Below are positions 1-64,000 of a stretch of DNA of 64,000 nt, one piece after another (the stretch's first letter is position 1; every line of letters begins with the position of its first letter). Origin of the DNA: Hymenobacter edaphi. Lineage in GTDB: Bacteria > Bacteroidota > Bacteroidia > Cytophagales > Hymenobacteraceae. The notes below the pieces were generated by a model. The model was not told the DNA's origin, did not search any database, and saw only the letters and a program-made list of their open reading frames with translations. The translations under genes were made by a program, and so were the position numbers. The stretch is from the NCBI RefSeq assembly GCF_003258365.1, contig NZ_QHKM01000002.1, positions 558,001 through 622,000 of the forward strand, written 5' to 3'.

Positions 1-330
1 CCCGAGCGCGGCGTGCCGGCCTGGGTGGCCACGGTGCGGGCGCTGCTGCACGACGAGCCGCCCGCGACGCTGACGCTGGAGCGCTTGGCAGCGGAGGCGG
101 ACGTGCACCCGGTGCACCTGTCGCGGGAGTTTGCGCGCTACTTCGCCGCCTCGTTTGGCGACTACCTGCGGCAGCAGAAGGTGGAGCAGGCCAAGCCGCT
201 GCTGCGGCGCCCGGAGCTGCCGCTGGCCGACATTGCCTACCAGTGCGGCTTTGCCGACCAGAGCCACTTCGGCCGCTGCTTCCGGCAGCTGACGGGGCTG
301 ACGCCGGGGGAGTATCGGCGCCGGGGGTAG
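1..330 (+). CDS. AraC-family transcriptional regulator, C-terminal part (5' end outside window)
   Basis: The reading frame is open from base 1, so only the last 109 residues are present. They form a complete AraC-type DNA-binding domain with two helix-turn-helix units: a first around LAAEADVHPVHLSREF and a second around IAYQCGFADQSHFGRCFRQ, followed by the usual GLTPGEYR ending. AraC proteins bind DNA as activators or repressors; the ligand-sensing part lies upstream of the window, so the signal is unknown. A GTG at 13 is internal to the domain-bearing frame and is not likely to be the true start. Confidence 0.9.
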   Translation, partial: PERGVPAWVATVRALLHDEPPATLTLERLAAEADVHPVHLSREFARYFAASFGDYLRQQKVEQAKPLLRRPELPLADIAYQCGFADQSHFGRCFRQLTGLTPGEYRRRG

Positions 331-683
331 GTGCGCGGGTTGAGCAAAGGTTCTAGGCAAAATAGAACGTCCTGCTGAGCCCCGCGAAGCGTCTCTACCG
401 CTTCGTTGGGCTCGGCCCGCTCGTCATTCCGAGCGAAGCCGAGGAATCTCACGTGCTGATGTCGGGTAGTGATTCTACTATCTGGCGAAGCGGTAGAGAT
501 GCTTCGCGGGGCTCAGCAGGACGGCCAAGCGAAGTGTGACGGCCCGATGGGTTGATTCCTTAAGGGCGTTCCAGCAGGTTAAGCGGGTGCTATCAGAGTG
601 AAAAAGGGGCGGCTACTTTTGGGCTGTCGTCCGCGCCTGGCCCCGTTGGTTTGGGCAGAGGGGCGACTGTTAGCACCTGTTTT
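331..683. other. Intergenic stretch with an inverted repeat element
   Basis: No gene is supported here. The main content is the pair of inverted arms at 368-405 and 486-523, described separately. Open frames in this stretch on either strand lack recognisable domains and run through the repeat. Confidence 0.6.
368..523. repeat. Long inverted repeat (38-bp arms), dispersed intergenic element
   Basis: The arm at 368-405 and the arm at 486-523 are reverse complements over 38 bp with one mismatch, enclosing about 80 bp. A related single arm, sharing the core AAGCGGTAGAGATGCTTCG, recurs at 8081-8118. The enclosed part holds a motif close to CATTCCGAGCGAAGCCGAGG, which I recall as a common intergenic repeat in Hymenobacter-type genomes. 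It carries no coding capacity; a MITE-like or REP-like origin is an inference. Confidence 0.75.
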
Positions 684-1805
684 ATGGGTTTTCTTCGTTG
701 GGGCGGACTGGCCGCTCTCACTCTGTTTGTATCGACCGCGCAAGCCCAGACGCCGGCTCCAACTACCGCGCCCGCCGACGGCTGGACCCTGAGCGCCCCG
801 GCCGCCGAGGGCCTGGCGGCGGCGCGGCTGCTCAGCCTCGATAGCGCCATTCGGGCGGGCGTCTTTCCGCACATCAGCAGCGTGGTAGTGGCCCGGCACG
901 GCAAGCTGGCGTACGAGCAGTACTACCACGGCGCCAGCGCCGCCACCCTGCACGACACCCGCTCGGCCACCAAAACCATTACCGGCATGCTGGTGGGCTT
1001 GGCCATCGAGCACCGCTACCTGCCCGGCGTGCAGCAGCCCGTGCTGCGCTACTTCCGCGACAAAAAGCGCCTAGCCAACCCCGACCCGCGCAAGGACCGG
1101 CTGACGGTGGAAGACCTGCTGACCATGAGCTCCATCCTGGAGTGCGACGACGAAAACCAGTTTTCCCGCGGCAACGAGGAGCGCATGTACCTGGTGGAAG
1201 ACTGGCACCGCTTCGCGCTGGAGCTGCCGGTGCGCGGCTTCGCGGCCTGGGTGACCAAGCCGGCCGATGCACCGTACGGGCGCAGCTTCAGCTACTGCAC
1301 GGCGGGCGTCACGCTACTGGGCGGGCTGCTGGAGCGGGCCACCCACCAGAAAGTTGACGCCTTTGCCGCGCAGTACCTGTTCGGGCCGCTGGGCATCGGG
1401 GCGGTGGAATGGCAGTACACGCCGCTGGGCACGGCCCAGACCGGCGGCGGCCTGCAGCTGCGCAGCCGCGACTTTCTGAAGCTGGGGCAGCTCTACCTCA
1501 ACCAGGGCCAGTGGAACGGGCGGCAGTTGCTGCCGGCGGAGTGGGTGCGGGCATCCCTCGCGCCCCACGCCAGCGTCGGGCGCGACGGGCTGGAGTACGG
1601 CTACCTGTGGTGGCTGCAGAACTACGGCTCGGCCCAGCAGCCCATTCCCGCCGCGCTGATGATGGGCAACGGGGGCAACAAAATCGGCTTGTTTCCGACG
1701 CTGGATATGGTGGTGGTCATCACCAGCACCGGCTACGGCTCGGGCAAGGCGCACCAGCAGTCGGATACGATGCTGCGGCGGTACTTGGTGCCGGCGGCGC
1801 AGTAG
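684..1805 (+). CDS. Secreted serine hydrolase, class C beta-lactamase / esterase fold
   Basis: The 373-residue protein opens with a signal peptide ending near AQAQ (about residues 1-22), so it acts outside the cytoplasm. The nucleophile motif SATK (S near residue 94) follows the beta-lactamase-fold SxxK pattern. A Y at about residue 204 lies in FSYCTAG, where the usual YxN reads Y-C-T, and GNGGNK near residue 328 takes the place of the KTG/HTG box. The family includes esterases, D-aminopeptidases and penicillin-binding-like enzymes, so the substrate cannot be named. ATG 684 was chosen over an upstream TTG (651) because it places the signal peptide at the N-terminus. Confidence 0.85.
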   Translation: MGFLRWGGLAALTLFVSTAQAQTPAPTTAPADGWTLSAPAAEGLAAARLLSLDSAIRAGVFPHISSVVVARHGKLAYEQYYHGASAATLHDTRSATKTITGMLVGLAIEHRYLPGVQQPVLRYFRDKKRLANPDPRKDRLTVEDLLTMSSILECDDENQFSRGNEERMYLVEDWHRFALELPVRGFAAWVTKPADAPYGRSFSYCTAGVTLLGGLLERATHQKVDAFAAQYLFGPLGIGAVEWQYTPLGTAQTGGGLQLRSRDFLKLGQLYLNQGQWNGRQLLPAEWVRASLAPHASVGRDGLEYGYLWWLQNYGSAQQPIPAALMMGNGGNKIGLFPTLDMVVVITSTGYGSGKAHQQSDTMLRRYLVPAAQ

Positions 1806-1984
1806 CGGCGGGCTTCTTCGCTCCAGGTGCTACCCAATACCTGCTGGTGGTACCCGGAGCAGTACTGCCGCGAAGTGGCGGGCTGAGACGACCGCGCCCG
1901 GCTTCCGCTGGGTGGGAAGTCGGGCGCTGGTGTCCGGAGGAACAAGTAAGGGTGTGGAGCGGGCGCGTGCTGGGGCGCGGCGGC

Positions 1985-3592
1985 CTAGGGCTGCTGCGGG
2001 CGCGTGGCGGGGGGCGGGGCCGCGGTGCGGGCGGGGGGCTGATCGTAACGCAGCTGCTGGCCGTCCCACCACAGGTACTGGGTGGGGGCGGCCGGGTCGG
2101 CGTCGCTGTGCATGAGGCGGCGCATGCGTGGGTCGAAGTCCCGGGTCAGCAGCTCGGGAGCCAGCGGGGCTTCTCTGGCGTCGCGGCGCAGGCCGGTGGC
2201 GGTCCAGTGCAGCGGGGCCTGGGAGTGGCCCTGCTGGTTTTCGCGCACGTAGAAGCCGGTTTCGGTGACGCGCTCCACGAACACGCCCCGGGTGTCGCCG
2301 GTGGGGGTGACGGTGATAGTGGCTTCCTGCGGGTTGGCAAGCAGGGCGGTAAAGTCGGCGGGGAAGGCTACGAAGGCAGTGCCGTCGCGCAGCTCGGCCC
2401 GGCCCCGGGCCGCTACGTCGGCGGTGAGGGCCGAGGGGGCGTAGGTGGCGGCGCGGGTGCCGTCGGGGCGCTCGGCCAGCTGGGTGAGGGGCTGGTTGGT
2501 CACGGCCGGGCCGTCGACGTAGAGGCTGTACCGCTCGCCCCGGGCGTGCAGGCCGTAGACCTGCCCGCGCACCCAGCCGCCCATCACCCCGCCTTCCAGC
2601 CCCAGCCCGATGTGGGTACTGGCCGGGGCGGCGCGGCCAGTGGTGGTGCCGGTCGTTTGGGCCATCCCGAAGCCGTAGAAGGAGTAGTCCAATTGGTTGT
2701 TCTGGGCGTAATAGCCCACGCTGCCCATGGCTATGCCGCCATCGTCGCCGAAGAGGCCGCCGGTGCGGGTGTCGACGCCGGGGCTGCTGCCCACCACGCC
2801 GAAGCTGTACGTGCCCGGCCGGCTGAAGCTGCCGATGACGCCCGCCCGCGGGCCGCTGTCTGCCAGGGTGCGGAAGCCGGTGCCGGGGCTGATGCTGTTG
2901 TTGGCGCCCCGCACCCCGGCCGTGTTCGGTCCGCCGGAGGTGGCGTTGTTTTCGCCCTGCACGGCGGCAAACTGGGTGGTGTTGTTGCCCTGGATGGTGC
3001 CGTACACGCCGGAGCCGTTGAAGGAGCTGTAGCCGTTCAGGGCAAAGGGAAAGGTGGCGTTGCTGACCACGTTGAACAGGTCGCCCGTGCGGACGGTGCT
3101 GGTGGTGCCCCAGAAAAACTCGCCCAGGCTGCTCATGCGCCCCCGCACCGCGTTGCCCGTCAGCAAATCGACGTGGTTGTTGCTGGTAGTGCCCAGCTGG
3201 CCGGTGCCGGTGAGGCTGTTGCCGGTGGTGCGCCAGCTGGTGGTGCCCAGGCTGGCCACGGTGGCGTTGGTAGCGTCGAGGTTGGCTTCGGTGACGAGGC
3301 GCTGCCACTGGGGAGCGGCCGGCGTGCCGGCGTTGTAGTAGTAGCCCACCCCGTCGCTCAGGGCGACGTTGGTGTTGTACACGAGCAGGCTGGCGGCGGG
3401 GCTGCCGATGGTGCTGGCGTCGGTGAGGGAGCTGAGGGCCACGCGCGGCACGAGCAGGCCCTTATCGGGGGCCTTCACCTCCAGGGCGGCAGAGGCGTCG
3501 GGGCTGGCGCCGGTGCCGATGCCGACGGATTGCGCGTGCAGCAGCGGGCTACAGGCTAGCACGCCGCCGGCCAGGAGTAGGAGTGTTTTCAT
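1985..3592 (-). CDS. Secreted fibre-like repeat protein of unknown function
   Basis: The 535-residue product starts at the ATG that gives a clear signal peptide (MKTLLLLAGGVLACSPLLHAQ) although the frame extends upstream. The mature N-terminus (SVGIGTGASPDASAALEV) is a module often seen at the start of secreted Bacteroidota proteins with tail-fibre-like repeats. The middle is rich in G, N and T with GVxG-type repeats. The C-terminal 150 residues contain ATITVTPTGDTRGVFVERV and a W-x-x-T-G-L-R element, resembling a module I recall from other fibre-like proteins. No T9SS sorting domain is visible; the end is a proline-rich tail. The role is unknown; surface or matrix structure is plausible. Confidence 0.75.
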   Translation of the reverse strand: MKTLLLLAGGVLACSPLLHAQSVGIGTGASPDASAALEVKAPDKGLLVPRVALSSLTDASTIGSPAASLLVYNTNVALSDGVGYYYNAGTPAAPQWQRLVTEANLDATNATVASLGTTSWRTTGNSLTGTGQLGTTSNNHVDLLTGNAVRGRMSSLGEFFWGTTSTVRTGDLFNVVSNATFPFALNGYSSFNGSGVYGTIQGNNTTQFAAVQGENNATSGGPNTAGVRGANNSISPGTGFRTLADSGPRAGVIGSFSRPGTYSFGVVGSSPGVDTRTGGLFGDDGGIAMGSVGYYAQNNQLDYSFYGFGMAQTTGTTTGRAAPASTHIGLGLEGGVMGGWVRGQVYGLHARGERYSLYVDGPAVTNQPLTQLAERPDGTRAATYAPSALTADVAARGRAELRDGTAFVAFPADFTALLANPQEATITVTPTGDTRGVFVERVTETGFYVRENQQGHSQAPLHWTATGLRRDAREAPLAPELLTRDFDPRMRRLMHSDADPAAPTQYLWWDGQQLRYDQPPARTAAPPPATRPQQP

Positions 3593-3786
3593 GCTGGGGC
3601 AATAGGTGGGGGAGGTGGCAACCCGAGGGGCAAGTGGCAAAAGGTTTTTGAAAAATAGCACTATCGCGTTGGATTCGCCTCGGGGTAGAAAGCAAAGCGC
3701 CCGGCTTCCGCACATCGGGAAGCCGGGCGCCGGCGTAGTTGCAATAGGGTCGAAGCGGATAGGGACGGGCAACGGGGCGCTGGTGG

Positions 3787-3828
3787 GCGCCTCACCCCCC
3801 GGCCCCCTCTCCAAAAAAGGAGAGGGGG
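3787..3828. repeat. C-rich dispersed intergenic motif with hairpin
   Basis: The motif at 3787-3808 recurs with one mismatch at 4859-4880. At 3803-3812 and 3819-3828 it forms a 10-bp perfect stem around AAAAAA. It lies between two minus-strand genes, just past the stop of the gene ending at 3867, and could serve as its terminator although there is no T tract. Confidence 0.55.
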
Positions 3829-3866
3829 AGCCTGACGACTTGGGGAGGGGGCAGCTTGGAGTAGGG

Positions 3867-4568
3867 TTAGACGGTGGGGGCGGCGGGGTTGGGGGCATTT
3901 TCTTTGCGGGCGGCGGTGTTGATGGTTTGGCGGGCCGACTGGTAGGCGGTGTGGAACTGGGGATGATTGCGCTGGAAGCGGACCATGAACTTGTCGGCGC
4001 GGTTGCGGAGCAGGGCGTTGGCCTGGCGCAGGTCGGCGGCGAGGGACTGGGTGTGGGCTTTGCCGGTGGCGGCAGCTACGCGCGGGGTGGCCAGCTCGTC
4101 CTTGAAGGCCTTGAGGGCGGCGGCCAGCTCATCCAGCTCGGCGGCGGTGACGTCCTGGTCTTGGAGCTGGGGCAGCAGGATGGTGGCGCGCTCGTGGATG
4201 TTCTTGGCGATGCGCAGCAGGTCGTTGTCGGTGGAGCGGCTGAGCTGGCTTTCGGAGTAGTCGCTGTCGGTTTGGAGGTTGAGGTTGAGGTTGTCGGTGT
4301 CGTCGGCGTGGGCGTAGAGGGCGGCGGCCACTTCGGCGGCGCGCTGGGCCAGGTGCCGCTTGGTTTGCTTCTTGACGGCGCCGGGGGTAGCCGTGCGGGC
4401 GGCGCCCTGCTGGTTATCGGCGGTGGGGTCGAGTTCGGCCACCAGGTCGCGGAGCTGCTGGCGGGCCTTGCCGAAGGCGGCGTTGCCGGTGTAGAGGTCG
4501 GCGTACTCGTCGAGTACCCGCAGGGTGGCTTGCATCATTTGCAGCTTGGCCCGTTGCTTGTCCGTCAT
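3867..4568 (-). CDS. Conserved hypothetical cytoplasmic protein
   Basis: A 233-residue, largely helical protein that I do not recognise. It begins MTDKQRAKLQMMQATLRVLDEY, has no signal peptide or membrane segment, and is rich in A, L, Q, D and K with helical stretches near ELDELAAALKAFKDEL and in the C-terminal part. The tail (AARKENAPNPAAPTV) looks disordered. ATG 4568 was chosen because residues encoded upstream, though in an open frame to 4901, derive from a 21-bp tandem repeat and look non-coding. No neighbour gives a functional hint. Confidence 0.65.
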   Translation of the reverse strand: MTDKQRAKLQMMQATLRVLDEYADLYTGNAAFGKARQQLRDLVAELDPTADNQQGAARTATPGAVKKQTKRHLAQRAAEVAAALYAHADDTDNLNLNLQTDSDYSESQLSRSTDNDLLRIAKNIHERATILLPQLQDQDVTAAELDELAAALKAFKDELATPRVAAATGKAHTQSLAADLRQANALLRNRADKFMVRFQRNHPQFHTAYQSARQTINTAARKENAPNPAAPTV

Positions 4569-4988
4569 AGTGATTGGGTTGTAAGGGTTTGTTTGCGAGA
4601 AATATAGGCTACGGTCGAGGTGTTGGTAGCCGGCGGGAGCGGAATATTCTGCCAAGGCCGCTGCCGGGCTTGTCATGCGTGCTGCCGACCTTGTAATGGC
4701 TTCGGTCAGGCTTGCAATGCCCGCTGTCGACCTTGTAATGGCCGCTGTCAGCCTGGTACTGGCGTCGGTCGGGGATGTAATGGCCTCTGTCGACCTGGTA
4801 ATGCGTAGTGGCGGGCGCGTTACTCGTTCTGGCGGGCTTGTTATTGGTTTTGGGCGGGGCGCCTTACCCCCCGGCCCCCTACCCCGCTTCAGGCGCGACA
4901 TGAAATGGCGGGAGGGGCTGCCAGAGTCTATGGACAGGGCGTGGCTGCGGCCGGGCGGGACGGGTGCTGAGGAGACCGGGCAACGGGC
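4569..4988. other. Intergenic stretch dominated by repeats
   Basis: Holds the 21-bp tandem array (4660-4848) and a second copy of the C-rich motif (4859-4880). No convincing gene; the open frames are a by-product of the 21-bp periodicity. Confidence 0.6.
4660..4848. repeat. 21-bp imperfect tandem repeat, nine units
   Basis: Nine consecutive 21-bp units of the form GCTGTCGACCTTGTAATGGCC, each with several substitutions, run without spacers from 4660 to 4848. Because 21 is a multiple of three, the array is open on both strands and would read as heptads: roughly VDLVMAS on plus and AITRSTE on minus. It lies 92 bp upstream of the ATG at 4568 of the minus-strand gene and remains in frame with it. 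Confidence 0.85.
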
Positions 4989-5723
4989 TTACTTGCGGGG
5001 GAGGGTGTCCAGGAAGGTCAGCAGGCCGGTGAGGGCGCAGGGCGCGAAGTACTTTTTGCCCGTGGCGGGGTCTTCGGTGCCGCCGGACACGATGCCCACG
5101 ACCTGGCCCTGCTCGTCGACCACGGGGGCGCCGCTCAGGCCGCCGAGCTGCTCGGGTACGAGCACGTCTTTCAGCAGGAGGCGGTTGTCGATGGTTTTGT
5201 AGTACTCGAACTCGTACACCCGCTGGGGGCCGCTGGCCTGGTGGCGCGTCCAGCCCACTACGTACAGCTTCTCGCCGGGGCGCAGGGGAGTGGTACGGGC
5301 CTGCAGGGCCCGCACGCCCGAGTGATTGGCCTTGAGGGAGAAAACCAGCCAGTCGTTGTCGTAGGTGGCTTTGGCCTGCAACGACTCGGCGGGGTTCTCG
5401 TTGAGCAGCTGGTCGGTAACGGCGCTACGGGCCGGCTCGGGGAGCGGAAACAACGACCAGGACCGGAGCGCGCTGCCGAAGGCGAGGGTTTTCATGTCCT
5501 TGGGCTTGATGAACTTCAGCAGGTGCTTGGCCGTCACGGCGAAGGTGTCGCCGTGGTGCTGGAGCAGGAAGCCGCAGGCAAACCGGGCCTGATCGAGCTG
5601 GGCATCGGCGAACGTAATCCGGTTGGCCAGGGCTATCGGGGGGAAGGTTTTGGAGGAAACGCGTTCCTGCCCCCGGCACGCGGTGGTGAGCAGCAGCAAA
5701 CAGATCAGCCAGCGAAGTTTCAT
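4989..5723 (-). CDS. Trypsin-like serine protease, putative lipoprotein
   Basis: The 244-residue protein opens with a hydrophobic leader ending in LLLLTTAC, a plausible lipobox with Cys16, so it is probably membrane-anchored. A trypsin-like triad can be proposed: His in TAKHLL (about residue 64), Asp in YDNDW (about 122) and Ser in GGLSGAPVV (about 195). The last is followed by the typical GQVVGIVSGG strand. The spacing fits a compact chymotrypsin-fold domain without PDZ. The substrate is unknown. Two genes of unrelated function flank it at a distance, so it is probably transcribed alone. Confidence 0.8.
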   Translation of the reverse strand: MKLRWLICLLLLTTACRGQERVSSKTFPPIALANRITFADAQLDQARFACGFLLQHHGDTFAVTAKHLLKFIKPKDMKTLAFGSALRSWSLFPLPEPARSAVTDQLLNENPAESLQAKATYDNDWLVFSLKANHSGVRALQARTTPLRPGEKLYVVGWTRHQASGPQRVYEFEYYKTIDNRLLLKDVLVPEQLGGLSGAPVVDEQGQVVGIVSGGTEDPATGKKYFAPCALTGLLTFLDTLPRK

Positions 5724-5952
5724 GTGCGGTGTCGCCCGGGTAATGGGGGCGGGTCAAACTACGTATTCTGGCGCAAGGAGCCTGCGGCCCCCGGCCTCCT
5801 CTTGGGGGAGAGGGGAGGGATTTGGTATCTGGCGGCGGAGCTGCGGCTTCTGCGCTATCGGCCTGGCCGTTTTTGCAGGCGTTCCTAGGGGCGGTCCGGG
5901 GCGGGCTGCTGGGGAGGTGGGGCAGCTTGAGTAGCTTCCTAAGCGGATTCCT

Positions 5953-6064
5953 TGTTGCTCAAGGGCGGCAGCCGCGGCTACCACCGGCGGCCTAGATTCC
6001 ACGGCCGGCTCGTTCATCAGCTGGCGGGCGGGCAGCACGCCGGGCACGTCGGTGATGGTGACGA
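5953..6064 (-). pseudogene. Detached remnant of an mfd 3' end
   Basis: On the minus strand this stretch reads VTITDVPGVLPARQL, identical to the Mfd C-terminal region encoded at 8220-8265. It then continues as MNEPAVESRPPVVAAAA, aligning with the true Mfd tail LTDLTIDAPEPVLAAR through mostly conservative changes (N/T, E/D, V/I, E/D, V/L). There is no start codon or upstream mfd body, so it is a fragment. The tail has no stop in frame until 5754, which suggests decay after separation. It marks the left edge of the two-gene cassette. Confidence 0.75.
6019..6064. repeat. Left copy of 46-bp perfect direct repeat (mfd-derived)
   Basis: Identical base for base to 8220-8265 and in the same orientation. 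The identity breaks sharply on both sides. Confidence 0.95.
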
Positions 6065-6128
6065 GGTGCCGACACCGCGCATCAATCAGGACAAGGCGCG
6101 TACTTTGTGCGAAACCCTGCTAACCACC

Positions 6129-7373
6129 ATGTCCGAAATCGAAGCCACGCCCCATGTGCCGCGCTTGACGTACCTGCGCATCCGCAACTACCGCGCCCTG
6201 CGCGACGTGGAGCTGCGCGACCTGACGCCGCTGACGGTGCTGGTGGGGCCTAACGGCAGCGGCAAGTCGACGGTGCTGGATGCGCTGGCGTTTCTGGCGG
6301 AGGCAGTATCGGGGAATCTGCAGCAGGCCTGGGAGAAGCGGAACCGCTTCGCGGGGATGCGGACGCGGGGGAGTGAGGGTGCTATTGAGTTTGAGGTAAG
6401 GGCTTCGATTACAGGCGATGTTGCTGTAAAGTATGAGTTGAGTATTAGCGAATCAGAAGGCGAGGTGTTCGTATCACACGAAGCATTCTACATCGTAGGA
6501 GGAATAACGAAGAGGTTATTTTACTCTTCAACAGAGGCGGCCTTAAAAAGGGCTTCAAAAGAGAAAATAGAGAGGAATGCATACTACAGTGAGGTATTTG
6601 AGGACATGCGGGTCATTCCTGCTGCAAATCCTTATCTGTTTTATTCTCCGCTGTTTGATGGAGGGAGTAAGCTGCGTTTTCATTATGAAATAAACTTTAC
6701 TAACCTGCTGACCTCCTACCGCTATATCCACCTAACCGATAGCCACGCAGTAGGCCAAACAGAGCAAGGGCCGCGGGAGCGGCTTTCCCCGAGTGGCGAC
6801 AACCTGCCCAACGTGCTCTACTATTTGCAGCAAAAGCATCCCGAGGTGCTGCAGGGCATCATCGGGGAGCTGCGGCGGCAGGTGCCGGCGCTGGCGGAGG
6901 TGCTGACGGAAGTAACTTCGGACGAGCGGCTGCTGCTGCGCTTCCGAGATGCGCCGTTTGAGAAGCCGCTGCCGGCGCAGTACATGTCGGATGGCACCTT
7001 GCGGCTCACGGCGCTGCTCACGCTGCTGCGGGAGCCCGAGGCGGCGGGGCTGCTGGGGCTGGAGGAGCCGGAAAACGAGCTGCACCCGCGCCTGCTGCCC
7101 CGGCTGGCGGAGGAACTGAGTCGGGCTACCGAGATGCGGCAGCTGCTGGTGGCCACGCATTCGCCAGCGCTGCTGGATGCCTTGGAGCCGGCGCAGGTCT
7201 GGATTCTGCATCGGGGCGCCGACGGCTATACCCAGGCCACGCGGGTAGCCGACCTGCCCGACGTCGTGGCTATGGTGGAAGAAGGCTCCCCGCTGGGCTA
7301 CCTCTGGGAGCGTAATTTCTTTGACGTGGGCGACCCGCTGGCCCCGCTTTCCCAGCAGCCAATCCGGGAGTAA
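6129..7373 (+). CDS. AAA (ABC/RecF-like) ATPase, candidate defence-system ATPase
   Basis: The 414-residue protein has a Walker A motif GPNGSGKST at about residues 41-49 after an IRNYRALRDVEL strand typical of SMC/RecF-like ATPases. Walker B is GLEEPENELHP near 310-320 and the switch/H-loop is ATHSPALLDAL near 341-351. This is the AAA_21 arrangement found in OLD-like and other phage-defence ATPases. Residues about 90-200 are encoded by visibly AT-rich DNA, unlike the rest. The stop is one base before the start of the next gene, so the two are co-transcribed and probably act together. ATG 6129 is preferred over the upstream open frame, which runs into the mfd-derived repeat. Confidence 0.85.
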   Translation: MSEIEATPHVPRLTYLRIRNYRALRDVELRDLTPLTVLVGPNGSGKSTVLDALAFLAEAVSGNLQQAWEKRNRFAGMRTRGSEGAIEFEVRASITGDVAVKYELSISESEGEVFVSHEAFYIVGGITKRLFYSSTEAALKRASKEKIERNAYYSEVFEDMRVIPAANPYLFYSPLFDGGSKLRFHYEINFTNLLTSYRYIHLTDSHAVGQTEQGPRERLSPSGDNLPNVLYYLQQKHPEVLQGIIGELRRQVPALAEVLTEVTSDERLLLRFRDAPFEKPLPAQYMSDGTLRLTALLTLLREPEAAGLLGLEEPENELHPRLLPRLAEELSRATEMRQLLVATHSPALLDALEPAQVWILHRGADGYTQATRVADLPDVVAMVEEGSPLGYLWERNFFDVGDPLAPLSQQPIRE

Positions 7374-7374
7374 T

Positions 7375-7983
7375 ATGCGGGTCGAGTTTCTGTTGGAGGA
7401 GGAATCGGCGGAGGAGGCCCTACGCATCTTGCTGCCCCGGCTGCTACCGGCGCATTATACGCCCAAGCTGCGGGTGTTCCGGGGCTGTCAGGATTTGCTC
7501 AAGCAGCTGACGACCGTGCTCAAGGGCTACAAGCGGCGCCTGGAGCAGCCGGGGCAGCAGGACTTGCGCGTGGTGGTGCTGGTGGACGCTGATGACATAG
7601 CTGAGCGCCGGCGGCAGGAGCTAGAGCAGGCGGCTACGGAGGCGGGGCTGCTAACGTACGCGCAGGCGGCCGGCCAGCGGCCGTTCTACGTGGTGAATAC
7701 TCTGGCCGTGCAGGAGCTGGAAGCCTGGTTTTTGGGTGACCCGCTGGCTATTCAGACGGCCTACCCCCGGGTGCGGCCCCAGCATTTCGGCGGCTTGCCC
7801 GACAACCCCGATACCGTGGCGGAAGCTTGGGAAGCGCTGCTGCGGGTGTTGCAAAAGGCCGATCCGAAAGCAACCAAGGCGAAGGTACGTTGGGCTGAAA
7901 CCATTGCCCCGCACCTGGATATCGAGCGGAACAGTTCGCCCAGCTTTCAATACTTCCGGCAGTGTCTGGCAAGTCTGGAATAG
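7375..7983 (+). CDS. DUF4276 / TOPRIM-like partner protein
   Basis: The 202-residue protein starts one base after the ATPase stop. Its N-terminus MRVEFLLEEESAEEALRILL resembles the VEGxTE strand of DUF4276 and related TOPRIM-like nuclease folds. An acidic cluster VVVLVDADD (about residues 68-76) and QELEAWFLGD (about 113-122) give further candidate metal ligands. Proteins of this kind are repeatedly paired with AAA ATPases in defence modules such as AbiL and PARIS-like systems, as I recall them. The fold assignment comes from motif resemblance and needs a profile search. A strong terminator lies about 40 bp downstream. Confidence 0.7.
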   Translation: MRVEFLLEEESAEEALRILLPRLLPAHYTPKLRVFRGCQDLLKQLTTVLKGYKRRLEQPGQQDLRVVVLVDADDIAERRRQELEQAATEAGLLTYAQAAGQRPFYVVNTLAVQELEAWFLGDPLAIQTAYPRVRPQHFGGLPDNPDTVAEAWEALLRVLQKADPKATKAKVRWAETIAPHLDIERNSSPSFQYFRQCLASLE

Positions 7984-8022
7984 ATGGATGGCTTATGTGA
8001 TGGTCATGTGACGATAGAACGA

Positions 8023-8057
8023 AAAAGCGGCGTCTGCAACCTGCAGACGCCGCTTTT
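8023..8057. terminator. Bidirectional intrinsic terminator
   Basis: A 16-bp perfect stem (8023-8038 with 8042-8057) around a 3-base loop has A and T runs at its base, so it can act on both strands. It separates the plus-strand cassette from the convergent mfd gene. Confidence 0.85.
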
Positions 8058-8080
8058 CTGTGTGACGGGTTAATCTCAGA

Positions 8081-8118
8081 CGAAGCGGTAGAGATGCTTC
8101 GACAAGCTCAGCATGACG
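8081..8118. repeat. Single arm of the dispersed 38-bp intergenic repeat
   Basis: Shares CGAAGCGGTAGAGATGCTTC and the CTCAGCA block with the arm at 486-523. It differs in the middle (ACAA for CGGG) and near the end. No inverted partner lies nearby. Confidence 0.7.
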
Positions 8119-8143
8119 TTCTTATTGCGCTATCTTTTCCTGC

Positions 8144-11100
8144 TTACCCCTCGTCCTCATCATCTGTCACGCGGGCGGCCAGCACGGGCTCGGGGGCGTC
8201 GATGGTCAGGTCGGTGAGGAGCTGGCGGGCGGGCAGCACGCCGGGCACGTCGGTGATGGTGACGATGAGCTGCTCCTTGCGCTCCTTCATGCTGGCGCGG
8301 CGGGGGTGGGTTTGGACGTAGTTCAGGATCTGGCCGAACTGCTCGCCCTGGAAGTAGGGCTCGTGGCCTTCGCCCGCGTCGAGGTAGCCCTTGAGGGTGT
8401 CCTTTTTGAGCGAGACTTTGCTGAAGCCCACGCGGCAGGCCTGCCAGCGCAGGCGCACGATGTCGGCCAGCTGTTCCACCTCGGGCGGGAGGGGGCCGAA
8501 GCGGTCCGTCATGCTGGCGAGCAGGCGGCGCAGCTCCTCGGGCTCCCGGGCGCGGTCCAGCTTGCTGTAGAGCTGCAGGCGCTCGGAGACGGAGCCCACG
8601 TAGGTATCGGGGATGAGGATTTGCAGGTCGGTTTCCACGTTGCACTCCCGGGGGCGGGCAAAGTCGGCGGCGTCCTTGAGGCGGCCGGTGGTATCGCCCA
8701 GGAATAGGTCGCGGAACTCTGTTTCCTTGAGCTCCTGCACGGCTTCGTCGAGAATCTGGTGGTAGGTTTCGTAGCCCAGGTCGTTGATGAAGCCCGACTG
8801 CTCGCCGCCGAGCAGGTTGCCCGCGCCGCGGATGTCCAGGTCGCGCATGGCCACGTTGAAGCCCGCGCCGAGGTCCGAAAACTCTTCCAGGGTGCTCAGG
8901 CGCTTGCGGGCGTCGGCGGGCAACCCCGCCACGGGCGGGGTGAGCAGGTAGCAGTAGGCTTTCTTGTTGGAGCGGCCCACGCGCCCGCGCATCTGGTGCA
9001 GGTCGGAGAGGCCGTGCATGTGGGCGCGGTTGATGATGATGGTGTTGGCGTTCGGAATGTCGAGGCCCGACTCGATGAGGTTGGTGGATACCAGCACGTC
9101 GTAGTCGTGCTCCACGAACTGCATCATGCGCTTTTCCAGCACGTCGCCCTCCAGCTGCCCGTGGATGCTGGTGATGCGGGCGTCGGGCACCAGGCGCTGA
9201 ATCAGGGCGGCCTGCTCGGTGAGGTCCTTCACGCGGTTGTGGACGTAGAACACCTGCCCGCCGCGCTTCAACTCGCGGGCAATGGCGTCGCGCACCAGGT
9301 GCTCGTCGAACACGGCCAACTCCGTCTGCACCGGCTGGCGGTTGGGCGGCGGCGTGCTGATGACGGACAGGTCGCGGGCGCCCATCAGGGAGAAGTGCAG
9401 GGTGCGCGGAATGGGCGTGGCGGTGAGCGTGAGCGTGTCCACGTTCACCTTCAACTCCTTGAGCTTGTCCTTGGTCTTGACGCCGAACTTCTGCTCCTCG
9501 TCGATGATGAGCAAACCCAGCTCCTTGAACTTGATGTCCTTGTTGGTGAGCCGGTGGGTGCCGATGAGGATGTCGGTCTTGCCCTCGGCCACCTTTTCCA
9601 GGGTGGCCTTGGCCTGCTTGGTGGTCTTGAAGCGGTTGATGTAGTCGACGGTGACGGGCAGCTCGCCCAGCCGGTCGCGGAAGGTCTTGAAGTGCTGCAT
9701 GGCCAGGATGGTGGTGGGCACCAGCACGGCCACCTGCTTGCCGTCGGCCACGGCCTTGAAGGCGGCCCGGATAGCTACCTCCGTCTTGCCGAAGCCCACG
9801 TCGCCGCACACCAGGCGGTCCATCGGGTGGGGCAGCTCCATATCGTGCTTCACGTCCTCGGTGGCCTTGGCTTGGTCGGGGGTGTCCTCGTAGATAAAGC
9901 TGGATTCCAGCTCGGCCTGCATGAAGGAGTCCTTGGCGAAGGCGTGGCCGGGCGCGGTTTTGCGCTTGGCGTAGAGGCGGATGAGGTCGGCGGCAATGTC
10001 CTTGACCTTTTTCTTGACCGCCTTTTTCTTGTTTTCCCACTCCGGGGAGCCCAGCTTGCTCATGGTCGGCGGCGTGCCCTCGGCCCCCGAGTACTTGGCA
10101 ATCTTGTGCAGAGCGTGGATGCTGACGGTCAGCACGTCGTCGTCGCGGTACACCAGGCGGATGGCTTCCTGCTGGTGCCCGTTGATTTCCACCTGCGTGA
10201 GGCCGGCGAAGCGGGCAATGCCGTGGTCCTGGTGCACCACGTAGTCGCCGGGCTGCAGGGTGCGCAGATCTTTGAGGGTCAGGGCCTTTTTCTTGGAGAA
10301 CTTGCGCTTCTCCTGGGCCCGGTAGTACCGCTCGAATATCTGGTGGTCGGTGTACACCAGCAGCTTGCGCTCCTCGTCGATGTAGCCTTCGCGCAGGCCC
10401 AGGGCCAGGTGCTGAAAGCGGATTTCGCGGCCCAGCTCGTCGAAGATGGTGCGCAGCCGGTCGAGCTGCCGCATGGATTCGGCGGTGAGGATGGTGGTGA
10501 AGTCGCGCTGCTGGTTGTCGAGCAGGTTCTTCGTGAGGCGGCCGAAGTCCTTGTTGAATGAGGGCTGGGGCTTGGCCGTGAACTGCACCTGCTCGGCCTC
10601 CTTGTAGTAGAACCGCTTGCCGAATTCCAGCACCGGAAATCGCTCCAGGTGCTTTTTGAGCGCCTTGGTCGTCTCAAACAGCTCCTCCGGCTTCGACACG
10701 ATTTTGACGCCGTGACCCTCTTCCAGCACGGTCTTGAAGTTCTGCTCGGCCTTGTCGAACTGCTCACCCACCACGTCGAGCAGCTGGCGCACGTCCTTGG
10801 TCCAGATGGCGGTATTGGCGGGCAAAAACTCCAGGAACCCCTCGCGCCGCTCGGTCAGCAGCTTGGTTTGCACGTTCGGCACGATGCTGATGCTGTCCTG
10901 CCGCTCCACCGACAGCTGCGACTCGGGGTTGAAGGTCCGGATCGAGTCGATTTCGTCGCCGAACAGCTCGATGCGGTAGGGCAGCTCGTTGGCGTAGCTG
11001 AACACGTCGACGATGCCGCCGCGGATGGCGTACTGCCCGGCCTCGTACACGAAATCGGTGCGCTCGAAGTCGTACTCGGCCAGCAGCTCACCCAGGAAAT

Positions 11101-11650
11101 TCACGTCCAGCCGGTCCCCGACCTTGGTCGTGAACGTGTTCTGCACCAGGCTCTGGCGGTTGATTACCTTTTCGCTCAATGCCTCGGGGTAGGTCACGAT
11201 AAGCGCGCCTTTGGGCAGCGGCTCCCCGTCCTGCTTGGCCTTGGCTTTGGTTTTCTCGTCCGCCGTCTTGCCCTTCTCACCCGATTTGCCCGAGAGCCGG
11301 TTCAGCACCTCGGCGCGCATGAGCACGTTGGCGTTTTCCGTCTCGTCGAAGGAATAGGAGCGTTTGTAGGAGCTGGGGAAAGTCAGCACTTCCTCCCGCT
11401 CGCCCACCAGGTGCTGCAGGTCACTGGCGAAGTAGCTGGCTTCTTCCCGGTCGTGCAGGATGAAGAGCAGGTGCTCGTCGGGCCGCTCCAGGTGCAGGGT
11501 GGCGGCCACCACCGCGTCCTGGCTGCCGACGAGGCCGCGCAGGTGGAAGCGTTGGCCGGCGCCGCCTTCCAGGCCGGGCTTAAGGCTCAGCGCGAGGGTC
11601 TGGATGTCGGGGTCGAGCGAGTAAAGGCGGAGGAATTCGGAGGTCTGCAC
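8144..11650 (-). CDS. mfd: Transcription-repair coupling factor Mfd
   Basis: The 1168-residue protein has the normal length and order for Mfd: a UvrB-like N-terminal part, an RNA polymerase-interacting domain around DYVVHQDHGIARF (about residue 470), then an SF2 translocase with Walker A GDVGFGKTEVA (about 613-623) and DEEQ (about 717). A RecG-like TRG segment and the C-terminal regulatory domain complete it. Mfd displaces RNA polymerase stalled at lesions and recruits UvrA. The start is GTG at 11650. The last 25 residues lie beyond the 46-bp repeat and differ from the detached tail at 5953-6018, so the C-terminus may have been exchanged. Confidence 0.97.
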   Translation of the reverse strand: MQTSEFLRLYSLDPDIQTLALSLKPGLEGGAGQRFHLRGLVGSQDAVVAATLHLERPDEHLLFILHDREEASYFASDLQHLVGEREEVLTFPSSYKRSYSFDETENANVLMRAEVLNRLSGKSGEKGKTADEKTKAKAKQDGEPLPKGALIVTYPEALSEKVINRQSLVQNTFTTKVGDRLDVNFLGELLAEYDFERTDFVYEAGQYAIRGGIVDVFSYANELPYRIELFGDEIDSIRTFNPESQLSVERQDSISIVPNVQTKLLTERREGFLEFLPANTAIWTKDVRQLLDVVGEQFDKAEQNFKTVLEEGHGVKIVSKPEELFETTKALKKHLERFPVLEFGKRFYYKEAEQVQFTAKPQPSFNKDFGRLTKNLLDNQQRDFTTILTAESMRQLDRLRTIFDELGREIRFQHLALGLREGYIDEERKLLVYTDHQIFERYYRAQEKRKFSKKKALTLKDLRTLQPGDYVVHQDHGIARFAGLTQVEINGHQQEAIRLVYRDDDVLTVSIHALHKIAKYSGAEGTPPTMSKLGSPEWENKKKAVKKKVKDIAADLIRLYAKRKTAPGHAFAKDSFMQAELESSFIYEDTPDQAKATEDVKHDMELPHPMDRLVCGDVGFGKTEVAIRAAFKAVADGKQVAVLVPTTILAMQHFKTFRDRLGELPVTVDYINRFKTTKQAKATLEKVAEGKTDILIGTHRLTNKDIKFKELGLLIIDEEQKFGVKTKDKLKELKVNVDTLTLTATPIPRTLHFSLMGARDLSVISTPPPNRQPVQTELAVFDEHLVRDAIARELKRGGQVFYVHNRVKDLTEQAALIQRLVPDARITSIHGQLEGDVLEKRMMQFVEHDYDVLVSTNLIESGLDIPNANTIIINRAHMHGLSDLHQMRGRVGRSNKKAYCYLLTPPVAGLPADARKRLSTLEEFSDLGAGFNVAMRDLDIRGAGNLLGGEQSGFINDLGYETYHQILDEAVQELKETEFRDLFLGDTTGRLKDAADFARPRECNVETDLQILIPDTYVGSVSERLQLYSKLDRAREPEELRRLLASMTDRFGPLPPEVEQLADIVRLRWQACRVGFSKVSLKKDTLKGYLDAGEGHEPYFQGEQFGQILNYVQTHPRRASMKERKEQLIVTITDVPGVLPARQLLTDLTIDAPEPVLAARVTDDEDEG
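8220..8265. repeat. Right copy of 46-bp perfect direct repeat (inside mfd)
   Basis: Lies within the 3' part of mfd, about 75 bp before its stop codon, and matches 6019-6064 perfectly in direct orientation. Confidence 0.95.
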
Positions 11651-11885
11651 GGGGTATCGGCTGGGAGAGGGGGCAAAGGTAGAAGCCCGGCCGGATGGAA
11701 TTCCGGTCGGGCAAGCGGCTATTCAATACCGTAGTGGGGGGCTTAAAGTTTCCCGGGGTGGCTGGCAACTGATCGGGCGAATATTCAGGGGCGTCCGCAC
11801 GGAAAATCCCGTAGTTGGTCGGAAAAACTGGCGGCGTCCTGCCGTTGCGGCTTACCTTCGTCGTGTTGTTTTTCTCCTGTTTCTA

Positions 11886-12629
11886 GTGCGCGGCTCCTCT
11901 CACTTAGCTATTGGCCTGATTACCGGCGTCGGCATTGCCGCCGTTACCGCCGATGTGCGCTTTTCGCTGCCCGGCATTGCCCTGGCCGGTTTTTCCTCCC
12001 TTGCCCCCGACCTCGACCACCCCAACTCGCGCCTGAGCAAGCGCATGGGCTTTCTGCAAAGCTACGTGCGCTGGGCTTTTGCCATGATGGCGGCCATGCT
12101 GGCCATTTTCGCCTACCTGAACCTGCCGCCCGGTCCCAACCAGCGCGTGGCCTACACCGCCGCGCTGGCCACGTTTCTTATCGGTATGGCCATGCAAAGC
12201 CAGGCGGTGCGCAAGCTGGCGCTGCTCTTCACCGGGGCCGCCTCGGTGCTCATTGGCCTCTACGAGCAGATGCTCTGGCTGAGCTTGCTCGGGGCCTTCG
12301 TAACGGCGGCCCCGTACACCTCGCACCGCTCGTATACCCACACCATCTGGGCCGCCGCGCTCTGGACCTACATCGGCCACCTGGCCAACAAGGACCTGGG
12401 CTGGCACGGGGTGGCCGCGTACGCCGGCGCGGGCTACCTGTCGCACCTGCTGGCCGACACGCTCACCAAGTCCGGGGTGCGCTACCTGCTGCCGCTTTCG
12501 GATAAAGCCCTGAAAGTGCCGCTGATTTCAACCGGCTCGACCACCGGCAACCTGCTGGAGCTGGGTATCTGCGCAGCCTACGCCCTGGTCGTGGCGCTGC
12601 TGTGGTGGCAGCGGTACAATTTGGGCTAA
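11886..12629 (+). CDS. YdjM-type membrane-bound putative metal-dependent hydrolase
   Basis: The 247-residue integral membrane protein starts with GTG and the pattern MRGSSHLAIG, followed by LAPDLDHPNSRLSKR and TSHRSYTHT. These His/Asp positions are conserved in the YdjM/LexA-regulated membrane hydrolase family (PF04307). Five or more hydrophobic segments follow. The activity of the family is not established. TACCTTCG at 11853-11860 differs by one base from a -7 element. It is transcribed divergently from mfd across 235 bp and looks monocistronic. Confidence 0.8.
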   Translation: MRGSSHLAIGLITGVGIAAVTADVRFSLPGIALAGFSSLAPDLDHPNSRLSKRMGFLQSYVRWAFAMMAAMLAIFAYLNLPPGPNQRVAYTAALATFLIGMAMQSQAVRKLALLFTGAASVLIGLYEQMLWLSLLGAFVTAAPYTSHRSYTHTIWAAALWTYIGHLANKDLGWHGVAAYAGAGYLSHLLADTLTKSGVRYLLPLSDKALKVPLISTGSTTGNLLELGICAAYALVVALLWWQRYNLG

Positions 12630-13037
12630 ACTGGAATTTTTCCAAAAATGGGAATAACTCGGTAACAACCACCACGAAGGGGATAAGCATCAACAAATAT
12701 TGGCCGACAGTGGTTGGGTATCGGCTGGGATTTGTAACATTGCAGCCTCAGACAAAACCATAAGGAGGGCCGCATCTCTGGCCATTACTGCTGCTACCGG
12801 GCGGCAGGCCACTGCTGCAACCTCACCCCTGAGTAGGGAGTCAGTAGCTGCAAAGGACACTAAACAGCTATTGTTTTTAGAACTATTTTAGGGTAAATTA
12901 TGGTATTGTAATGAGAGTCTCTTGCACCCCTTACTCCATCCAAACTTCACTATGTCTTTGTACCTTTGGCACCTTCCGGCTACCGGGCCCGAAGCCTCCG
13001 CACCCTTCTCTTACCCTCTTGCACACCTCTCGCAATC
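12630..13037. other. Intergenic region, mostly AT-richer, with a promoter element
   Basis: No supported gene. A 63-residue open frame at 12700-12891 shows no domain, signal peptide or neighbour logic. The stretch 12860-12960 is relatively AT-rich and ends in the -7-like TACCTTTG at 12961-12968. Confidence 0.6.
12961..12968 (+). promoter_or_regulatory. Bacteroidota -7 element (TACCTTTG)
   Basis: Matches TAnnTTTG exactly and lies about 70 bp upstream of the NYN-cold-shock gene. No well-spaced TTG -33 element is visible, so the promoter is only partly supported. Confidence 0.5.
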
Positions 13038-14018
13038 ATGAGTCACATCAATAGCCCGCTGATCCGGATAGGCGTCTTTTATGACGGCAACTATTTCCTC
13101 AAGATCAGTGATTACTACTACTTCCAGCATGATCGGAAAGCCCGTATCAGCCTGGAAGGCCTGCACGAGTTTATCCGCCATCAAGTGGCCGAAGACGAAG
13201 ACGCCGACGTGCGCCTGTGCCAGATTACCGAACCCCACTTCTTCCGCGGCCGCCTCTCGGCCACCGAAGCCCGCGACAAGGACCGCCTGTTCCACGACCG
13301 GCTGCTCGACGATATTCTGATGAATATGTCGATTCAGACGCACTACATGCCCCTGAAGACGCGCGACGGCCGCCTGCAGGAAAAAGGCGTGGACGTGTGG
13401 CTGGCCCTCGAAGCGCTGGAACTCTCGATGACCAAGCACCTGGACGTGGTGGTGCTCATCGCCGGCGACTCCGACTACGTGCCGCTGATCAAGAAGCTCA
13501 ACACCATCGGCACCCGCGTGATGCTGCTGAGCTGGGACTTCAAGTACACCGACTTTAAAGGCGAAAACCGCGTAACCCGCCCCTCGCAGCTGCTGCTCGA
13601 AACGGTGAACTACGCCGTGGCCATGAACGAGGTCATCGACAGCAACCGCGGCGGCGACCTGGTGGACAACCTGTTCGTGAGCCAGCCGGAGCCCTCGCCC
13701 TACCCCAACGTGGCCACGCCGAAGCCCTACGTGCCCTCGGCCGCCGGCCCGGAAGGCTCCATCGGCATCAGCACCATCAAGAACCTGAAGAACGGCTACG
13801 GCTTCGTGGTGATGCCGCCCAACAACCTGTTCTTCTCCTACGCTGATATGTCGGACGGGCAGGACTTCAACGAGCTGCACGAAGGCGACTGGGTGGAATT
13901 CACCGTTGGCCGCAACCACCGCAACGAAGACTGCGCCCGCAACGTGCGCAAAGTAGAGGCCCCCGCCGAAGGCGAGTACCAGCACGAGCCCGAAGGGGCC
14001 GAGTCGGAAAGCCTCTAG
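13038..14018 (+). CDS. NYN-domain (PIN-like RNase) protein with C-terminal cold-shock domain
   Basis: The 326-residue protein starts with an NYN/LabA-type domain: IGVFYDGNYF gives the first Asp, and LDVVVLIAGDSDYVPLIKKL (about residue 150) gives the GDSD acidic pair typical of NYN nucleases. After a proline-rich linker, residues about 240-300 form a cold-shock-like beta-barrel (IKNLKNGYGFVVMPPNNLFFSY with GDWVEFTVG). NYN domains are PIN-like nucleases and cold-shock domains bind single-stranded nucleic acid, so an RNA-processing role is inferred. ATG 13038 fits the domain start; upstream codons lie in the promoter. Confidence 0.85.
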   Translation: MSHINSPLIRIGVFYDGNYFLKISDYYYFQHDRKARISLEGLHEFIRHQVAEDEDADVRLCQITEPHFFRGRLSATEARDKDRLFHDRLLDDILMNMSIQTHYMPLKTRDGRLQEKGVDVWLALEALELSMTKHLDVVVLIAGDSDYVPLIKKLNTIGTRVMLLSWDFKYTDFKGENRVTRPSQLLLETVNYAVAMNEVIDSNRGGDLVDNLFVSQPEPSPYPNVATPKPYVPSAAGPEGSIGISTIKNLKNGYGFVVMPPNNLFFSYADMSDGQDFNELHEGDWVEFTVGRNHRNEDCARNVRKVEAPAEGEYQHEPEGAESESL

Positions 14019-14055
14019 AATACCTGCATACCCTTACTTCGGCCCGGAGCCTTCC

Positions 14056-14106
14056 GCCGCCGGACCGGCCGCTTTCCTGCCGCAGGAAACGGCCGCGTCC
14101 GGCGGC
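14056..14106. terminator. Hairpin between convergent genes
   Basis: Two 24-base arms (14056-14079 and 14083-14106) pair with a few central mismatches. The hairpin sits between the stop of the plus-strand NYN gene and the stop of the minus-strand thioesterase gene. There is no strong T tract. Confidence 0.6.
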
Positions 14107-14120
14107 GCTTCGTTTGGGGG

Positions 14121-14609
14121 CTATTCGTCGGCGGGCTTTTCCAGGCCGAGCTGCCCGGCCATGGCCTGCACAAACTCGCGCTTGGTGGCCGGGTAGCGGT
14201 TGAAGGTGCCCAGGCCGCGGGCCACCACCACGCCCCGCGCCGGGCACTCGATGCGGCCGCCCACCACCACCAGGCTTTTGCCGTGGTGCTCCACCTCGGC
14301 GTGGGCCACGAGGGCGTCGTGCAGGTACACGGGGTGCAGGAAGTTGAGCTTGAACTCGACGGTGGACACGAATTCCTGGTCGAGAAAGGCCTGGGTGAGG
14401 GCCGCCGCGCCGAGCACGGCGTCCATCAGGCCGGCAATGATGCCGCCGTGGGCGGTGCCGGGCGAGGAGAGGTGCTGCGCCTGCACCGTCATGGCGTAGC
14501 TGACGCGGCCGGGCGCGTGCACGCTGAGCTGCATGCCGTTGGCGCGGCCGTAGGCATTGATCTGGTCGTAGAGGGCCACCAGGGTGGCAACGTCGGGCAG
14601 GGCGGCCAT
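14121..14609 (-). CDS. PaaI-family hotdog thioesterase
   Basis: A 162-residue protein with a single hotdog fold. The motif HGGIIAGLMDAVLG (about residues 54-67) is the catalytic/helix segment of PaaI-type acyl-CoA thioesterases, and FVSTVEFKLNFLHP is the following strand. These enzymes hydrolyse acyl-CoA or aryl-CoA thioesters in the cytosol; the exact substrate is unknown. ATG 14609 was chosen because upstream codons are low-complexity. It is convergent with the NYN gene. Confidence 0.88.
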   Translation of the reverse strand: MAALPDVATLVALYDQINAYGRANGMQLSVHAPGRVSYAMTVQAQHLSSPGTAHGGIIAGLMDAVLGAAALTQAFLDQEFVSTVEFKLNFLHPVYLHDALVAHAEVEHHGKSLVVVGGRIECPARGVVVARGLGTFNRYPATKREFVQAMAGQLGLEKPADE

Positions 14610-14816
14610 AAGGCAGGTGGGGCTTAGGAACAGCCGAAAAGGTAGGTTTCTTTCCGCAGACCCCGCACCCGCGCCGCCGCTCGTTTGGGGGCTGGAGGCT
14701 TGCGCGGCGGCGCGCCGGTTTCGGCCGGGCCGCGGGCGGCTGCTAGCAACTCCAACGGCCAGGGCCGGCAAGCGTTTTGCGCCAATCGGCCGGCCGGACG
14801 CGGGCTAAAGCCCGCG

Positions 14817-15260
14817 CTACAGCGCCTTGCGCATCAGAAAGTGCGGAACGGAGCCGAAGAGCGTGTGCGACGGGGCCACCACAGCGTAGCCCAGCCGCTG
14901 GTAGAAGCCTACGGCCGCCTCGCGGGCGTGCAGCACGATTTCCGTCAGGCCCTGCTGACGGGCGGCGGCTTCGAGGTATTCCAGCAGCTGCCGCCCCACC
15001 TGGTGGCCCTGCCAGGCGGGGCTGACGGCCATGTAGCGCACCTGGCCCTGGCCGGGGGCGCTGGGGTGCAGGCGAGCCACGCCGGCCACCGTGCCATCGG
15101 GGGCGCGCCAGAGCACGTGGGTGGTGGTGGGCGCCTCGTCGTCGGGGGCGCGCTCCGAGCCCGGGGGCTGCTGCCAGGGCTGACGCAGCACCTGGTAGCG
15201 CAATTGGTAGTAGGCCGCCCAGTCGGCGGGGGTGCGGGGTGTATCGAGAGAGGCGCGCAT
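14817..15260 (-). CDS. GNAT-family N-acetyltransferase
   Basis: The 147-residue protein has the GNAT pattern: QVRYMAVSPAWQGHQVGRQLL (strand 4, then the acetyl-CoA pyrophosphate loop, here GHQVGR) and a C-terminal VGFYQRLGYAVV. The N-terminal TPADWAAYYQLRYQVLRQPW is typical of ElaA/YjcF-like members. The substrate is unknown. ATG 15260 is chosen; the same frame stays open to 16205 on the minus strand, but that extension lies opposite yajQ. Confidence 0.88.
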   Translation of the reverse strand: MRASLDTPRTPADWAAYYQLRYQVLRQPWQQPPGSERAPDDEAPTTTHVLWRAPDGTVAGVARLHPSAPGQGQVRYMAVSPAWQGHQVGRQLLEYLEAAARQQGLTEIVLHAREAAVGFYQRLGYAVVAPSHTLFGSVPHFLMRKAL

Positions 15261-15392
15261 GCGTAGAAGGCCGGAAGCGCGCCGGAGCGCGGGCAGTGAC
15301 GAAGGGGCGAAGGTTGTGCTTCGGCCCAAATTAGCCAACTTTGGCGCCCCGAACGGCCCCGCGCCCCGCAGTATCCATCTCCCCTTTCGACC

Positions 15393-15890
15393 ATGGCCTC
15401 CTTCGACATCGTCAGCAAAATCGATCCGCAAACCCTGGAAAATGCCGTCAACAACGCCAAAAAAGAGCTGCTGACGCGCTATGATTTCCGCGACACCAAG
15501 GGCGGCATCGAGCTGGACAAAGCCAACAACGTCATCACCGTGTCGTCGGAAAACTCCATGAAAGTCAAGTCCTTGGAGGATATTCTGATGACCCGCCTGG
15601 TGAAGCAGAACATCGACCCGACCAGCCTCGACTTCTCGGCCGAGGAAGAGCCCAGCGGGGCGCTGATCAAGAAAAAGCTGAAGGTGCGCGCCGGCATCGA
15701 CAAGGACCTGAGCCGCAAGATCCAGAAGCTTATCAAGGACTCGAAGCTGAAGGTAGAGGCTCAGATTCAGGGCGAGCAGCTGCGCGTGACGGCCAAGAAA
15801 ATCGACGAGCTGCAGGCCGTCATTGCCCTGCTGCGCCAGAACGCGGCCACCATCGGCCAGCCGCTGCAGTACGTGAACATGAAAAGCTAA
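15393..15890 (+). CDS. yajQ: YajQ-family nucleotide-binding protein
   Basis: The 165-residue protein matches YajQ along its full length: MASFDIVSKIDPQTLENAV at the start, the TRYDFRDTKGG segment, KKLKVRAGIDKDLSRKI in the middle and the final GQPLQYVN. YajQ proteins have two ferredoxin-like domains and have been reported to bind cyclic di-GMP or tRNA/GTP in different bacteria. Divergent from the GNAT gene with about 130 bp between them. Confidence 0.95.
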   Translation: MASFDIVSKIDPQTLENAVNNAKKELLTRYDFRDTKGGIELDKANNVITVSSENSMKVKSLEDILMTRLVKQNIDPTSLDFSAEEEPSGALIKKKLKVRAGIDKDLSRKIQKLIKDSKLKVEAQIQGEQLRVTAKKIDELQAVIALLRQNAATIGQPLQYVNMKS

Positions 15891-15899
15891 TTTAAATGT

Positions 15900-15999
15900 G
15901 GAAAATGTGGGGCAATGTGAATAAGGTGGAAATGGCTGCGGCTTTCCATTCTTCCTCATTTTCCACATTCCGCACATTCTGACACATTCCGCACATTCT
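15900..15999. repeat. Short direct and inverted repeats between yajQ and terC
   Basis: The 16-bp ACATTCCGCACATTCT occurs at 15965-15980 and again at 15984-15999. Upstream, GTGGAAAATGTGG-like words on the same strand are near reverse complements of it, so the stretch can fold into a hairpin just before the terC start. Confidence 0.55.
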
Positions 16000-16002
16000 C
16001 CT

Positions 16003-16770
16003 GTGTTCGACTTTTCCGTCTTTTCCTCCCCGCAGGCGTGGGTGAGCCTGCTGACCCTCACGTTCATGGAAATCGTGCTGGGCATCGACAACATCATCTT
16101 TATTTCCATCGTCGTCAACCGGCTCAACCCGGCGCAGCAGCAGCGGGGCCGCACCATCGGCCTGCTGCTGGCGCTGCTGATCCGCATCGGCCTGCTGATG
16201 AGCATTTCGTGGATTGTGGGGCTGAAAAACCCGCTGTTTCACGTGGATGTGCCCTGGGCTGAACACGATTTCGGCGTGACCGGGCGCGACATCATCCTCT
16301 TCATCGGCGGCCTGTTCCTGATCGGCAAGAGCACCACCGAAATCCACACCAAGCTGCAGGGCGAGGAAGACGCCGACGGCCCGGGCAAGACTTACAGCTC
16401 GATGGGGCGCATCATCATCCAGATCGTGCTCATCGACATCGTGTTCAGCTTCGACTCCATTCTGACGGCCGTGGGCCTGGTCGATAACGTGCTGATCATG
16501 ATTCTGGCCGTGGTCCTGTCCATGGCCGTGATGCTGATTTTCTCGGGCGTGGTGGCCGGCTTCGTCAACCGCAACCCCACCATCAAGATGCTGGCCCTCT
16601 CGTTCCTGATTATGATCGGGGTGATGCTGGTGATGGAGTCTTTCCACAAGGAAATCGAGAAAGGCTACATCTACTTCGCCATGGCCTTCTCGCTGCTGGT
16701 GGAGCTGCTGAACATGCGCCTGCGCAAGCAGGCCGACCCGGTGCAGCTGCGCGACTCGCACTTCGACTAA
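16003..16770 (+). CDS. TerC-family integral membrane protein
   Basis: The 255-residue protein has seven or more hydrophobic segments with the conserved intramembrane acidic residues of TerC: ILTFMEIVLGIDNIIFIS-like near the start and IDIVFSFDSILTAVG in the middle. TerC proteins are linked to tellurite resistance in name and, in several bacteria, to metal (manganese) efflux during protein secretion. The start is a GTG directly after a repeat-rich leader. A strong terminator follows 18 bp after the stop. Confidence 0.9.
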   Translation: MFDFSVFSSPQAWVSLLTLTFMEIVLGIDNIIFISIVVNRLNPAQQQRGRTIGLLLALLIRIGLLMSISWIVGLKNPLFHVDVPWAEHDFGVTGRDIILFIGGLFLIGKSTTEIHTKLQGEEDADGPGKTYSSMGRIIIQIVLIDIVFSFDSILTAVGLVDNVLIMILAVVLSMAVMLIFSGVVAGFVNRNPTIKMLALSFLIMIGVMLVMESFHKEIEKGYIYFAMAFSLLVELLNMRLRKQADPVQLRDSHFD

Positions 16771-16788
16771 GCGGCGCTGCCGCATCAA

Positions 16789-16836
16789 GCCCAACGCCCG
16801 GTTCTGCTGTCAGCGGAACCGGGCGTTGGGCTTTTT
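16789..16836 (+). terminator. Intrinsic terminator after terC
   Basis: A perfect 16-bp stem (16789-16804 with 16816-16831) is followed by TTTTT at 16832-16836. The T tract abuts the stop codon of the convergent J-domain gene. Confidence 0.9.
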
Positions 16837-17789
16837 CAGGTCACGTTGAGCAGGTACACCACCACCAGGCTGGTCAGGGCGCTGGCAATGGCGAAGTCCA
16901 CGGTTCGTTTGGCGGAATTGCGCGGCCAGACGCCCACCGCCGCGCAGGCACCCATGGCCAGCGGAAAGCAGAACAGCAGCCCGTAGGCCCGGCCCAGCGA
17001 ATAATCGGTGAATGGCGCGTTGGTGCGGCTGCGGCGGTAGGCCCGCACCTGGTTGAACAGCCGGCTCTGCTGCACGTCGATGCGGGCCCCGGGTTCGTAC
17101 CAGCCCTGAGCCCAGAAGCGGCTGTGCTGGGTGCGCACCAGGCTGGCCGCGTCCCCCGCGTTGCCCACGTGCATTTCCACCTCGGCCACCCGGGCCTCGG
17201 GGTGGGTGACGGTGAGGTTGCAGTCGAGCAGGAGAAGCAGGAAAAAGGCCAGCAACAGCCAGCAGCCAACCTGCGCCGCTCGGGCGTACCGCCCGTACAG
17301 CGCCGCGTAGGGCTGGGCGCGCCGGGGCGGGCGCTGCCCCCGCACGCGGGCGTCGTGGGGCTCCCGCAGGTGGGCGTCGCTGAGGGTCGCGTAGGCGTGC
17401 TCCAGGTGGCGGCGTTGCTGTTGCAGGGCCGGGTCGGCCGCGGGGCCCTGGCTCAGGTGCCGTCGCCAGTGCTGGTATGCCTGCTCAATCTGGGCCTCGG
17501 TGGCCGAGTAAGGCACGCGCAGCACCTGGTAGGCATTGCCGGCAAATGGCGCGGTGTAAGCGGGCCGGGCCGGTTGGCGCCGGGCCCGCAGCTGGGCGTC
17601 GTAGTGGGCGCGCAGGGCGGGCTGGCGCAGTGTGTCGTAGGCTTCGTTGATGAGCAGGTAGCGCCGGTGCGCGGCCGGGTCGGGCGTGCGGTCGGGGTGG
17701 GTGAGGCGCACCAGGCGCAGGTAGGCCCGGCGGACGTCGGCGGCGGTGGCCTGCTCGGGCAGTTCCAGAATCTGGTAATAGGTGGTCAC
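16836..17789 (-). CDS. Membrane-anchored protein with two J-domains
   Basis: The 317-residue protein begins with a canonical J-domain (residues 1-68) with HPD at 31-33, which stimulates DnaK-type chaperones. A second J-like segment follows (about 86-143, NAYQVLRVPYSATEAQIEQA) but its HPD position is replaced (RRHLSQG), so it should not activate Hsp70. Residues about 173-192 form a transmembrane helix and two more lie near the C-terminus (about 268-316). The J-domain end is therefore probably cytoplasmic. The GTG start overlaps the upstream gene's TGA by 4 bp, so translation is coupled. The target is unknown. Confidence 0.8.
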   Translation of the reverse strand: MTTYYQILELPEQATAADVRRAYLRLVRLTHPDRTPDPAAHRRYLLINEAYDTLRQPALRAHYDAQLRARRQPARPAYTAPFAGNAYQVLRVPYSATEAQIEQAYQHWRRHLSQGPAADPALQQQRRHLEHAYATLSDAHLREPHDARVRGQRPPRRAQPYAALYGRYARAAQVGCWLLLAFFLLLLLDCNLTVTHPEARVAEVEMHVGNAGDAASLVRTQHSRFWAQGWYEPGARIDVQQSRLFNQVRAYRRSRTNAPFTDYSLGRAYGLLFCFPLAMGACAAVGVWPRNSAKRTVDFAIASALTSLVVVYLLNVT

Positions 17790-18220
17790 GGGGCAGCTTC
17801 GGCGGCTAGGGCCACCACGGCCGGCACCTGCGTGGCTACGCGCTGCCGCAGCAGCTCCAGCAGGCGGCGGTTCACTTCGGCGCGGTGGTGGCGGTAGTAC
17901 TCGTATTCGGGCATCGTCAGCAGGGCCGTGACCAAGCCCACGGCGGTGTGCTGCAGGCGCTGGTTGCGGCGCAGCAGCTCCTCGAGCAGGCGGGCCTGGT
18001 CGGCGGGGGCGGCGCCGGGCAGCGGCAGGCGGTAGTCGCGGGCAAAATCGGCCACCAGCCGCAGCAGGCGGGCGTTGTGCAGCTTCAGAATGGGACGCAG
18101 CGCCGCGTGCAGCAGGGTGTCGGCGGTCAGCTCGGGCGGGCTAGCGGGAGCAGCGTCCACGGCCGGGCGCAGGCCGCGCAGGGCCGCGTCGGCGGCGTCA
18201 GAATCGGGCGTAAGAAGCAT
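17786..18220 (-). CDS. Hypothetical protein, translationally coupled to the J-domain protein
   Basis: A 144-residue protein I do not recognise. It has a low-complexity N-terminus rich in A and P, then a mostly helical region (LLHAALRPILKLHNARLLRL, QRLQHTAVGLVTALLT, EVNRRLLELLRQRV). No signal peptide, membrane segment or catalytic motif is visible. The 4-bp overlap with the following J-domain gene makes a functional link likely; it could be the partner or regulated substrate of that chaperone. Confidence 0.6.
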   Translation of the reverse strand: MLLTPDSDAADAALRGLRPAVDAAPASPPELTADTLLHAALRPILKLHNARLLRLVADFARDYRLPLPGAAPADQARLLEELLRRNQRLQHTAVGLVTALLTMPEYEYYRHHRAEVNRRLLELLRQRVATQVPAVVALAAEAAP

Positions 18221-18240
18221 AAGGCGGGGAATGTAAACAA

Positions 18241-18271
18241 CAAACGCCCGGCCACCAGGGCCGGGCGTTTG
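18241..18271 (-). terminator. Hairpin terminator of the M36 peptidase gene
   Basis: A 13-bp stem (18241-18253 with 18259-18271) lies 21 bp past the peptidase stop and just upstream of the next minus-strand start at 18220. Confidence 0.75.
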
Positions 18272-18292
18272 CCTAACAGTACGGCGGGCCGA

Positions 18293-20947
18293 TTAGTGGC
18301 GCACCACCAGCTTCTGGCTGGTGGTACCGGCCGAGCCGGTCAGGCGCACCACGTAGATGCCGGCGGGCAGCGCGGCCGTGCTCAGCTCCACACCTGCGCC
18401 CTGCAGCTGGGCGGCGGGCGCCGTCTGGCGCTGCACCACCTGGCCGAGGTTGTTGACCAGCTCCAGCTGCACCGGCCGCTGCGAGGCGGCGTACTGGCGC
18501 ACCGTCACGCGGTCCTGGGCGGGGTTGGGGTACACGGCCAGGGTTTCGGCGGCCTTGGCGGCCTTGCTGGCCAGCACGCCGGCGGGCAGGTCGTAGGCGG
18601 CCGTCTGGTCGCTGATGTTGTTCGTGGAGCCCTGCACGGCGCTGGCGCCCATGCCGCGGCGGGCAAACACCTGCCAGATCAGGGCCGCGTTGGCCGCGCC
18701 GTTGTTGATGGAGTCGGCCTTCAGGATGCCGTTGCGGCCCGAGAGGAAGCCCGGGTTGCAGCCCTGGTACTTACAGCCGTCGATGACCAGCTTCAGGGCA
18801 ATGTTGTTGCCGCCGGTGCTGCCGTAGAGGTCGGCGTTGTAGCCGTAGCGGTTGATCAGGGCCCAGTTCAGGTCCCAGAGGGCCGAGCACCAGATTTCCC
18901 CGTTGGCGTGCACGGCCGTGTAGGGCGACACGCCCAGGTTGGCGTAGGTCAGCGTGTTCACCGTCATGTCGGTGGAGTAGGGCTTGGTGCGGATGCCCCC
19001 GCCGGTAACCGGCTCGGAGGAGGCGTAGGTGCCGATGCCGCGCGGCGTGGTGCCCACGTCGGTCGGCTTGGTGGTCATCCACAGGGCGAAGAAGTCGCTC
19101 CAGCCTTCGCCCATCTGCTCCAGGTTGGTCAGGCAGCCCGCGCCGGTGCCGGTGAGGCGGTTGGTGATGCCGTGGCCGTATTCGTGGGCGATGATGCCGT
19201 TGTCGAGGTCCCCGTCGCGGTCGAGCACCGAGGCCGAGGCCGAAACGGTGCCCGCGGCCAGGGACTGCAGCAGCTGCTGGCCGTCGGCGCGGGTGATGAA
19301 GACGGCCGGGATGCGGATGCCGTTGGAATCAGGCGCGGCCCCGCTCATCGACACCAGCTGGGTGGTGTTCGGAATGCTGTCCATCACGATAACCAGGCGG
19401 GCGCCGGCCGCTTCGGCGGCTTTCACCTTGGCGGTGAAGTTGCAGCCGCCGCGCTTCATCAGCGCAATCTTGCCGCTCAGGGCCGCCGCGTTGGGCAGGG
19501 GCGTGGTGCAGCCCGGGCCGGCGTACACGACGGGCCCGTTCAGCGGCGACACCATGGCCAGGCGGCGGCCAAAGGCGGCCTGCGCGAAGGTGAACGGCCC
19601 GAGCGTGACGCCGCCCGGCAGCGCAAACGTGAGCGACTGTTGGGCGGTTTCCCACAGGTACATCTGCATGCGCGGCTGGTTGCCCTCGCGCGGGGCAGAG
19701 AAGTTGGCGTTGTTCAGCCCGCCGCCGTCCTGGGCTTCGGCCTGCACAAAGTCGTTGCCCAGGCCCACGCCCGAGTAGTTACGCAGCTGGAAGTTACGGG
19801 CGGCCTCGGTAAAGCCGTGGCGCTCCGTCACGTCGTGCATGATGTTGTTCCAGTAGAACAGGTTGGTGACGGCCGCGGCCTCGTTGGAGTTGGCCGAGCT
19901 GGTGGGCGTGTAGGGGAAGTCGAAGCTGAGCTGCGCGGTGCCGTCGGGGGTGAAGCCGGCCGTGTAGGTGTTCGACGTAACCGTGTTCAGCTTGCGGCGG
20001 TCCTCGTAGGCGTGGGTGTTGTTGCCGCGGGTGATGGTGTACTCGGCCCCGGTCACGCCGTTGGTGTCGTGCCAGCCGTAGGGCGAAGCCGTGGCGTTAG
20101 CCGGGTCCGTCACCAGCTGCCGGGCGCCGTGGTTGGGGCTTTCCACGGTCAGCGGCCACACGTTGTAGCTGTTGGGCACGTTGGTGCGGCCGGCCGTGGC
20201 GGGCGTGCTGGCGGCGGCGGCCGGGCGCTGCGCGGCGCTGGGCAGGGCCTGGCCCTGCCGGCGCCGTACCAGGGCCGCAAACGAAGCTTCCTCGCTTACC
20301 ACGAAGTCGGTGCGGTCGAGCAGCGCGCCGGTGCTGGCGTCGATGCGGGCGTCCCAGTAGTGCTGAGCGTCGAGGGGGTAGAGCGTCACGTTCCACACCA
20401 GGGCCAGGCGGCCGTCGGGGCGCAGGGAGTACATGAGCTGCACCGGAATCTTCTCCAGCGAGATGCCGCCGGTCGAAAACGTCATGCCTTCCGCGGCGCT
20501 GCCTTCCTTTTCCAGGCGCAGGCCCTGCGGGGCGGGCATGTTCAGGGCGCGGGCCGCGGCGGCCACGGCCTGCACGGGCGAGAGGCCGGGCGTAGCCGCG
20601 TTGGCCACGGCGGCCGCGTTCGGCACAAACGAGTTGTGCGACTGCACCACCTTGCCGCCGCGGTCAAAGTGCACCTCAATGACGGCGCCGTACACCTCCA
20701 CGCCCTGCACGCGCTGGCGCAGGTACAGGTGGGTCACGCCGTTGTCGGCGTCGGTGTATTCCGAGGCCACGGCCGGGTTGCGCAGGTCGGCTTCCGACAG
20801 GCCGAGCTTCACGCGGCGGGCATTGAGGTATTCCAGCCCGCGCGTGAGCGACGACGGGGCTGGTTGCTGCGCCTGGCTCAGGCCGGGCAAAGCCAGAAGG
20901 GAGGCCAGGGTCAGCACCCGGCCGTAGTGCGTAAACGTGTGTTTCAT
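18293..20947 (-). CDS. Secreted M36 (fungalysin-like) metallopeptidase with T9SS sorting domain
   Basis: The 884-residue protein has a signal peptide ending at LSQAQ, an FTP-type propeptide region (about 30-230), a zinc-metalloprotease domain with HEYGH in IIAHEYGHGITNRL (about residue 587), and an inserted PA domain (about 480-555, with GKIALMKRGGCNF). The last 80 residues are a type A T9SS sorting domain starting at LAVYPNPAQD. M36 enzymes are broad endopeptidases; here the enzyme is expected to be secreted or surface-attached by T9SS. The upstream open frame to 21709 overlaps the methyltransferase gene and is not used. Confidence 0.93.
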   Translation of the reverse strand: MKHTFTHYGRVLTLASLLALPGLSQAQQPAPSSLTRGLEYLNARRVKLGLSEADLRNPAVASEYTDADNGVTHLYLRQRVQGVEVYGAVIEVHFDRGGKVVQSHNSFVPNAAAVANAATPGLSPVQAVAAAARALNMPAPQGLRLEKEGSAAEGMTFSTGGISLEKIPVQLMYSLRPDGRLALVWNVTLYPLDAQHYWDARIDASTGALLDRTDFVVSEEASFAALVRRRQGQALPSAAQRPAAAASTPATAGRTNVPNSYNVWPLTVESPNHGARQLVTDPANATASPYGWHDTNGVTGAEYTITRGNNTHAYEDRRKLNTVTSNTYTAGFTPDGTAQLSFDFPYTPTSSANSNEAAAVTNLFYWNNIMHDVTERHGFTEAARNFQLRNYSGVGLGNDFVQAEAQDGGGLNNANFSAPREGNQPRMQMYLWETAQQSLTFALPGGVTLGPFTFAQAAFGRRLAMVSPLNGPVVYAGPGCTTPLPNAAALSGKIALMKRGGCNFTAKVKAAEAAGARLVIVMDSIPNTTQLVSMSGAAPDSNGIRIPAVFITRADGQQLLQSLAAGTVSASASVLDRDGDLDNGIIAHEYGHGITNRLTGTGAGCLTNLEQMGEGWSDFFALWMTTKPTDVGTTPRGIGTYASSEPVTGGGIRTKPYSTDMTVNTLTYANLGVSPYTAVHANGEIWCSALWDLNWALINRYGYNADLYGSTGGNNIALKLVIDGCKYQGCNPGFLSGRNGILKADSINNGAANAALIWQVFARRGMGASAVQGSTNNISDQTAAYDLPAGVLASKAAKAAETLAVYPNPAQDRVTVRQYAASQRPVQLELVNNLGQVVQRQTAPAAQLQGAGVELSTAALPAGIYVVRLTGSAGTTSQKLVVRH

Positions 20948-21060
20948 GCAGAGAAATGAAGGGTCAAGCGGGCCTCTTCTGCCCGGAGTCGGGGAAGAGG
21001 TCGTTAAAAATACAATTTTGCCGGGTGATTTTCGAATGAAGCGAGGATTAATCCGGCAAA

Positions 21061-21603
21061 TCAGGGGGCCGACGTCGCGCCCCACTTCGTGAGCACGTCC
21101 CACACCAGCACCCCCACCGTCACCGACACGTTCAGGGAGTGTTTGGTGCCGAACTGCGGAATTTCCACCGCCGCGTCGCAGTGCGGCAAGACGGCGTCGT
21201 CCACGCCGAACACCTCGTTGCCGAACACCAGTGCCAGCGGGCGGTCGGGGGCGGGCTGAAACTGCGGCAGCGGCACCGAGCCGGTGGTCTGCTCCACGGC
21301 CACCACCTGCCAGCCCTCGGCCCGCAGCCGCGCTACCAGCGCGGGCACGTCGGGCGCGTGCTCCCAGGGCACCGACTCGTCCGAGCCCAGCGCGGTCTTG
21401 GTTATTTCGCGGTGCGGGGGGCGGCCGGTGATGCCGCCCAGCCACAGCTTGCTCACGGCAAAGGCGTCGCAGGTGCGGAAGGCTGCCCCCACGTTGTGCA
21501 GGCTGCGCACGTTGTCGAGCACCACGCACAAGGGGAATTTCTCCGTATTTTTGAAGTCCTCGACCGTGAGCCGGTTCAGCTCGTGGATGGTTAGTTTCCG
21601 CAT
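21061..21603 (-). CDS. SPOUT-class RNA methyltransferase (TrmH/SpoU family)
   Basis: The 180-residue protein carries the three SPOUT motifs in order: LDNVRSLHNVGAAFRTCDAF (motif 1), LALVFGNEVFGV (motif 2) and IPQFGTKHSLNVSVTVGV (motif 3). These build the knotted S-adenosylmethionine site of TrmH-type ribose 2'-O-methyltransferases. The target (tRNA or rRNA) cannot be told from the sequence. ATG 21603 is at the natural domain start. The gene is divergent from mutS. Confidence 0.9.
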   Translation of the reverse strand: MRKLTIHELNRLTVEDFKNTEKFPLCVVLDNVRSLHNVGAAFRTCDAFAVSKLWLGGITGRPPHREITKTALGSDESVPWEHAPDVPALVARLRAEGWQVVAVEQTTGSVPLPQFQPAPDRPLALVFGNEVFGVDDAVLPHCDAAVEIPQFGTKHSLNVSVTVGVLVWDVLTKWGATSAP

Positions 21604-21788
21604 AGAAGGGGGCATAAGCGCCGGCTGGTGCAGCCGACACAACAAGCCATCCGAACAAGCTGCTCACGAAACGCTTTGGCCCCGCTGCGCTGTTCAGATG
21701 AAGGCGCAAGCTACGGCCTCCCGCTCTTTTTTGCCCGATCCGCGGGCCGCCCGCCGGCCCGCTCCCTACCTATTGCCGCTCCGCTACT

Positions 21789-24560
21789 GTGAAGACAGCT
21801 ACCGATAAGCCCGATAAGAAAGTCGTACGCACCCACGGCACCCTCGGCCCCGCCCCCGTGGCCGATACCCCGCTGATGAAGCAGTATCACCAGCTCAAGC
21901 AGCAGCACCCCGGCGCGCTGCTCTTGTTCCGGGTGGGCGACTTCTACGAAACCTTCGGCGAGGACGCCGTGACGGCCGCCCGCATCCTGGGCATCGTCGA
22001 AACCAAGCGCGGCGCGGGCACCTCCGCCGAAACCGCGCTGGCCGGCTTCCCCCACCACTCGCTCGATACCTACCTGCCCAAGCTGGTGCGCGCCGGCCAG
22101 CGCGTGGCCATCTGCGACCAGCTCGAAGACCCCAAGCAGGCCAAGGGCCTGGTCAAGCGCGGCATCACCGAGCTGGTCACGCCCGGCGTGAGCCTGCACG
22201 ACAACGTGCTGGAGCGCCGCTCGAACAACTACCTGGCCGCCGTGCACTTCGGCCGCGGCCAGCAGGCCGGCATCAGCTTCCTCGACATCAGCACCGGCGA
22301 GTTTCTGGTGGCCCAGGGCGACCTGGGCTACCTCGGCAAGCTGCTGCAGAATTTCGCCCCCGCCGAGGTGCTGCTCTGCAAAAACAGCCGTCGCGACTTC
22401 GAAACCGCCTTCGGCCCCGATTTCTGCACCTACGCCCTGGACGAGTGGGTGTTCGGCAACGACTACGCCCACGAAACGCTGACGCGCCACTTCAAGACCA
22501 CCAGCCTCAAGGGCTTCGGCGTCGATAACCTCACCGATGGCATCATCGCCGCCGGCTGCATCCTGCACTACCTGGCCGAAACCAAGCACAACGACATCGG
22601 CCACATCAACGGCATCGGGCGGCTGGAGGAGGACAAGTACGTGTGGCTGGACCGCTTCACCGTGCGCAACCTGGAGCTGCTGTCGGCCCAGCACGCTGGC
22701 GGCGTCCCGCTCATCGACGTACTCGACCAGACCCTCACGCCGATGGGCGCCCGCCTGCTGCGCAAGTGGGTGGTGCTGCCGCTGAAGGAGCCCGCCCAGA
22801 TTCAGCGCCGCCTCGACACCGTGCAGGCCCTGCACGAGCAAGCCGACCTGCTGGAAGCCATCCGCGACCAGCTGCGCCAGATCAACGACCTGGAGCGCCT
22901 GATTTCCAAAGTCGCCGTGCGCCGCGTCAACCCGCGGGAGCTGCTGCAGCTCAGTCGCGCCCTCGAAGCCCTGGCCCCGATGCGCGAGCTGCTGCACGCC
23001 ACTGACGTGCGCGCCCTGCAGAAGCTGGCCGACCAGCTCAACCCCTGCGACACCCTGCGCCGCGAAATCCAGAGCAAAATCCGCCCCGACGCCGGCGTGC
23101 TGACCAACCAGGGCAACCTGATCCTGGACGGCATCGATAAGGAGCTGGACGAGCTGCGCGCCATTGCCTACACCGGCAAGGATTACCTGCTGCAATTGCA
23201 GCAGCGGGAGCAGCGCAACACCGGCATTTCCTCACTGAAAGTGGCCTACAACAAGGTGTTTGGCTATTACCTCGAAGTCACCAACGCCCACAAGGACAAG
23301 GTGCCCACGGAGTGGATTCGCAAGCAGACGCTGGTAAATGCGGAGCGCTACATCACCGAGGAGCTGAAAACCTACGAGGAGAAAATCCTGCATGCCGAGG
23401 AGCGGCTGTTCGTCATCGAGCAGCGCATCTACGACGAGCTGGTGCTGACGGCCAACGAGTTCGTGAGTCAGGTGCAGCAGAACGCCCGCACCGTGGCCGT
23501 GCTCGACTGCCTCAGCTCCTTTGCCAGCACCGCCCGCCAGCACCGCTATGTACGCCCGACGGTGGACGACGGCAGCCTGCTCGACATCCGCCAGGGCCGC
23601 CACCCGGTCATCGAGCGGCAGCTGCCCCCCGGCGAGCAGTACATCCCCAACGACATCCGTCTCGACCGCGACGACCAGCAGATCGTCGTCATCACCGGTC
23701 CGAACATGGCCGGCAAATCGGCCCTGCTGCGCCAGACGGCCCTGATTGCCCTGCTGGCCCAGATCGGCTCCTTCGTGCCCGCCGAAGCCGCCCACGTCGG
23801 CGTCATCGACAAGATTTTCACCCGCGTCGGGGCCTCCGACAACCTCTCCAAGGGCGAGAGTACCTTCATGGTGGAAATGACCGAAACGGCCTCCATCCTG
23901 AACAACCTTTCCGACCGCAGCCTGGTGCTCATGGACGAAATCGGCCGCGGCACCAGCACCTACGACGGTATCAGCATTGCCTGGGCCATCGTGGAGCACC
24001 TGCATAACCACCCCAAGGCCCGGGCCAAGACGCTCTTCGCCACCCACTACCACGAGCTGAACGAGCTGGCCGAGCAGTGCCCGCGGGTGCGCAACTACAA
24101 CGTGGCCGTGAAGGAAGCCGACGGCCGCATTCTGTTTCTGCGCAAGCTGCAGGAGGGCGGCTCGGAGCACTCGTTTGGCATCCACGTGGCCCGCATGGCC
24201 GGCATGCCGCCCGCCGTGGTGCTGCGCGCCAACGAAATCATGCACCACCTAGAGCAGGAGCGCACCAGCGTCGGCGCCGAAGATGGGACAGGGGAGGAGC
24301 TGGTAGAAACCGAAGCCACGCCGCAGTCAGCCACTAATGGTCAGGCCAAAGCCAAAACGGCTGCCCAACCCCACGCCCGTCCGGTAGCTACGGCCAGCGC
24401 CCCGCGCCCCACCCTGCAGCTCAGCATGTTCGAGCCCGCCGACCCAGTGTTGGAAAACATCCGCGACCTGCTGCAGCACCTCGATGTGAACACGCTCACG
24501 CCCATCGAGGCCCTGCTGAAACTGAACGAATTGAAGGTGGCCCTGAACCGCAAAAGCTGA
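21789..24560 (+). CDS. mutS: DNA mismatch repair protein MutS
   Basis: The 923-residue protein has the mismatch-recognition motif [14 protein letters not shown] (Phe-x-Glu near residue 56), connector, lever and clamp regions, and the ATPase with Walker [15 protein letters not shown] (about 637-650), then [16 protein letters not shown] and the ATHYHEL loop. MutS binds mispairs and recruits MutL. It is somewhat longer than average because of a Q/A/T-rich linker before the C-terminal dimerisation part (about 840-880). The start is GTG at 21789; no better ATG precedes the first domain. Confidence 0.97.
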
Positions 24561-24583
24561 GACTGGCCCGCGACGCTGCGCTT

Positions 24584-24608
24584 GCCCCAGTCAGCGGCTG
24601 ACTGGGGC
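24584..24608 (+). terminator. Hairpin after mutS
   Basis: A 12-bp palindromic stem (24584-24595 with 24597-24608) lies 24 bp past the stop. There is no T tract, so termination is uncertain. The rest of 24561-24755 shows no gene. Confidence 0.5.
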
Positions 24609-24755
24609 ACTATTGTCAGCCGCTTGACTTTTAGGGCGGCTTCCATGCGGTTCAGCTTAAGGCAAATTCAGGCCGGTTTTGCGTGCTTCATCGAAAAAAA
24701 GTGCCTGAGAATGAAATGGAAGCGGTTTTGTAAGTGAAAAAATCAGCCCCGGCTC

Positions 24756-24785
24756 TTGACTTCAGAAATTCTTGCATTACCTTTG
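24756..24785 (+). promoter_or_regulatory. Promoter of first tRNA-Gly
   Basis: TTG (24756-24758) and TACCTTTG (24778-24785) are 19 bp apart, an exact fit to the Bacteroidota -33/-7 pattern. The -7 element ends 35 bp before the tRNA. Confidence 0.85.
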
Positions 24786-24820
24786 TGTCACCAATTCGCC
24801 AGTACGGCGAATGACCTCAA

Positions 24821-24896
24821 GCGAGAGTAGCTCAGTTGGTAGAGCGCGACCTTGCCAAGGTCGAGGTCGCGAGTTCGAACCTCGTCTCCCGCTCCA
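24821..24896 (+). tRNA. tRNA-Gly (GCC), copy 1
   Basis: A 76-nt cloverleaf: D arm GCTCAGTTGGTAGAGC, anticodon stem CGACC/GGTCG around TTGCCAA (anticodon GCC), T loop TTCGAAC and encoded CCA. The acceptor stem has an A-C mismatch at the fourth pair (GCGAGAG against CTCCCGC). Confidence 0.97.
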
Positions 24897-24929
24897 AAGA
24901 GGATGTTGCCCCGGCAGCATCCTCTTTTT
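24897..24929 (+). terminator. Terminator after tRNA-Gly copy 1
   Basis: A 12-bp stem with one G-T pair (24899-24910 with 24913-24924) is followed by TTTTT. Confidence 0.85.
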
Positions 24930-24970
24930 CGTTTCCGGCCAGGCGGTGGCATAGATTTTTAGCCCGGCGC

Positions 24971-25002
24971 TTGACAACAAGAAAATTCTTGTTGTACCTT
25001 TG
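24971..25002 (+). promoter_or_regulatory. Promoter of second tRNA-Gly
   Basis: TTG (24971-24973) and TACCTTTG (24995-25002) are 21 bp apart, matching the same promoter type as copy 1 with almost the same downstream bases. Confidence 0.85.
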
Positions 25003-25037
25003 TGCCACCAAAAGCCACCCCGGTGGCCAAAACTCAA

Positions 25038-25113
25038 GCGAGAGTAGCTCAGTTGGTAGAGCGCGACCTTGCCAAGGTCGAGGTCGCGAGTTCGAACCTC
25101 GTCTCCCGCTCCA
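25038..25113 (+). tRNA. tRNA-Gly (GCC), copy 2
   Basis: Identical over 76 nt to the copy at 24821-24896, including the A-C mismatch in the acceptor stem and the encoded CCA. Confidence 0.97.
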
Positions 25114-25115
25114 AG

Positions 25116-25149
25116 AAAGGATGCTGCTTCGGCAACATCCTTTTTTATT
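25116..25149 (+). terminator. Terminator after tRNA-Gly copy 2
   Basis: A 12-bp stem with a TTCG loop (25116-25127 with 25132-25143; one mismatch) is followed by a T-rich run. Confidence 0.8.
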
Positions 25150-25171
25150 TTTGTGCAAGCTGATTGCACAG

Positions 25172-25257
25172 GCCAGAGTGGTGTAATGGTAGCCACGAGG
25201 GACTTAAAATCCCTTTTCCGCAAGGAAGTACGGGTTCGAGTCCCGTCTCTGGTACCA
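25172..25257 (+). tRNA. tRNA-Leu (TAA)
   Basis: An 86-nt class II tRNA: acceptor GCCAGAG with CTCTGGT (terminal G-U pair), D arm with GTAATGGTAGC, anticodon loop CTTAAAA (anticodon TAA), a long variable arm TTTCCGCAAGGAA, T loop TTCGAGT and encoded CCA. Confidence 0.95.
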
Positions 25258-25306
25258 AACGGGCGAGGCCCTTCTGCCAGCAGCGGCAGAAGGGCCTCGC
25301 CCGTTT
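25257..25306. terminator. Long perfect hairpin after tRNA-Leu
   Basis: A 22-bp perfect stem (25257-25278 with 25285-25306) around AGCAGC begins at the last base of the tRNA. It can terminate both the tRNA and the convergent exosortase operon. Confidence 0.85.
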
Positions 25307-25354
25307 AGCTGGCTGCTCCTGCTGAAATGCAAGCCGGAGCAAGCCGCTAACAAC

Positions 25355-25864
25355 TTAAGACTCGGTAACGGATGCCGGGCCGGGCTGGGCGTAGTGCCAG
25401 CGCAGCAGCGGCACCAAGGCAATGACGGGCAGCGGCGACACGATGAAGTCGATGAGGCGGCGGCCCAGCTGGTAGGCCCAGCGGACGTCGCCAGCGGCCT
25501 TGCCCCCGAGCAGCAGCAGCGCGCTCAGGGCAAAAACGCCGAGGTAAAGCCCGCCCGCGGTGCGCAGGGCCCGGCGCGGAATCAGCAGGGCCAGGATCAG
25601 CAGGCAGACGCCGGTGTAGGCGAGGCCGTAGGTGAGCATGGCCGGCAGGCTGCGGGTGGTGACGTCGCCGCTAATGCCCTGCTGAATGCGCTGGGCGAGG
25701 CCGCTCAGCCCCACCGCCGCCAGCAGGCGCTGCCAGCCGGCGGTCAGCCAGGCAAATACCGTGACGTCGTAGGTGCCGGCCCAGAACAGCAGGGCGGCCA
25801 GCAGAGCAGTCAGCGGCAGGCGCACGCGCCAGGGCAGGGCGCGGCGAGTGGGCTCAGGAGGCAT
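25355..25864 (-). CDS. XrtX-associated membrane protein
   Basis: The 169-residue protein has four to five hydrophobic segments and little else: VRLPLTALLAALLFWAGTY, TYGLAYTGVCLLILALLIP, LYLGVFALSALLLLGG and IVSPLPVIALVPLLRWHY. It overlaps the end of the exosortase gene by 11 bp. A small membrane protein coupled to exosortase X is a recognised gene pair in Bacteroidota, and this size and context fit. Its role, perhaps as partner or substrate chaperone of the exosortase, is not known. Confidence 0.8.
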   Translation of the reverse strand: MPPEPTRRALPWRVRLPLTALLAALLFWAGTYDVTVFAWLTAGWQRLLAAVGLSGLAQRIQQGISGDVTTRSLPAMLTYGLAYTGVCLLILALLIPRRALRTAGGLYLGVFALSALLLLGGKAAGDVRWAYQLGRRLIDFIVSPLPVIALVPLLRWHYAQPGPASVTES

Positions 25865-26378
25865 GGGACAGCACGGCGTAGCGGCGCACCCACAGCATCC
25901 AGAGCAGGAAAATGCAGCCGTACACGACGAAGGTAAACGTGTAGTGGTGGTTGAAGTCGACGGTGCTGCGCGAGTACAGCTGATTCAGGGCCAGGGCCGC
26001 GACGCGCAGCACGTTGAGCAGGTAGATGACGCCGATGCCCAGGGCGATGTACAGTAGCTTGTGTCGCCAGTCGCCGCCCGGAAACGCCACGATAAACCCG
26101 GCAAACAGCGCGTAGAGCACCAGGCCGTTGCAGGCATCGAAGACCAGCACGGCGGGCTGGCTATCCACCGACACCAGGCGCCCGGCGGCGGAGCCGGCCC
26201 AGCCCAGCAGGCGCAGGGCCGCCGCGCTGGCGGTGGCAATGTTGAGCGACAGGGCTTCGTCGAGGCGGCCGAGGGGGTGCAGCCACTGCTCGTAGCCGAA
26301 AAACCAGAGCAGGTACAGACCGGCTGCCGTGAGCAGGAAGCGGCGCAGCAGCCGGGGATTGGTAGCGTAAGCTTGCAT
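25854..26378 (-). CDS. xrtX: Exosortase family protein, XrtX type
   Basis: The 174-residue membrane protein has the three exosortase catalytic positions: Cys in FDACNGLVLYALFAGF, Arg in LNVLRVAALA and His in VDFNHHYTFTFVVYG. Exosortases are membrane cysteine transpeptidases that process C-terminal sorting signals at the outer face of the inner membrane. The CNG motif and small size fit the Bacteroidota XrtX/XrtF group. No protein in the window shows an evident cognate signal. The start codon ATG 26378 is unambiguous. Confidence 0.88.
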   Translation of the reverse strand: MQAYATNPRLLRRFLLTAAGLYLLWFFGYEQWLHPLGRLDEALSLNIATASAAALRLLGWAGSAAGRLVSVDSQPAVLVFDACNGLVLYALFAGFIVAFPGGDWRHKLLYIALGIGVIYLLNVLRVAALALNQLYSRSTVDFNHHYTFTFVVYGCIFLLWMLWVRRYAVLSHAS

Positions 26379-26732
26379 AGGGTAAAGCTAGCACCGGAAC
26401 GGGGGCACTTGCTAGCGCCGCTGGCCACATAATCGTGGGAGCCGGCGCGAAACCGTCGGGGTGCGGCCGGTGCTGGTCGGGTGGAGTGGGGCTGTAGGCG
26501 AATTTCAATAGAAACTACGGGGGAAATACAAAACCATTGTGTAGCTTGCCGGGAAATTATCTGCGCCCAAAAAGGGTGCCTGGATAACCTCTTTTTCAGT
26601 GCTTTACACTACTGGCTAGCTGCCCGCCTGCTAAGTCGACCGTTACCCTGGCTCCGGCCCGGGCCGGCCTGCTTGCGGGCGGTGGGCTAGCCTTCGTTTT
26701 TCCCCACTTTTTTACCACCTAACTCTTTTTTC
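26379..26732. other. Divergent intergenic region
   Basis: Lies between the minus-strand exosortase gene and the plus-strand giant T9SS protein, so it must hold both promoters. It is AT-richer around 26500-26600. No clear -33/-7 pair or gene was found. Confidence 0.5.
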
Positions 26733-29700
26733 ATGCACACACCTTTACGTGCAGCGCAGTCCACTGGGCTGCGCCGGTTCGCGGGGGCTGGCGCCGGAAA
26801 TTGGTTTCCCAGGTTGTTGGCGGCGCTGCTGCTGACGTTGCTGGGCAGCTCTTCGGCGTGGGCCCAGCTCACGGGAACCAAAGCCATTCCCGGTGACTAC
26901 GCCTCGCTGAGCGCGGCCATCACCGACCTGAACACGGCGGGCGTTGGCGCCGGCGGCGTGACGTTCAACGTGGCCGCGGGCTACACCGAAACGGCCGCCA
27001 ACCTGACCATCACGGCCACCGGCACGGCGGCCAACCCCATCGTCTTCCAGAAATCGGGCTCGGGGGCCAACCCGCTGATTTCGGCCGGCGTGGGCGCCAG
27101 CACCAGCCTCGACGGCGTGATTCGCCTCTCGGGCGCGGACTACGTGACCTTCGACGGCATCGACGTGGCGGAAAACGCGGCCAACACCACCGCTACCACC
27201 CAGATGGAGTTCGGCTACGTGCTGATGCGCGCCTCGGCCACCGACGGCTGCCAGAACAACATCATCCGCAACAGCGTGGTGACGCTGCTCAAAACCAACA
27301 CGGCCACCATCGGCATTGCGGGCGTGGCCTTCACCTCGGCCAGCAGCACGACCCTGGCCGCGACGAGCACGGCCGGCGCCAACTCCAACAACCTGGTGTA
27401 CGGCAACGTGGTGACCAACGCCACGAAGGGCATCGACTTCAGCGCTTCGTCGTCGGCCACGACGGCCAACTACGACCAGAACAACCAGGTGGGTCTCACG
27501 CCGACCGGCGCCGCCGCGGGCAACACCGTGGGCAACTTCGGCAGCACGGCCTCGGGCTGGGGCATCGGCGCCAGCTACCAGAACGGCTTCAAGGTGTCGA
27601 ACAACACCGTCAACAGCACGCTGAACTACACCTCGGCCACGGCTTCGACGCCGGTGGCGGCCTCGACGGTAACCACCACGCTGCGCGGCATCTACGGCAA
27701 CACGGGCACCTCGGCCAACCTCGACATCGTGAACAACACGATTACGGTGGCCAGCGGCGCCACGACCTCGCTGCTGGCCGGCATCGACAACGGCATCGGC
27801 TCGACGGCGGCGTCGAACACGGTGAACATCACGGGCAACACCATCAGCGGCTGCAGCTACGCCACGGCCACCAGCGGCAGCTTCGCCGCCATCCAGAACA
27901 CGGCCTCGGCCGCGACGGTGACCATTTCGGGCAACATCGTGACGGGCAACGTGATTCCGGGTACCGGCGACTTCAACGCCATTACGGGCGGCTCGCCCAC
28001 GGCGCTGAACCTGACCAACAACCGCATCACCGACAACAGCAAGACCGGCAGCGCGACGGTGTACTGCCTGCGCGGCAGCTCCACCAACGTGACGGCCACC
28101 GGCAACACGGTGAGCAACTTCACCGTGACCACGTCGGGCTCGGCGGCGGGCACGCTCTACGGCTACTACAACGCCGGCTCGCCCACGGGCGAAACGCTGA
28201 CGGGCAACACCTTCACGGGCCTGACGATTGGCGGCACGACCACCAGCACCAGCAGCGCCGTGTACGGCTTCTACAACAACGGCACCAGCAGCACCCCCAA
28301 GGCCTGGAATCAGAACGTCGTCGGCGGGCTCTCGTCTTCGGTGAGCGGCTCGGTGTACGGCATCTACCCCGGCCTGGGCGCCACCATCGGCGTGGCCGGC
28401 AACAAGGTGTACGACCTCGCGGCCACGGGCACGGGCGCGGCGGTATACGGGCTGTACATCAGCTCCGGCACCACCGTGACGGCCACCAACAACCTGATCG
28501 GGGACCTGCGCGCCCCGTCCGCGACGGGCGTTAACGCCATCAGCGGGGTGTACGTGGGCGGCGGCACGACGGTAAACCTGTACTACAACACGGTGTACCT
28601 GAACGCGACGAGCTCCTCGACGACCACCTTCGGCAGCTCGGGCGTGTACGTGGCTTCGGCCACCCCGGCCCTGACGCAGCGCAACAACATCGTGGTGAAC
28701 AACTCGACGCCGGGCGCGACGGGGGGAGCTGCGGCCGCGTTCCGCTACACGGCCGCGCCGGCCACGACCAGCTTCCTGGCGGCTTCGAACAACAACCTGT
28801 ACTACGCCGGCACGCCGGCCGCCAACCGCGTGATTTACGTGGAGGGCACCGCCACGCTGGCCAACGCCCAGCAGACGCTGGCCGCCTACAAGGGCTACAT
28901 CGGCAGCCGCGACCAGCTGGCCGTGACGGAAAACCCGCCCTTCCTGAGCACGACCGGCACCGACGCCACCTTCCTGCACATCAACCCGGCCACGGCCACG
29001 CAGGTGGAAGCCGGCGGGGCCGCTATCAGCGGCGTGACCACCGACTTCGACGGGGACACGCGCAACACCACCACGCCCGATCTGGGCGCCGACGAAGGCA
29101 CGTTTACCCCGCTTGATTTGAGCGGCCCGACCATCAGCTTCACGGCCCTGGGCAACACGCCCAGCACCACCAACCGCACGCTGGTGGTGACCATTTCGGA
29201 CCCGAGCGGCGTGGCCACCGGCACCAACGCCCCGCGCCTGTACTTCCGCAAGGGCACCAGCGGCGCCTTCGTGTTCGTGAATGCCACCTCGGTGAGCGGC
29301 AACAGCTACACCTTCACCTTCGACTACTCGCTGGTGGGCGGCGTGACGGGCTTCGACCCCGTGCAGTACTACGTAGCGGCGCAGGACGTGCTGGGCAACG
29401 TATCGACCAACCCCGCGGGGGGTGGCGGCGCGACCCCGCCCGGCACCACCACGCCGAGCACGATTTACCAGTTCTTCGTTCAGGGGGCGCTGGCGGGCAC
29501 CTACTACGTGGGCACGGGCACCTCGCCCGCCCCGGCCCGCACCTACCCCACGCTGACCGCGGCCATTTCGGCCTACAACAACAACACCCTGGGCGGCGCG
29601 GTAACCTTCCTGCTGCTCGACGCGACGTACTCGACGGCGGAGAGCTTCCCGCTGGTCATTGCGCCGAACGCCGACGCCAGCGCCGTGAACACGCTCACCA

Positions 29701-32700
29701 TCAAGCCCAACACGGGCGTGACGAGCAGCATCACCGGCAGCAACGCCACGGCCATCCTGGCCCTGAACGGGGCTGATTACGTGACCATCGACGGCACGAA
29801 CGGCGGTACCATCTCGGGCACCGACGCGCGCCCGAACCGCGCCCTGACCATTACCAACACCAACGCCGGCACCGGCAGCACCGGCATTCTGGTGACGGTG
29901 CCGACCTCGGGCACGGAGACGAGCAACAACAACTCGTTTCAAAACCTGACGCTGGTAGGCAGCGGCTCGGCGGCTACGCTGGCCGGTATTGCCATTACCA
30001 CGGCTGCGACCAACACCGCCGGCAACGCCGGCAACACGGTGCAGAACGTGGCCGTGCAGGCCGCCCAGTACGGCATCTACTCGTTCGGCACCAGCGCGAC
30101 GGTGAAAAACACCGGCACCATCATCACGCAGAACGACCTGAACGCCACCGGCACCGCCAAACTGGGCCGCGTGGGCATCATCGTGGGCTTCGAGAACAAC
30201 ATCCAGATTACCCGTAACACGGTAAGCGGCATCGACTTCTCGGGCACCGGCGACGTGGCCGGCATCAGCGTGGGCATGGGCCTGGCCTACTCCACCTCCA
30301 CCTTTACCGGCAGCGAGGTAACCAACGCCACCATCAGCCGCAACTACATCGGCTCGGTGCGCCAGACGGGTACGTACTCGGCCGCGGGCATTGGCCTGGC
30401 CAGCGCCACCTCGGGCACCTCGACCATCGACAACAACTTCGTGGCCGGCGTCTCGTCGAACGGGACCAGCGGCGACTACGGCGTGGGCATCTTCGTCGGC
30501 GGCGGCACCGGCTCGACCACCCGCGTGGTGTTCAACTCGGTGTCGATGACCGGCACGCAAACCGGCGGCAACTACCCGGGCTTCGCGCTGGCCATCGGCG
30601 GCACGACCCCCACGGTGGAAATCCGCAACAACATCCTGCTGAACACGCAGACCACCGGCTCGGGCAAGGGCGTGGCCATTGGCCTCGCTTACAGCAGCAC
30701 GGCCGGCGCCTACGCGGGCCTGACCTCGTCGAACAACGACTTCTTCGTGGGCACGGGCACGGGCTTCGCCCTGGGCCAGACCGGCGGCCTCTCGACCAGC
30801 GGCACCTCGCGCAATGACCTGGCGGCCTGGAACACCGAAACCGGCCAGGACGCCCCGGCTACCTCCAAGCAGGTAGACCCGCAGTTCGCCTCGGCCACCG
30901 ACCTGCACACGCAGAGCGCCTCGCTGAACAACGCCGGCGTGCCCGTCAGCGGCATCACGGTGGACTTCGACGGCGAGACGCGCAACGCCTCGACCCCGGA
31001 CATCGGCGGCGACGAGTTTACGCCCGCCTCCCTCGACATCGCGGCTTCCGAGCTCATCAGCCCGGCCACGAGCGGCTGCTACGGCGCTACCGAAGCCGTA
31101 ACCGTGCGCATCACCAGCCAGGGCGTGGGCACGCTGAACTTCGCCACCAACCCTGTGACGGTGACGGTGGTGGTGACGCCCCCGAGCGGCACGGCCCAGA
31201 CCTTCACCACCACGGTGAACACCGGTACCCTGGCCAGCGCCGCCTCGCAGAACGTAACGCTGCCCGGCACCCTGAACATGACGGCCGCCGGCACCTACTC
31301 GTTTGCCGTTTCGGCCACGGTAACCGGCGACGGCAACACGGCCAACGACCAGGTGACGGCCACGCGCACCGTGACGGCTCCGGTTGCACAGGGCCAGGTG
31401 GTCACCTTCACCGGCTTCACCGGCTCGAACCTGAGCACGGTGTTCCCGGGCTGGAGCGAAGCCGTCGGCGCCACCGCGCCCACCGGCACGACCTCGGCCT
31501 GGACCAACGGGACCATCCCGGCGGGCAACACCACGGCCAAGATCAACCTGTATGATCTGGGCAAAAACGACTGGATTGTGTCGCCGAAGTTCCTGGCTAC
31601 CAGCTCGACGGTGCTGACCTTCGACGCGGGCCTGTCGGACTACAACTCTTCCAGCGCGGACCCGGCCGGCATGACCGGCACCGACGACTTCGCGGAGGTG
31701 CGCATCTCCACCGACTGCGGCCTGACCTTCACCCGCATTCCGGGCTTTGCCCAGTTCAACGCCGCCAACCAGCCCTCCAACGGCTCGCTGACCAGCTACA
31801 GCATCAACCTGGGCGGCTACGCCGGCCAGCAGATCATCGTGGCCATCTTCGCGTCGGAAGGTACCGTGAACGACACGCCGGACTACGACTTCCACGTCGA
31901 TAACCTGCGCGTGAACAGCCCGGTGACCATCGACCTGGCGGCCACCGCCCTGGCGGCGCCCACCGCTACGCAGGGCTGCTACTCGGCGGCGGAAGCCGTG
32001 ACGGTGACCGTGCGCAACGAAGGCACCCAGACGCTGGACTTCGCCGTGAACCCGGCGACGGTGACGGCCGTGGTGACTACGCCCTCGGGCCCGCAGACGC
32101 TGACCGGCACCGTTTCGACGGGCACGCTGGCCGCCGGCGCCACCCAGAACGTGACGCTGACCGGCACGCTGAACATGAGCACGACCGGTGCCTACGCCTT
32201 TGCCCTGACGGCAACGGTGACCGGGGACCTGAACACGAGCAACGACGCCCTGACGCCCGCCGTGACCCGCACGGTGGCCGCCCCGGTGGCAGGCACCGCT
32301 ACGGCCTCCAGCCGCAACGTGTGCGTGAGCGGCACGGTAACGCTGACGCTGACCGGCGCTGCCAACGGCAGCATCCAGTGGCAGCAATCCACCGACAACA
32401 CCACCTTCACGGACATCAGCGGGGCCACGGCGGCTACTTACACCACGCCGGTGCTGACCTCGGTGACGTACTACCGCGCCCAGGTGCGCTGCTCGGCCCA
32501 GACGGCCGCGACCAGCAACGTGTTGACCATTTCGGTGAGCAACCCGACGGTGACGACCACCAACACCCCGGTGGCCGTGTGCTCGGGCAATACGGCCACG
32601 CTGACGGCTACGGCCGCCACGGGCACCAGCCTGCGCTTCTTCGAGGCCGCTACCGGCGGCACGGCCCTGGCTACCGGCACTTCGTTCACCACGCCGGCCC

Positions 32701-33998
32701 TCACGGCTTCGCGTCAGTACTTCGTGGAAGCCTTCAGCGGCGTGAGCGAAACGGTGGGCAAAGCCAGCACCAACGGCGGTGACGGCACCAACACCAGCGG
32801 CGGCCTGTACTTCACCACCACCGACGGGCTGACCATCCGCCAGGTGACGGTGTACCGCGCCGCCAGCGCGGCAGCGGGCACGGCTACCATCCAGCTGCTC
32901 AGCGGCAGCAGCACGGCGGCCGCCAACGTCATCAGCTCGGTGACGGTGAACGTACCGGCCAACACGTCAACCAGCGTTTCGCCGACCGACCTGACCGTGA
33001 ACCTGGCCGTACCGAGCGCCGGCACCTACACGCTCTACCTGAGCGCGTCGTCGCCGGGCCTGGTGCGGGACTACACCGCGGCCACGCCGGCCACGGCCTT
33101 CCCGTACAACTCGGCCAGCGGCCTGGTGAGCATCACCGGCGCCACGCTCAGCGGTTACTACTACTTCTTCTACAACTGGCAGGTGTCGAACGAGTGCACC
33201 AGCGCCACGCGCACGGCCATTCAGGTGAACGTGACGACCCCGGCTGTGGCCGCGTTTAGCTACCCGGCTACGGGCAGCAACTGCGCCGGCGCCACCGGGA
33301 CCGTAGCCGCGACGCTCGGCACGGGCGCCACGGCTGGCACGTTCACCTCGACCACGGGCCTGAGCCTGAACGCCACGACGGGCGCCATCAACCTGACGGC
33401 TTCGACGGCGGGCACCTACACCGTGACCAACACGGTGGCGGCGGCCGGCGGCTGCGGCCCGGTAACGAGCACGGCCACGGTGACCATCAGCCCGCGCCCG
33501 GCCCAGCCGACGGTGACGGTGCAGTACACCACGCCCGGCACGGCCATTCTGACGGCCAGCGCTGCCCCCGCGGGCGGCACTTACCAGTGGTTCCTGGGCG
33601 GCACGGGCATTACGGGCGCCACCAGCCAGACCTACACGGCCAACGGCACGGCTCAGCCCGGCGCCTACACCGTGGTGGTAACCTCGGCCCAGGGCTGCGC
33701 TTCGCCGGCTTCGGCCGCGCTGACGGTAACGGCGGCCAGCAAGCCGCTGGCCGGCTCGTCGCTGACGCTGTTCCCGAACCCGACGCCGAACGGCCAGCTC
33801 ACGCTGCAGCTGAGCGGCTACACCAAGGCCGTGGAGCTGACGGTGCTCGACGCCACCGGCCGCGTGGTGTACACCCACAAGGTGGCCGCCGGCCAGACCC
33901 AGCAGACCATCGACCTGGGCCAGGTGGCCCGGGGCGTGTACCTGCTGCGCGCCGTGACCGAGGGCGGCACCGATACCCGTCGCATTGTGCGCGAGTAA
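26733..33998 (+). CDS. Giant T9SS-secreted surface protein (beta-helix, Ig-like and adhesin-like modules)
   Basis: The 2421-residue protein has a signal peptide (to about residue 45, ending SSAWAQ) and two parallel beta-helix blocks (about 50-790 and 960-1420), each ending in a near-identical V/TDFDGxTRN...PDxGxDE motif. Next come a CARDB-like module, a cleaved-adhesin/MAM-like domain (about 1555-1730, DWIVSPKFL to YDFHVDNLRV) and a second CARDB-like module clearly related to the first. Ig-like repeats follow. The last 80 residues are a type A T9SS sorting domain with LTLFPNPTPNG. Low-complexity G/T/N-rich composition is consistent throughout. Adhesion or matrix function is inferred. Confidence 0.88.
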   Translation: MHTPLRAAQSTGLRRFAGAGAGNWFPRLLAALLLTLLGSSSAWAQLTGTKAIPGDYASLSAAITDLNTAGVGAGGVTFNVAAGYTETAANLTITATGTAANPIVFQKSGSGANPLISAGVGASTSLDGVIRLSGADYVTFDGIDVAENAANTTATTQMEFGYVLMRASATDGCQNNIIRNSVVTLLKTNTATIGIAGVAFTSASSTTLAATSTAGANSNNLVYGNVVTNATKGIDFSASSSATTANYDQNNQVGLTPTGAAAGNTVGNFGSTASGWGIGASYQNGFKVSNNTVNSTLNYTSATASTPVAASTVTTTLRGIYGNTGTSANLDIVNNTITVASGATTSLLAGIDNGIGSTAASNTVNITGNTISGCSYATATSGSFAAIQNTASAATVTISGNIVTGNVIPGTGDFNAITGGSPTALNLTNNRITDNSKTGSATVYCLRGSSTNVTATGNTVSNFTVTTSGSAAGTLYGYYNAGSPTGETLTGNTFTGLTIGGTTTSTSSAVYGFYNNGTSSTPKAWNQNVVGGLSSSVSGSVYGIYPGLGATIGVAGNKVYDLAATGTGAAVYGLYISSGTTVTATNNLIGDLRAPSATGVNAISGVYVGGGTTVNLYYNTVYLNATSSSTTTFGSSGVYVASATPALTQRNNIVVNNSTPGATGGAAAAFRYTAAPATTSFLAASNNNLYYAGTPAANRVIYVEGTATLANAQQTLAAYKGYIGSRDQLAVTENPPFLSTTGTDATFLHINPATATQVEAGGAAISGVTTDFDGDTRNTTTPDLGADEGTFTPLDLSGPTISFTALGNTPSTTNRTLVVTISDPSGVATGTNAPRLYFRKGTSGAFVFVNATSVSGNSYTFTFDYSLVGGVTGFDPVQYYVAAQDVLGNVSTNPAGGGGATPPGTTTPSTIYQFFVQGALAGTYYVGTGTSPAPARTYPTLTAAISAYNNNTLGGAVTFLLLDATYSTAESFPLVIAPNADASAVNTLTIKPNTGVTSSITGSNATAILALNGADYVTIDGTNGGTISGTDARPNRALTITNTNAGTGSTGILVTVPTSGTETSNNNSFQNLTLVGSGSAATLAGIAITTAATNTAGNAGNTVQNVAVQAAQYGIYSFGTSATVKNTGTIITQNDLNATGTAKLGRVGIIVGFENNIQITRNTVSGIDFSGTGDVAGISVGMGLAYSTSTFTGSEVTNATISRNYIGSVRQTGTYSAAGIGLASATSGTSTIDNNFVAGVSSNGTSGDYGVGIFVGGGTGSTTRVVFNSVSMTGTQTGGNYPGFALAIGGTTPTVEIRNNILLNTQTTGSGKGVAIGLAYSSTAGAYAGLTSSNNDFFVGTGTGFALGQTGGLSTSGTSRNDLAAWNTETGQDAPATSKQVDPQFASATDLHTQSASLNNAGVPVSGITVDFDGETRNASTPDIGGDEFTPASLDIAASELISPATSGCYGATEAVTVRITSQGVGTLNFATNPVTVTVVVTPPSGTAQTFTTTVNTGTLASAASQNVTLPGTLNMTAAGTYSFAVSATVTGDGNTANDQVTATRTVTAPVAQGQVVTFTGFTGSNLSTVFPGWSEAVGATAPTGTTSAWTNGTIPAGNTTAKINLYDLGKNDWIVSPKFLATSSTVLTFDAGLSDYNSSSADPAGMTGTDDFAEVRISTDCGLTFTRIPGFAQFNAANQPSNGSLTSYSINLGGYAGQQIIVAIFASEGTVNDTPDYDFHVDNLRVNSPVTIDLAATALAAPTATQGCYSAAEAVTVTVRNEGTQTLDFAVNPATVTAVVTTPSGPQTLTGTVSTGTLAAGATQNVTLTGTLNMSTTGAYAFALTATVTGDLNTSNDALTPAVTRTVAAPVAGTATASSRNVCVSGTVTLTLTGAANGSIQWQQSTDNTTFTDISGATAATYTTPVLTSVTYYRAQVRCSAQTAATSNVLTISVSNPTVTTTNTPVAVCSGNTATLTATAATGTSLRFFEAATGGTALATGTSFTTPALTASRQYFVEAFSGVSETVGKASTNGGDGTNTSGGLYFTTTDGLTIRQVTVYRAASAAAGTATIQLLSGSSTAAANVISSVTVNVPANTSTSVSPTDLTVNLAVPSAGTYTLYLSASSPGLVRDYTAATPATAFPYNSASGLVSITGATLSGYYYFFYNWQVSNECTSATRTAIQVNVTTPAVAAFSYPATGSNCAGATGTVAATLGTGATAGTFTSTTGLSLNATTGAINLTASTAGTYTVTNTVAAAGGCGPVTSTATVTISPRPAQPTVTVQYTTPGTAILTASAAPAGGTYQWFLGGTGITGATSQTYTANGTAQPGAYTVVVTSAQGCASPASAALTVTAASKPLAGSSLTLFPNPTPNGQLTLQLSGYTKAVELTVLDATGRVVYTHKVAAGQTQQTIDLGQVARGVYLLRAVTEGGTDTRRIVRE

Positions 33999-34020
33999 CG
34001 GGCGCTGACGCCTGAGGCTA

Positions 34021-34055
34021 AAAGCCCCGCCGGTTCTGCCGGCGGGGCTTTTTGT
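34021..34055 (+). terminator. Terminator after the giant T9SS gene
   Basis: A 14-bp stem (34021-34034 with 34040-34053) has an A run before and a T run after. Confidence 0.85.
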
Positions 34056-34186
34056 TGGGCCCCTGCCGGGCCCGGGGCGGGCGGGGCCCGCCCCCCCAAC
34101 GCCGCGCGCGGCGGAATCTTTGCGGCGGAAAAGGGGCGGGGCTCGGCCCGGACCTCGTATTTTAGCCGGCCGACCAGCTCTGTCCC

Positions 34187-35176
34187 ATGCCCGAACCCCT
34201 CGCCCCGTCCGACCTTACCCAGCATTACCAGCAGAAAATCCGGCAGGTCACGGCCGAGGTGGGCAAGGTGGTGGTCGGGCAGCAGTACATGCTCAACCGC
34301 CTGCTCATCGGGCTCTTCACGGGCGGCCACATTCTGCTCGAAGGCGTGCCGGGCCTGGCCAAGACGCTCACCATCAGCACGCTGGCCCGGGTGCTGCACC
34401 TGCACTTCCAGCGCGTGCAGTTCACCCCCGACCTGCTGCCCTCCGACCTGGTGGGCACCATGATTTACAACCAGGCGAATTCCGCGTTCGAAGTGAAGAA
34501 GGGCCCCATCTTCGCCAACCTGGTGCTGGCCGACGAGGTGAACCGCTCCCCGGCCAAGGTGCAGTCGGCGCTGCTGGAGGCCATGCAGGAAAAGCAGATT
34601 ACCATCGGCGACACGACGTTTCCGCTGGATCTGCCCTTTCTGGTGCTGGCCACCCAGAACCCGGTGGAGCAGGAAGGCACCTACCCGCTGCCCGAAGCTC
34701 AGGTCGACCGGTTTATGATGAAGGTGTTCGTCGACTACCTCAAGAAGGCCGAGGAGCTGGAGGTGATGCGCCGCATGGCCAACCTCTCCTACGCCAGCGA
34801 CGTGCAGGCCGTGCTCACCAAGGACGACATCTTCGGCATCCGCGGGCTGATCAACCAGGTGCAGATATCCGACACGCTGGAGAAATACATCATCGAGCTG
34901 GTCTTCGCCACGCGCAAGCCCGCCGAGTACGACCTGGCCGAGTTTGCCCAGTATGTGCAGTACGGCGTGAGCCCGCGCGCCAGCATTGCCCTGCACCGCG
35001 CCGCCCGGGCCGTGGCCTTCTTCGACGAGCGGGACTACGTGCTGCCCGAAGACATCAAGGACGTGGCCGCCGACGTGCTCAACCACCGCATCATGCTCAC
35101 CTACGAGGCCGAAGCCGACGGCATCCGCACCCAGGATCTGATCGAGGCCATGCTGCGCAAGGTGCCGATCAGCTAA
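34187..35176 (+). CDS. MoxR-family AAA+ ATPase
   Basis: The 329-residue protein has the MoxR layout: GGHILLEGVPGLAKT (Walker A near residue 56), LVLADEVNRSPAKVQSALLEAM (Walker B) and LATQNPVEQEGTYPLPEAQ (sensor 1, then the arginine-finger region). A C-terminal lid follows. MoxR ATPases act as chaperones that help fold or activate partner proteins, usually VWA-domain proteins encoded next to them. Here no VWA or DUF58 gene follows; the gene stands alone between two T9SS cargo genes and ends in a strong terminator. Confidence 0.93.
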   Translation: MPEPLAPSDLTQHYQQKIRQVTAEVGKVVVGQQYMLNRLLIGLFTGGHILLEGVPGLAKTLTISTLARVLHLHFQRVQFTPDLLPSDLVGTMIYNQANSAFEVKKGPIFANLVLADEVNRSPAKVQSALLEAMQEKQITIGDTTFPLDLPFLVLATQNPVEQEGTYPLPEAQVDRFMMKVFVDYLKKAEELEVMRRMANLSYASDVQAVLTKDDIFGIRGLINQVQISDTLEKYIIELVFATRKPAEYDLAEFAQYVQYGVSPRASIALHRAARAVAFFDERDYVLPEDIKDVAADVLNHRIMLTYEAEADGIRTQDLIEAMLRKVPIS

Positions 35177-35216
35177 GGCGCTGACTTCTGAACGGCACGG
35201 CCTCGACTGCCCACAA

Positions 35217-35250
35217 AAAAGCCCGCGCCATACCGGTGGCGCGGGCTTTT
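35217..35250. terminator. Bidirectional terminator between moxR and a convergent gene
   Basis: A perfect 14-bp stem (35217-35230 with 35237-35250) has A and T runs at its base and separates two convergent genes. Confidence 0.88.
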
Positions 35251-35311
35251 GGCATTGGATAAGAACAGCGCGAAAAAAATAAACCGGGTAGGTAAAAGCG
35301 GCGGTTATCGA

Positions 35312-38077
35312 CTACTGGCGCACCACGGACCGGGACGTGGACAGGCCCTGCGGGGTGCGCAGGCGCAGCAGGTACAGGCCGGCGGGCAGGTCACGCACGT
35401 CCAGCGTGTGGCGCAGCGCCCCGCCGGGCAGGGCCACCGGCTGCTGCCGCACCGGGCGACCCAGGGCGTCGAGCAGCTCCACGGTGACACGGCTCCCCGC
35501 GGGCAGGTCGGCGCTGATGGTCAGGGCATCGGCTACGGGGTTGGGGTAGGCGTCCCAGGCCAAGGCCAGCTGGCCCGGGCGGGCGGCCGTGGGCAGCAGC
35601 ACGGTGGTGGTGGCGGTATTGGTGCGCACCGGGGCGTTGTAGTCGAAGAGGATGCGGGCCGAATTGGGAATGATGGCTCCTGCGGTCAGCGAGGCCTGGG
35701 GCCGCACCCGGAAGCGCACGAAGCCCTGCGAGGCAATGACGTTGGTCGCGCGCGGCGGCAGCTTGATGTTGGCGAAGCGCACCGTCAGCACGCCGCGGCC
35801 GCCCAGCGTCCACTGGCAGTTGTGCGACTGGGCCAGGAGCTGCACCGAGCCGGGCATGAGGTGCGAAGCCAGCAGGGTGTCTTCCAGCACGGCGGTGAAA
35901 GCCGTATCGGTGCCCATGTTCTGGAAGCGGATGGTGTAGTCGAGCGGCTGGCCGGCGGCAATCTGCTGGGCCGTCAGCTGGGTGAAGTTGACGGCAATGT
36001 CGTTCGGATCAAACGAGCTGGTAACCGTCTGCGGGGTCGTAGCCGCGTTGTCGGCCGGGGTCAGGTCGCCGGTGAGCGGGGCTTCGGCCGAGCTGCTGAG
36101 CACGGTACCGGCCGCTACGTTCACGGCCAGGCTGAACTGCACGTCGAAGGTTTGCCGGCCAAACGGGAGCAGGCTGGCGTAGGTCCAGCTGAGCGTGCGG
36201 CCCGCCACGGCGGCGGCCGGGCTGCTGCCCACGTAGCTGGCGCGGGCATCGAGCGTGACCGTGGCCGTACCCGCCGCCACGGTGGTGGTGCCCACGTTTT
36301 CCACCGTCAGGCGGTACTTGGTCAGGAAGCCGGGCCGGGCGTTGCCGTAGGGGGTCAGGCTCACGCGCACATCGGGGTGGTTGGCCAGCGGGCGCAGGCC
36401 GAAGTCCAGGTTGCTGACCACCTGCCCGCCCGTCGGGAACGTGCCGCTGTGGGTGGTGGCCCCGGGCTGGCTCACGGCGTAGTGCGGCGAGAAGCCGCTC
36501 AGCGCCAGCGAGTAGGCGCCGGGCTGCCCGAAGGCGTAGTACTGCCCGGTGGCGGCGTTGGTGTTGTAGTGCAGCTGCTGGCCGGTTTCGCTCACCACCA
36601 CGCTCTGCGGAAACGGCCCTTCGCCCGCGTCGCGCACGCCGTTGCCGTTCTGGTCCAGGTACACGGTGCCGCTCACGCTGGCCTGCGTCGGGTCGATGCG
36701 GATGAGGTGCTGCCCGGCCAGCAGGGCCGTTTGCTGATCGAACGTAGCGTTGGCCTGGGCAATACCCAGCACGTACAGGGCACCGCTGCTGCTCAGCGAC
36801 ATGGGCTGAATGCCGTAGCCATTGGTCACGGCCGGGCGCATGTTGAGCCGCCGCGCCCAGCGTAGCGTGCCGGCCGCGTCAAAGCTGGCCGCGTATTGGG
36901 TGCCGGTGCCGGGCACGAGCGTGCTGCCAATCGTCAGCGAGGTGGCGGGGCTGGAGCCGTTGAGGTAGCAGTTGCCCGCCGCGTCGACGGCCAGGCCATA
37001 CTGGGCGCCCGAGCACCCGCCCGCACCGCAGTTGCCACTCACGCTCCGCGCCCACTGGGGCTGGCCCGCCGCCGATATCTTGGCCACGAAGGCAGTGGTG
37101 GCCCCCGTCAGACTAATGCTGCCGAGCTGGACGGCATTGGCCTGGGAGAAAGCCGAAGCCATGATGTAGGCGTCGCCGGCGGTATTGACGCCGATGGCCA
37201 TACCTATGTGCCCCGCCGTGGCGGTGGTTACAGCCCAGCGCACGGTGCCGGTGGGGCTCATGCGAAAGACCAGGACCGAGGGCGCGCTCGTGGAAAGCTG
37301 CCCCGAAATCGGGACGCTGGTCGTTCCGTTATCAATGGTCATATTGCCCGATAGCCGCCCCACGCCATACAGGTCGCCCTGGGGCCCAATGGTCGTGTTG
37401 TAAACGGTTACGTAGGTGAACGGGCCGGAGCTCAGGTTGGTGCCCCGAAACGTGGCCAGGGTGCTCATCGCCCCGGAGGGGGCCATCTTGACGATAAGCG
37501 AATCCTCGGCGAAATAGTACTTGTTGAACTGCGCGTCGACGGCCGGTGAGCCCATGAGCCCACTGGGGTAGGTCTGGGCGGGCAAGGGGCGGCTGGCTAC
37601 CGACAGCACCCGGCCGGCGGGGCTGATTTCGAGCAGGTAGCGGCCAAAACCCGGCAGCACGTGCCCGTCCAGGGTGAGGCCCACGCCCGCAGTGGGCCCG
37701 TTGTTGCTCTGCTGCAGGGTCAGCACGGCCGTCAGGTTGCCGGCCGCGTTCAGGGCCAGCTCGCTGAAGTCTTCGTTGGCCGTGCCATTGGACGGCAGCA
37801 CCCAGGCCACGTCACCGTTGACGTCGAAGCGCGTCAGCAAGGCGTCGTAGTCGCTCTGATTGGCCGGGCTGCCGTCGCAGTGGTGCCCCCAGAAGTGCAC
37901 CGTATTTTCGTACTGGGTGGTGGTGTACACGTTGCCGTTGGCGTCGGACACAATGCCCTGGCCGTAATTGAAGTAGGAAGGAATCTGCCGGACCCAGTTG
38001 ACCTGCTGGGCGCGGCCCGGCTGGCTGCCTCCCGCCAGCAGCAGGAGGGCCAATGCAAGGCGCAGTAGTAGTTTCAT
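35312..38077 (-). CDS. T9SS-secreted multi-domain surface protein
   Basis: The 921-residue protein starts at ATG 38077 (an in-frame GTG at 38080 is adjacent) with a signal peptide ending near GRAQQ. The N-terminal half (about 25-490) shows repeated short strands such as GIVSDANGNVYTT and GLAVDAAGNCYLNGSS, as in beta-propeller/SBBP repeats. An SdrD-B-like module follows (GTVYLDQNGNGVRDAGEG), then DUF11-like and DUF7619-type segments (SFDPNDIAVNF, YTIRFQNMGTDTAFTAVLED). A type A T9SS sorting domain starts at AYPNPVADA. A calcium-binding surface role is possible from the DQNGNGVRD loop. Confidence 0.88.
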   Translation of the reverse strand: MKLLLRLALALLLLAGGSQPGRAQQVNWVRQIPSYFNYGQGIVSDANGNVYTTTQYENTVHFWGHHCDGSPANQSDYDALLTRFDVNGDVAWVLPSNGTANEDFSELALNAAGNLTAVLTLQQSNNGPTAGVGLTLDGHVLPGFGRYLLEISPAGRVLSVASRPLPAQTYPSGLMGSPAVDAQFNKYYFAEDSLIVKMAPSGAMSTLATFRGTNLSSGPFTYVTVYNTTIGPQGDLYGVGRLSGNMTIDNGTTSVPISGQLSTSAPSVLVFRMSPTGTVRWAVTTATAGHIGMAIGVNTAGDAYIMASAFSQANAVQLGSISLTGATTAFVAKISAAGQPQWARSVSGNCGAGGCSGAQYGLAVDAAGNCYLNGSSPATSLTIGSTLVPGTGTQYAASFDAAGTLRWARRLNMRPAVTNGYGIQPMSLSSSGALYVLGIAQANATFDQQTALLAGQHLIRIDPTQASVSGTVYLDQNGNGVRDAGEGPFPQSVVVSETGQQLHYNTNAATGQYYAFGQPGAYSLALSGFSPHYAVSQPGATTHSGTFPTGGQVVSNLDFGLRPLANHPDVRVSLTPYGNARPGFLTKYRLTVENVGTTTVAAGTATVTLDARASYVGSSPAAAVAGRTLSWTYASLLPFGRQTFDVQFSLAVNVAAGTVLSSSAEAPLTGDLTPADNAATTPQTVTSSFDPNDIAVNFTQLTAQQIAAGQPLDYTIRFQNMGTDTAFTAVLEDTLLASHLMPGSVQLLAQSHNCQWTLGGRGVLTVRFANIKLPPRATNVIASQGFVRFRVRPQASLTAGAIIPNSARILFDYNAPVRTNTATTTVLLPTAARPGQLALAWDAYPNPVADALTISADLPAGSRVTVELLDALGRPVRQQPVALPGGALRHTLDVRDLPAGLYLLRLRTPQGLSTSRSVVRQ

Positions 38078-38131
38078 CACGAATGAGAAAAGAAAGGAAT
38101 GCGTGGTGGCAGAAGCTGCCGCGTAAAGCCC

Positions 38132-38162
38132 CGGACGCCGGGCCGGCCGGTACCGGCGTCCG
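38132..38162 (-). terminator. Hairpin after the sigma/anti-sigma operon
   Basis: A 10-bp stem (38132-38141 with 38153-38162) lies about 60 bp past the stop of the beta-barrel gene. Confidence 0.55.
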
Positions 38163-38221
38163 TTTCTGCTAGCCAGACCGGGCCCGTGGTTAAAAGGCTT
38201 CCCGGCCCGGCAAAAAAAGTG

Positions 38222-39925
38222 TTAGAACTGCCAGCGCGCCCCGATCTGCAGCCCCGTGGCCGTGCTGCGCTGAATCAGCCCGGTGCCCGGCTTGTACACC
38301 GACAGCGCCTGCCAGCGCAGCGAAGGCGCCAGGCTCATGCTCAGGCGCGGCGTCAGGGCGTAGTTCACCCCGATGCTGCCGCTCAGCGCCAGGTTTAGCG
38401 GCCGGAACGGCCCTTCGGCAATGCGCACGCGCTCGGTGCGGAAGGTGCGGCCGTCCTCCGTCACCAGCTGCGAGCCGCCCAGAAACAGCTGCAGCTGCGC
38501 CCCGGCGGCCACGTCGGCCCACCAGCGGGTGTTGTCGGCCAGGGTGAGGCGGTAGCGCAGCAGCACCGGCACGGTGAAGAAGTGGTAAGTGGGCGTGAGG
38601 GTCTTGTAAGTGGTGGTGGTGCGCCGGTCAAGCAGCGGCGTCACGGTTTTGTTGGTGGTGCGCACGGTGTCGTTTTGCACGATGGTGGTGTACACCGTGT
38701 CGGGGCGGGTGATGAACACCGTGTCGTAGCGAATCACCTGCCCGCTCGGGTTGAACACCGGATTCAGCTGCGGAATCTGCTCCAGGCGGATGGAATAGGT
38801 CTGGTGGGTGCTGGTGTACACGTTCAGCGTGTGGGTAAGGGTCGTGTCGTAGCGCACCGCTACGTCGGTGCGGCGCTCGGCCACGCGCAGCTCGGTGCCC
38901 GTGCGCTGGTAGCCCAGCCCGAAGCCCACGCTCAGGCGCTTATCGAGGCGGTACTCGGCCATGATGGCGGCGTTCAGGCCCCGCCGGCCGCGCTCCTGGT
39001 TGCGGCGCAGCAGCTGCAGGGTGTCGGTACTGGCGGTTTGCAGCTGCTGGTGGTTTTGCTCGGGCGTGGCCGTCAGCAGCAGGCTCCAGCGGCGCAGCGG
39101 GCGGCTGCGGGCGGTATCCACGGCCGGGGCGGGCGGCGCAGCGGCCAGCCCGGCCGGCGCATTGGCCAGCGGCACGGCGCCCAGGGCCAGCAGCAGGCTG
39201 TCGACGCGACGCTGCAGCCGCAGCAGCTCGCTTTTTTCGGCCCGCAAGGCGCGCACCAGCACCACCTGCCGCGCCTCGGCCGGCGCGGCCGAATCCCGCA
39301 GCTGCACCAGCGAAGCGCGCGTCAGCTGTACCAGCGGCCGCACCACGCCCGGTACCGAATCGGCGGCGCTGCGCACCAAGACGGCCGGCTCGTCCGTGCG
39401 GGTTGCCGGCTGGGGCGTCCGTACCGAATCCGGGCCGCCGAGGAGCGGGAGCGGGGTTATGCCCGCCGGGCGAATGGGCGCCCCGCCACCGGCCGGGGCC
39501 ATTGCCAGGCGCCGGGTCGCAGGCGTTGCCGTTGGTTGGGGAGCCCGGGATTGAGCCAATGCTGCTGAAGAAGCCGACAACAGCGGCGCCCGCAGTCCGC
39601 GGCGCGGCCGCGCCGCGGCCGACGTAGCGGTCCGCGAGCCGGCATGCTGCGCGCTGGCTACCGGGCGCGCCAAGCGGGCCGGGGCAGCGGAGTGCTGCCC
39701 GCCGGGCCGCGGCAGCAGCCAGCCGCCCACCAGGCCCAGCAGCAGGGCCAGTGGTAGCAGCAAGGGCAGGGGCAAGGGGCGGCGGCGTTTGCGCGGCGGC
39801 TCCGCGGGCCCGTCGCCCAGGCGCTGCTCGATGCGGCCCCACACGCCCTGGGCGGGCGGCAGGTGAAAGTCGCTGAACACGTTGCGCAGCGACTCGTCCA
39901 GGTGGCTGTTTTCCTCTTCCTCGAT
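38222..39925 (-). CDS. Anti-sigma-like protein fused to a C-terminal outer-membrane beta-barrel
   Basis: The start is ATG 39928 and the protein has 568 residues; its first bases overlap the sigma factor gene's TGA by 4 bp (coding begins at 39928). Residues 1-45 are acidic and cytoplasmic in character (NVFSDFHLPPAQGVWGRIEQRL). A single transmembrane helix follows (about 51-70, LPLPLLLPLALLLGLVGGW), then a long A/P/R-rich linker and a coiled region (about 205-250). The C-terminal 260 residues show alternating strands and end in ATGLQIGARWQF with a final Phe, typical of an OMP barrel. The protein could connect inner and outer membranes and control the sigma factor. Confidence 0.75.
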   Translation of the reverse strand: MEEEENSHLDESLRNVFSDFHLPPAQGVWGRIEQRLGDGPAEPPRKRRRPLPLPLLLPLALLLGLVGGWLLPRPGGQHSAAPARLARPVASAQHAGSRTATSAAARPRRGLRAPLLSASSAALAQSRAPQPTATPATRRLAMAPAGGGAPIRPAGITPLPLLGGPDSVRTPQPATRTDEPAVLVRSAADSVPGVVRPLVQLTRASLVQLRDSAAPAEARQVVLVRALRAEKSELLRLQRRVDSLLLALGAVPLANAPAGLAAAPPAPAVDTARSRPLRRWSLLLTATPEQNHQQLQTASTDTLQLLRRNQERGRRGLNAAIMAEYRLDKRLSVGFGLGYQRTGTELRVAERRTDVAVRYDTTLTHTLNVYTSTHQTYSIRLEQIPQLNPVFNPSGQVIRYDTVFITRPDTVYTTIVQNDTVRTTNKTVTPLLDRRTTTTYKTLTPTYHFFTVPVLLRYRLTLADNTRWWADVAAGAQLQLFLGGSQLVTEDGRTFRTERVRIAEGPFRPLNLALSGSIGVNYALTPRLSMSLAPSLRWQALSVYKPGTGLIQRSTATGLQIGARWQF

Positions 39926-40482
39926 CATGGCCGGATGTAGTTGATCTGCCGCTGGTGCAGCAGCAGCAGTTGTTTGCGCGCCTTGCTGAGCTGCGCTTTG
40001 GACGTGCTTTCCTGAATGCCGAGCATTTCCCCGATTTCGGCGTGCGTGTACCCGTCGACGGCGTAGAGCATGAGCACCAGCCGGCAGCCGTCGGGCAGCT
40101 GCTCCATCAGGGCCAGCACCTCGGCCACGCTCAGGCGGTCGAGCGAGCTGGCGTCGGGGGCGGCGGGCTCGGCCACGTCGTCGAGCAGCAGGTGCTGGCG
40201 GCGCAGCCGGCCGCTCTGCCAGTGGTTGATGGCCGTGGTCACGACGATGCGCCGGATCCAGCCCTCCAGCGACCCTTCGCCCCGAAACTCGGCCAGCCGC
40301 GTGAACACCTTCACGAAGCTGTCCTGCAGAATGTCCTCGGCCTCGGCTACCGAGCGGGCGTAGCGGCGCGCCACGCCCAGCATCTTGCTGGCGTAGCGGG
40401 CATACAGCGCCCGTTGGGCCGCCGGCTCGTGCCGCTGGCAGCGCAAAAGCAGGTCGTCGAGGGTGTCGGGGGAAACCGGCAT
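39925..40482 (-). CDS. RNA polymerase ECF sigma factor
   Basis: The 185-residue protein has region 2 (YARYASKMLGVARRYARSVAEAEDILQDSFVKVF) shown by its YARSVAEAEDILQDSF core, and region 4 (LPDGCRLVLMLYAVDGYTHAEIGEMLG, with the helix-turn-helix followed by TSKAQLSKARKQL). It directs RNA polymerase to a small regulon, probably under control of the anti-sigma-like protein encoded immediately after it. ATG 40482 was chosen; a GTG at 40557 would add 25 residues without a domain. Confidence 0.92.
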   Translation of the reverse strand: MPVSPDTLDDLLLRCQRHEPAAQRALYARYASKMLGVARRYARSVAEAEDILQDSFVKVFTRLAEFRGEGSLEGWIRRIVVTTAINHWQSGRLRRQHLLLDDVAEPAAPDASSLDRLSVAEVLALMEQLPDGCRLVLMLYAVDGYTHAEIGEMLGIQESTSKAQLSKARKQLLLLHQRQINYIRP

Positions 40483-40680
40483 GGGCAAGCGCGCCCCGGG
40501 CGGGGCGTCCGAGGCGCAGACAAGGCCCGACGGCAAAAGGCTGCCGGCGTCGGCCACAAATTTTAAAAATAGCGCGGCGGGCTGTCTTCGGGGCCCCGGG
40601 CCGAATACTTCTGCCGGGGCCGTGCCCGAAAATGCCCGGCCTCGTTAGCTTTGCAGTTCGTCACCAGCTGAATCCGAAGC

Positions 40681-41505
40681 GTGTCCCGCCTTTCCAAAAC
40701 CCTGCGTGCGCTCGGCAGCCTCGTGCGCAACCCCTGGCTGCTCAACGTGGTGCTCACCGCCGACGAAGCCCAGTGGCAGCAGCGCGCCCTGCGCCACGCC
40801 GCCCGCTGGCAGCTCACGCCCGCGGGCGGCCTGCCCGTCACGCCGCTGCGCCCGCTGCTGCCGCCCGCCGGCGACGTGCTGCGCCCCTTTGCCTTCGGCG
40901 AAGGCGGCTCCTTGCCCACCGACCTGCTGCTGCTGCGCGCCCTGGTGCGCCGCGCCGGGGCCGCGGCCCGGTACTTCGAAATCGGCACCTGGCGGGGCGA
41001 AAGCGCGGCGGCCGTGGCCGAAGTAGCCGCGTCGGTGCACACGCTCAACCTTTCCGACGAGGAGCTGCGGCGCCTGCGCCTGCCCGAGGAGTACATTGCC
41101 CTGCACGGCCACTTCTCGCGCCCCTTGCCCAACGTGACGCACCTGCACGGCAACTCCGCCACCTTCGATTACCGCGGGCTCGGGCCCTTCGACGTGGTGT
41201 TTATCGACGGCGACCATAGCTACGAGGCCGTGCGCGAAGACACCGCCCGCGTGTTCCGCGAGCTGCTGCACCCGCACTCGGTGGTGGTGTGGCACGACGC
41301 GGCCCGGCAGCCCGGCGTGCCCCGCTGGGAGGTGCTCAGCGGCATTCTGGATGGCCTGCCCGCCGCGGTGCCCGGGCAGCTGTACGCCGTTGGCAATACG
41401 CTCTGCGCCCTCTACAGCCCCGCCCCGCTGCCGGCCGCGGCCCCCAGCCGCTTTGCCGCGCCCGGGGCCTTTGAAGTCAGCGTGCGCCCGCTCGGGGAAG
41501 GCTGA
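40681..41505 (+). CDS. Class I SAM-dependent methyltransferase
   Basis: The 274-residue protein has motif I as ARYFEIGTWRGESAAAVAEV and a later FDVVFIDGDHSYEAVREDT strand, typical of Methyltransf_24-type enzymes. HDAARQPGVPRWEV follows. Members of this family often modify sugars or lipids near polysaccharide loci, which suits the flippase and glycosyltransferase genes that run towards it. The substrate is unknown. The start is GTG 40681. It is divergent from the sigma factor gene. Confidence 0.85.
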   Translation: MSRLSKTLRALGSLVRNPWLLNVVLTADEAQWQQRALRHAARWQLTPAGGLPVTPLRPLLPPAGDVLRPFAFGEGGSLPTDLLLLRALVRRAGAAARYFEIGTWRGESAAAVAEVAASVHTLNLSDEELRRLRLPEEYIALHGHFSRPLPNVTHLHGNSATFDYRGLGPFDVVFIDGDHSYEAVREDTARVFRELLHPHSVVVWHDAARQPGVPRWEVLSGILDGLPAAVPGQLYAVGNTLCALYSPAPLPAAAPSRFAAPGAFEVSVRPLGEG

Positions 41506-41554
41506 CCACGCCCACCGCGGGCCGATGCCGCCGGGAAGCGTGCCAGCTCCAGGT

Positions 41555-42895
41555 TCAGGGCTGCGCCGGATTGCGCCCCGCCGCTTCGCCGGGCGGGGCC
41601 GGCCGGGCGCCTTCCTCGTCGGCGGGCAGCGCCCCGCTTTTCAGCAGGCGGGGCAGGCCCGCCACGTCGGCCCGGCCGGGCAGCAGCTGGCCCAGGCCGA
41701 TGCCGGTGTGGCGCCGGAACGCCAGCAGCAGCCAGGCGGTGGAGGTGACGTAGGAGAGGGAGGCGCTGAGGGCCGCCCCCGCCGCCCCGAAGCGCGGAAT
41801 GAGCAGGGCGCTGGCCAGCAGCGTCATCACCAGGCCGGCCCCGGTGGCCAGGTTGTTGGTGCGGTAGGCGGCCAGCCCGGCGAAGTAGCTGCTCAGCAGC
41901 ATGTTCAGGCTAAACGTCAGCACGCCCGGGGCCAGCAGGGCCAGCAGCGGCCGGGCCGCGCCAAACTCCGGGCCGAACACGGCCACCAGCAGGGCGGTGG
42001 GCAGCAAGGCCAGCCCCAGCACCGCCGCCCCGGTGGCCAGCAGCGTGAGCCGGGCCGTGCGCGCCAGGGCCCGGGCCTGCGCCTGCTTGTCGGCGGCGTG
42101 CACTACGTCGACGTACTGCAGCTGCGCCGCCGAGCGCGGAATCAGCCAGATGGCCTCGGCCAGCGCCACGCTCACCGACAGCACGCCCACGGCTTTGGCC
42201 CCGGCCAGGGCGGCCAGGAAATAGTAGCTCAGGCGGTAGTTCAGAAAGGAAAGAATATTGGCCAGATGAGCCCCGCGGCTGTTTTCGGCCAGCTCCCGCG
42301 TCACCGCGCGCAGCTCGCCGGGCTGGCGCTGCCACCGGTCGGGTAGGCGCCTGAGCAGCAGCAGGGCGGCCAGCAGCGGCAGGCCGTAGGCCAGGTAGCT
42401 GGCCCACCAGTACACCGCCACCAGGCGCAGCTGCAGGCCCAGAAACACGGCGGCCAGACTTGCCGTCAGCAGCCCGGCCTGGGCCAGGTTCAGGTAGTTG
42501 AAGCTCTGCTCCCGGCGGCGCCCCAGCAGCAGCAGCGTGACGATGGAAAACCCCGCTTGCAGCCACGACACGCCGAACAGGTGCGCGGCGTAGGCCCAGC
42601 CGGTGCCGCGCCACAGCCAGATGCCCGCGCTGCCCGCCGCGCACACCACCGTGGCCCAGGCCAGGGCCGGCAGCAACAAATGCCACACGCTGCGGCGCGG
42701 CGCGAGGTAAATCAGCGAGGAGCCGCCGAGCAGGCCGATGAAGAGCAGGCTCAGGGCCATATCCGTCACGAACAGGCTGACCTGCCCGCGCCCGGCCGCG
42801 CCGAGGTAGCGCGCCGTCAGCCACACCACGCCGAAGTTGAGCAGCGCCACGCCCAGCCGGGCCACGAACGTATGCAGCAGGCGGGGCAGCGTCAT
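41555..42895 (-). CDS. Polysaccharide flippase (Wzx/MATE-like)
   Basis: A 446-residue integral membrane protein with about twelve hydrophobic segments. The start LGVALLNFGVVWLTARYLGA with GAAGRGQVSLFV is characteristic of the Wzx/RfbX-type lipid-linked oligosaccharide flippases. It is expected to move undecaprenyl-linked glycans across the inner membrane. It overlaps the glycosyltransferase gene by 4 bp (ATGA), so the two form an operon. Confidence 0.88.
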   Translation of the reverse strand: MTLPRLLHTFVARLGVALLNFGVVWLTARYLGAAGRGQVSLFVTDMALSLLFIGLLGGSSLIYLAPRRSVWHLLLPALAWATVVCAAGSAGIWLWRGTGWAYAAHLFGVSWLQAGFSIVTLLLLGRRREQSFNYLNLAQAGLLTASLAAVFLGLQLRLVAVYWWASYLAYGLPLLAALLLLRRLPDRWQRQPGELRAVTRELAENSRGAHLANILSFLNYRLSYYFLAALAGAKAVGVLSVSVALAEAIWLIPRSAAQLQYVDVVHAADKQAQARALARTARLTLLATGAAVLGLALLPTALLVAVFGPEFGAARPLLALLAPGVLTFSLNMLLSSYFAGLAAYRTNNLATGAGLVMTLLASALLIPRFGAAGAALSASLSYVTSTAWLLLAFRRHTGIGLGQLLPGRADVAGLPRLLKSGALPADEEGARPAPPGEAAGRNPAQP

Positions 42896-44109
42896 TGGGC
42901 AGCTCGGGGGGCGTTCAGCACGGCGGCGTACAGGTCGAGGAAGGCCCGGCCCACGGCGGCGGGACTGCAGCGGTGGGCGGCGTCGGCACGCAGCACGGCC
43001 GGGTTCAGCGGCAGCTGCCCGGTCAGCACCCGGCGCAGGGCAGCGGCCAGGGCGGCCTCGTCGTCGGGGGCCACCAGCAGGCCGAAGGCGCCGGCGGGCT
43101 CGAACAGCTCGGGTACGCCGCCGGTGCGGGTGGCCACCACCGGGCAGCCGCAGGCCCGGGCCTCCAGCAGCACGCAGCCGAAGGTTTCGGCCCGGCTGAA
43201 CGACACCAGCGCGGCGGCCTGCTGCATTTCGCGGGCCACGGCGGGGTGCGGCAGCTTGCCCAGAAACGCCACGGTGCCATCGGCCAGCAGCCCCAGCTCG
43301 GCGGCGTAGGCGCGCAGCCGGGCCTCGTCGGGGCCGTAGCCGGCCACGCGCAGGCGCAGGCCGGGCAGCTCCGGCCGCAGCCCGGCCACCACGCGCAGCA
43401 CGCCCGAAAGGTTCTTTACCGCGTCGTGAAAGGCCGAAACGTGCAGCAGCGGCCGGGGCCGCGGCGGCGCTGCCCCGGCGTCAGCGGCGGGCCGAAACAG
43501 CGCCGTATCCACCACGTTGGCAATGACGACTTCGCGCCGGTTGGTGAAGCCCAGCCGCGTCATGGCCGCGCCCAGGCCCTGCGACACGGTGTGGCGCGCC
43601 GCGGCCCCGCGCACCACCAGCCGCGTCAGCCAGCGTCGCGCCGGGCCGATGAGGTGGCTGCGCTCGGGCAGATACAGCGTCCAGTGCTCGGTGACGAGGT
43701 AGGGAATGCCCGTCAGCTGCCGCAGCAGCCAGGCCGCCACGCCGGTGCGCAGCAGCACGTGCACGTGCACCAGCGCGGGGCGGCCCCAGCGGCGGCGCAG
43801 CTGCCCGTAGCCGTGCCCCACGCAGGCGAAGTAGAGCAGCAGCTTCAGCAGCTTATCCAGCGCGGGCAGGCCGGTGATGCGGGCGCGGTAGTAGTAGCGC
43901 AGGGTGGGCCAGGGCCCGTCCCAGTCGGCTTCGCACACGGCCAGGCGGGGCAGCGGGCCGCGGGCCACGGTGGCCAGCAGCACGGCCACCTCGGCGCGCC
44001 CGGCAATGGCCGCCACGTGCCGCGCCACGAAGTCACCGTCCTGGTCGTCGTAGCGGTGGGGGTACCACTTGGGCAGCATGAGCACGCGGGGCAGCGGCGG
44101 GTGGGGCAT
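42892..44109 (-). CDS. GT4-family glycosyltransferase
   Basis: The 405-residue protein is a GT-B glycosyltransferase. Its N-terminus RVLMLPKWYPHRYDDQDGDF is the typical donor-fold start. The C-terminal half carries the EX7E motif (SRAETFGCVLLEARACGC) followed by PVVATRTGGVPELF, which bind the nucleotide-sugar. Such enzymes retain the anomeric configuration and build surface polysaccharide. The downstream flippase gene overlaps it by 4 bp, which supports a glycan export role. Confidence 0.92.
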   Translation of the reverse strand: MPHPPLPRVLMLPKWYPHRYDDQDGDFVARHVAAIAGRAEVAVLLATVARGPLPRLAVCEADWDGPWPTLRYYYRARITGLPALDKLLKLLLYFACVGHGYGQLRRRWGRPALVHVHVLLRTGVAAWLLRQLTGIPYLVTEHWTLYLPERSHLIGPARRWLTRLVVRGAAARHTVSQGLGAAMTRLGFTNRREVVIANVVDTALFRPAADAGAAPPRPRPLLHVSAFHDAVKNLSGVLRVVAGLRPELPGLRLRVAGYGPDEARLRAYAAELGLLADGTVAFLGKLPHPAVAREMQQAAALVSFSRAETFGCVLLEARACGCPVVATRTGGVPELFEPAGAFGLLVAPDDEAALAAALRRVLTGQLPLNPAVLRADAAHRCSPAAVGRAFLDLYAAVLNAPRAAQ

Positions 44110-44182
44110 GGGGCAGGCACGGCCCCGAGAAGGCCGACAAGGGGCAAGTTCGGCAATCAGCGGCGGAATCGGCGCACGGGTG

Positions 44183-44209
44183 GGGCCGCCGTCAACACGA
44201 CGGCGGCCC
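44183..44209 (-). terminator. Hairpin after the beta-helix T9SS gene
   Basis: An 11-bp stem (44183-44193 with 44199-44209) lies about 70 bp past the stop of the minus-strand T9SS gene and before the glycosyltransferase start. Confidence 0.6.
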
Positions 44210-44280
44210 GCCTCCTTTCGGAAACGGACCGCCGCGCTGGTGGATAAGGATAACAGGTAAGCTAAAAGCTGCAGGGGTAA

Positions 44281-45945
44281 TTACTGCGTCACCACGAAGC
44301 GCACGGCCTCCACCGATTCGCCGGTTTGCACGGTGGCCGTGTACAGGCCAGCCCGCAGGGTGCCGGGCAGGGCCAGCTGCTGTTCGCCGCTGGTCAGGGT
44401 GCGGTCCTGGGTCACGGTGGCCACGGTGCGGCCGGTCACGTCGAGCACGCGCACCGTCACGGCGGCGGGGCGGGCCAGCGTGAAGCTCAGCTGGCTGGCG
44501 CCGGCCGTGGGGTTGGGGTACACGCTCAGGCCCTGCACGGCGGCCGCCTTGGCCTTGGCCGAAGTCACGCCGGCCACGTTGTAGCAGGTGTTTTGCGGGT
44601 TGTAGTTGGTCCAGCCGGCCGTCCAGTTGCCCGCAGGGCCGAAGGCACCGCGGTAGGCCACGTTGTCGAAGAAGCCCCCGGCCAGCTTGGCGTCGGTGAA
44701 GGCGGCGCCCGAGGCCAGCGGCGAGGCGGCCGGCAGCGTGAAGTTCGGCGCGGCCGACGGCGCGGTGCTGGCCGCGGCCGAGTTGATGGTGAAGTTGTCC
44801 GCGTTCAGGGCCAGGCTGCTGATGCTGGCGTAGGTGGTGTTGCTGCGGGTGGCGTCGTTCCAGAAGCCGTTCACGTTGTAGGTGGTGGGCGAAGCCGACT
44901 GGAAGTCGGTCGTCATGCCGGCCATTACGTTGTTTTTCAGCACCAGCGCCCCGCTCGTGGCGTTGGCCTGGGTGGTCGAGCCGTCCAGGGTCAGGCCCAC
45001 GGGCCAGCCCGTCAGCACCGAGTTGAAGATGGAAATCTGCGAGTTGCGGCGCAGGTGCATGGCGCGGGTGAAGTTGGCCGCCACCGAGGGGTTGGTCAGG
45101 AAGGCGCTGACGTTGGAGAAAACCGGGGCGGTAATCGGCGTCAGGGCCGAGCTGTTGGCGTCGTTGTCCGACTCAAACGCCGTCGAGCCCGATACGTCGG
45201 CCTGGTTGGGGTCGCGCACCGTCACGGCGTACTGCACCTTGCCGGTGAAGCCGAAGTCCGTGTCAAAATCGTCGTCGGTGGCGGCAATGGCCACCAGGTG
45301 CTTGGCATTCACCGTGCCCCCGAACCACTCGAAGGAGTCGTCGCCCGAGGCGTACACCGATACGTAATCGATGGTGGTGCCCGCGCCCACGCCGGCCAGC
45401 GTCAGGCCGTTGATTTCGTTGTTTTGCGAGAGGGCCACGCCGGGGTACTCGATGCGCACGTAGCGCAGCACGCCGGAGTTGTCGTTCGGGTCGGTGCCGC
45501 CGAAGGTGGCGCTGGGCACGCCCTCCACGGCCGGGCTGCCGGGCTGGTTGATGGGCGCGCGGCCGCAAATCACGATGCCGCCCCAGTCGCCGCGGTTGCG
45601 GCTGCCGGCGGGCTGGTTGGAGGTGAACACGATGGGCCGGGCGGCGGTGCCGTCGGCAAGGAGCTTGCCGCCCTGCAGCACCACCAGCACGCCGCCCGGC
45701 GAGGGCGTCTTGTCGGCCTTGATGATGGTGCCCGGCTGAATGGTCAGCGTGGCGCCGTTGGCCACGTACACGTAGCCGCTCAGCAGGTAGATGTTATTGC
45801 TGGTCCAGGTGGTGTTGGTCGTGATAGTGCCCGTGACGGTGATGGGGGCCGGCGCGGCCGGGCAGGTGCTCTGGGCCAGGGCGGTGGTGGGCAGCGTGGC
45901 GGCCGCAGCCAGGGCCAGGAACAGCGGGAGTACAAGCTTTTTCAT
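44281..45945 (-). CDS. T9SS-secreted beta-helix-like protein
   Basis: The 554-residue protein has a signal peptide ending at TTALAQ. The N-terminal region (YLLSGYVYVANGATLTIQPG, ADGTAARPIVFTSNQPAG, RGDWGGIVICGRAPINQPG) is a repetitive beta-structure seen in many T9SS cargo proteins. TDDDFDTDFGFTGKVQYAV adds an acidic loop. The last 80 residues are a type A sorting domain beginning LSVYPNPTAG. The gene lies directly downstream of a TonB-dependent receptor gene on the same strand. Surface binding of a nutrient handed on to that receptor is a reasonable guess. Confidence 0.88.
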   Translation of the reverse strand: MKKLVLPLFLALAAAATLPTTALAQSTCPAAPAPITVTGTITTNTTWTSNNIYLLSGYVYVANGATLTIQPGTIIKADKTPSPGGVLVVLQGGKLLADGTAARPIVFTSNQPAGSRNRGDWGGIVICGRAPINQPGSPAVEGVPSATFGGTDPNDNSGVLRYVRIEYPGVALSQNNEINGLTLAGVGAGTTIDYVSVYASGDDSFEWFGGTVNAKHLVAIAATDDDFDTDFGFTGKVQYAVTVRDPNQADVSGSTAFESDNDANSSALTPITAPVFSNVSAFLTNPSVAANFTRAMHLRRNSQISIFNSVLTGWPVGLTLDGSTTQANATSGALVLKNNVMAGMTTDFQSASPTTYNVNGFWNDATRSNTTYASISSLALNADNFTINSAAASTAPSAAPNFTLPAASPLASGAAFTDAKLAGGFFDNVAYRGAFGPAGNWTAGWTNYNPQNTCYNVAGVTSAKAKAAAVQGLSVYPNPTAGASQLSFTLARPAAVTVRVLDVTGRTVATVTQDRTLTSGEQQLALPGTLRAGLYTATVQTGESVEAVRFVVTQ

Positions 45946-45992
45946 AGAGGCGAACCTGAGTTGTCGATTGCGCGACAAAGGTCCAAAACGCC

Positions 45993-46018
45993 AACGCCCG
46001 CGGGCTACCGCGGGCGTT
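45993..46018 (-). terminator. Hairpin upstream of the T9SS beta-helix gene
   Basis: An 11-bp perfect stem (45993-46003 with 46008-46018) lies between the receptor gene and the T9SS gene. Confidence 0.65.
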
Positions 46019-46084
46019 ATCGTTTCGTTAGGGGCGTATTACGATATTGTGTAGCCCGCGCCCGGCGGCCCGGGTATTCACCAC

Positions 46085-46121
46085 AAAACGGTCGTGCGAA
46101 GCAGCTTCGCACGACCGTTTT
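46085..46121 (-). terminator. Terminator of the TonB-dependent receptor gene
   Basis: A perfect 18-bp palindrome (46085-46102 with 46104-46121) with A and T runs lies 21 bp past the receptor stop. Confidence 0.88.
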
Positions 46122-46141
46122 GTTCGGGCCGTTTCGGGCCT

Positions 46142-48973
46142 TTAGAAGTTGTAGACCAGGCCCAGCATGGTGTAGCGGCCCCGGCGGTAGCGGGCAAATG
46201 GCAGCTGCTCGCCCGCGTCGATTTTGCTGTTGTAGTTGAAGTCGTAGAACTGGCGGATGGGCTGGTTCAGCAAATCCTGCACCCCGGCCTTCAGCTGCAG
46301 GTGCGGGCCCACGCCCTTGGTCACGGCCAGGTCAATCACCTGGCGCGGCATCTCAATGACCGAGAAGTTCTGGGTGTAGTCGCCGATAAAGGAGAAGCGC
46401 TGGCCAATCACGTTGTACTGCGCCGACACCTGCCACTTTCGGTCGTCGTCCTGGTAAAACACCCCGGCGTTGACCACGTAGGGCGACTGGCCCTGCAGCG
46501 GGCGGTCCTGCAGCGCGAAGCCGTCGGTGTCCTGGCCCTTGGGCAGCTGCACCCGGCTGTGAATCACCGAGGCGTTCAAAATCAGCGAGAGGCGCTGCAG
46601 AAACACGCTTTCCGTCAAGCCCAGCAGGCTCTTGCGCACTTCCAGCTCGGCGCCCACGTCGTAGGCGTTCTGCGCGTTCTGGTAGCCGATCCACAGCTGG
46701 CTGCCGGTCACGTTCACCGTCGTCTGCTCGATGGCGTTGCGGAACTTCTTGTAGAACACGCCCACCGACACCATTTCCGACTTGGTGGGGTAGAACTCGT
46801 AGCGCAGGTCGGCGTTGTAGATGGTGGCCGTTTTCAGCGTCGAGTCGCCCACGATCATGGCGTTGTTGGCCACGTCGTAGTACTGGTTCGGCGAGATTTC
46901 GCGGAACTCCGGCCGGTTCACCGTCACGCTGCCGCCCAGGCGCAGCGCCGACCGCTCGTTGAAGTTAAAGCTCGCGTTCAGCGAGGGCAGCGGAATGGTG
47001 CGGTTTTCCTGGTAAGTGCGGCGGCCGGAGCTGTGCAGCTGGCGGCGGTTGTGCTCCACGCGCACCCCGCCCGAGAGGTTGAGCTTGTCGGTCAGCGGGG
47101 CCACGGCGCCCACGTAGCCGGCCAGCAGCACGTTTTCGGCCTCGTAGCTGTCCTCCGGCTTGGTGCCTTCGGCCACGGTGTAGCCCTTCACCGGGTCCAG
47201 GTTCGCCGGGGCGAAAATCTGGTCGATGGGCAGCAGCTGCACCTCGTTGGGCAGGTTGAAGCCCGAGCCGCGCACGAAGGAGAAGTAGCGCTGCTGGTAG
47301 TCGCGCACCTTGCGCTCGGTGTAGAAGCCGGCGCGCAGCTTGTACTGGTTCACGCTGGTCGTGTCGCGGCCCATGATGCGCCGTTCCCACTGCCCGCTGC
47401 CCATCACCGTGTTTTCGTGCAGGTTGGAGAAGAAGCGGCTGGCCTCGGTGATGTTGCCTTCCAGGGGCACATTCACGAAGAAGGGCCGTTCCACGCCCGG
47501 CAGCAGCTGTTTCTGGTAGCGGTAGCGGCTGTAGTCGGGCTCGTCGCGGTACACGTAGTTGTAGCCCGCGGCCCAGGTCACGGTGGTGTGCTCGGTGGCG
47601 CCCAGGTCGTGGCTGCCCTGCAGCTGGCCCGAGTAGATGCTGCGGCTCTGGTAGTGCAGGGCGTAGTCGTCGCGCTGCCGGTCTTCCTCCAGCCCGGTGC
47701 GGTGAATCACCTCGTCGGTGCCGTACTGGTTGAAGAAGTTGCGCAGCTCCAGGCGGTTGCGGCCGTTCAGGCGCACCTGCCAGTTATGAATCACGCCCAG
47801 GCGCACGCCCGTCACGGCGCGGGTGTCCTTGAACTCAAATTGCGTGGCGCGCTGGCCCGTCTCCGGGTCTACGTCCTTGGTGTAGCGGTTGCGCTCCACC
47901 CCGTACTGCTCGCGGGTGTTGGAGTACGAAATCGAGGTGACGTTGCTCAGGTAGGCCGAGCCGATTTCAAACTTGCGCGTCAAGCCCAGCGAGGCGCGAA
48001 TGTCGGGCAGCGCCCGGCCCAGCGAGGGCAGCCAGGTGGTGCCGCGCAGCCCGTTGGCGGCGCTGGCCAGCTGCGCCGGCGTCGACTGGTCCGAGCGAAT
48101 CACGCCCTGCTCGGCCACCGCGCCCGGCAGCTGGCGCTGCCCGCCGTCGAAGCCCAGCCAGTCGGTGCTGCCGCGGCGGCTCTGCATGTAGTTCTGCCCG
48201 AAGGTGGTACCGTTGCGGTGCCAGCCCGACACGCTCAGCGAGGTTGTGTTGTCGAGCACCGAGTTCTTGGTGTACACTTTCACCACGCCGCCGCCGAACT
48301 CGCCCGGCAGCTCCGGCGACCCGGACTTGAAAATCAGCACCCGGTCGATAACCGACGAGGGCAGCACGTCGAACGAAAAGGAGCGGGTGTCCACCTCGGC
48401 CGACGGCGTCAGCGCGTCGTTCAGCAGCACCGTGTTGTAGCGTTCGGCCAGGCCGCGCACCACGATGAAGTTGTTGCTCTGAATCGTGACGCCCGGAATG
48501 CGCTTCACCACTTCGGCCGCGTCGCGGTCCAGGGTTTTCACAATCTGGTCGTTCGACATGCCGCTGACCACCACCTCGCTCTTGCGCAGGTCCTGGAGCA
48601 GCGCCACCTCGGTGCCGGTCTGGCGCTGCCCGGTCACGGTAACCTCTTTCAGCGCCTGTACGTTTTCCTCGAGCGTGCTGTTGAGGGTGGTTTTCTTGCC
48701 CTCCGTCACCACAATGCCCGTGTAGTTCACGGGCTTGTAGCCGAGGTTTTGAATGGTAATGCCGTAAGTACCCGGCTTCAGGCGCAGCTCGTAATTGCCC
48801 TCCACGTCCACCGGCGCGGCCTGCGTGGTGCCGGTCACAATCACGGTGGCGCCGATAACGGCTTCGCCGGTTTTTTTATCGAGGACCTTCCCGACGATGG
48901 AGCCTTGTTGAGCAACGGCCAAAGTGCTGATTGTCAGCATTGGCGCGAGTAATAAAGAACGGCGCATAAGCAT
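46142..48973 (-). CDS. TonB-dependent outer-membrane receptor
   Basis: The 943-residue protein has a signal peptide (to AVAQQ), a carboxypeptidase-regulatory-like domain (about 24-105, GSIVGKVLDKKTGEAVIGAT), a plug domain (about 110-230, with VVRGLAERYNTVLLND), and a long beta-barrel ending in RRGRYTMLGLVYNF. TonB-dependent receptors import iron complexes, vitamins or glycans. No SusD partner lies next to it, so it is not a classical SusCD pair. ATG 48973 or 48967 are both possible starts. CAAAAGTA at 48990-48997 is a -7 element (TACTTTTG) on the minus strand. Confidence 0.93.
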   Translation of the reverse strand: MLMRRSLLLAPMLTISTLAVAQQGSIVGKVLDKKTGEAVIGATVIVTGTTQAAPVDVEGNYELRLKPGTYGITIQNLGYKPVNYTGIVVTEGKKTTLNSTLEENVQALKEVTVTGQRQTGTEVALLQDLRKSEVVVSGMSNDQIVKTLDRDAAEVVKRIPGVTIQSNNFIVVRGLAERYNTVLLNDALTPSAEVDTRSFSFDVLPSSVIDRVLIFKSGSPELPGEFGGGVVKVYTKNSVLDNTTSLSVSGWHRNGTTFGQNYMQSRRGSTDWLGFDGGQRQLPGAVAEQGVIRSDQSTPAQLASAANGLRGTTWLPSLGRALPDIRASLGLTRKFEIGSAYLSNVTSISYSNTREQYGVERNRYTKDVDPETGQRATQFEFKDTRAVTGVRLGVIHNWQVRLNGRNRLELRNFFNQYGTDEVIHRTGLEEDRQRDDYALHYQSRSIYSGQLQGSHDLGATEHTTVTWAAGYNYVYRDEPDYSRYRYQKQLLPGVERPFFVNVPLEGNITEASRFFSNLHENTVMGSGQWERRIMGRDTTSVNQYKLRAGFYTERKVRDYQQRYFSFVRGSGFNLPNEVQLLPIDQIFAPANLDPVKGYTVAEGTKPEDSYEAENVLLAGYVGAVAPLTDKLNLSGGVRVEHNRRQLHSSGRRTYQENRTIPLPSLNASFNFNERSALRLGGSVTVNRPEFREISPNQYYDVANNAMIVGDSTLKTATIYNADLRYEFYPTKSEMVSVGVFYKKFRNAIEQTTVNVTGSQLWIGYQNAQNAYDVGAELEVRKSLLGLTESVFLQRLSLILNASVIHSRVQLPKGQDTDGFALQDRPLQGQSPYVVNAGVFYQDDDRKWQVSAQYNVIGQRFSFIGDYTQNFSVIEMPRQVIDLAVTKGVGPHLQLKAGVQDLLNQPIRQFYDFNYNSKIDAGEQLPFARYRRGRYTMLGLVYNF

Positions 48974-48989
48974 GTGCTGGTTGGCGCCG

Positions 48990-48997
48990 CAAAAGTA
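48990..48997 (-). promoter_or_regulatory. -7 element upstream of the receptor gene (TACTTTTG)
   Basis: Matches TAnnTTTG on the minus strand, 17 bp before the first possible start. This is close and would give a very short leader. No well-spaced -33 TTG is present. Confidence 0.4.
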
Positions 48998-49080
48998 TTT
49001 TGACCCTGTTACGCCAGTGTGACGCCCCCGTTATGCTTATGTTATTCACCATGTAACTAGCTGAATATCTGAATTAGCAG

Positions 49081-49088
49081 TACTTTTG
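49081..49088 (+). promoter_or_regulatory. -7 element upstream of yicC (TACTTTTG)
   Basis: Matches TAnnTTTG, about 25 bp before the yicC start; the -33 element is not evident. Confidence 0.45.
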
Positions 49089-49113
49089 TCGCCCCGTTCA
49101 CCAATCTGCCCGC

Positions 49114-50007
49114 ATGCTGCTGTCCATGACCGGCTACGGCGTCGCCCAGCGCGAAACCGAGCACTATACCGTCGTTGTTGAAATCAAGTCGCTGAATTCC
49201 AAGGGCTTGGATTTGAGCCTGCGCATGCCCCGCTCGCTGGCGGGCAGCGAGTTGGAACTGCGCAACCTTATCGGCCGGCACCTGGTGCGCGGCAAGGTCA
49301 ACGTTAGCATCGACCTGAACCGGCCGGCGGCCGTTCGCTCGCGCGCCACGCTGCACCGCGAAACGCTCACCGCCGCCTACCACGAGCTGCTGAGCCTGGC
49401 GCAGGAGCTGGGCGCCCCCACCGACAACATCCTGGAGCTGGCCCTGCGCCTGCCCGGCGTGGTGCAGTCGCCCAACGAAGGCAGCGCCCCCGCCGACGAC
49501 GAGCCCGCGCTGACCTGGGCCGAGTTGCAGCCCATCGTGCAGGAAGCCCTCGATCGGGCCGGCGAATTCCGCCGCACCGAGGGACAGGCGCTGACCACCG
49601 AAATCCTGAGCTACATCGACCGCATCCGCATCCAGCTCTCCGACGTGGACCGCCACGACCCGACGCGCCTGGAGAACGTGCGCCGCCGTATGCACGACGG
49701 CTTGGCCGAACTGGCCCAGAGCGACCAGTTCAACCCCAGCCGCTTCGAGCAGGAGCTGCTGTACTACATCGAGAAACTTGACATCGCCGAGGAAAAGGTG
49801 CGGTTGGTCAGCCATCTGCACTACTTCACCGAAACGGTGCACCTGCCCGAGTACAGCGGGAAGAAATTAGCCTTTATTTCGCAGGAAATTGGTCGGGAAA
49901 TCAATACCATTGGCTCCAAAGCCAACGACTCGACCATTCAACACCTGGTGGTGGGCATGAAGGAGGAGCTGGAAAAAATCAAGGAACAGCTCAATAATAT
50001 TCTTTAA
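49114..50007 (+). CDS. yicC: YicC/YloC-family endoribonuclease
   Basis: The 297-residue protein matches YicC throughout: MLLSMTGYGVAQRE at the start, VEIKSLNSKGLDLSLRMP, and the C-terminal block ending KANDSTIQHLVVGMKEELEKIKEQLNNIL, whose ELEKIKEQLNN tail is highly conserved. Family members have been described as RNA endonucleases that act with PNPase. It is divergent from the receptor gene. Confidence 0.95.
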   Translation: MLLSMTGYGVAQRETEHYTVVVEIKSLNSKGLDLSLRMPRSLAGSELELRNLIGRHLVRGKVNVSIDLNRPAAVRSRATLHRETLTAAYHELLSLAQELGAPTDNILELALRLPGVVQSPNEGSAPADDEPALTWAELQPIVQEALDRAGEFRRTEGQALTTEILSYIDRIRIQLSDVDRHDPTRLENVRRRMHDGLAELAQSDQFNPSRFEQELLYYIEKLDIAEEKVRLVSHLHYFTETVHLPEYSGKKLAFISQEIGREINTIGSKANDSTIQHLVVGMKEELEKIKEQLNNIL

Positions 50008-50327
50008 GCCCAAAACCGTGTTTCTACATCGTTCGTAAATGCAATTGAACATTCTCAATACAATTCTGCATAGCGCTATGTGGATGCTTGTCGGGCCGCC
50101 GAATGCACTGCGGCTAGGCTGGTGAGAAGGTTCAAATTCGCTTTGCGTATGCGCTAAGGCCGTTTTCTTCCCGTGTTCAGTCGCTTTTACTTTTGTACTA
50201 AATTATTTTTGTATAAAGTTCTTGTACTGACGGCTTTTCTTCCTAAATTGTGTTATCCAAACAGACTGCCCTTGCGCTGTTCGGTAGTTTACCCAGAAAG
50301 AATGTTCACCGTTTTTTGGTCCTTGTC
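50008..50327. other. AT-richer intergenic region with promoter elements
   Basis: Two TAnnTTTG matches, TACTTTTG at 50188-50195 and TATTTTTG at 50204-50211, lie about 115-140 bp before the next ATG. No good -33 elements and no gene. The stretch is clearly AT-richer than its surroundings. Confidence 0.6.
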
Positions 50328-50870
50328 ATGAAGAAAGTTCTACTCGCCCCGTTGCTCTGCCTCGCAGTGCTGCTCATGGCCGCCCGGCCGTTTGCCGAAG
50401 TGGAGCTGATTAAGAAGCGCGTTCTGAGCGAACGGGTGGAAATCCTGATTCCGAAAGGATTCGAGGTGATGAGCGAGCAGCAGATGGACTTCCTCTACGC
50501 CAAAGCGCAGAGCCGTCCGAGCGTCATCTACACCAACACCTCGCACGCCAGCCTTTCCTTCTCGTACACCGACAACACGGCCGACCAGGATATGGTCGAC
50601 ATGTACGCGGCCAACTTCATGAAGACCTACCGCAAGCAGTACTCTGATGCGCAGTTCTTCTCGGACGGCGTCAAGGAAATCAACGGCCGCAAGGTGGGCT
50701 ACATCGAAATGATGAAGCCGGAGTTGGGCCACCAGGTCTACCAGCTGATTTTCTTCACCGACATCGAAGGCCGTCTGCTGATGTGCACCTTCTCCTGCCC
50801 CGACCGTCAGAAGCCGGAGTGGGAATCGGTAGCCAAGCAAGTGATGAGCTCCTTGCGCAGCAACAGCTAA
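50328..50870 (+). CDS. Secreted protein of unknown function (DUF1795/PsbP-like)
   Basis: The 180-residue protein has a signal peptide (MKKVLLAPLLCLAVLLMAA). The mature part follows the pattern of small PsbP/DUF1795-like folds: VEILIPKGFEVMSE, SHASLSFSYTD, INGRKVGYIEMMKPE, LLMCTFSCPD and VAKQVMSSLRSN. This 'I-P-x-G-F ... hydrophobic sheet ... final helix' layout is why I suggest that group, but the match is by eye. The role is unknown. A perfect 18-bp hairpin follows. ATG 50328 gives a proper signal peptide; the upstream open frame does not. Confidence 0.7.
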   Translation: MKKVLLAPLLCLAVLLMAARPFAEVELIKKRVLSERVEILIPKGFEVMSEQQMDFLYAKAQSRPSVIYTNTSHASLSFSYTDNTADQDMVDMYAANFMKTYRKQYSDAQFFSDGVKEINGRKVGYIEMMKPELGHQVYQLIFFTDIEGRLLMCTFSCPDRQKPEWESVAKQVMSSLRSNS

Positions 50871-50901
50871 ACAGCGCGGCGCCACCCGCCTGTTTTTATT
50901 C

Positions 50902-50944
50902 CATCCCGGAATCATCCGCCTCCACCGCGGATGATTCCGGGATG
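50902..50944. terminator. Perfect 18-bp hairpin terminator
   Basis: Arms at 50902-50919 and 50927-50944 are perfectly complementary, 31 bp past the stop of the preceding gene and facing the convergent M28 peptidase gene. Confidence 0.8.
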
Positions 50945-51066
50945 CTTGCTTTTAAAGCAAACTGAACGCACCAACCGGCCTCTTGGCAGATCGGCCACAC
51001 CTTATTATATACCATCGGGGTAAATCAGCCCGCCAGGAGACTACGGCCGGGGTTAACGAGCCGGGC

Positions 51067-52356
51067 TCACAGCGGATGCTCCAGCCGCTGGCAGTAGGCC
51101 CGCAGCAGCCCGAACAGGCCCGCAAAGCCCGAGAGGGGGAGGGTCTCGGCTTGGTCGTGCACGTCGTGGTAATGGGTAGGCGTACCGCGTAGGTACAGGA
51201 AAAACGCGGGCACCCCGGCCTCCGCAAAGGGGTAATGGTCGGAGTTGGCGGCCCGGCCCCGCGGAGCCAGACCGGGCAGGTAATGGCCGGTGGAATTAAG
51301 GTTCTCCAGCAGCTGGTATTCGCGCTCGTGCACTTTGCCGTTGACCACGGTAGCGCCCGCCTGCCCCGTGCCTTCCAGGTCGAGGTTGAGCAGAAACCGG
51401 ATGCGGTCGAGCGGCAGCAGGGGGTGAGCCACGAAGTAGCGGGAGCCGACGAGCCCGGCTTCCTCGGCGCCGAACGCCAAAAACGCCACCGAGTAGCGCG
51501 GGCGGTGGGCCGGCTGGGCGTAGTGAGCGGCCAGCTCCAGCAGCAGAGCGGTGCCGCTGGCGTTGTCGTTGGCGCCCGGGAAGTAGGCCTGCCGGCCCAT
51601 GCGGCCCAGGTGGTCGTAGTGCGCCGTGACGACGATAAACGAGTCGGGCTGCACGGCGCCGCGCACCATCCCCACGACGTTCTGCGTGGGGTAGCTTGTG
51701 CGCAGCCGGGCCTCCACGGCCAGGCGGACCGGGCTGGGGCCCGCAGGCCAGCGCGAAGCCAGTACCTGCAGCTGTACCTGCCCGGCCTGCGCCGGCGCCA
51801 GCGAAGCGGTGAGCTTGCCGGGCACCAGCTCGATGCGGGCGGCGGCCTCGGCTACGTGCTGGGCAAACACTTCGGGCAGGATGCGCAGGCGCTCGGCGTC
51901 GCGCTGCCGGAGCACCAGGATGCGCCCCCGCAACGGCTCGTGCAGGAAACGCTGCCCGGCGGCTTCATCCGAGAAAATCAGCGAATCGAGGCGAATGGGC
52001 CGCCCCTGCAACTGGCCGCCGCCGGAGCTCGGGGCGGCAATGAAATCAGCGCCCGGCGTCAGCTGTTGCGCGCCGACGCGCAAACTGAGCCGCCCGGGAA
52101 AGGTATTGACGTCGAAGGTAAACGGCTGGTAGTAGTCCGGGGCCAGGGGCTGCAGGCCCAGGGCCTGGAAGCGCCGGCGCAGGTAGTCGGCAGCCCGCCG
52201 CTCCCCCTGTTGCACGTAGCCGCGGCCGTGCAGGCGCGGGCTGGCCAGGGTGGCAATGGTTTGCCGGGCGCGGGCCATGTCCTGGGCCTGCGCCGAAGCC
52301 AGCGGCAGCAGCGCACCCAGCGCCAGCGCGGCAACACGACGAGCGGGGAGCGGCAT
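51067..52356 (-). CDS. Secreted M28-family zinc aminopeptidase
   Basis: The 429-residue protein has a signal peptide ending ASAQAQ, an N-terminal PA-like insert region (about 90-180), and the M28 zinc ligands in order: His in VVTAHYDHLG, Asp in ANDNASGTAL, Glu pair in FGAEEAGLVG, Asp in NLDLEG and His in YHDVHDQAE. M28 enzymes remove N-terminal residues from peptides in the periplasm or outside the cell. It is 49 bp downstream of vanZ and may be the last gene of that run. Confidence 0.93.
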   Translation of the reverse strand: MPLPARRVAALALGALLPLASAQAQDMARARQTIATLASPRLHGRGYVQQGERRAADYLRRRFQALGLQPLAPDYYQPFTFDVNTFPGRLSLRVGAQQLTPGADFIAAPSSGGGQLQGRPIRLDSLIFSDEAAGQRFLHEPLRGRILVLRQRDAERLRILPEVFAQHVAEAAARIELVPGKLTASLAPAQAGQVQLQVLASRWPAGPSPVRLAVEARLRTSYPTQNVVGMVRGAVQPDSFIVVTAHYDHLGRMGRQAYFPGANDNASGTALLLELAAHYAQPAHRPRYSVAFLAFGAEEAGLVGSRYFVAHPLLPLDRIRFLLNLDLEGTGQAGATVVNGKVHEREYQLLENLNSTGHYLPGLAPRGRAANSDHYPFAEAGVPAFFLYLRGTPTHYHDVHDQAETLPLSGFAGLFGLLRAYCQRLEHPL

Positions 52357-52405
52357 ACGGGGCAGCGTGAAAGGAATAGGGTAAGTAATTGACCGCGGCC
52401 GCGGC

Positions 52406-52807
52406 TCAGGCCGCGGCGGGCAGCACGTCCCACCAGCGGCGGGTGAGGTGCATCAGGCCGAGGCCGGCCACCGCCCCCAGGGCGTCACTGAGCATGTCGG
52501 TCCATTCGCCCAGGCGGCCCAGGTCCATGAAGGTTTGCGTCAGCTCGATGAAGGCGCCCAGCAGCAGGCACATCACCAGCGTCCACGGGAAAGCCCGGTG
52601 GCGCAGGCTCGGGAAGAGCCGTTGCCACCGGGCCGTCAGAATGTAGAGGACCGCGGTTACGACGAAGATGCCGGCGTGGGCGGCCGTGTCGAACGAGAGC
52701 AGCTCCCAGTGGGGCAGGGGCGGCAGCTGATCGAGCGGGCTGAGCGTGCCCCAGAGCATGAAGGCCGTCCAGGCCAGGGCGACCAGCGCCGTCAGCACGC
52801 GGAGCAT
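52406..52807 (-). CDS. VanZ-family membrane protein
   Basis: The 133-residue protein has four hydrophobic segments with the VanZ pattern: LSPLDQLPPLPHW after the first helix, FDTAAHAGIFVV, then IELTQTFMDLGRLGEWTDMLSDALGAVAGL. VanZ proteins were first linked to teicoplanin resistance, but most members have no known function. It starts 14 bp after gcvH. I recall VanZ-like genes next to gcvH and sprA in many Bacteroidota. Confidence 0.88.
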   Translation of the reverse strand: MLRVLTALVALAWTAFMLWGTLSPLDQLPPLPHWELLSFDTAAHAGIFVVTAVLYILTARWQRLFPSLRHRAFPWTLVMCLLLGAFIELTQTFMDLGRLGEWTDMLSDALGAVAGLGLMHLTRRWWDVLPAAA

Positions 52808-52821
52808 GGCCGGCCCGGCAA

Positions 52822-53202
52822 TTAGGCGCCTACCAGCTCGCCGTAGGCCTCCGCCGACAGCAACCCTTCGAGCTCGGCCTGGTCGCCGATGCTCATCTTG
52901 ATCATCCACCCGTCGCCGTAGGGGTCGGAGTTGACGGTTTCGGGCGCGTCGTTGAGCTTGGGGTTGACTTCCAGCACGGTGCCGCTGAGGGGGCTGAACA
53001 GGTCCGAAACGGTCTTTACGGCTTCCACCGTGCCGAACACCTCGTCCTTGCTGACGTCCTTGTCGGCCGAATCAATGTCCACGTACACGATGTCGCCCAG
53101 CTCTTTCTGCGCGAAATCGGTGATACCCACGTAGGCGGTGTCGCCTTCGATGCGGACCCACTCGTGTTCTTTGGTGTACTTCAGGTTAGCCGGGAGGTTC
53201 AT
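52822..53202 (-). CDS. gcvH: Glycine cleavage system H protein
   Basis: The 126-residue protein is typical: [16 protein letters not shown] at the start, the lipoylation site Lys in [15 protein letters not shown], and [13 protein letters not shown] near the end. The lipoyl arm carries the aminomethyl group between the P, T and L proteins. None of the other gcv genes is nearby. ATG 53202 sits at the family start; upstream codons are in the intergenic hairpin. Confidence 0.96.
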
Positions 53203-53267
53203 ATTGGGCAAACAGGGAAATGGAGTGTACGCCCGCCACCGCGGGCGGCCAAAGGTAAGAAAAGGTG

Positions 53268-53348
53268 AAGTGGTGAGATAGGGAAATGGTGAGTTTGACG
53301 CGCAAGTAATCAGCACGTCAAACTCACCATTTCCCTAGCTCACCACTT
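53268..53348. repeat. 33-bp inverted repeat between sprA and gcvH
   Basis: Arms at 53268-53300 and 53316-53348 pair with one mismatch around a 15-bp loop. The arms contain repeated TGGTGAG words. It begins 6 bp past the sprA stop and may terminate sprA transcription or stabilise its mRNA. Confidence 0.85.
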
Positions 53349-53353
53349 TATGG

Positions 53354-56300
53354 CTACTGCGACAGGCTGTAGCGCAGCTGAAGGCCGCCTTCGGTGGCCG
53401 CGTTCTTGAAGGAGGTAGTGCCGCCGCGGGGCTGCGACACGTTGCGGGTGAAGAAGAACTGCAGATTCAGGCGCTGGTTGATGACGTAGTCGATGGTGGG
53501 GCGCAGCTGTACCTGGCGGTTGCCGTTGGTGACCTGCTGGGTGGCCGTGCCGGGCGAGCCGGCGTCCGGGGCCTGGGTGTCGGGCGCCACCACGTCCACG
53601 ATGCTGCGCTGAATGGTCACGTTGTCGCGGATGGAGAGGTCGAGGCGCATGTTCAGCTCGTTGCGCAGGATGCGCTGCTCGCCCCCGATGCGGAACGGAA
53701 TGCGGAAGCGGTTGGTGGTGTAGCCGAAGCCGATGGTCAGGGTCTTGTTGCGCAATTCCGTAACCTGGGCGTTGGTGGTGTTCAGGGCCAGCATGCGGTC
53801 GAGGCCGTAATCCACGCTGCCGTTGATTTTCTCCAGCGTCTGGAAGTTCACCCCGATCAGCGGCGAGAGACGCTCCGACATGGTCACCTGGTTGATGATG
53901 TAGTACGGAATGTACTGGTTCTGCTCGTTGACCTTTTCGGCCAGGCCCTCGGGCTCGGCGTTGTACTGGGTGGAGGTGGTGTAGCCCAGCACCTGGTAAT
54001 CGGCGGCGTAGGAGTGGCGGATGGCCACCGAGCGGAAGTACTTCTGCACCAGCGGCAGGTTGGAGAGGCCGTTGTAGTCGACGCGCCAGTTGGGCAGCGG
54101 AATCATCTTGAACGGGTCGAACTTCTTGGTCGACACGTCGTCCGACGACTTGCCGCGGTACGCGTCGAGGAAGGCCGGCAGCAGCACGTCCTGCGAGTTG
54201 TAGCCGTAGAGGCCGCCTCTGGCCGTGTTGGCGCTTTGCAGGCGGTTGCGGGCCTGGCGGCGGTTTTCCACGAACCGCTCAAACGCGGCCGAGGTATTGT
54301 TGCTGCGCAAGTCGCCAAACAGCGTGTTGATGGCAATGAAGGTGGTGCTGAACGAGCCCGAACCCAGCGGAATCAGCGACTCGAAGTCCACCACGTCCGA
54401 AATCGGCCGCAGCGTGGCCGTGTCCACCGGCACGCGGTAGAAGGTTTCGCGGTTGCGCACCTTCTGCTGGCGGGCTTCCACCTGGATGTTGAAGTCGCGG
54501 ATGGGCTCCAGCGAGGTGCGCAGCTGCAGGTTTTCGGTGCTCAGCGAGCTAAGCGGCGTGTTCAGCAGGTCGCTGCGCCGGGTGTACCACTCGTTGCGGC
54601 TGGCCATGTCGTAGAGCTCGGGCAGCTCGTACTGCTGGCCCAGGATAAAGGGCACGCCCGGGGCCGTAAAGTCGCTGCTCAGGCCGAACAGGCGGGTTTT
54701 GGGCAGGTAGCCCGGCAGCAGCATGCCGGCCGTACGGGTGTAGGTGAAGTTCAGCGAGCGGGCCGTCATCAACGAGCGGAGCACCGCCTTGAGCACGCGC
54801 AGCTCCGGGCCCTTGGCCGAGTCGGCTGCGGCCTTGTCTTCGGGCAGGCCTTTGGCATCGGGGGCGCCGCGGCGCAGGCGGTCCATGGTGCTCTGGCCGG
54901 CGGCCTTGCCGGCGGTGCCCCCGGCCGGGGCGTTGTTGATGATGTTGAGGAACTTAACCTTGTTGTAGAGCTTCACCAGGTCGATGCGGCCGTTCAAGCT
55001 CACGTCGCGGCTGTTCTGAATGGTATTGCCGATGTTGACTGCTTCGGTGAGGGTGTCGCCCAGCGCGTTCAGCGGGGCCCGGATGGCCGTGGAGGCTGCC
55101 TGCCAGCTGTAGTTGGCCGCGTAGCGCGCATCGGCCGACAGCCAGTCGGTGAGCGGGAACTTGTCGAGCGGCAGGCGGTAGGTCAGCGCCACGGTCTGGT
55201 TGAAGTTCGTGGTGCGGCCGCCCTTCTGCAGGTTGCGCTTGATCAGGTCGCGGTTGTCCTGCGCGGTCTGCGAGTTGCCGAGGGTGGTGCCCGGATTCTC
55301 GTCGACGCTGCTGCGGTTGGTGGCGGTGTAGTCCAGAATCAGGCTGCGCGTCAAATCCCACTTCAGGTCGTAGATGCGGTTGATGAAGAAGCTTTTCTGG
55401 AACACGCCCGGAATGCCCTCGGACGACGGAATCTGGCCCTGGGCCTGGGTGCGCTGCAAAAACCGCTCGTTGTAGCGGCGGTCCAGGTCGGCGCGGAAGG
55501 CAAAGCGCGAAGGCAGGGGCGTGAAGTTCAGCTCCTTCAGCAGCTTCAGGTAGGGCGAGTCGAACAGCTTCACCTTGCTCAGCGGCTCGAAGGCCTTGGG
55601 CGTGGGCTGGTAGGTGTAAGCCAGCGCCCCGGTGTAGGTGCGGGTGAAGTCGCGGTCGGTCTGGATATCGGTGTGGGTGCGCTCGGTCAGCGAGTAGCTC
55701 AGCGCCAGGTTCTCGATGTCGTAGGGCTTGGGCTTGCGCTCCGGGTTGGTGCGCTCCTTCCGCACGTTGAGCAGACTGATGGACTTGCTCTTGGTCTGGT
55801 CGGTCACTTCCCGTCGATAAGCGGCGCGGTCCTGGTCGTTGGCAAACTTGCTGCTCAGCGACTGGGTCAGCTTCATGTCCGGGTCGAGCGGGTCGTACTG
55901 GGGGGAGCGAATTTCGGCGCCCGCCTGCAGCAGCACCGGCACGCGCAGGCCCAGCTTCTCGGGCAGAAACTTCTCGGCGGCCACGGCGGCATTCACGTCG
56001 CCGCGGGCCACGTTGTCGAGCGAGCGTTGGGAGGGGCGGTCCTGCAGCGAGCCGAAGCCCACCGAGGTGAAGGCCCCGGTGGCGGTGATGTTGGCCACGT
56101 CGGCCAGGCGGGTGTTGAAGCGCGCCGTGGCGGCCCAGCCGTCCGACTGGTCGAAGTCCTTCACCCGCAGCTCGTCGGCCCAGAGGCACAGCGACTGGTC
56201 GACGCCGTTGTCGGCGGGGTTTTGCACCCCGATCATCAGGCCCTGCAGGGCGCTCAGGTCGGGGTTGCCGAGCACGGTGATTTCGCCGATGGCCGTTTCC

Positions 56301-59300
56301 CCGTTGGTCAGCTTCATCTCGTACTTCACCGTGAAGGGCACCAGCAGGCTGAACCCGGCCTCGGCGCGGCGGGCCTTGGCGTCGATGAAGGCCTGCAGCG
56401 GAATGTCCACGCGGTTGGCCACCGGCCAGATGTTGTCCACGCTGCTGTCGGTGCTCTTGGTAATGGTCAGCGGCAGCGTGTACTGGTAGTAGTTCTGGGT
56501 GTAGTCGGTGCCGAAGCGGATAAAGCTTTCCACCTGCCCGTCCTGCAGGTTGCGGTTGTCCGACTCGGCGTGCAGAAACAGCTTCAGGCGCTTGTAGCGC
56601 AGCAGGTTCAGGCTCACGTTCTTGTAGGCCGCCTTGGCGTAGCCGTCGCGCAGGCCCTCCACGCACAGGCGCAGCGACTGTTCGTTCTGGTCGCGCACGC
56701 TCGTGGTCGAGCCGTACTCCCGGTCGCGGCGGATATCGGGCGGGGTCACGTACGGGATGGCCGTGCCCTGGCCGTTGGAGGCACCGTTTTCCTCGATGCC
56801 CACCGTCGAAATGGCGAAGGCATCGGCGTCGGTGGCGCAGTTGAGGCACGGCGGCGCGCCGGGCTCGGAAATGACGCTGAGGTAGCGGCGCCACTGGTTG
56901 GCCACGAACTGCATCTGCACGAAGCGCAGCACCGCCGGCTGGCTCCAGCCGGTCATGTACATGCGCAGGAAGCGGATGGACTTGAAGCCGAAGTCCTGCT
57001 GCGCGCCCTGAATGCCGGTGTACTGGCGAATCGGAATGCGGAACTGGTACCACGACACGTCGTCGCCGTTGACGCGGTTGGTCACCTTGTCCACGATGAA
57101 GTTGCGGCCCACCTCCAGCTGCCCGGCCCCGGTGGGGGTGAGCGGAATGCGGTACTCGTAGTACTGCTCCGTGTCGCTGATGACGTTGTCGCGGTTCAGG
57201 TCTTCCTTGTCGGGGAAGGCCGTGGAGCTCTGCGTGCCGCTGGTGGCGCGCGAGTTGCCCTCCATGCCGTTGTAGTACTTGTAGCGGCCCAGCACCTTGG
57301 TGTCGTTCTGGTCGTAGAACGCGTCGAGGTGGTGGCGGAAGTTGTCGGCCGAGGGGTCCTCGAAGCCCGCGTAGCCGGGAATGGCGCGGAAGAAGTTCTG
57401 CTCGTCGCTCGAGGTCAGGCCGTCAAGGCCGATGTCCTGCCGGTCGCGGCCGTTGGGCGCGTTGCTGAACGCGTCGGTGAGGAACTGCAGGCGCGTGACG
57501 CGGCCCCAGATGCTCTCCTGCAGGTTGGTCTGCGCGTCGGTATCGGGCAGGCCGTTCTCAAACTCGTACACCCCGTCGTTCAGCAGGTCCTCCGACACGG
57601 TGCCGAGGTTGAAGAACAGCTCGCCGCCGGTGGAGTTGGGCGTTTTCGGCGTCGCCGGGTCCGAGTCGTCGATGGTGTTGTGCTGGTTGTTCTGGCTGGC
57701 GATGAACGGGTCCATCAGCCAGAACTCCAGGTACTCCACGTTGGCGTTGTCGAAGTCGGTGTCGAAGGTGATTTCGCGCGAAATGCCGCCGTAGTTCTGC
57801 CGGTTGCGCTGCGGGTTGTTCGGGTTCAGGAAGCGCCCGTCGCCCGATACGTTGGGGTTGTAGTTGTACTGGCCGCGCTCCGAGGGGAAGTAGGCCAGGT
57901 CGAAGGTGTTTTCGTAGGTGTTGCCCAGCGGCCCGTTGTCGCGGTTCGGGAATACCTCCGAGCGCGGTACGCCCCGCACGTAGTGGTTGCGCAAATCCTC
58001 GGCCGACACGTTGTTGGGCTTCGAGGGCCCGTTGGTGTAGTAGGTCTGATCGATGGTGTACCAGGCCAGGCGGGCGCGCGAACTGGACACGCCCAGGCTG
58101 CGCTCGGGCAGCTGCTGCTCGCTGATGATGCGCCGCGGCGTGGTGGCCAGGCGCCAGGGGTTGGTCGTGTTGTTGTTGCCGAGCGTGTAGGGCGTGCGGG
58201 CGTTTTCGAAGTCGTCGAGGTACGACACGCCGTTTTCGCCGTTGCCCAGCTGCGAGCGGCCCGGCACAAACTGCGCAAACTCCGCGCTCAGCGCCACCGA
58301 CGACGGCGCCTTCGTGTTCACGAAGGGGAGCATGTCGATGTACTTGGTAAGCACCCGCGACTCGCGGCGCAGGCTCATGTCCAGGCCATAAATTGTATTG
58401 TTGCTTGGCTCGTCGCCCACGTTCACGCGGTTGATGCCCGCGGCCTGGTTTTCGAGCAGGTGCATGATGGTGCCCCCGAAGTTCAGGTCCTCCGACACCC
58501 GGTAGTCGAGGCGGGTGCCCAGCAGCTTGCGGGGCAGCACCTGCACCACGGCGTCGCGCTCAAACTCCACCCGCAGCTCGTTGGCCGAGTTCAGGTAGCT
58601 GGCGTTGAGGATTTTCACCTTGGCCTGGTCGTAGAACACCTGGTAGTCGGCGCCCTCGGTCAGCAGCGTCGAGCCCGAGTACACCCGCACCGAGCCTTCC
58701 GGAATGCGAATGCCGGGCAGCGTGATTTCGTCGGTGGCGGTGGCCGAATAGCGGCCTTTCAGGTAGAACTTGTCCTTTTCCTGCTTCTGCTGCGCGTCGC
58801 TCTGCACCTGCACGTACAGCTCCGGGTACACGTACTTCTGAATCAGCGCCGCCTCGGTGGTCGGGTCGAACTGCTTCTGCAGGTGGTTGCCGAAGGGCTC
58901 CACCACCGGGAAGATGATCTTGCCCAGCTCCGGGTCGATGGTCAGGCCCTGCAGAAAGTCGAAGTTGCCGTCGGACGGCCGGTCGTTGTTGGGGTTGACG
59001 TTGTCCAGGTTCAGCACCTGGGTCAGCGGCCGGTTGGCCACCCGCTCGCCTTCCTTCAGCGAAATAATGTCGACCCCGGTCGCATCGTCCTTGTAAATCA
59101 CATCCAGCCGGAACTGGTCGCGGCTGAGCTGCGAGGCGTTCAGGGCGTAGATGTTCTTCATCATCAAGTCGAACACCGGCAGGTTGCCGGTGCGCAGCCG
59201 GTCGTTGCGCAGGTTCTGGTTGAAGTCGGCCCGGCCCACGCCGGGGTTGGTGGCGCGCAGCAGCTTCAGGAACACCGCCCCGTCGTCGGGCACGTTGGAG

Positions 59301-60874
59301 TAGTCATCCTGCAGTTCGCCCACTTTGTAGGACCTGCCGTTGAAAAAGTACTCAAACGATACGGCCAGCACCTGCTCCGGCAGCAGCGGCGTGTTCAACG
59401 ACACGTAGCCCAGCTGCGAGTTGAAGGTGTACTCGCGCGGGTCGAGCTTGCGGGCCCGCACCCGTTCGTAGTCCACCGTCTTTTCCAGCTGCAGCGAGTT
59501 CTGCAGGAAGCCGTCGATGCCCTGCGCGTCGCGGGTGGCCCCGGCGCCGGTGCGCACCTGGTTAAACAGGGTGTTGATGTCGTTGGCGGCCGGGCGGTCC
59601 TGGCGGCCGTTCAGCAGAAAGCCGCCCCGGTAGGTGCGCAGCGGCTCGCCCACGTCCTGCAGGGCCACCACGTTGCGCAGCGTCTCGGTGGTGCGGTTGT
59701 CGTTGGTGACGTACACTTCCAGGCGGCGGATTTCCACCCCGCTCTGCACCGTGGGCAGGTTGCGGAGCACGGCGTCGTATCGGTCGCGGAAAAAGTGCGC
59801 GAGGAAGAAGTGGCGGTTGGCCTCGTACTGCGAGGCCTTGATTTCAAAGTTGCGCGACTGCGCCCCGTTCTGCACCGTCACCTCGTCGGCGGTGCCGCGC
59901 AGCTGGGCGGCCACGCTGGTCACGCTCAGGCGCCCGAACTGCATCTGGGTTTTCACCCCGAACAGGTTCTGCCCGCCCTGCACCAGCGTGTTGTTCAGGG
60001 GCAACGACACGTTGCCCATCTCCACCTTGCGGATGATGTCGGTGTCGTAGCCCGTGAAGTCGGCCTTGATCTGGTTTTCGAAGTCGAAGGCCGCCCGCGT
60101 GTCGTAGTTGAAGAGGATCTTCAGCTTGTCCCCGATCTGACCGCTCAGGTTCAGGTTGAAGTTCTGCTGGAAGTTGAAGTCGCCGTTGTGGCGCTGGCGC
60201 AGCGTCAGCGAGGGGTTGTCGTTGAAGTTCTGCCGCCAGCCCAGCGAAATGGTGGCCGAGCCGTTGGGGCGGATGTCGATAAAGTCGCCGCCGAAGATGC
60301 GGCCCAGCGTCGGGGCCAGGTAAATCTTCGGAATCAGGCGCTTGGCCGCCGTCGGGTTGCCGGGGCCACCGGCCACGCCGCCCTCCGCCTTGTTGCGGAA
60401 GTAGTTGCGGATGGCCTGCTGCTCCTGCAGCTTCTGGAACTCGGCGTAGCTCAGGCGGGCCGGGTCGCGGTAGTCGATGTCCGGCCCAACATTTTCCTCC
60501 ACGTCCACGTAATCCAGGGAGTCGCCCAGCGTCACCTGCGGCTTCACGTTGGCCGGCAGCGGCAGAATCAGCGGTGAGCGGCGCTGCCGCTCCGTGAGGA
60601 AGTTGCCCGAGCGGTCCTCCGGGGCCACGCGCGGGCGGCGGCTGCCGCGGTAGCGCACGGTGTCGCCGGGCACCGGCCGGGTGGTATCCGGCAGGGCCTG
60701 GAGCAAGGGTGCGTGCAGGCGCGACGTTTGCAGCCAGCTCCAGAGCTGGGAAAACGCGAACGAGCGGCCACCCGCCGGCTCGGCCTGTGACCACCAGGTC
60801 AGCAGCGACGCAGCAACGACGGAAGAGAGGGTGGTGAGAGACTTAGTACGGGTGGTCAAGCAAGGGCGAAACAA
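53354..60874 (-). CDS. sprA: T9SS outer-membrane translocon protein SprA
   Basis: The 2506-residue protein has the length and sequence of SprA, the giant beta-barrel through which type IX cargo crosses the outer membrane. Diagnostic segments include YSEFQKLQEQQAIRNYFRNK-type (here LSYAEFQKLQEQQ) near residue 145, GGDFIDIRPNGSATISLGW near 195 and FNLNLSGQIGDKLKILFNYD near 240, then repeated barrel strands. No ATG exists between the ruvA stop and the signal sequence. TTG 60874 (or TTG 60859) is the likely start, 24 bp after ruvA and in the same frame. The leader LSSVVAASLLTWWSQAEPA is a plausible signal peptide. Confidence 0.95.
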   Translation of the reverse strand: MFRPCLTTRTKSLTTLSSVVAASLLTWWSQAEPAGGRSFAFSQLWSWLQTSRLHAPLLQALPDTTRPVPGDTVRYRGSRRPRVAPEDRSGNFLTERQRRSPLILPLPANVKPQVTLGDSLDYVDVEENVGPDIDYRDPARLSYAEFQKLQEQQAIRNYFRNKAEGGVAGGPGNPTAAKRLIPKIYLAPTLGRIFGGDFIDIRPNGSATISLGWRQNFNDNPSLTLRQRHNGDFNFQQNFNLNLSGQIGDKLKILFNYDTRAAFDFENQIKADFTGYDTDIIRKVEMGNVSLPLNNTLVQGGQNLFGVKTQMQFGRLSVTSVAAQLRGTADEVTVQNGAQSRNFEIKASQYEANRHFFLAHFFRDRYDAVLRNLPTVQSGVEIRRLEVYVTNDNRTTETLRNVVALQDVGEPLRTYRGGFLLNGRQDRPAANDINTLFNQVRTGAGATRDAQGIDGFLQNSLQLEKTVDYERVRARKLDPREYTFNSQLGYVSLNTPLLPEQVLAVSFEYFFNGRSYKVGELQDDYSNVPDDGAVFLKLLRATNPGVGRADFNQNLRNDRLRTGNLPVFDLMMKNIYALNASQLSRDQFRLDVIYKDDATGVDIISLKEGERVANRPLTQVLNLDNVNPNNDRPSDGNFDFLQGLTIDPELGKIIFPVVEPFGNHLQKQFDPTTEAALIQKYVYPELYVQVQSDAQQKQEKDKFYLKGRYSATATDEITLPGIRIPEGSVRVYSGSTLLTEGADYQVFYDQAKVKILNASYLNSANELRVEFERDAVVQVLPRKLLGTRLDYRVSEDLNFGGTIMHLLENQAAGINRVNVGDEPSNNTIYGLDMSLRRESRVLTKYIDMLPFVNTKAPSSVALSAEFAQFVPGRSQLGNGENGVSYLDDFENARTPYTLGNNNTTNPWRLATTPRRIISEQQLPERSLGVSSSRARLAWYTIDQTYYTNGPSKPNNVSAEDLRNHYVRGVPRSEVFPNRDNGPLGNTYENTFDLAYFPSERGQYNYNPNVSGDGRFLNPNNPQRNRQNYGGISREITFDTDFDNANVEYLEFWLMDPFIASQNNQHNTIDDSDPATPKTPNSTGGELFFNLGTVSEDLLNDGVYEFENGLPDTDAQTNLQESIWGRVTRLQFLTDAFSNAPNGRDRQDIGLDGLTSSDEQNFFRAIPGYAGFEDPSADNFRHHLDAFYDQNDTKVLGRYKYYNGMEGNSRATSGTQSSTAFPDKEDLNRDNVISDTEQYYEYRIPLTPTGAGQLEVGRNFIVDKVTNRVNGDDVSWYQFRIPIRQYTGIQGAQQDFGFKSIRFLRMYMTGWSQPAVLRFVQMQFVANQWRRYLSVISEPGAPPCLNCATDADAFAISTVGIEENGASNGQGTAIPYVTPPDIRRDREYGSTTSVRDQNEQSLRLCVEGLRDGYAKAAYKNVSLNLLRYKRLKLFLHAESDNRNLQDGQVESFIRFGTDYTQNYYQYTLPLTITKSTDSSVDNIWPVANRVDIPLQAFIDAKARRAEAGFSLLVPFTVKYEMKLTNGETAIGEITVLGNPDLSALQGLMIGVQNPADNGVDQSLCLWADELRVKDFDQSDGWAATARFNTRLADVANITATGAFTSVGFGSLQDRPSQRSLDNVARGDVNAAVAAEKFLPEKLGLRVPVLLQAGAEIRSPQYDPLDPDMKLTQSLSSKFANDQDRAAYRREVTDQTKSKSISLLNVRKERTNPERKPKPYDIENLALSYSLTERTHTDIQTDRDFTRTYTGALAYTYQPTPKAFEPLSKVKLFDSPYLKLLKELNFTPLPSRFAFRADLDRRYNERFLQRTQAQGQIPSSEGIPGVFQKSFFINRIYDLKWDLTRSLILDYTATNRSSVDENPGTTLGNSQTAQDNRDLIKRNLQKGGRTTNFNQTVALTYRLPLDKFPLTDWLSADARYAANYSWQAASTAIRAPLNALGDTLTEAVNIGNTIQNSRDVSLNGRIDLVKLYNKVKFLNIINNAPAGGTAGKAAGQSTMDRLRRGAPDAKGLPEDKAAADSAKGPELRVLKAVLRSLMTARSLNFTYTRTAGMLLPGYLPKTRLFGLSSDFTAPGVPFILGQQYELPELYDMASRNEWYTRRSDLLNTPLSSLSTENLQLRTSLEPIRDFNIQVEARQQKVRNRETFYRVPVDTATLRPISDVVDFESLIPLGSGSFSTTFIAINTLFGDLRSNNTSAAFERFVENRRQARNRLQSANTARGGLYGYNSQDVLLPAFLDAYRGKSSDDVSTKKFDPFKMIPLPNWRVDYNGLSNLPLVQKYFRSVAIRHSYAADYQVLGYTTSTQYNAEPEGLAEKVNEQNQYIPYYIINQVTMSERLSPLIGVNFQTLEKINGSVDYGLDRMLALNTTNAQVTELRNKTLTIGFGYTTNRFRIPFRIGGEQRILRNELNMRLDLSIRDNVTIQRSIVDVVAPDTQAPDAGSPGTATQQVTNGNRQVQLRPTIDYVINQRLNLQFFFTRNVSQPRGGTTSFKNAATEGGLQLRYSLSQ

Positions 60875-60898
60875 AAGGGCCCGAAGGCCCGCGAAAAC

Positions 60899-61504
60899 CT
60901 AATTCGACTTAAGAGCAAATTTAATTAATTCCTCCACGCTCAGGTCGTTGCCGTGCTTCTGCTGAATGCTATCCAACGTCTTCTCGGCCACGGCCCGCGC
61001 AAAGCCCAGCGTCACTAGCGCGGCTAACGCTTCCGAGCGGTTTGTATTGTGCTGCCGCGCCAGCGGCACGGTATCCACGCCCGCTTTGGCCAGCAGCTCG
61101 TCCTTGCGCAGCTTGTCGCGCAAGTCCAGCACGATGCGCTGGGCCGTTTTCGGCCCCACGCCCTTGATGGCCTGAATCGAGCGCACATCTTCCTGCACAA
61201 TGGCCTGCCGGATTTCGCCCACCGACATCGAAGATACGATAACAATGCCCGTACCCGGCCCAATACCCGACACCGAAATCAGGTGCATGAACAGCGCCTT
61301 CTCGTTCGGGTCGAGAAACCCGTAGAGCGCGTGCGCGTCTTCCTTGATGTGCTGGTAGGTGTAGAGCTTGGCCTTTTCGCCCTCGGCGGGCAGCTTGGAG
61401 TAGGTGGCCAGCGAAATCTTCACTTCGTAGCCCACGCCCTGCACATCGACGATGGCCAGGGTAGGGTCTTTGTAAGCAAGTTTACCGTCGAGGTAGGCAA
61501 TCAT
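60899..61504 (-). CDS. ruvA: Holliday junction branch migration protein RuvA
   Basis: The 201-residue protein has the OB-fold start MIAYLDGKLAYKDPTLAIVD, two helix-hairpin-helix motifs (LISVSGIGPGTG and IKGVGPKTAQRI) and a short C-terminal domain that contacts RuvB. Length is normal. It is followed 24 bp later by sprA with no terminator, so the two are probably co-transcribed. ATG 61504 is the natural start. Confidence 0.96.
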   Translation of the reverse strand: MIAYLDGKLAYKDPTLAIVDVQGVGYEVKISLATYSKLPAEGEKAKLYTYQHIKEDAHALYGFLDPNEKALFMHLISVSGIGPGTGIVIVSSMSVGEIRQAIVQEDVRSIQAIKGVGPKTAQRIVLDLRDKLRKDELLAKAGVDTVPLARQHNTNRSEALAALVTLGFARAVAEKTLDSIQQKHGNDLSVEELIKFALKSN

Positions 61505-61693
61505 TGGTTTGCTAAAGAAGTTAGGAGGTGGAAGCTGGGAGGTAGAAGCCCGCAACTTCAGTTAAACCGGTTTTTTGCAACGCAAAAAGCGCAGTTGGAA
61601 ATTCCCGGCTCCTGAGCTTTTGCGATGCTAAAAATATTGGATTACGACTGCGAAATTGTTCTGATTCCCAACTCCTGACTCCTAGCTTGTTCC
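61505..61693. other. Short intergenic region between maeB and ruvA
   Basis: Contains short repeated words such as GGAGGTGG/GGGAGGTAG and AACTCCTGACTCCTAG. No clear promoter pair or terminator is visible. Confidence 0.4.
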
Positions 61694-63967
61694 TTACAGC
61701 GGCTGATTATAAGTCTGCGCGTCCGACACGGCAATGGCGGTGATGTTGACGATGTCGCGCACCGAAGCGCCGAGCTGCAGGATGTGCACCGGCTTGCGCA
61801 TGCCCATCAGCACCGGCCCGATGACCTCGGCGCCGCCAATTTCCTGCAGCACCTTGTAGGCGATGTTGCCGGACGTCAGGCCGGGGAAAATCAGCGTGTT
61901 GGCGCCTTTTTCGGCCAGCTCCGAGAAGGGGTAGTGCTCCTGCAGCAGGTGGCGGTTCAGGGCCGTGTTGGCCTGCATCTCGCCGTCCAGGATCAAATCG
62001 GGGAAGCGGCGCTTGGCCAGCTCGGTGGCCCGGCGCATCTTGTCGGGCAGCGGGCCGGTATTCGAGCCGAAGTTGGAGTAGCTCAGCACGGCAATGCGCG
62101 GCTCGGTGTCGAAGAAGCGCACGGCCCGGGCCGTCAGGCCGATGATGTCGACCAGCTGCTCGGCCGTGGGGTCGATGTTGACGGTGGTATCGGCGAAGAA
62201 GAACGGGCCCTTGCGGTGCAGCACGATGTACATGCCCGCGGCCCGCTGCACGCCGTCTTCCACCCCGATGATCTGGAAGGCGGGCAGAATGCTCTTGCCG
62301 TAGTCCTTGGTCAGGCCGGTGATGTAGGCGTCGGCCTCGCCGGTGTCCAGCATCATGGCGCCGAAGTAGTTCCGCTCGCGCATCAGGCGCTTGGCTTCGT
62401 AGAGCGTCATGCCCTTGCGCTGCCGCTTGCGGAACAGCAGGTCGGCGTACTCGTCGCGCTTGGCCTCGTGCTCCTGCAGGATGTCGATGATCTGGCAGCC
62501 TTCCAGGTCGAGGTTGTTTTCGCGGGCAATCTTCTCAATCCGCTCCCGGCGGCCCAGCAGGATGGGCAGGGCAATGCCCTCATCGTGGGCAATCTGGGCG
62601 GCTTTGAGGATTTTGTAGTTGTCGGCCTCGGGGTACACCACGCGCTTGGGGGCCGAGCGGGCCCGCGAAGTGATGCGGTTCATCAGCTTCTGGTTGACGC
62701 CGAGGCGGGCGCGCAGCTCGTCCTCGTAGGCCGTCCAGTCGGTAATCTGGATGCGCGCCACGCCGCTTTCCATGGCCGCCTTGGCTACGGCCGGGCTTAG
62801 CGTGGTAATCAGGCGCGGGTCGAGGGGCTTGGGAATCAGGTAGGTGCGGCCGAAGGTGAGCGTATTGTCGCCGTAGGCCTTGTTCACCATGTCGGGCACG
62901 GGCTCCTTGGCCAGCTCCGTCAGGGCGTGCACGGCGGCCAGCTTCATGGCCTCGTTGATTTCCGTGGCGCGCACGTCGAGGGCCCCGCGGAAGATGTAAG
63001 GGAAGCCCAGCACGTTGTTGACCTGGTTCGGATGGTCCGAGCGGCCGGTGGCCATGATGATGTCCTCGCGGGTGCTCAGGGCCAGCTCGTAGGCAATTTC
63101 CGGGTCGGGGTTGGCCAGGGCGAAAACGATGGGGTCGTTGGCCATCTTCAGCAGCAGCTCCGGGGCCAGCACGTTGGCCGCCGAGAGGCCCAGGAAGAAG
63201 TCGGCGCCTTCCATGGCCTCGGCCAGCGAGGTGACGGGCCGGTCGGTGGCAAACTGCATCTGCAGGGGCGCCAGGTCGGTGCGGCCGGGGTGAATCACGC
63301 CGTCCTTGTCGAACACCACCACGTTTTCGCGCTTCATACCCAGTTCCAGGTACAGGCGCAGGCAGCTCACGGCGGCGGCACCGGCCCCACTGACCACCAC
63401 CTGAATTTCGTCGATTTTCTTGCCGACGACTTCCAGGGCGCTCAGCAGCGCGGCCGACGAAATGATGGCCGTGCCGTGCTGGTCGTCGTGCATCAGCGGA
63501 ATGTTCATCTGCTCGCGCAGGGCCGTTTCGATGGCGAAGCACTCCGGGGCCTTGATGTCCTCCAGGTTGATGCCGCCGAAGGTGGGCTCCAGGGCCTTCA
63601 CCACGCGGATAAACTCGTCGGGGTCGGTGGCGTCGATTTCAATGTCGAAGCAGTCGATACCGGCGAACTTCTTGAACAGCACGCCTTTGCCTTCCATTAC
63701 GGGCTTGGAAGCGGCCGGGCCGATGTTGCCCAGGCCCAGTACGGCGGTGCCGTTGCTGATAACGGCTACCAGGTTGCCCTTGGCCGTGTACTTGTAGACG
63801 TCGTCGGGGTTGGCGGCAATTTCCTTGCAGGGTTCGGCCACGCCCGGCGAGTACGCCAGGGCCAGGTCGAGCTGGGTGCTGACGGGCTTGGTGGGCACCA
63901 CCTCGATTTTGCCGGCGGGGTTTTGCTGGTGGTAGTTAAGCGCGTCTTCCTTGTTTATCTTCAGCAT
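61694..63967 (-). CDS. maeB: NADP-dependent malic enzyme with phosphotransacetylase-like C-terminus
   Basis: The 757-residue protein is the long MaeB form. Residues 1-430 are malic enzyme: [30 protein letters not shown], the [10 protein letters not shown] metal/substrate site and [16 protein letters not shown] for the dinucleotide. Residues about 430-757 resemble phosphate acetyltransferase ([34 protein letters not shown], and ending in [15 protein letters not shown]). The enzyme decarboxylates malate to pyruvate; the C-terminal part is usually regulatory (acetyl-CoA binding). ATG 63967 is preferred to an upstream ATG at 63988. It heads the run ending at the M28 gene. Confidence 0.95.
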
Positions 63968-64000
63968 GCGGGGGGAATTCAAATGCAAAACGGCGCCGCC

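Follow-up and report, generated by a model that had tools for sequence, protein, structure and literature searches.

The 3′ end of mfd in Hymenobacter as a putative landing place for small, often anti-virus-like gene sets that leave broken mfd ends behind

The region behind mfd in Hymenobacter bears on how defence systems enter chromosomal sites at which no mobile gene is found. In the window (i.e., the whole analysed stretch of 64,000 nucleotides of Hymenobacter edaphi DNA), two genes one base apart are enclosed by two perfectly identical 46-bp direct repeats (6019–6064 and 8220–8265), the right one within mfd; this arrangement, reported in a first-pass annotation, was confirmed on the sequence. 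Two copies of the 46-mer exist in the window, and the match ends at either edge. Small, often anti-virus-like gene sets may use the end of mfd in Hymenobacter as a landing place and pile up there, leaving broken mfd ends in their wake; such displaced ends would be countable scars that tell, family-wide, how many gains one housekeeping locus has had, in which order, and with what edges.

The first gene (6129–7373, forward strand) encodes a protein of 414 aa, whose translation contains all three ATPase motifs quoted in the first-pass annotation, with K46 as the Walker A residue, and whose proposed AAA_21 type was borne out by Pfam (4.1e-37). The second (7375–7983, forward strand, 202 aa) matched DUF4276 (1.8e-21) as its sole Pfam match at E-values up to 1, and no metabolic family, the assignment that the annotation had set against its own reading, matched it. 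With the PADLOC models, the genes were assigned to HEC-01A (3.7e-130) and HEC-01B (2.6e-68), as neighbours in the right order, and the two lay side by side in 29/29 loci read. Judged from these matches, the window pair is HEC-01, a known candidate defence system of a predicted ABC-type ATPase and a TOPRIM-like DUF4276 protein; it fits the anti-phage type that had been suggested for it, and the suggestion of an undescribed system falls away, as the pair is already catalogued. HEC stands for Hma-embedded candidate in PADLOC-DB 2.0.0, named for Hma defence loci (PMC12988326, which cites the preprint of Payne et al. 2024); several HECs, including HEC-06, are active, and HEC-01 is not named in the excerpts of that paper considered here.

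Residues E8, E9, D71, and D73 of HEC-01B, i.e., the TOPRIM-type Glu and Asp-x-Asp, were invariant across 34 sequences. Its predicted structure (pLDDT 93) gave the TOPRIM region of OLD as the best solved-structure match in Foldseek, which was weak (E 0.02), with none at E 0.001 or better; the earlier description of the protein as TOPRIM-like is supported at the level of such features. HEC-01A was also matched by the AriA models of PADLOC (1.5e-34), and its best Foldseek matches were Septu PtuA and retron-linked PtuA (1.8e-13 and weaker, TM 0.37–0.52), besides a match to the OLD structure 6p74. The Septu partner PtuB is an HNH nuclease, whereas the HEC-01 partner is TOPRIM-like. Likewise, the PARIS effector AriB is a DUF4435 protein, whereas the second window gene is DUF4276 and did not match DUF4435 at E 1. 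An ABC ATPase and a TOPRIM-type protein encoded by two genes are nevertheless shared with PARIS (AriA/AriB; PMC12409363), and ATPase and TOPRIM parts with OLD and Gabija (PMC10568477), although in the window these parts are in two separate proteins (two reading frames).

The left repeat belongs to a longer mfd-like stretch. The live mfd (8144–11650, reverse strand, from its reading frame) contains the right 46-bp copy (8220–8265, reverse strand) at positions 77–122 from its 3′ end, and its B-type tail (8144–8219, reverse strand) is common to genome G002 and differs from the A-type tail in six other genus genomes; the C-terminal part of mfd was matched in 150/150 family genomes. On the left, the mfd-like sequence extends beyond the 46 bp, with 96% identity between 5971–6064 and the 3′ end of the live mfd in G005, another genome of the genus; the region at about 5970–6066 (reverse strand) is read as a displaced, truncated mfd 3′ end of A-type, of which 6019–6064 is the perfectly repeated part. 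This piece is 93% identical to a third mfd 3′ end with stop codon, located outside the window at L009 10369–10490, some 510 to 630 bases before its first position, and the same junction to HEC-01 is present in Hymenobacter gummosus. Between HEC-01B and mfd lie a terminator-like, GC-rich inverted repeat containing runs of A and of T (8022–8059, read by eye) and a dispersed repeat (8067–8128) with about 70 occurrences according to a genome search.

The 3′ flanks of mfd were surveyed in 68 regions, comprising 8 genus genomes, 40 others next in the family mfd listing, and 20 hand-picked regions, 8 of which were chosen for extra matches; G040 was omitted because its contig ends. Among these 68 flanks (20 hand-picked), 17 displaced mfd ends were present in 14 genomes, and among the 48 regions not hand-picked, 5 genomes had them; two further displaced ends in H. 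gummosus are beyond the 68-region count. Several displaced 3′ ends in a row, separated by unrelated cargo as sequential displacement would leave them, were observed in G000 (two), G016 (three), and H. gummosus (two). The first 1.5 kb behind mfd contained AT-rich DNA in 28/68 regions (16/48 of those not hand-picked) versus 2/65 at 6–8.5 kb away. An extra mfd C-terminus was detected in 10/204 family genomes versus an extra mutS in 1/204, a comparison of unequal sensitivity because the mutS query was from this genus and the mfd query from G140, and one in which G000, G004, and G006 have displaced ends that escaped the mfd count. The malic enzyme C-terminus was tried as a control locus and discarded, since many genomes had two or more matches.

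The cargo behind mfd varies among close relatives whose outer flanks stay syntenic. Defence-type Pfam matches were found in 19 of the 30 AT-rich ORFs scanned (by our own classing, two of them below the Pfam cut-off); the AT-rich ORFs total 59, of which 30 were submitted singly to Pfam and 20 singly to PADLOC, and the 19 of 30 is a raw count. The locus is a conserved mfd flank with diverse defence-like cargo, as in core defence hotspots, and the flank survey supports the hotspot proposed earlier for the mfd 3′ end, at which relatives have other cargo. Core defence hotspots of Pseudomonas aeruginosa similarly combine a core-gene flank with changing defence cargo and frequently no mobile gene (PMC10250203), and differ in that at mfd the displaced core-gene ends record the gains.

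No tyrosine recombinase was found within 20 kb of mfd in 8/8 genomes searched, and no serine recombinase within that distance in 14/14, with the search shortened in G006 and G175, whose contigs end about 2 kb past mfd; a tyrosine recombinase motif scan over the 68 regions, run without a positive control, also returned none. The duplicated mfd end, taken earlier for the trace of an element that integrates into a gene end, is not the mark of one attachment core, because the break points of the 17 displaced copies are spread over 102–406 nt ahead of the mfd stop. As the break points vary and no recombinase is near mfd in the genomes searched, recombination that is anchored in mfd and joins its far end without homology is a better fit than an integrase. 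Incoming DNA with its own mfd 3′ end would recombine with the resident mfd on that side, whereas its far end would be joined, in the absence of homology, within the end of the resident gene; the mfd end that has arrived would then go live and the old one would be left behind the cargo. Repeated rounds would stack cassettes, with HEC-01 being the cassette that adjoins mfd in the window. A model of the same form, i.e., homology-facilitated illegitimate recombination, has been proposed for T6SS and Rhs arrays, which share one homologous anchor, displaced 3′ ends, and stacked cargo with the mfd locus (PMC5361080), although the displaced gene there is an effector and here the housekeeping repair gene mfd, with anti-phage-like cargo. 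Ku was absent from 14/14 genomes (the control in Bacillus subtilis was positive), which rules against Ku-dependent end joining as the joining route and is a point against the proposed far-end joining.

Site-specific integration at the mfd 3′ end, by an integrase that acted in trans or was lost and with attL/attR left behind, would explain that the gene 3′ end is restored by the incoming piece, as is the behaviour of such elements, and would suit three genus copies that break within 3 nt of one another as well as four hicBA cassettes in which the hicA stop lies 0–4 nt from the mfd fragment despite differing mfd positions; it is considered unlikely given the spread of break points, the unalike left junctions of different cassettes, and the recombinase searches above. 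Integration of this kind is termed accretion of cis-mobilisable elements. The constant hicBA cassette edge also counts against random joining, which does not predict such an edge. The coinciding genus break points count against mfd-anchored recombination, with shared ancestry of the junction likely, though unproven for G006. An attachment core had been considered for them and was rejected, as the H. gummosus junction suggests shared ancestry instead. One joint explanation, in which small gene sets land at the mfd 3′ end without an integrase, entry occurs by anchored recombination, HEC-01 is a sensor-nuclease pair, and the centre of HEC-01A is swapped (see below), is regarded as reasonably probable.

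The HEC-01 insertion itself is old, since H. gummosus carries the pair with the same mfd junction; this, together with 29/36 HEC-01B matches in the family that lie within 15 kb on the mfd 3′ side (compared by hand), speaks against a recent insertion. Both observations, and the partial agreement of distances between conserved HEC-01A parts with mfd distances (Mantel r 0.51, 0 of 2000 permutations), would be expected under plain inheritance, with HEC-01 as a long-established, fixed neighbour of mfd and with local duplications, not entry of foreign DNA, as the source of the additional mfd ends. This is quite improbable, because the pair was found in 1/8 genus genomes searched and 36/204 family genomes (which also runs counter to the possibility, raised by the annotation against itself, that all relatives carry it vertically), HEC-01A without its centre conflicts with the mfd relationships in G016/G077 and G146/G115, the cargo is AT-rich and unlike among close species, and displaced copies bracket unrelated cargo. 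A general clash of HEC-01 trees with mfd was not retained, as it was inflated by the variable centre; without the centre, a mix of inheritance and exchange was obtained.

By analogy with PARIS and OLD, HEC-01 would have a role in defence: HEC-01A may be an ATP-binding sensor that restrains the TOPRIM-like HEC-01B in an inactive state until a phage trigger appears, after which HEC-01B would cut a nucleic acid. A housekeeping or stress ATPase-nuclease pair would agree with the GC-rich frame and the long residence near mfd, and with no carrier phage or plasmid from Hymenobacter having been seen among viral-contig, phage, and plasmid records. The patchy presence, the exchanged centre, the PADLOC placement, and the defence-type genes found at this site in other species leave such a role quite improbable. 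HEC-01-like matches elsewhere comprised 4 loci in viral contigs (26–40% identity), 1 phage record, and 7 plasmid records (Synechocystis, Meiothermus, Rahnella, and Pseudomonas).

The least expected result was a near-unalignable centre in otherwise near-identical HEC-01A proteins. Residues of about 91–195 (6399–6713, forward strand) are AT-rich and nearly unalignable among 30 Hymenobacter genes, including those of species 90–99% identical elsewhere in the protein; the boundaries are sharp and common to the Hymenobacter genes, and base composition is moved towards A+T in 30/30 within a GC-rich frame. The centre is replaced in Hymenobacter, with its own composition and boundaries, in contrast to 24 HEC-01A sequences outside Hymenobacter, from which the exchanged AT-rich centre is absent. 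Targeted hypermutation in place, as with diversity-generating retroelements, would produce one short segment with sharp ends and might give the A+T shift, and is very improbable given a nearly all-or-none pattern (among the 57 pairs whose flanks are 90% identical or more, centres were at most 40% identical in 50 and at least 60% in 6), agreement of nearest neighbours by centre and by flanks in 2/30 genes, the lack of a further centre copy in the window, 12 testable loci, and this genome, and no reverse transcriptase in a crude motif scan of two stretches. In DGR-diversified sensors, too, a putative defence sensor contains a short hypervariable region (PMC10907252), whereas for HEC-01A no template copy was found, and whole-segment replacement is combined with a composition shift.

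The centre looks like an exchanged recognition domain, and its replacement via recombination in the conserved flanks would retune what is sensed. More tentatively, and with some doubt, Hymenobacter HEC-01A could be an immune receptor of modular build, in which the recognition domain is exchanged whole between two fixed boundaries (after ATTGAGTTTGAGGT, before TCCTAC), with replacements drawn from HEC-01A-like genes that form an AT-rich pool. In the same reading, the genus would have an integrase-free docking site at the mfd 3′ end, where a displaced mfd end records each cassette gain. ATPases that share 99% identity except in about 105 unrelated residues are natural near-chimeras, which make it directly testable whether phage specificity in systems of an ATPase and a TOPRIM protein is set by this domain; G163 and G123 are natural alleles whose flanks are nearly identical. 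Upstream of HEC-01A, the left cassette edge and leader (6065–6128, forward strand) contain TACTTTG at 6101–6107, which we take to resemble the Bacteroidota -7 box TAnnTTTG, and a CCGCGTACTTTGT-like stretch is also present upstream of HEC-01A in G016, G077, and G085.

The 46-bp direct repeat reported in the first-pass annotation was confirmed as exactly identical, with its right copy lying within mfd (window 8144-11650, reverse strand), and the sequence and a domain scan bore out the pair of genes, one base apart, between the copies. Pfam assigns gene 1 (6129-7373, forward strand) to the AAA_21 ATPases and gene 2 (7375-7983, forward strand) to DUF4276. The description of this pair as undescribed had to be dropped, since both genes already have PADLOC models as parts of the candidate defence system HEC-01 (HEC-01A, 3.7e-130, and HEC-01B, 2.6e-68, respectively); gene 1 gave weaker matches to the AriA, AbiLi, and GajA models. 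HEC-01A and HEC-01B were neighbours in 29 of 29 loci read. Residues E8, E9, D71, and D73 of HEC-01B were invariant in 34 sequences, and its structure was predicted with a pLDDT of 93, the best solved-structure match being the TOPRIM region of an OLD protein (weak, E-value 0.02; none at 0.001). The HEC-01A prediction was less good (pLDDT 80, centre partly below 50), and its nearest structures were the PtuA and OLD ATPases (TM-scores of about 0.4-0.5). In PARIS, AriB is kept inactive by the AriA ATPase until a phage protein binds (PMC12409363), and by analogy with AriA/AriB we infer that HEC-01A may act as sensor and HEC-01B as nuclease.

The 3' end of mfd is a hotspot, as had been proposed, and carries other cargo in relatives: mfd was present in all eight genomes of the genus Hymenobacter searched, with differing genes behind it in each. 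Displaced mfd ends, i.e., extra, broken 3' ends behind the live gene, were found in 14 of 68 flanks read (17 ends in 14 genomes; flanks from the eight genus genomes, the 40 next-listed, and 20 hand-picked ones, eight of the latter chosen for extra mfd matches), and H. gummosus has two more. With the C-terminal 75 residues of mfd as query, extra matches appeared in ten of the 204 genomes of the family set, all located behind the live gene on reading the regions; the equivalent search with mutS gave an extra match in 1/204. GC content was below 45% over the first 1.5 kb behind mfd in 28 of 68 flanks (five of the eight in the genus), versus two of 65 at 6-8.5 kb. Genomes G140 and G136 have mfd ends that are 97% identical and outer flanks that are 74-90% identical, but no common cargo adjoining mfd, and in G016 three displaced ends (one short) separate HEC-01 and two proteins of 406 and 249 residues from one another. 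A protein of ~241 residues turned up repeatedly close to mfd (15 places, spread over 14 of the 68 regions, e.g., L043 1277-2002), and G006 and G004 had no other cargo.

Within H. edaphi, the left repeat copy and its surroundings also match a third site ~0.5 kb outside the window edge (an mfd 3' end with stop codon), so that three mfd 3' ends follow one another: the live gene comes first, then the HEC-01 pair and a displaced end and, after ~6.5 kb of other genes, a second displaced end. The live gene ends in a B-type tail (last 25 codons, 8144-8219), one of two kinds of mfd tail, which was common to H. edaphi and G002 only among the genus genomes compared; the A-type was found in the six other genus genomes and both displaced copies. 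A short dispersed repeat (8067-8128) occurs at ~70 places in the H. edaphi genome, in many cases as two closely spaced inverted copies, and in dozens of copies in each of the other seven genus genomes. A 21-base tandem array (4656-4844, copies 62-76% alike) lies at the N-terminal end of reading frame 3867-4901.

Single-ORF Pfam scans of 30 of the 59 AT-rich ORFs lying near mfd gave matches for 21, 19 being defence-type by our own classing: NACHT (3), OLD with TOPRIM, HEPN, GmrSD, metallophosphatase with STAND, AAA ATPases (7), DUF4435 beside an ATPase, a weak DUF4276, AIPR, HATPase with HSDR, and KAP, with one NACHT and the DUF4276 below Pfam's cut-off. PADLOC scans of single ORFs gave matches for 5/10 at 1e-10 and for 3/10 of a second ten at 1e-5, and an AriA model was matched by ten of the 59 scanned as a set. 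Directly behind mfd of G146 (L096 709-2576), a DUF4435 gene adjoins an AAA ATPase, PARIS-like by Pfam; the DUF4435 protein had no PADLOC match at 1e-10.

These cassettes fit a model in which recombination is anchored in mfd on one side while the far end joins without homology, because the break points varied (102 to 406 nt ahead of the stop in 17 displaced ends), no recombinase was found near mfd (tyrosine recombinase within 20 kb, 8/8 genomes; serine recombinase, 14/14), and cargo edges at the junctions were unlike one another. The same form of recombination is proposed for T6SS arrays (PMC5361080). Two observations agree less well with such joining. Firstly, in four of four cassettes with toxin-antitoxin genes that we take to be HicA and HicB (G174 L101, G105 L066, G133 L103, G175 L102), 0-4 nt separate the hicA stop from the displaced mfd fragment, at differing mfd positions (182, 214, 234, and 243). 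Secondly, break points of three genus copies fall within 3 nt of each other; the junction in H. gummosus suggests that they go back, at least partly, to a single inherited junction: this species (L143) has the same pair and the same junction as H. edaphi at ~91% DNA identity. Its live mfd end is A-type, versus B-type in H. edaphi.

HEC-01 at mfd is old. HEC-01B was matched in 36 of the 204 family genomes, 29 times on the 3' side of mfd at no more than 15 kb and in convergent orientation (six of these matches partial; by-hand comparison), four times elsewhere (G055 62 kb from mfd; G028, G109, and G140 on other contigs), and three times unplaced relative to mfd (G175, G186, G180). A scan of named genomes placed the mfd C-terminus inside the fetched 10 kb in 10/40 loci, all ten Hymenobacter. 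Distances of the conserved HEC-01A parts partly track those of mfd (Mantel r 0.51, 27 taxa), and clashes with mfd (e.g., G016/G077, G146/G115) point to exchange as well. By title or abstract opening, no paper on this mfd locus or the HEC-01A centre domain was found in a search with most subscription journals and preprints outside its scope.

The AT-rich, exchanged centre of HEC-01A (residues about 91-195, window 6399-6713) was noticed only because H. gummosus and H. edaphi are 96% identical in HEC-01B versus 73% in HEC-01A. In the 30 Hymenobacter HEC-01A compared, blocks of 20 residues had mean identities of 68-95% at residues 1-80 and 201-400, and of 15-46% at 81-200. Of the 57 pairs whose flanks share 90% identity or more, 50 had centres at most 40% identical and six at least 60%; mean centre identity over all pairs was 0.255, compared with 0.219 for shuffled sequence, and the nearest neighbour by centre was that by flanks in 2/30. 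Third-position GC was 0.37 in the centre versus 0.79 and 0.82 in the flanks (centre lower in 30/30). In all ten close pairs tested, DNA identity switched between 0.78-1.0 outside the centre and 0.22-0.36 within it, the change falling at residues 89-92 and 190-196, with ATTGAGTTTGAGGT exact at the left boundary in 18/30 and TCC TAC starting the right boundary in 26/30. AT-rich codons continue beyond the right boundary in G097, as would be predicted for an AT-rich donor gene resembling HEC-01A; no second copy of the centre (template or silent) was found in the window, 12 testable loci, or the H. edaphi genome. Outside Hymenobacter (24 sequences, many poribacterial), centre and flanks evolve together (0.89 for the centre in the 14 pairs whose flanks reach 0.9 or more), and there was no consistent composition shift. 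Since a profile built from the 30 centres still finds those of other phyla, weakly, the centre is apparently a single domain that undergoes extreme replacement. It may serve as phage sensor. Four of the 30 loci were not located beside mfd (G028, G055, and G109 elsewhere, G175 unplaced), so the exchange belongs to the HEC-01A gene rather than to the mfd site.
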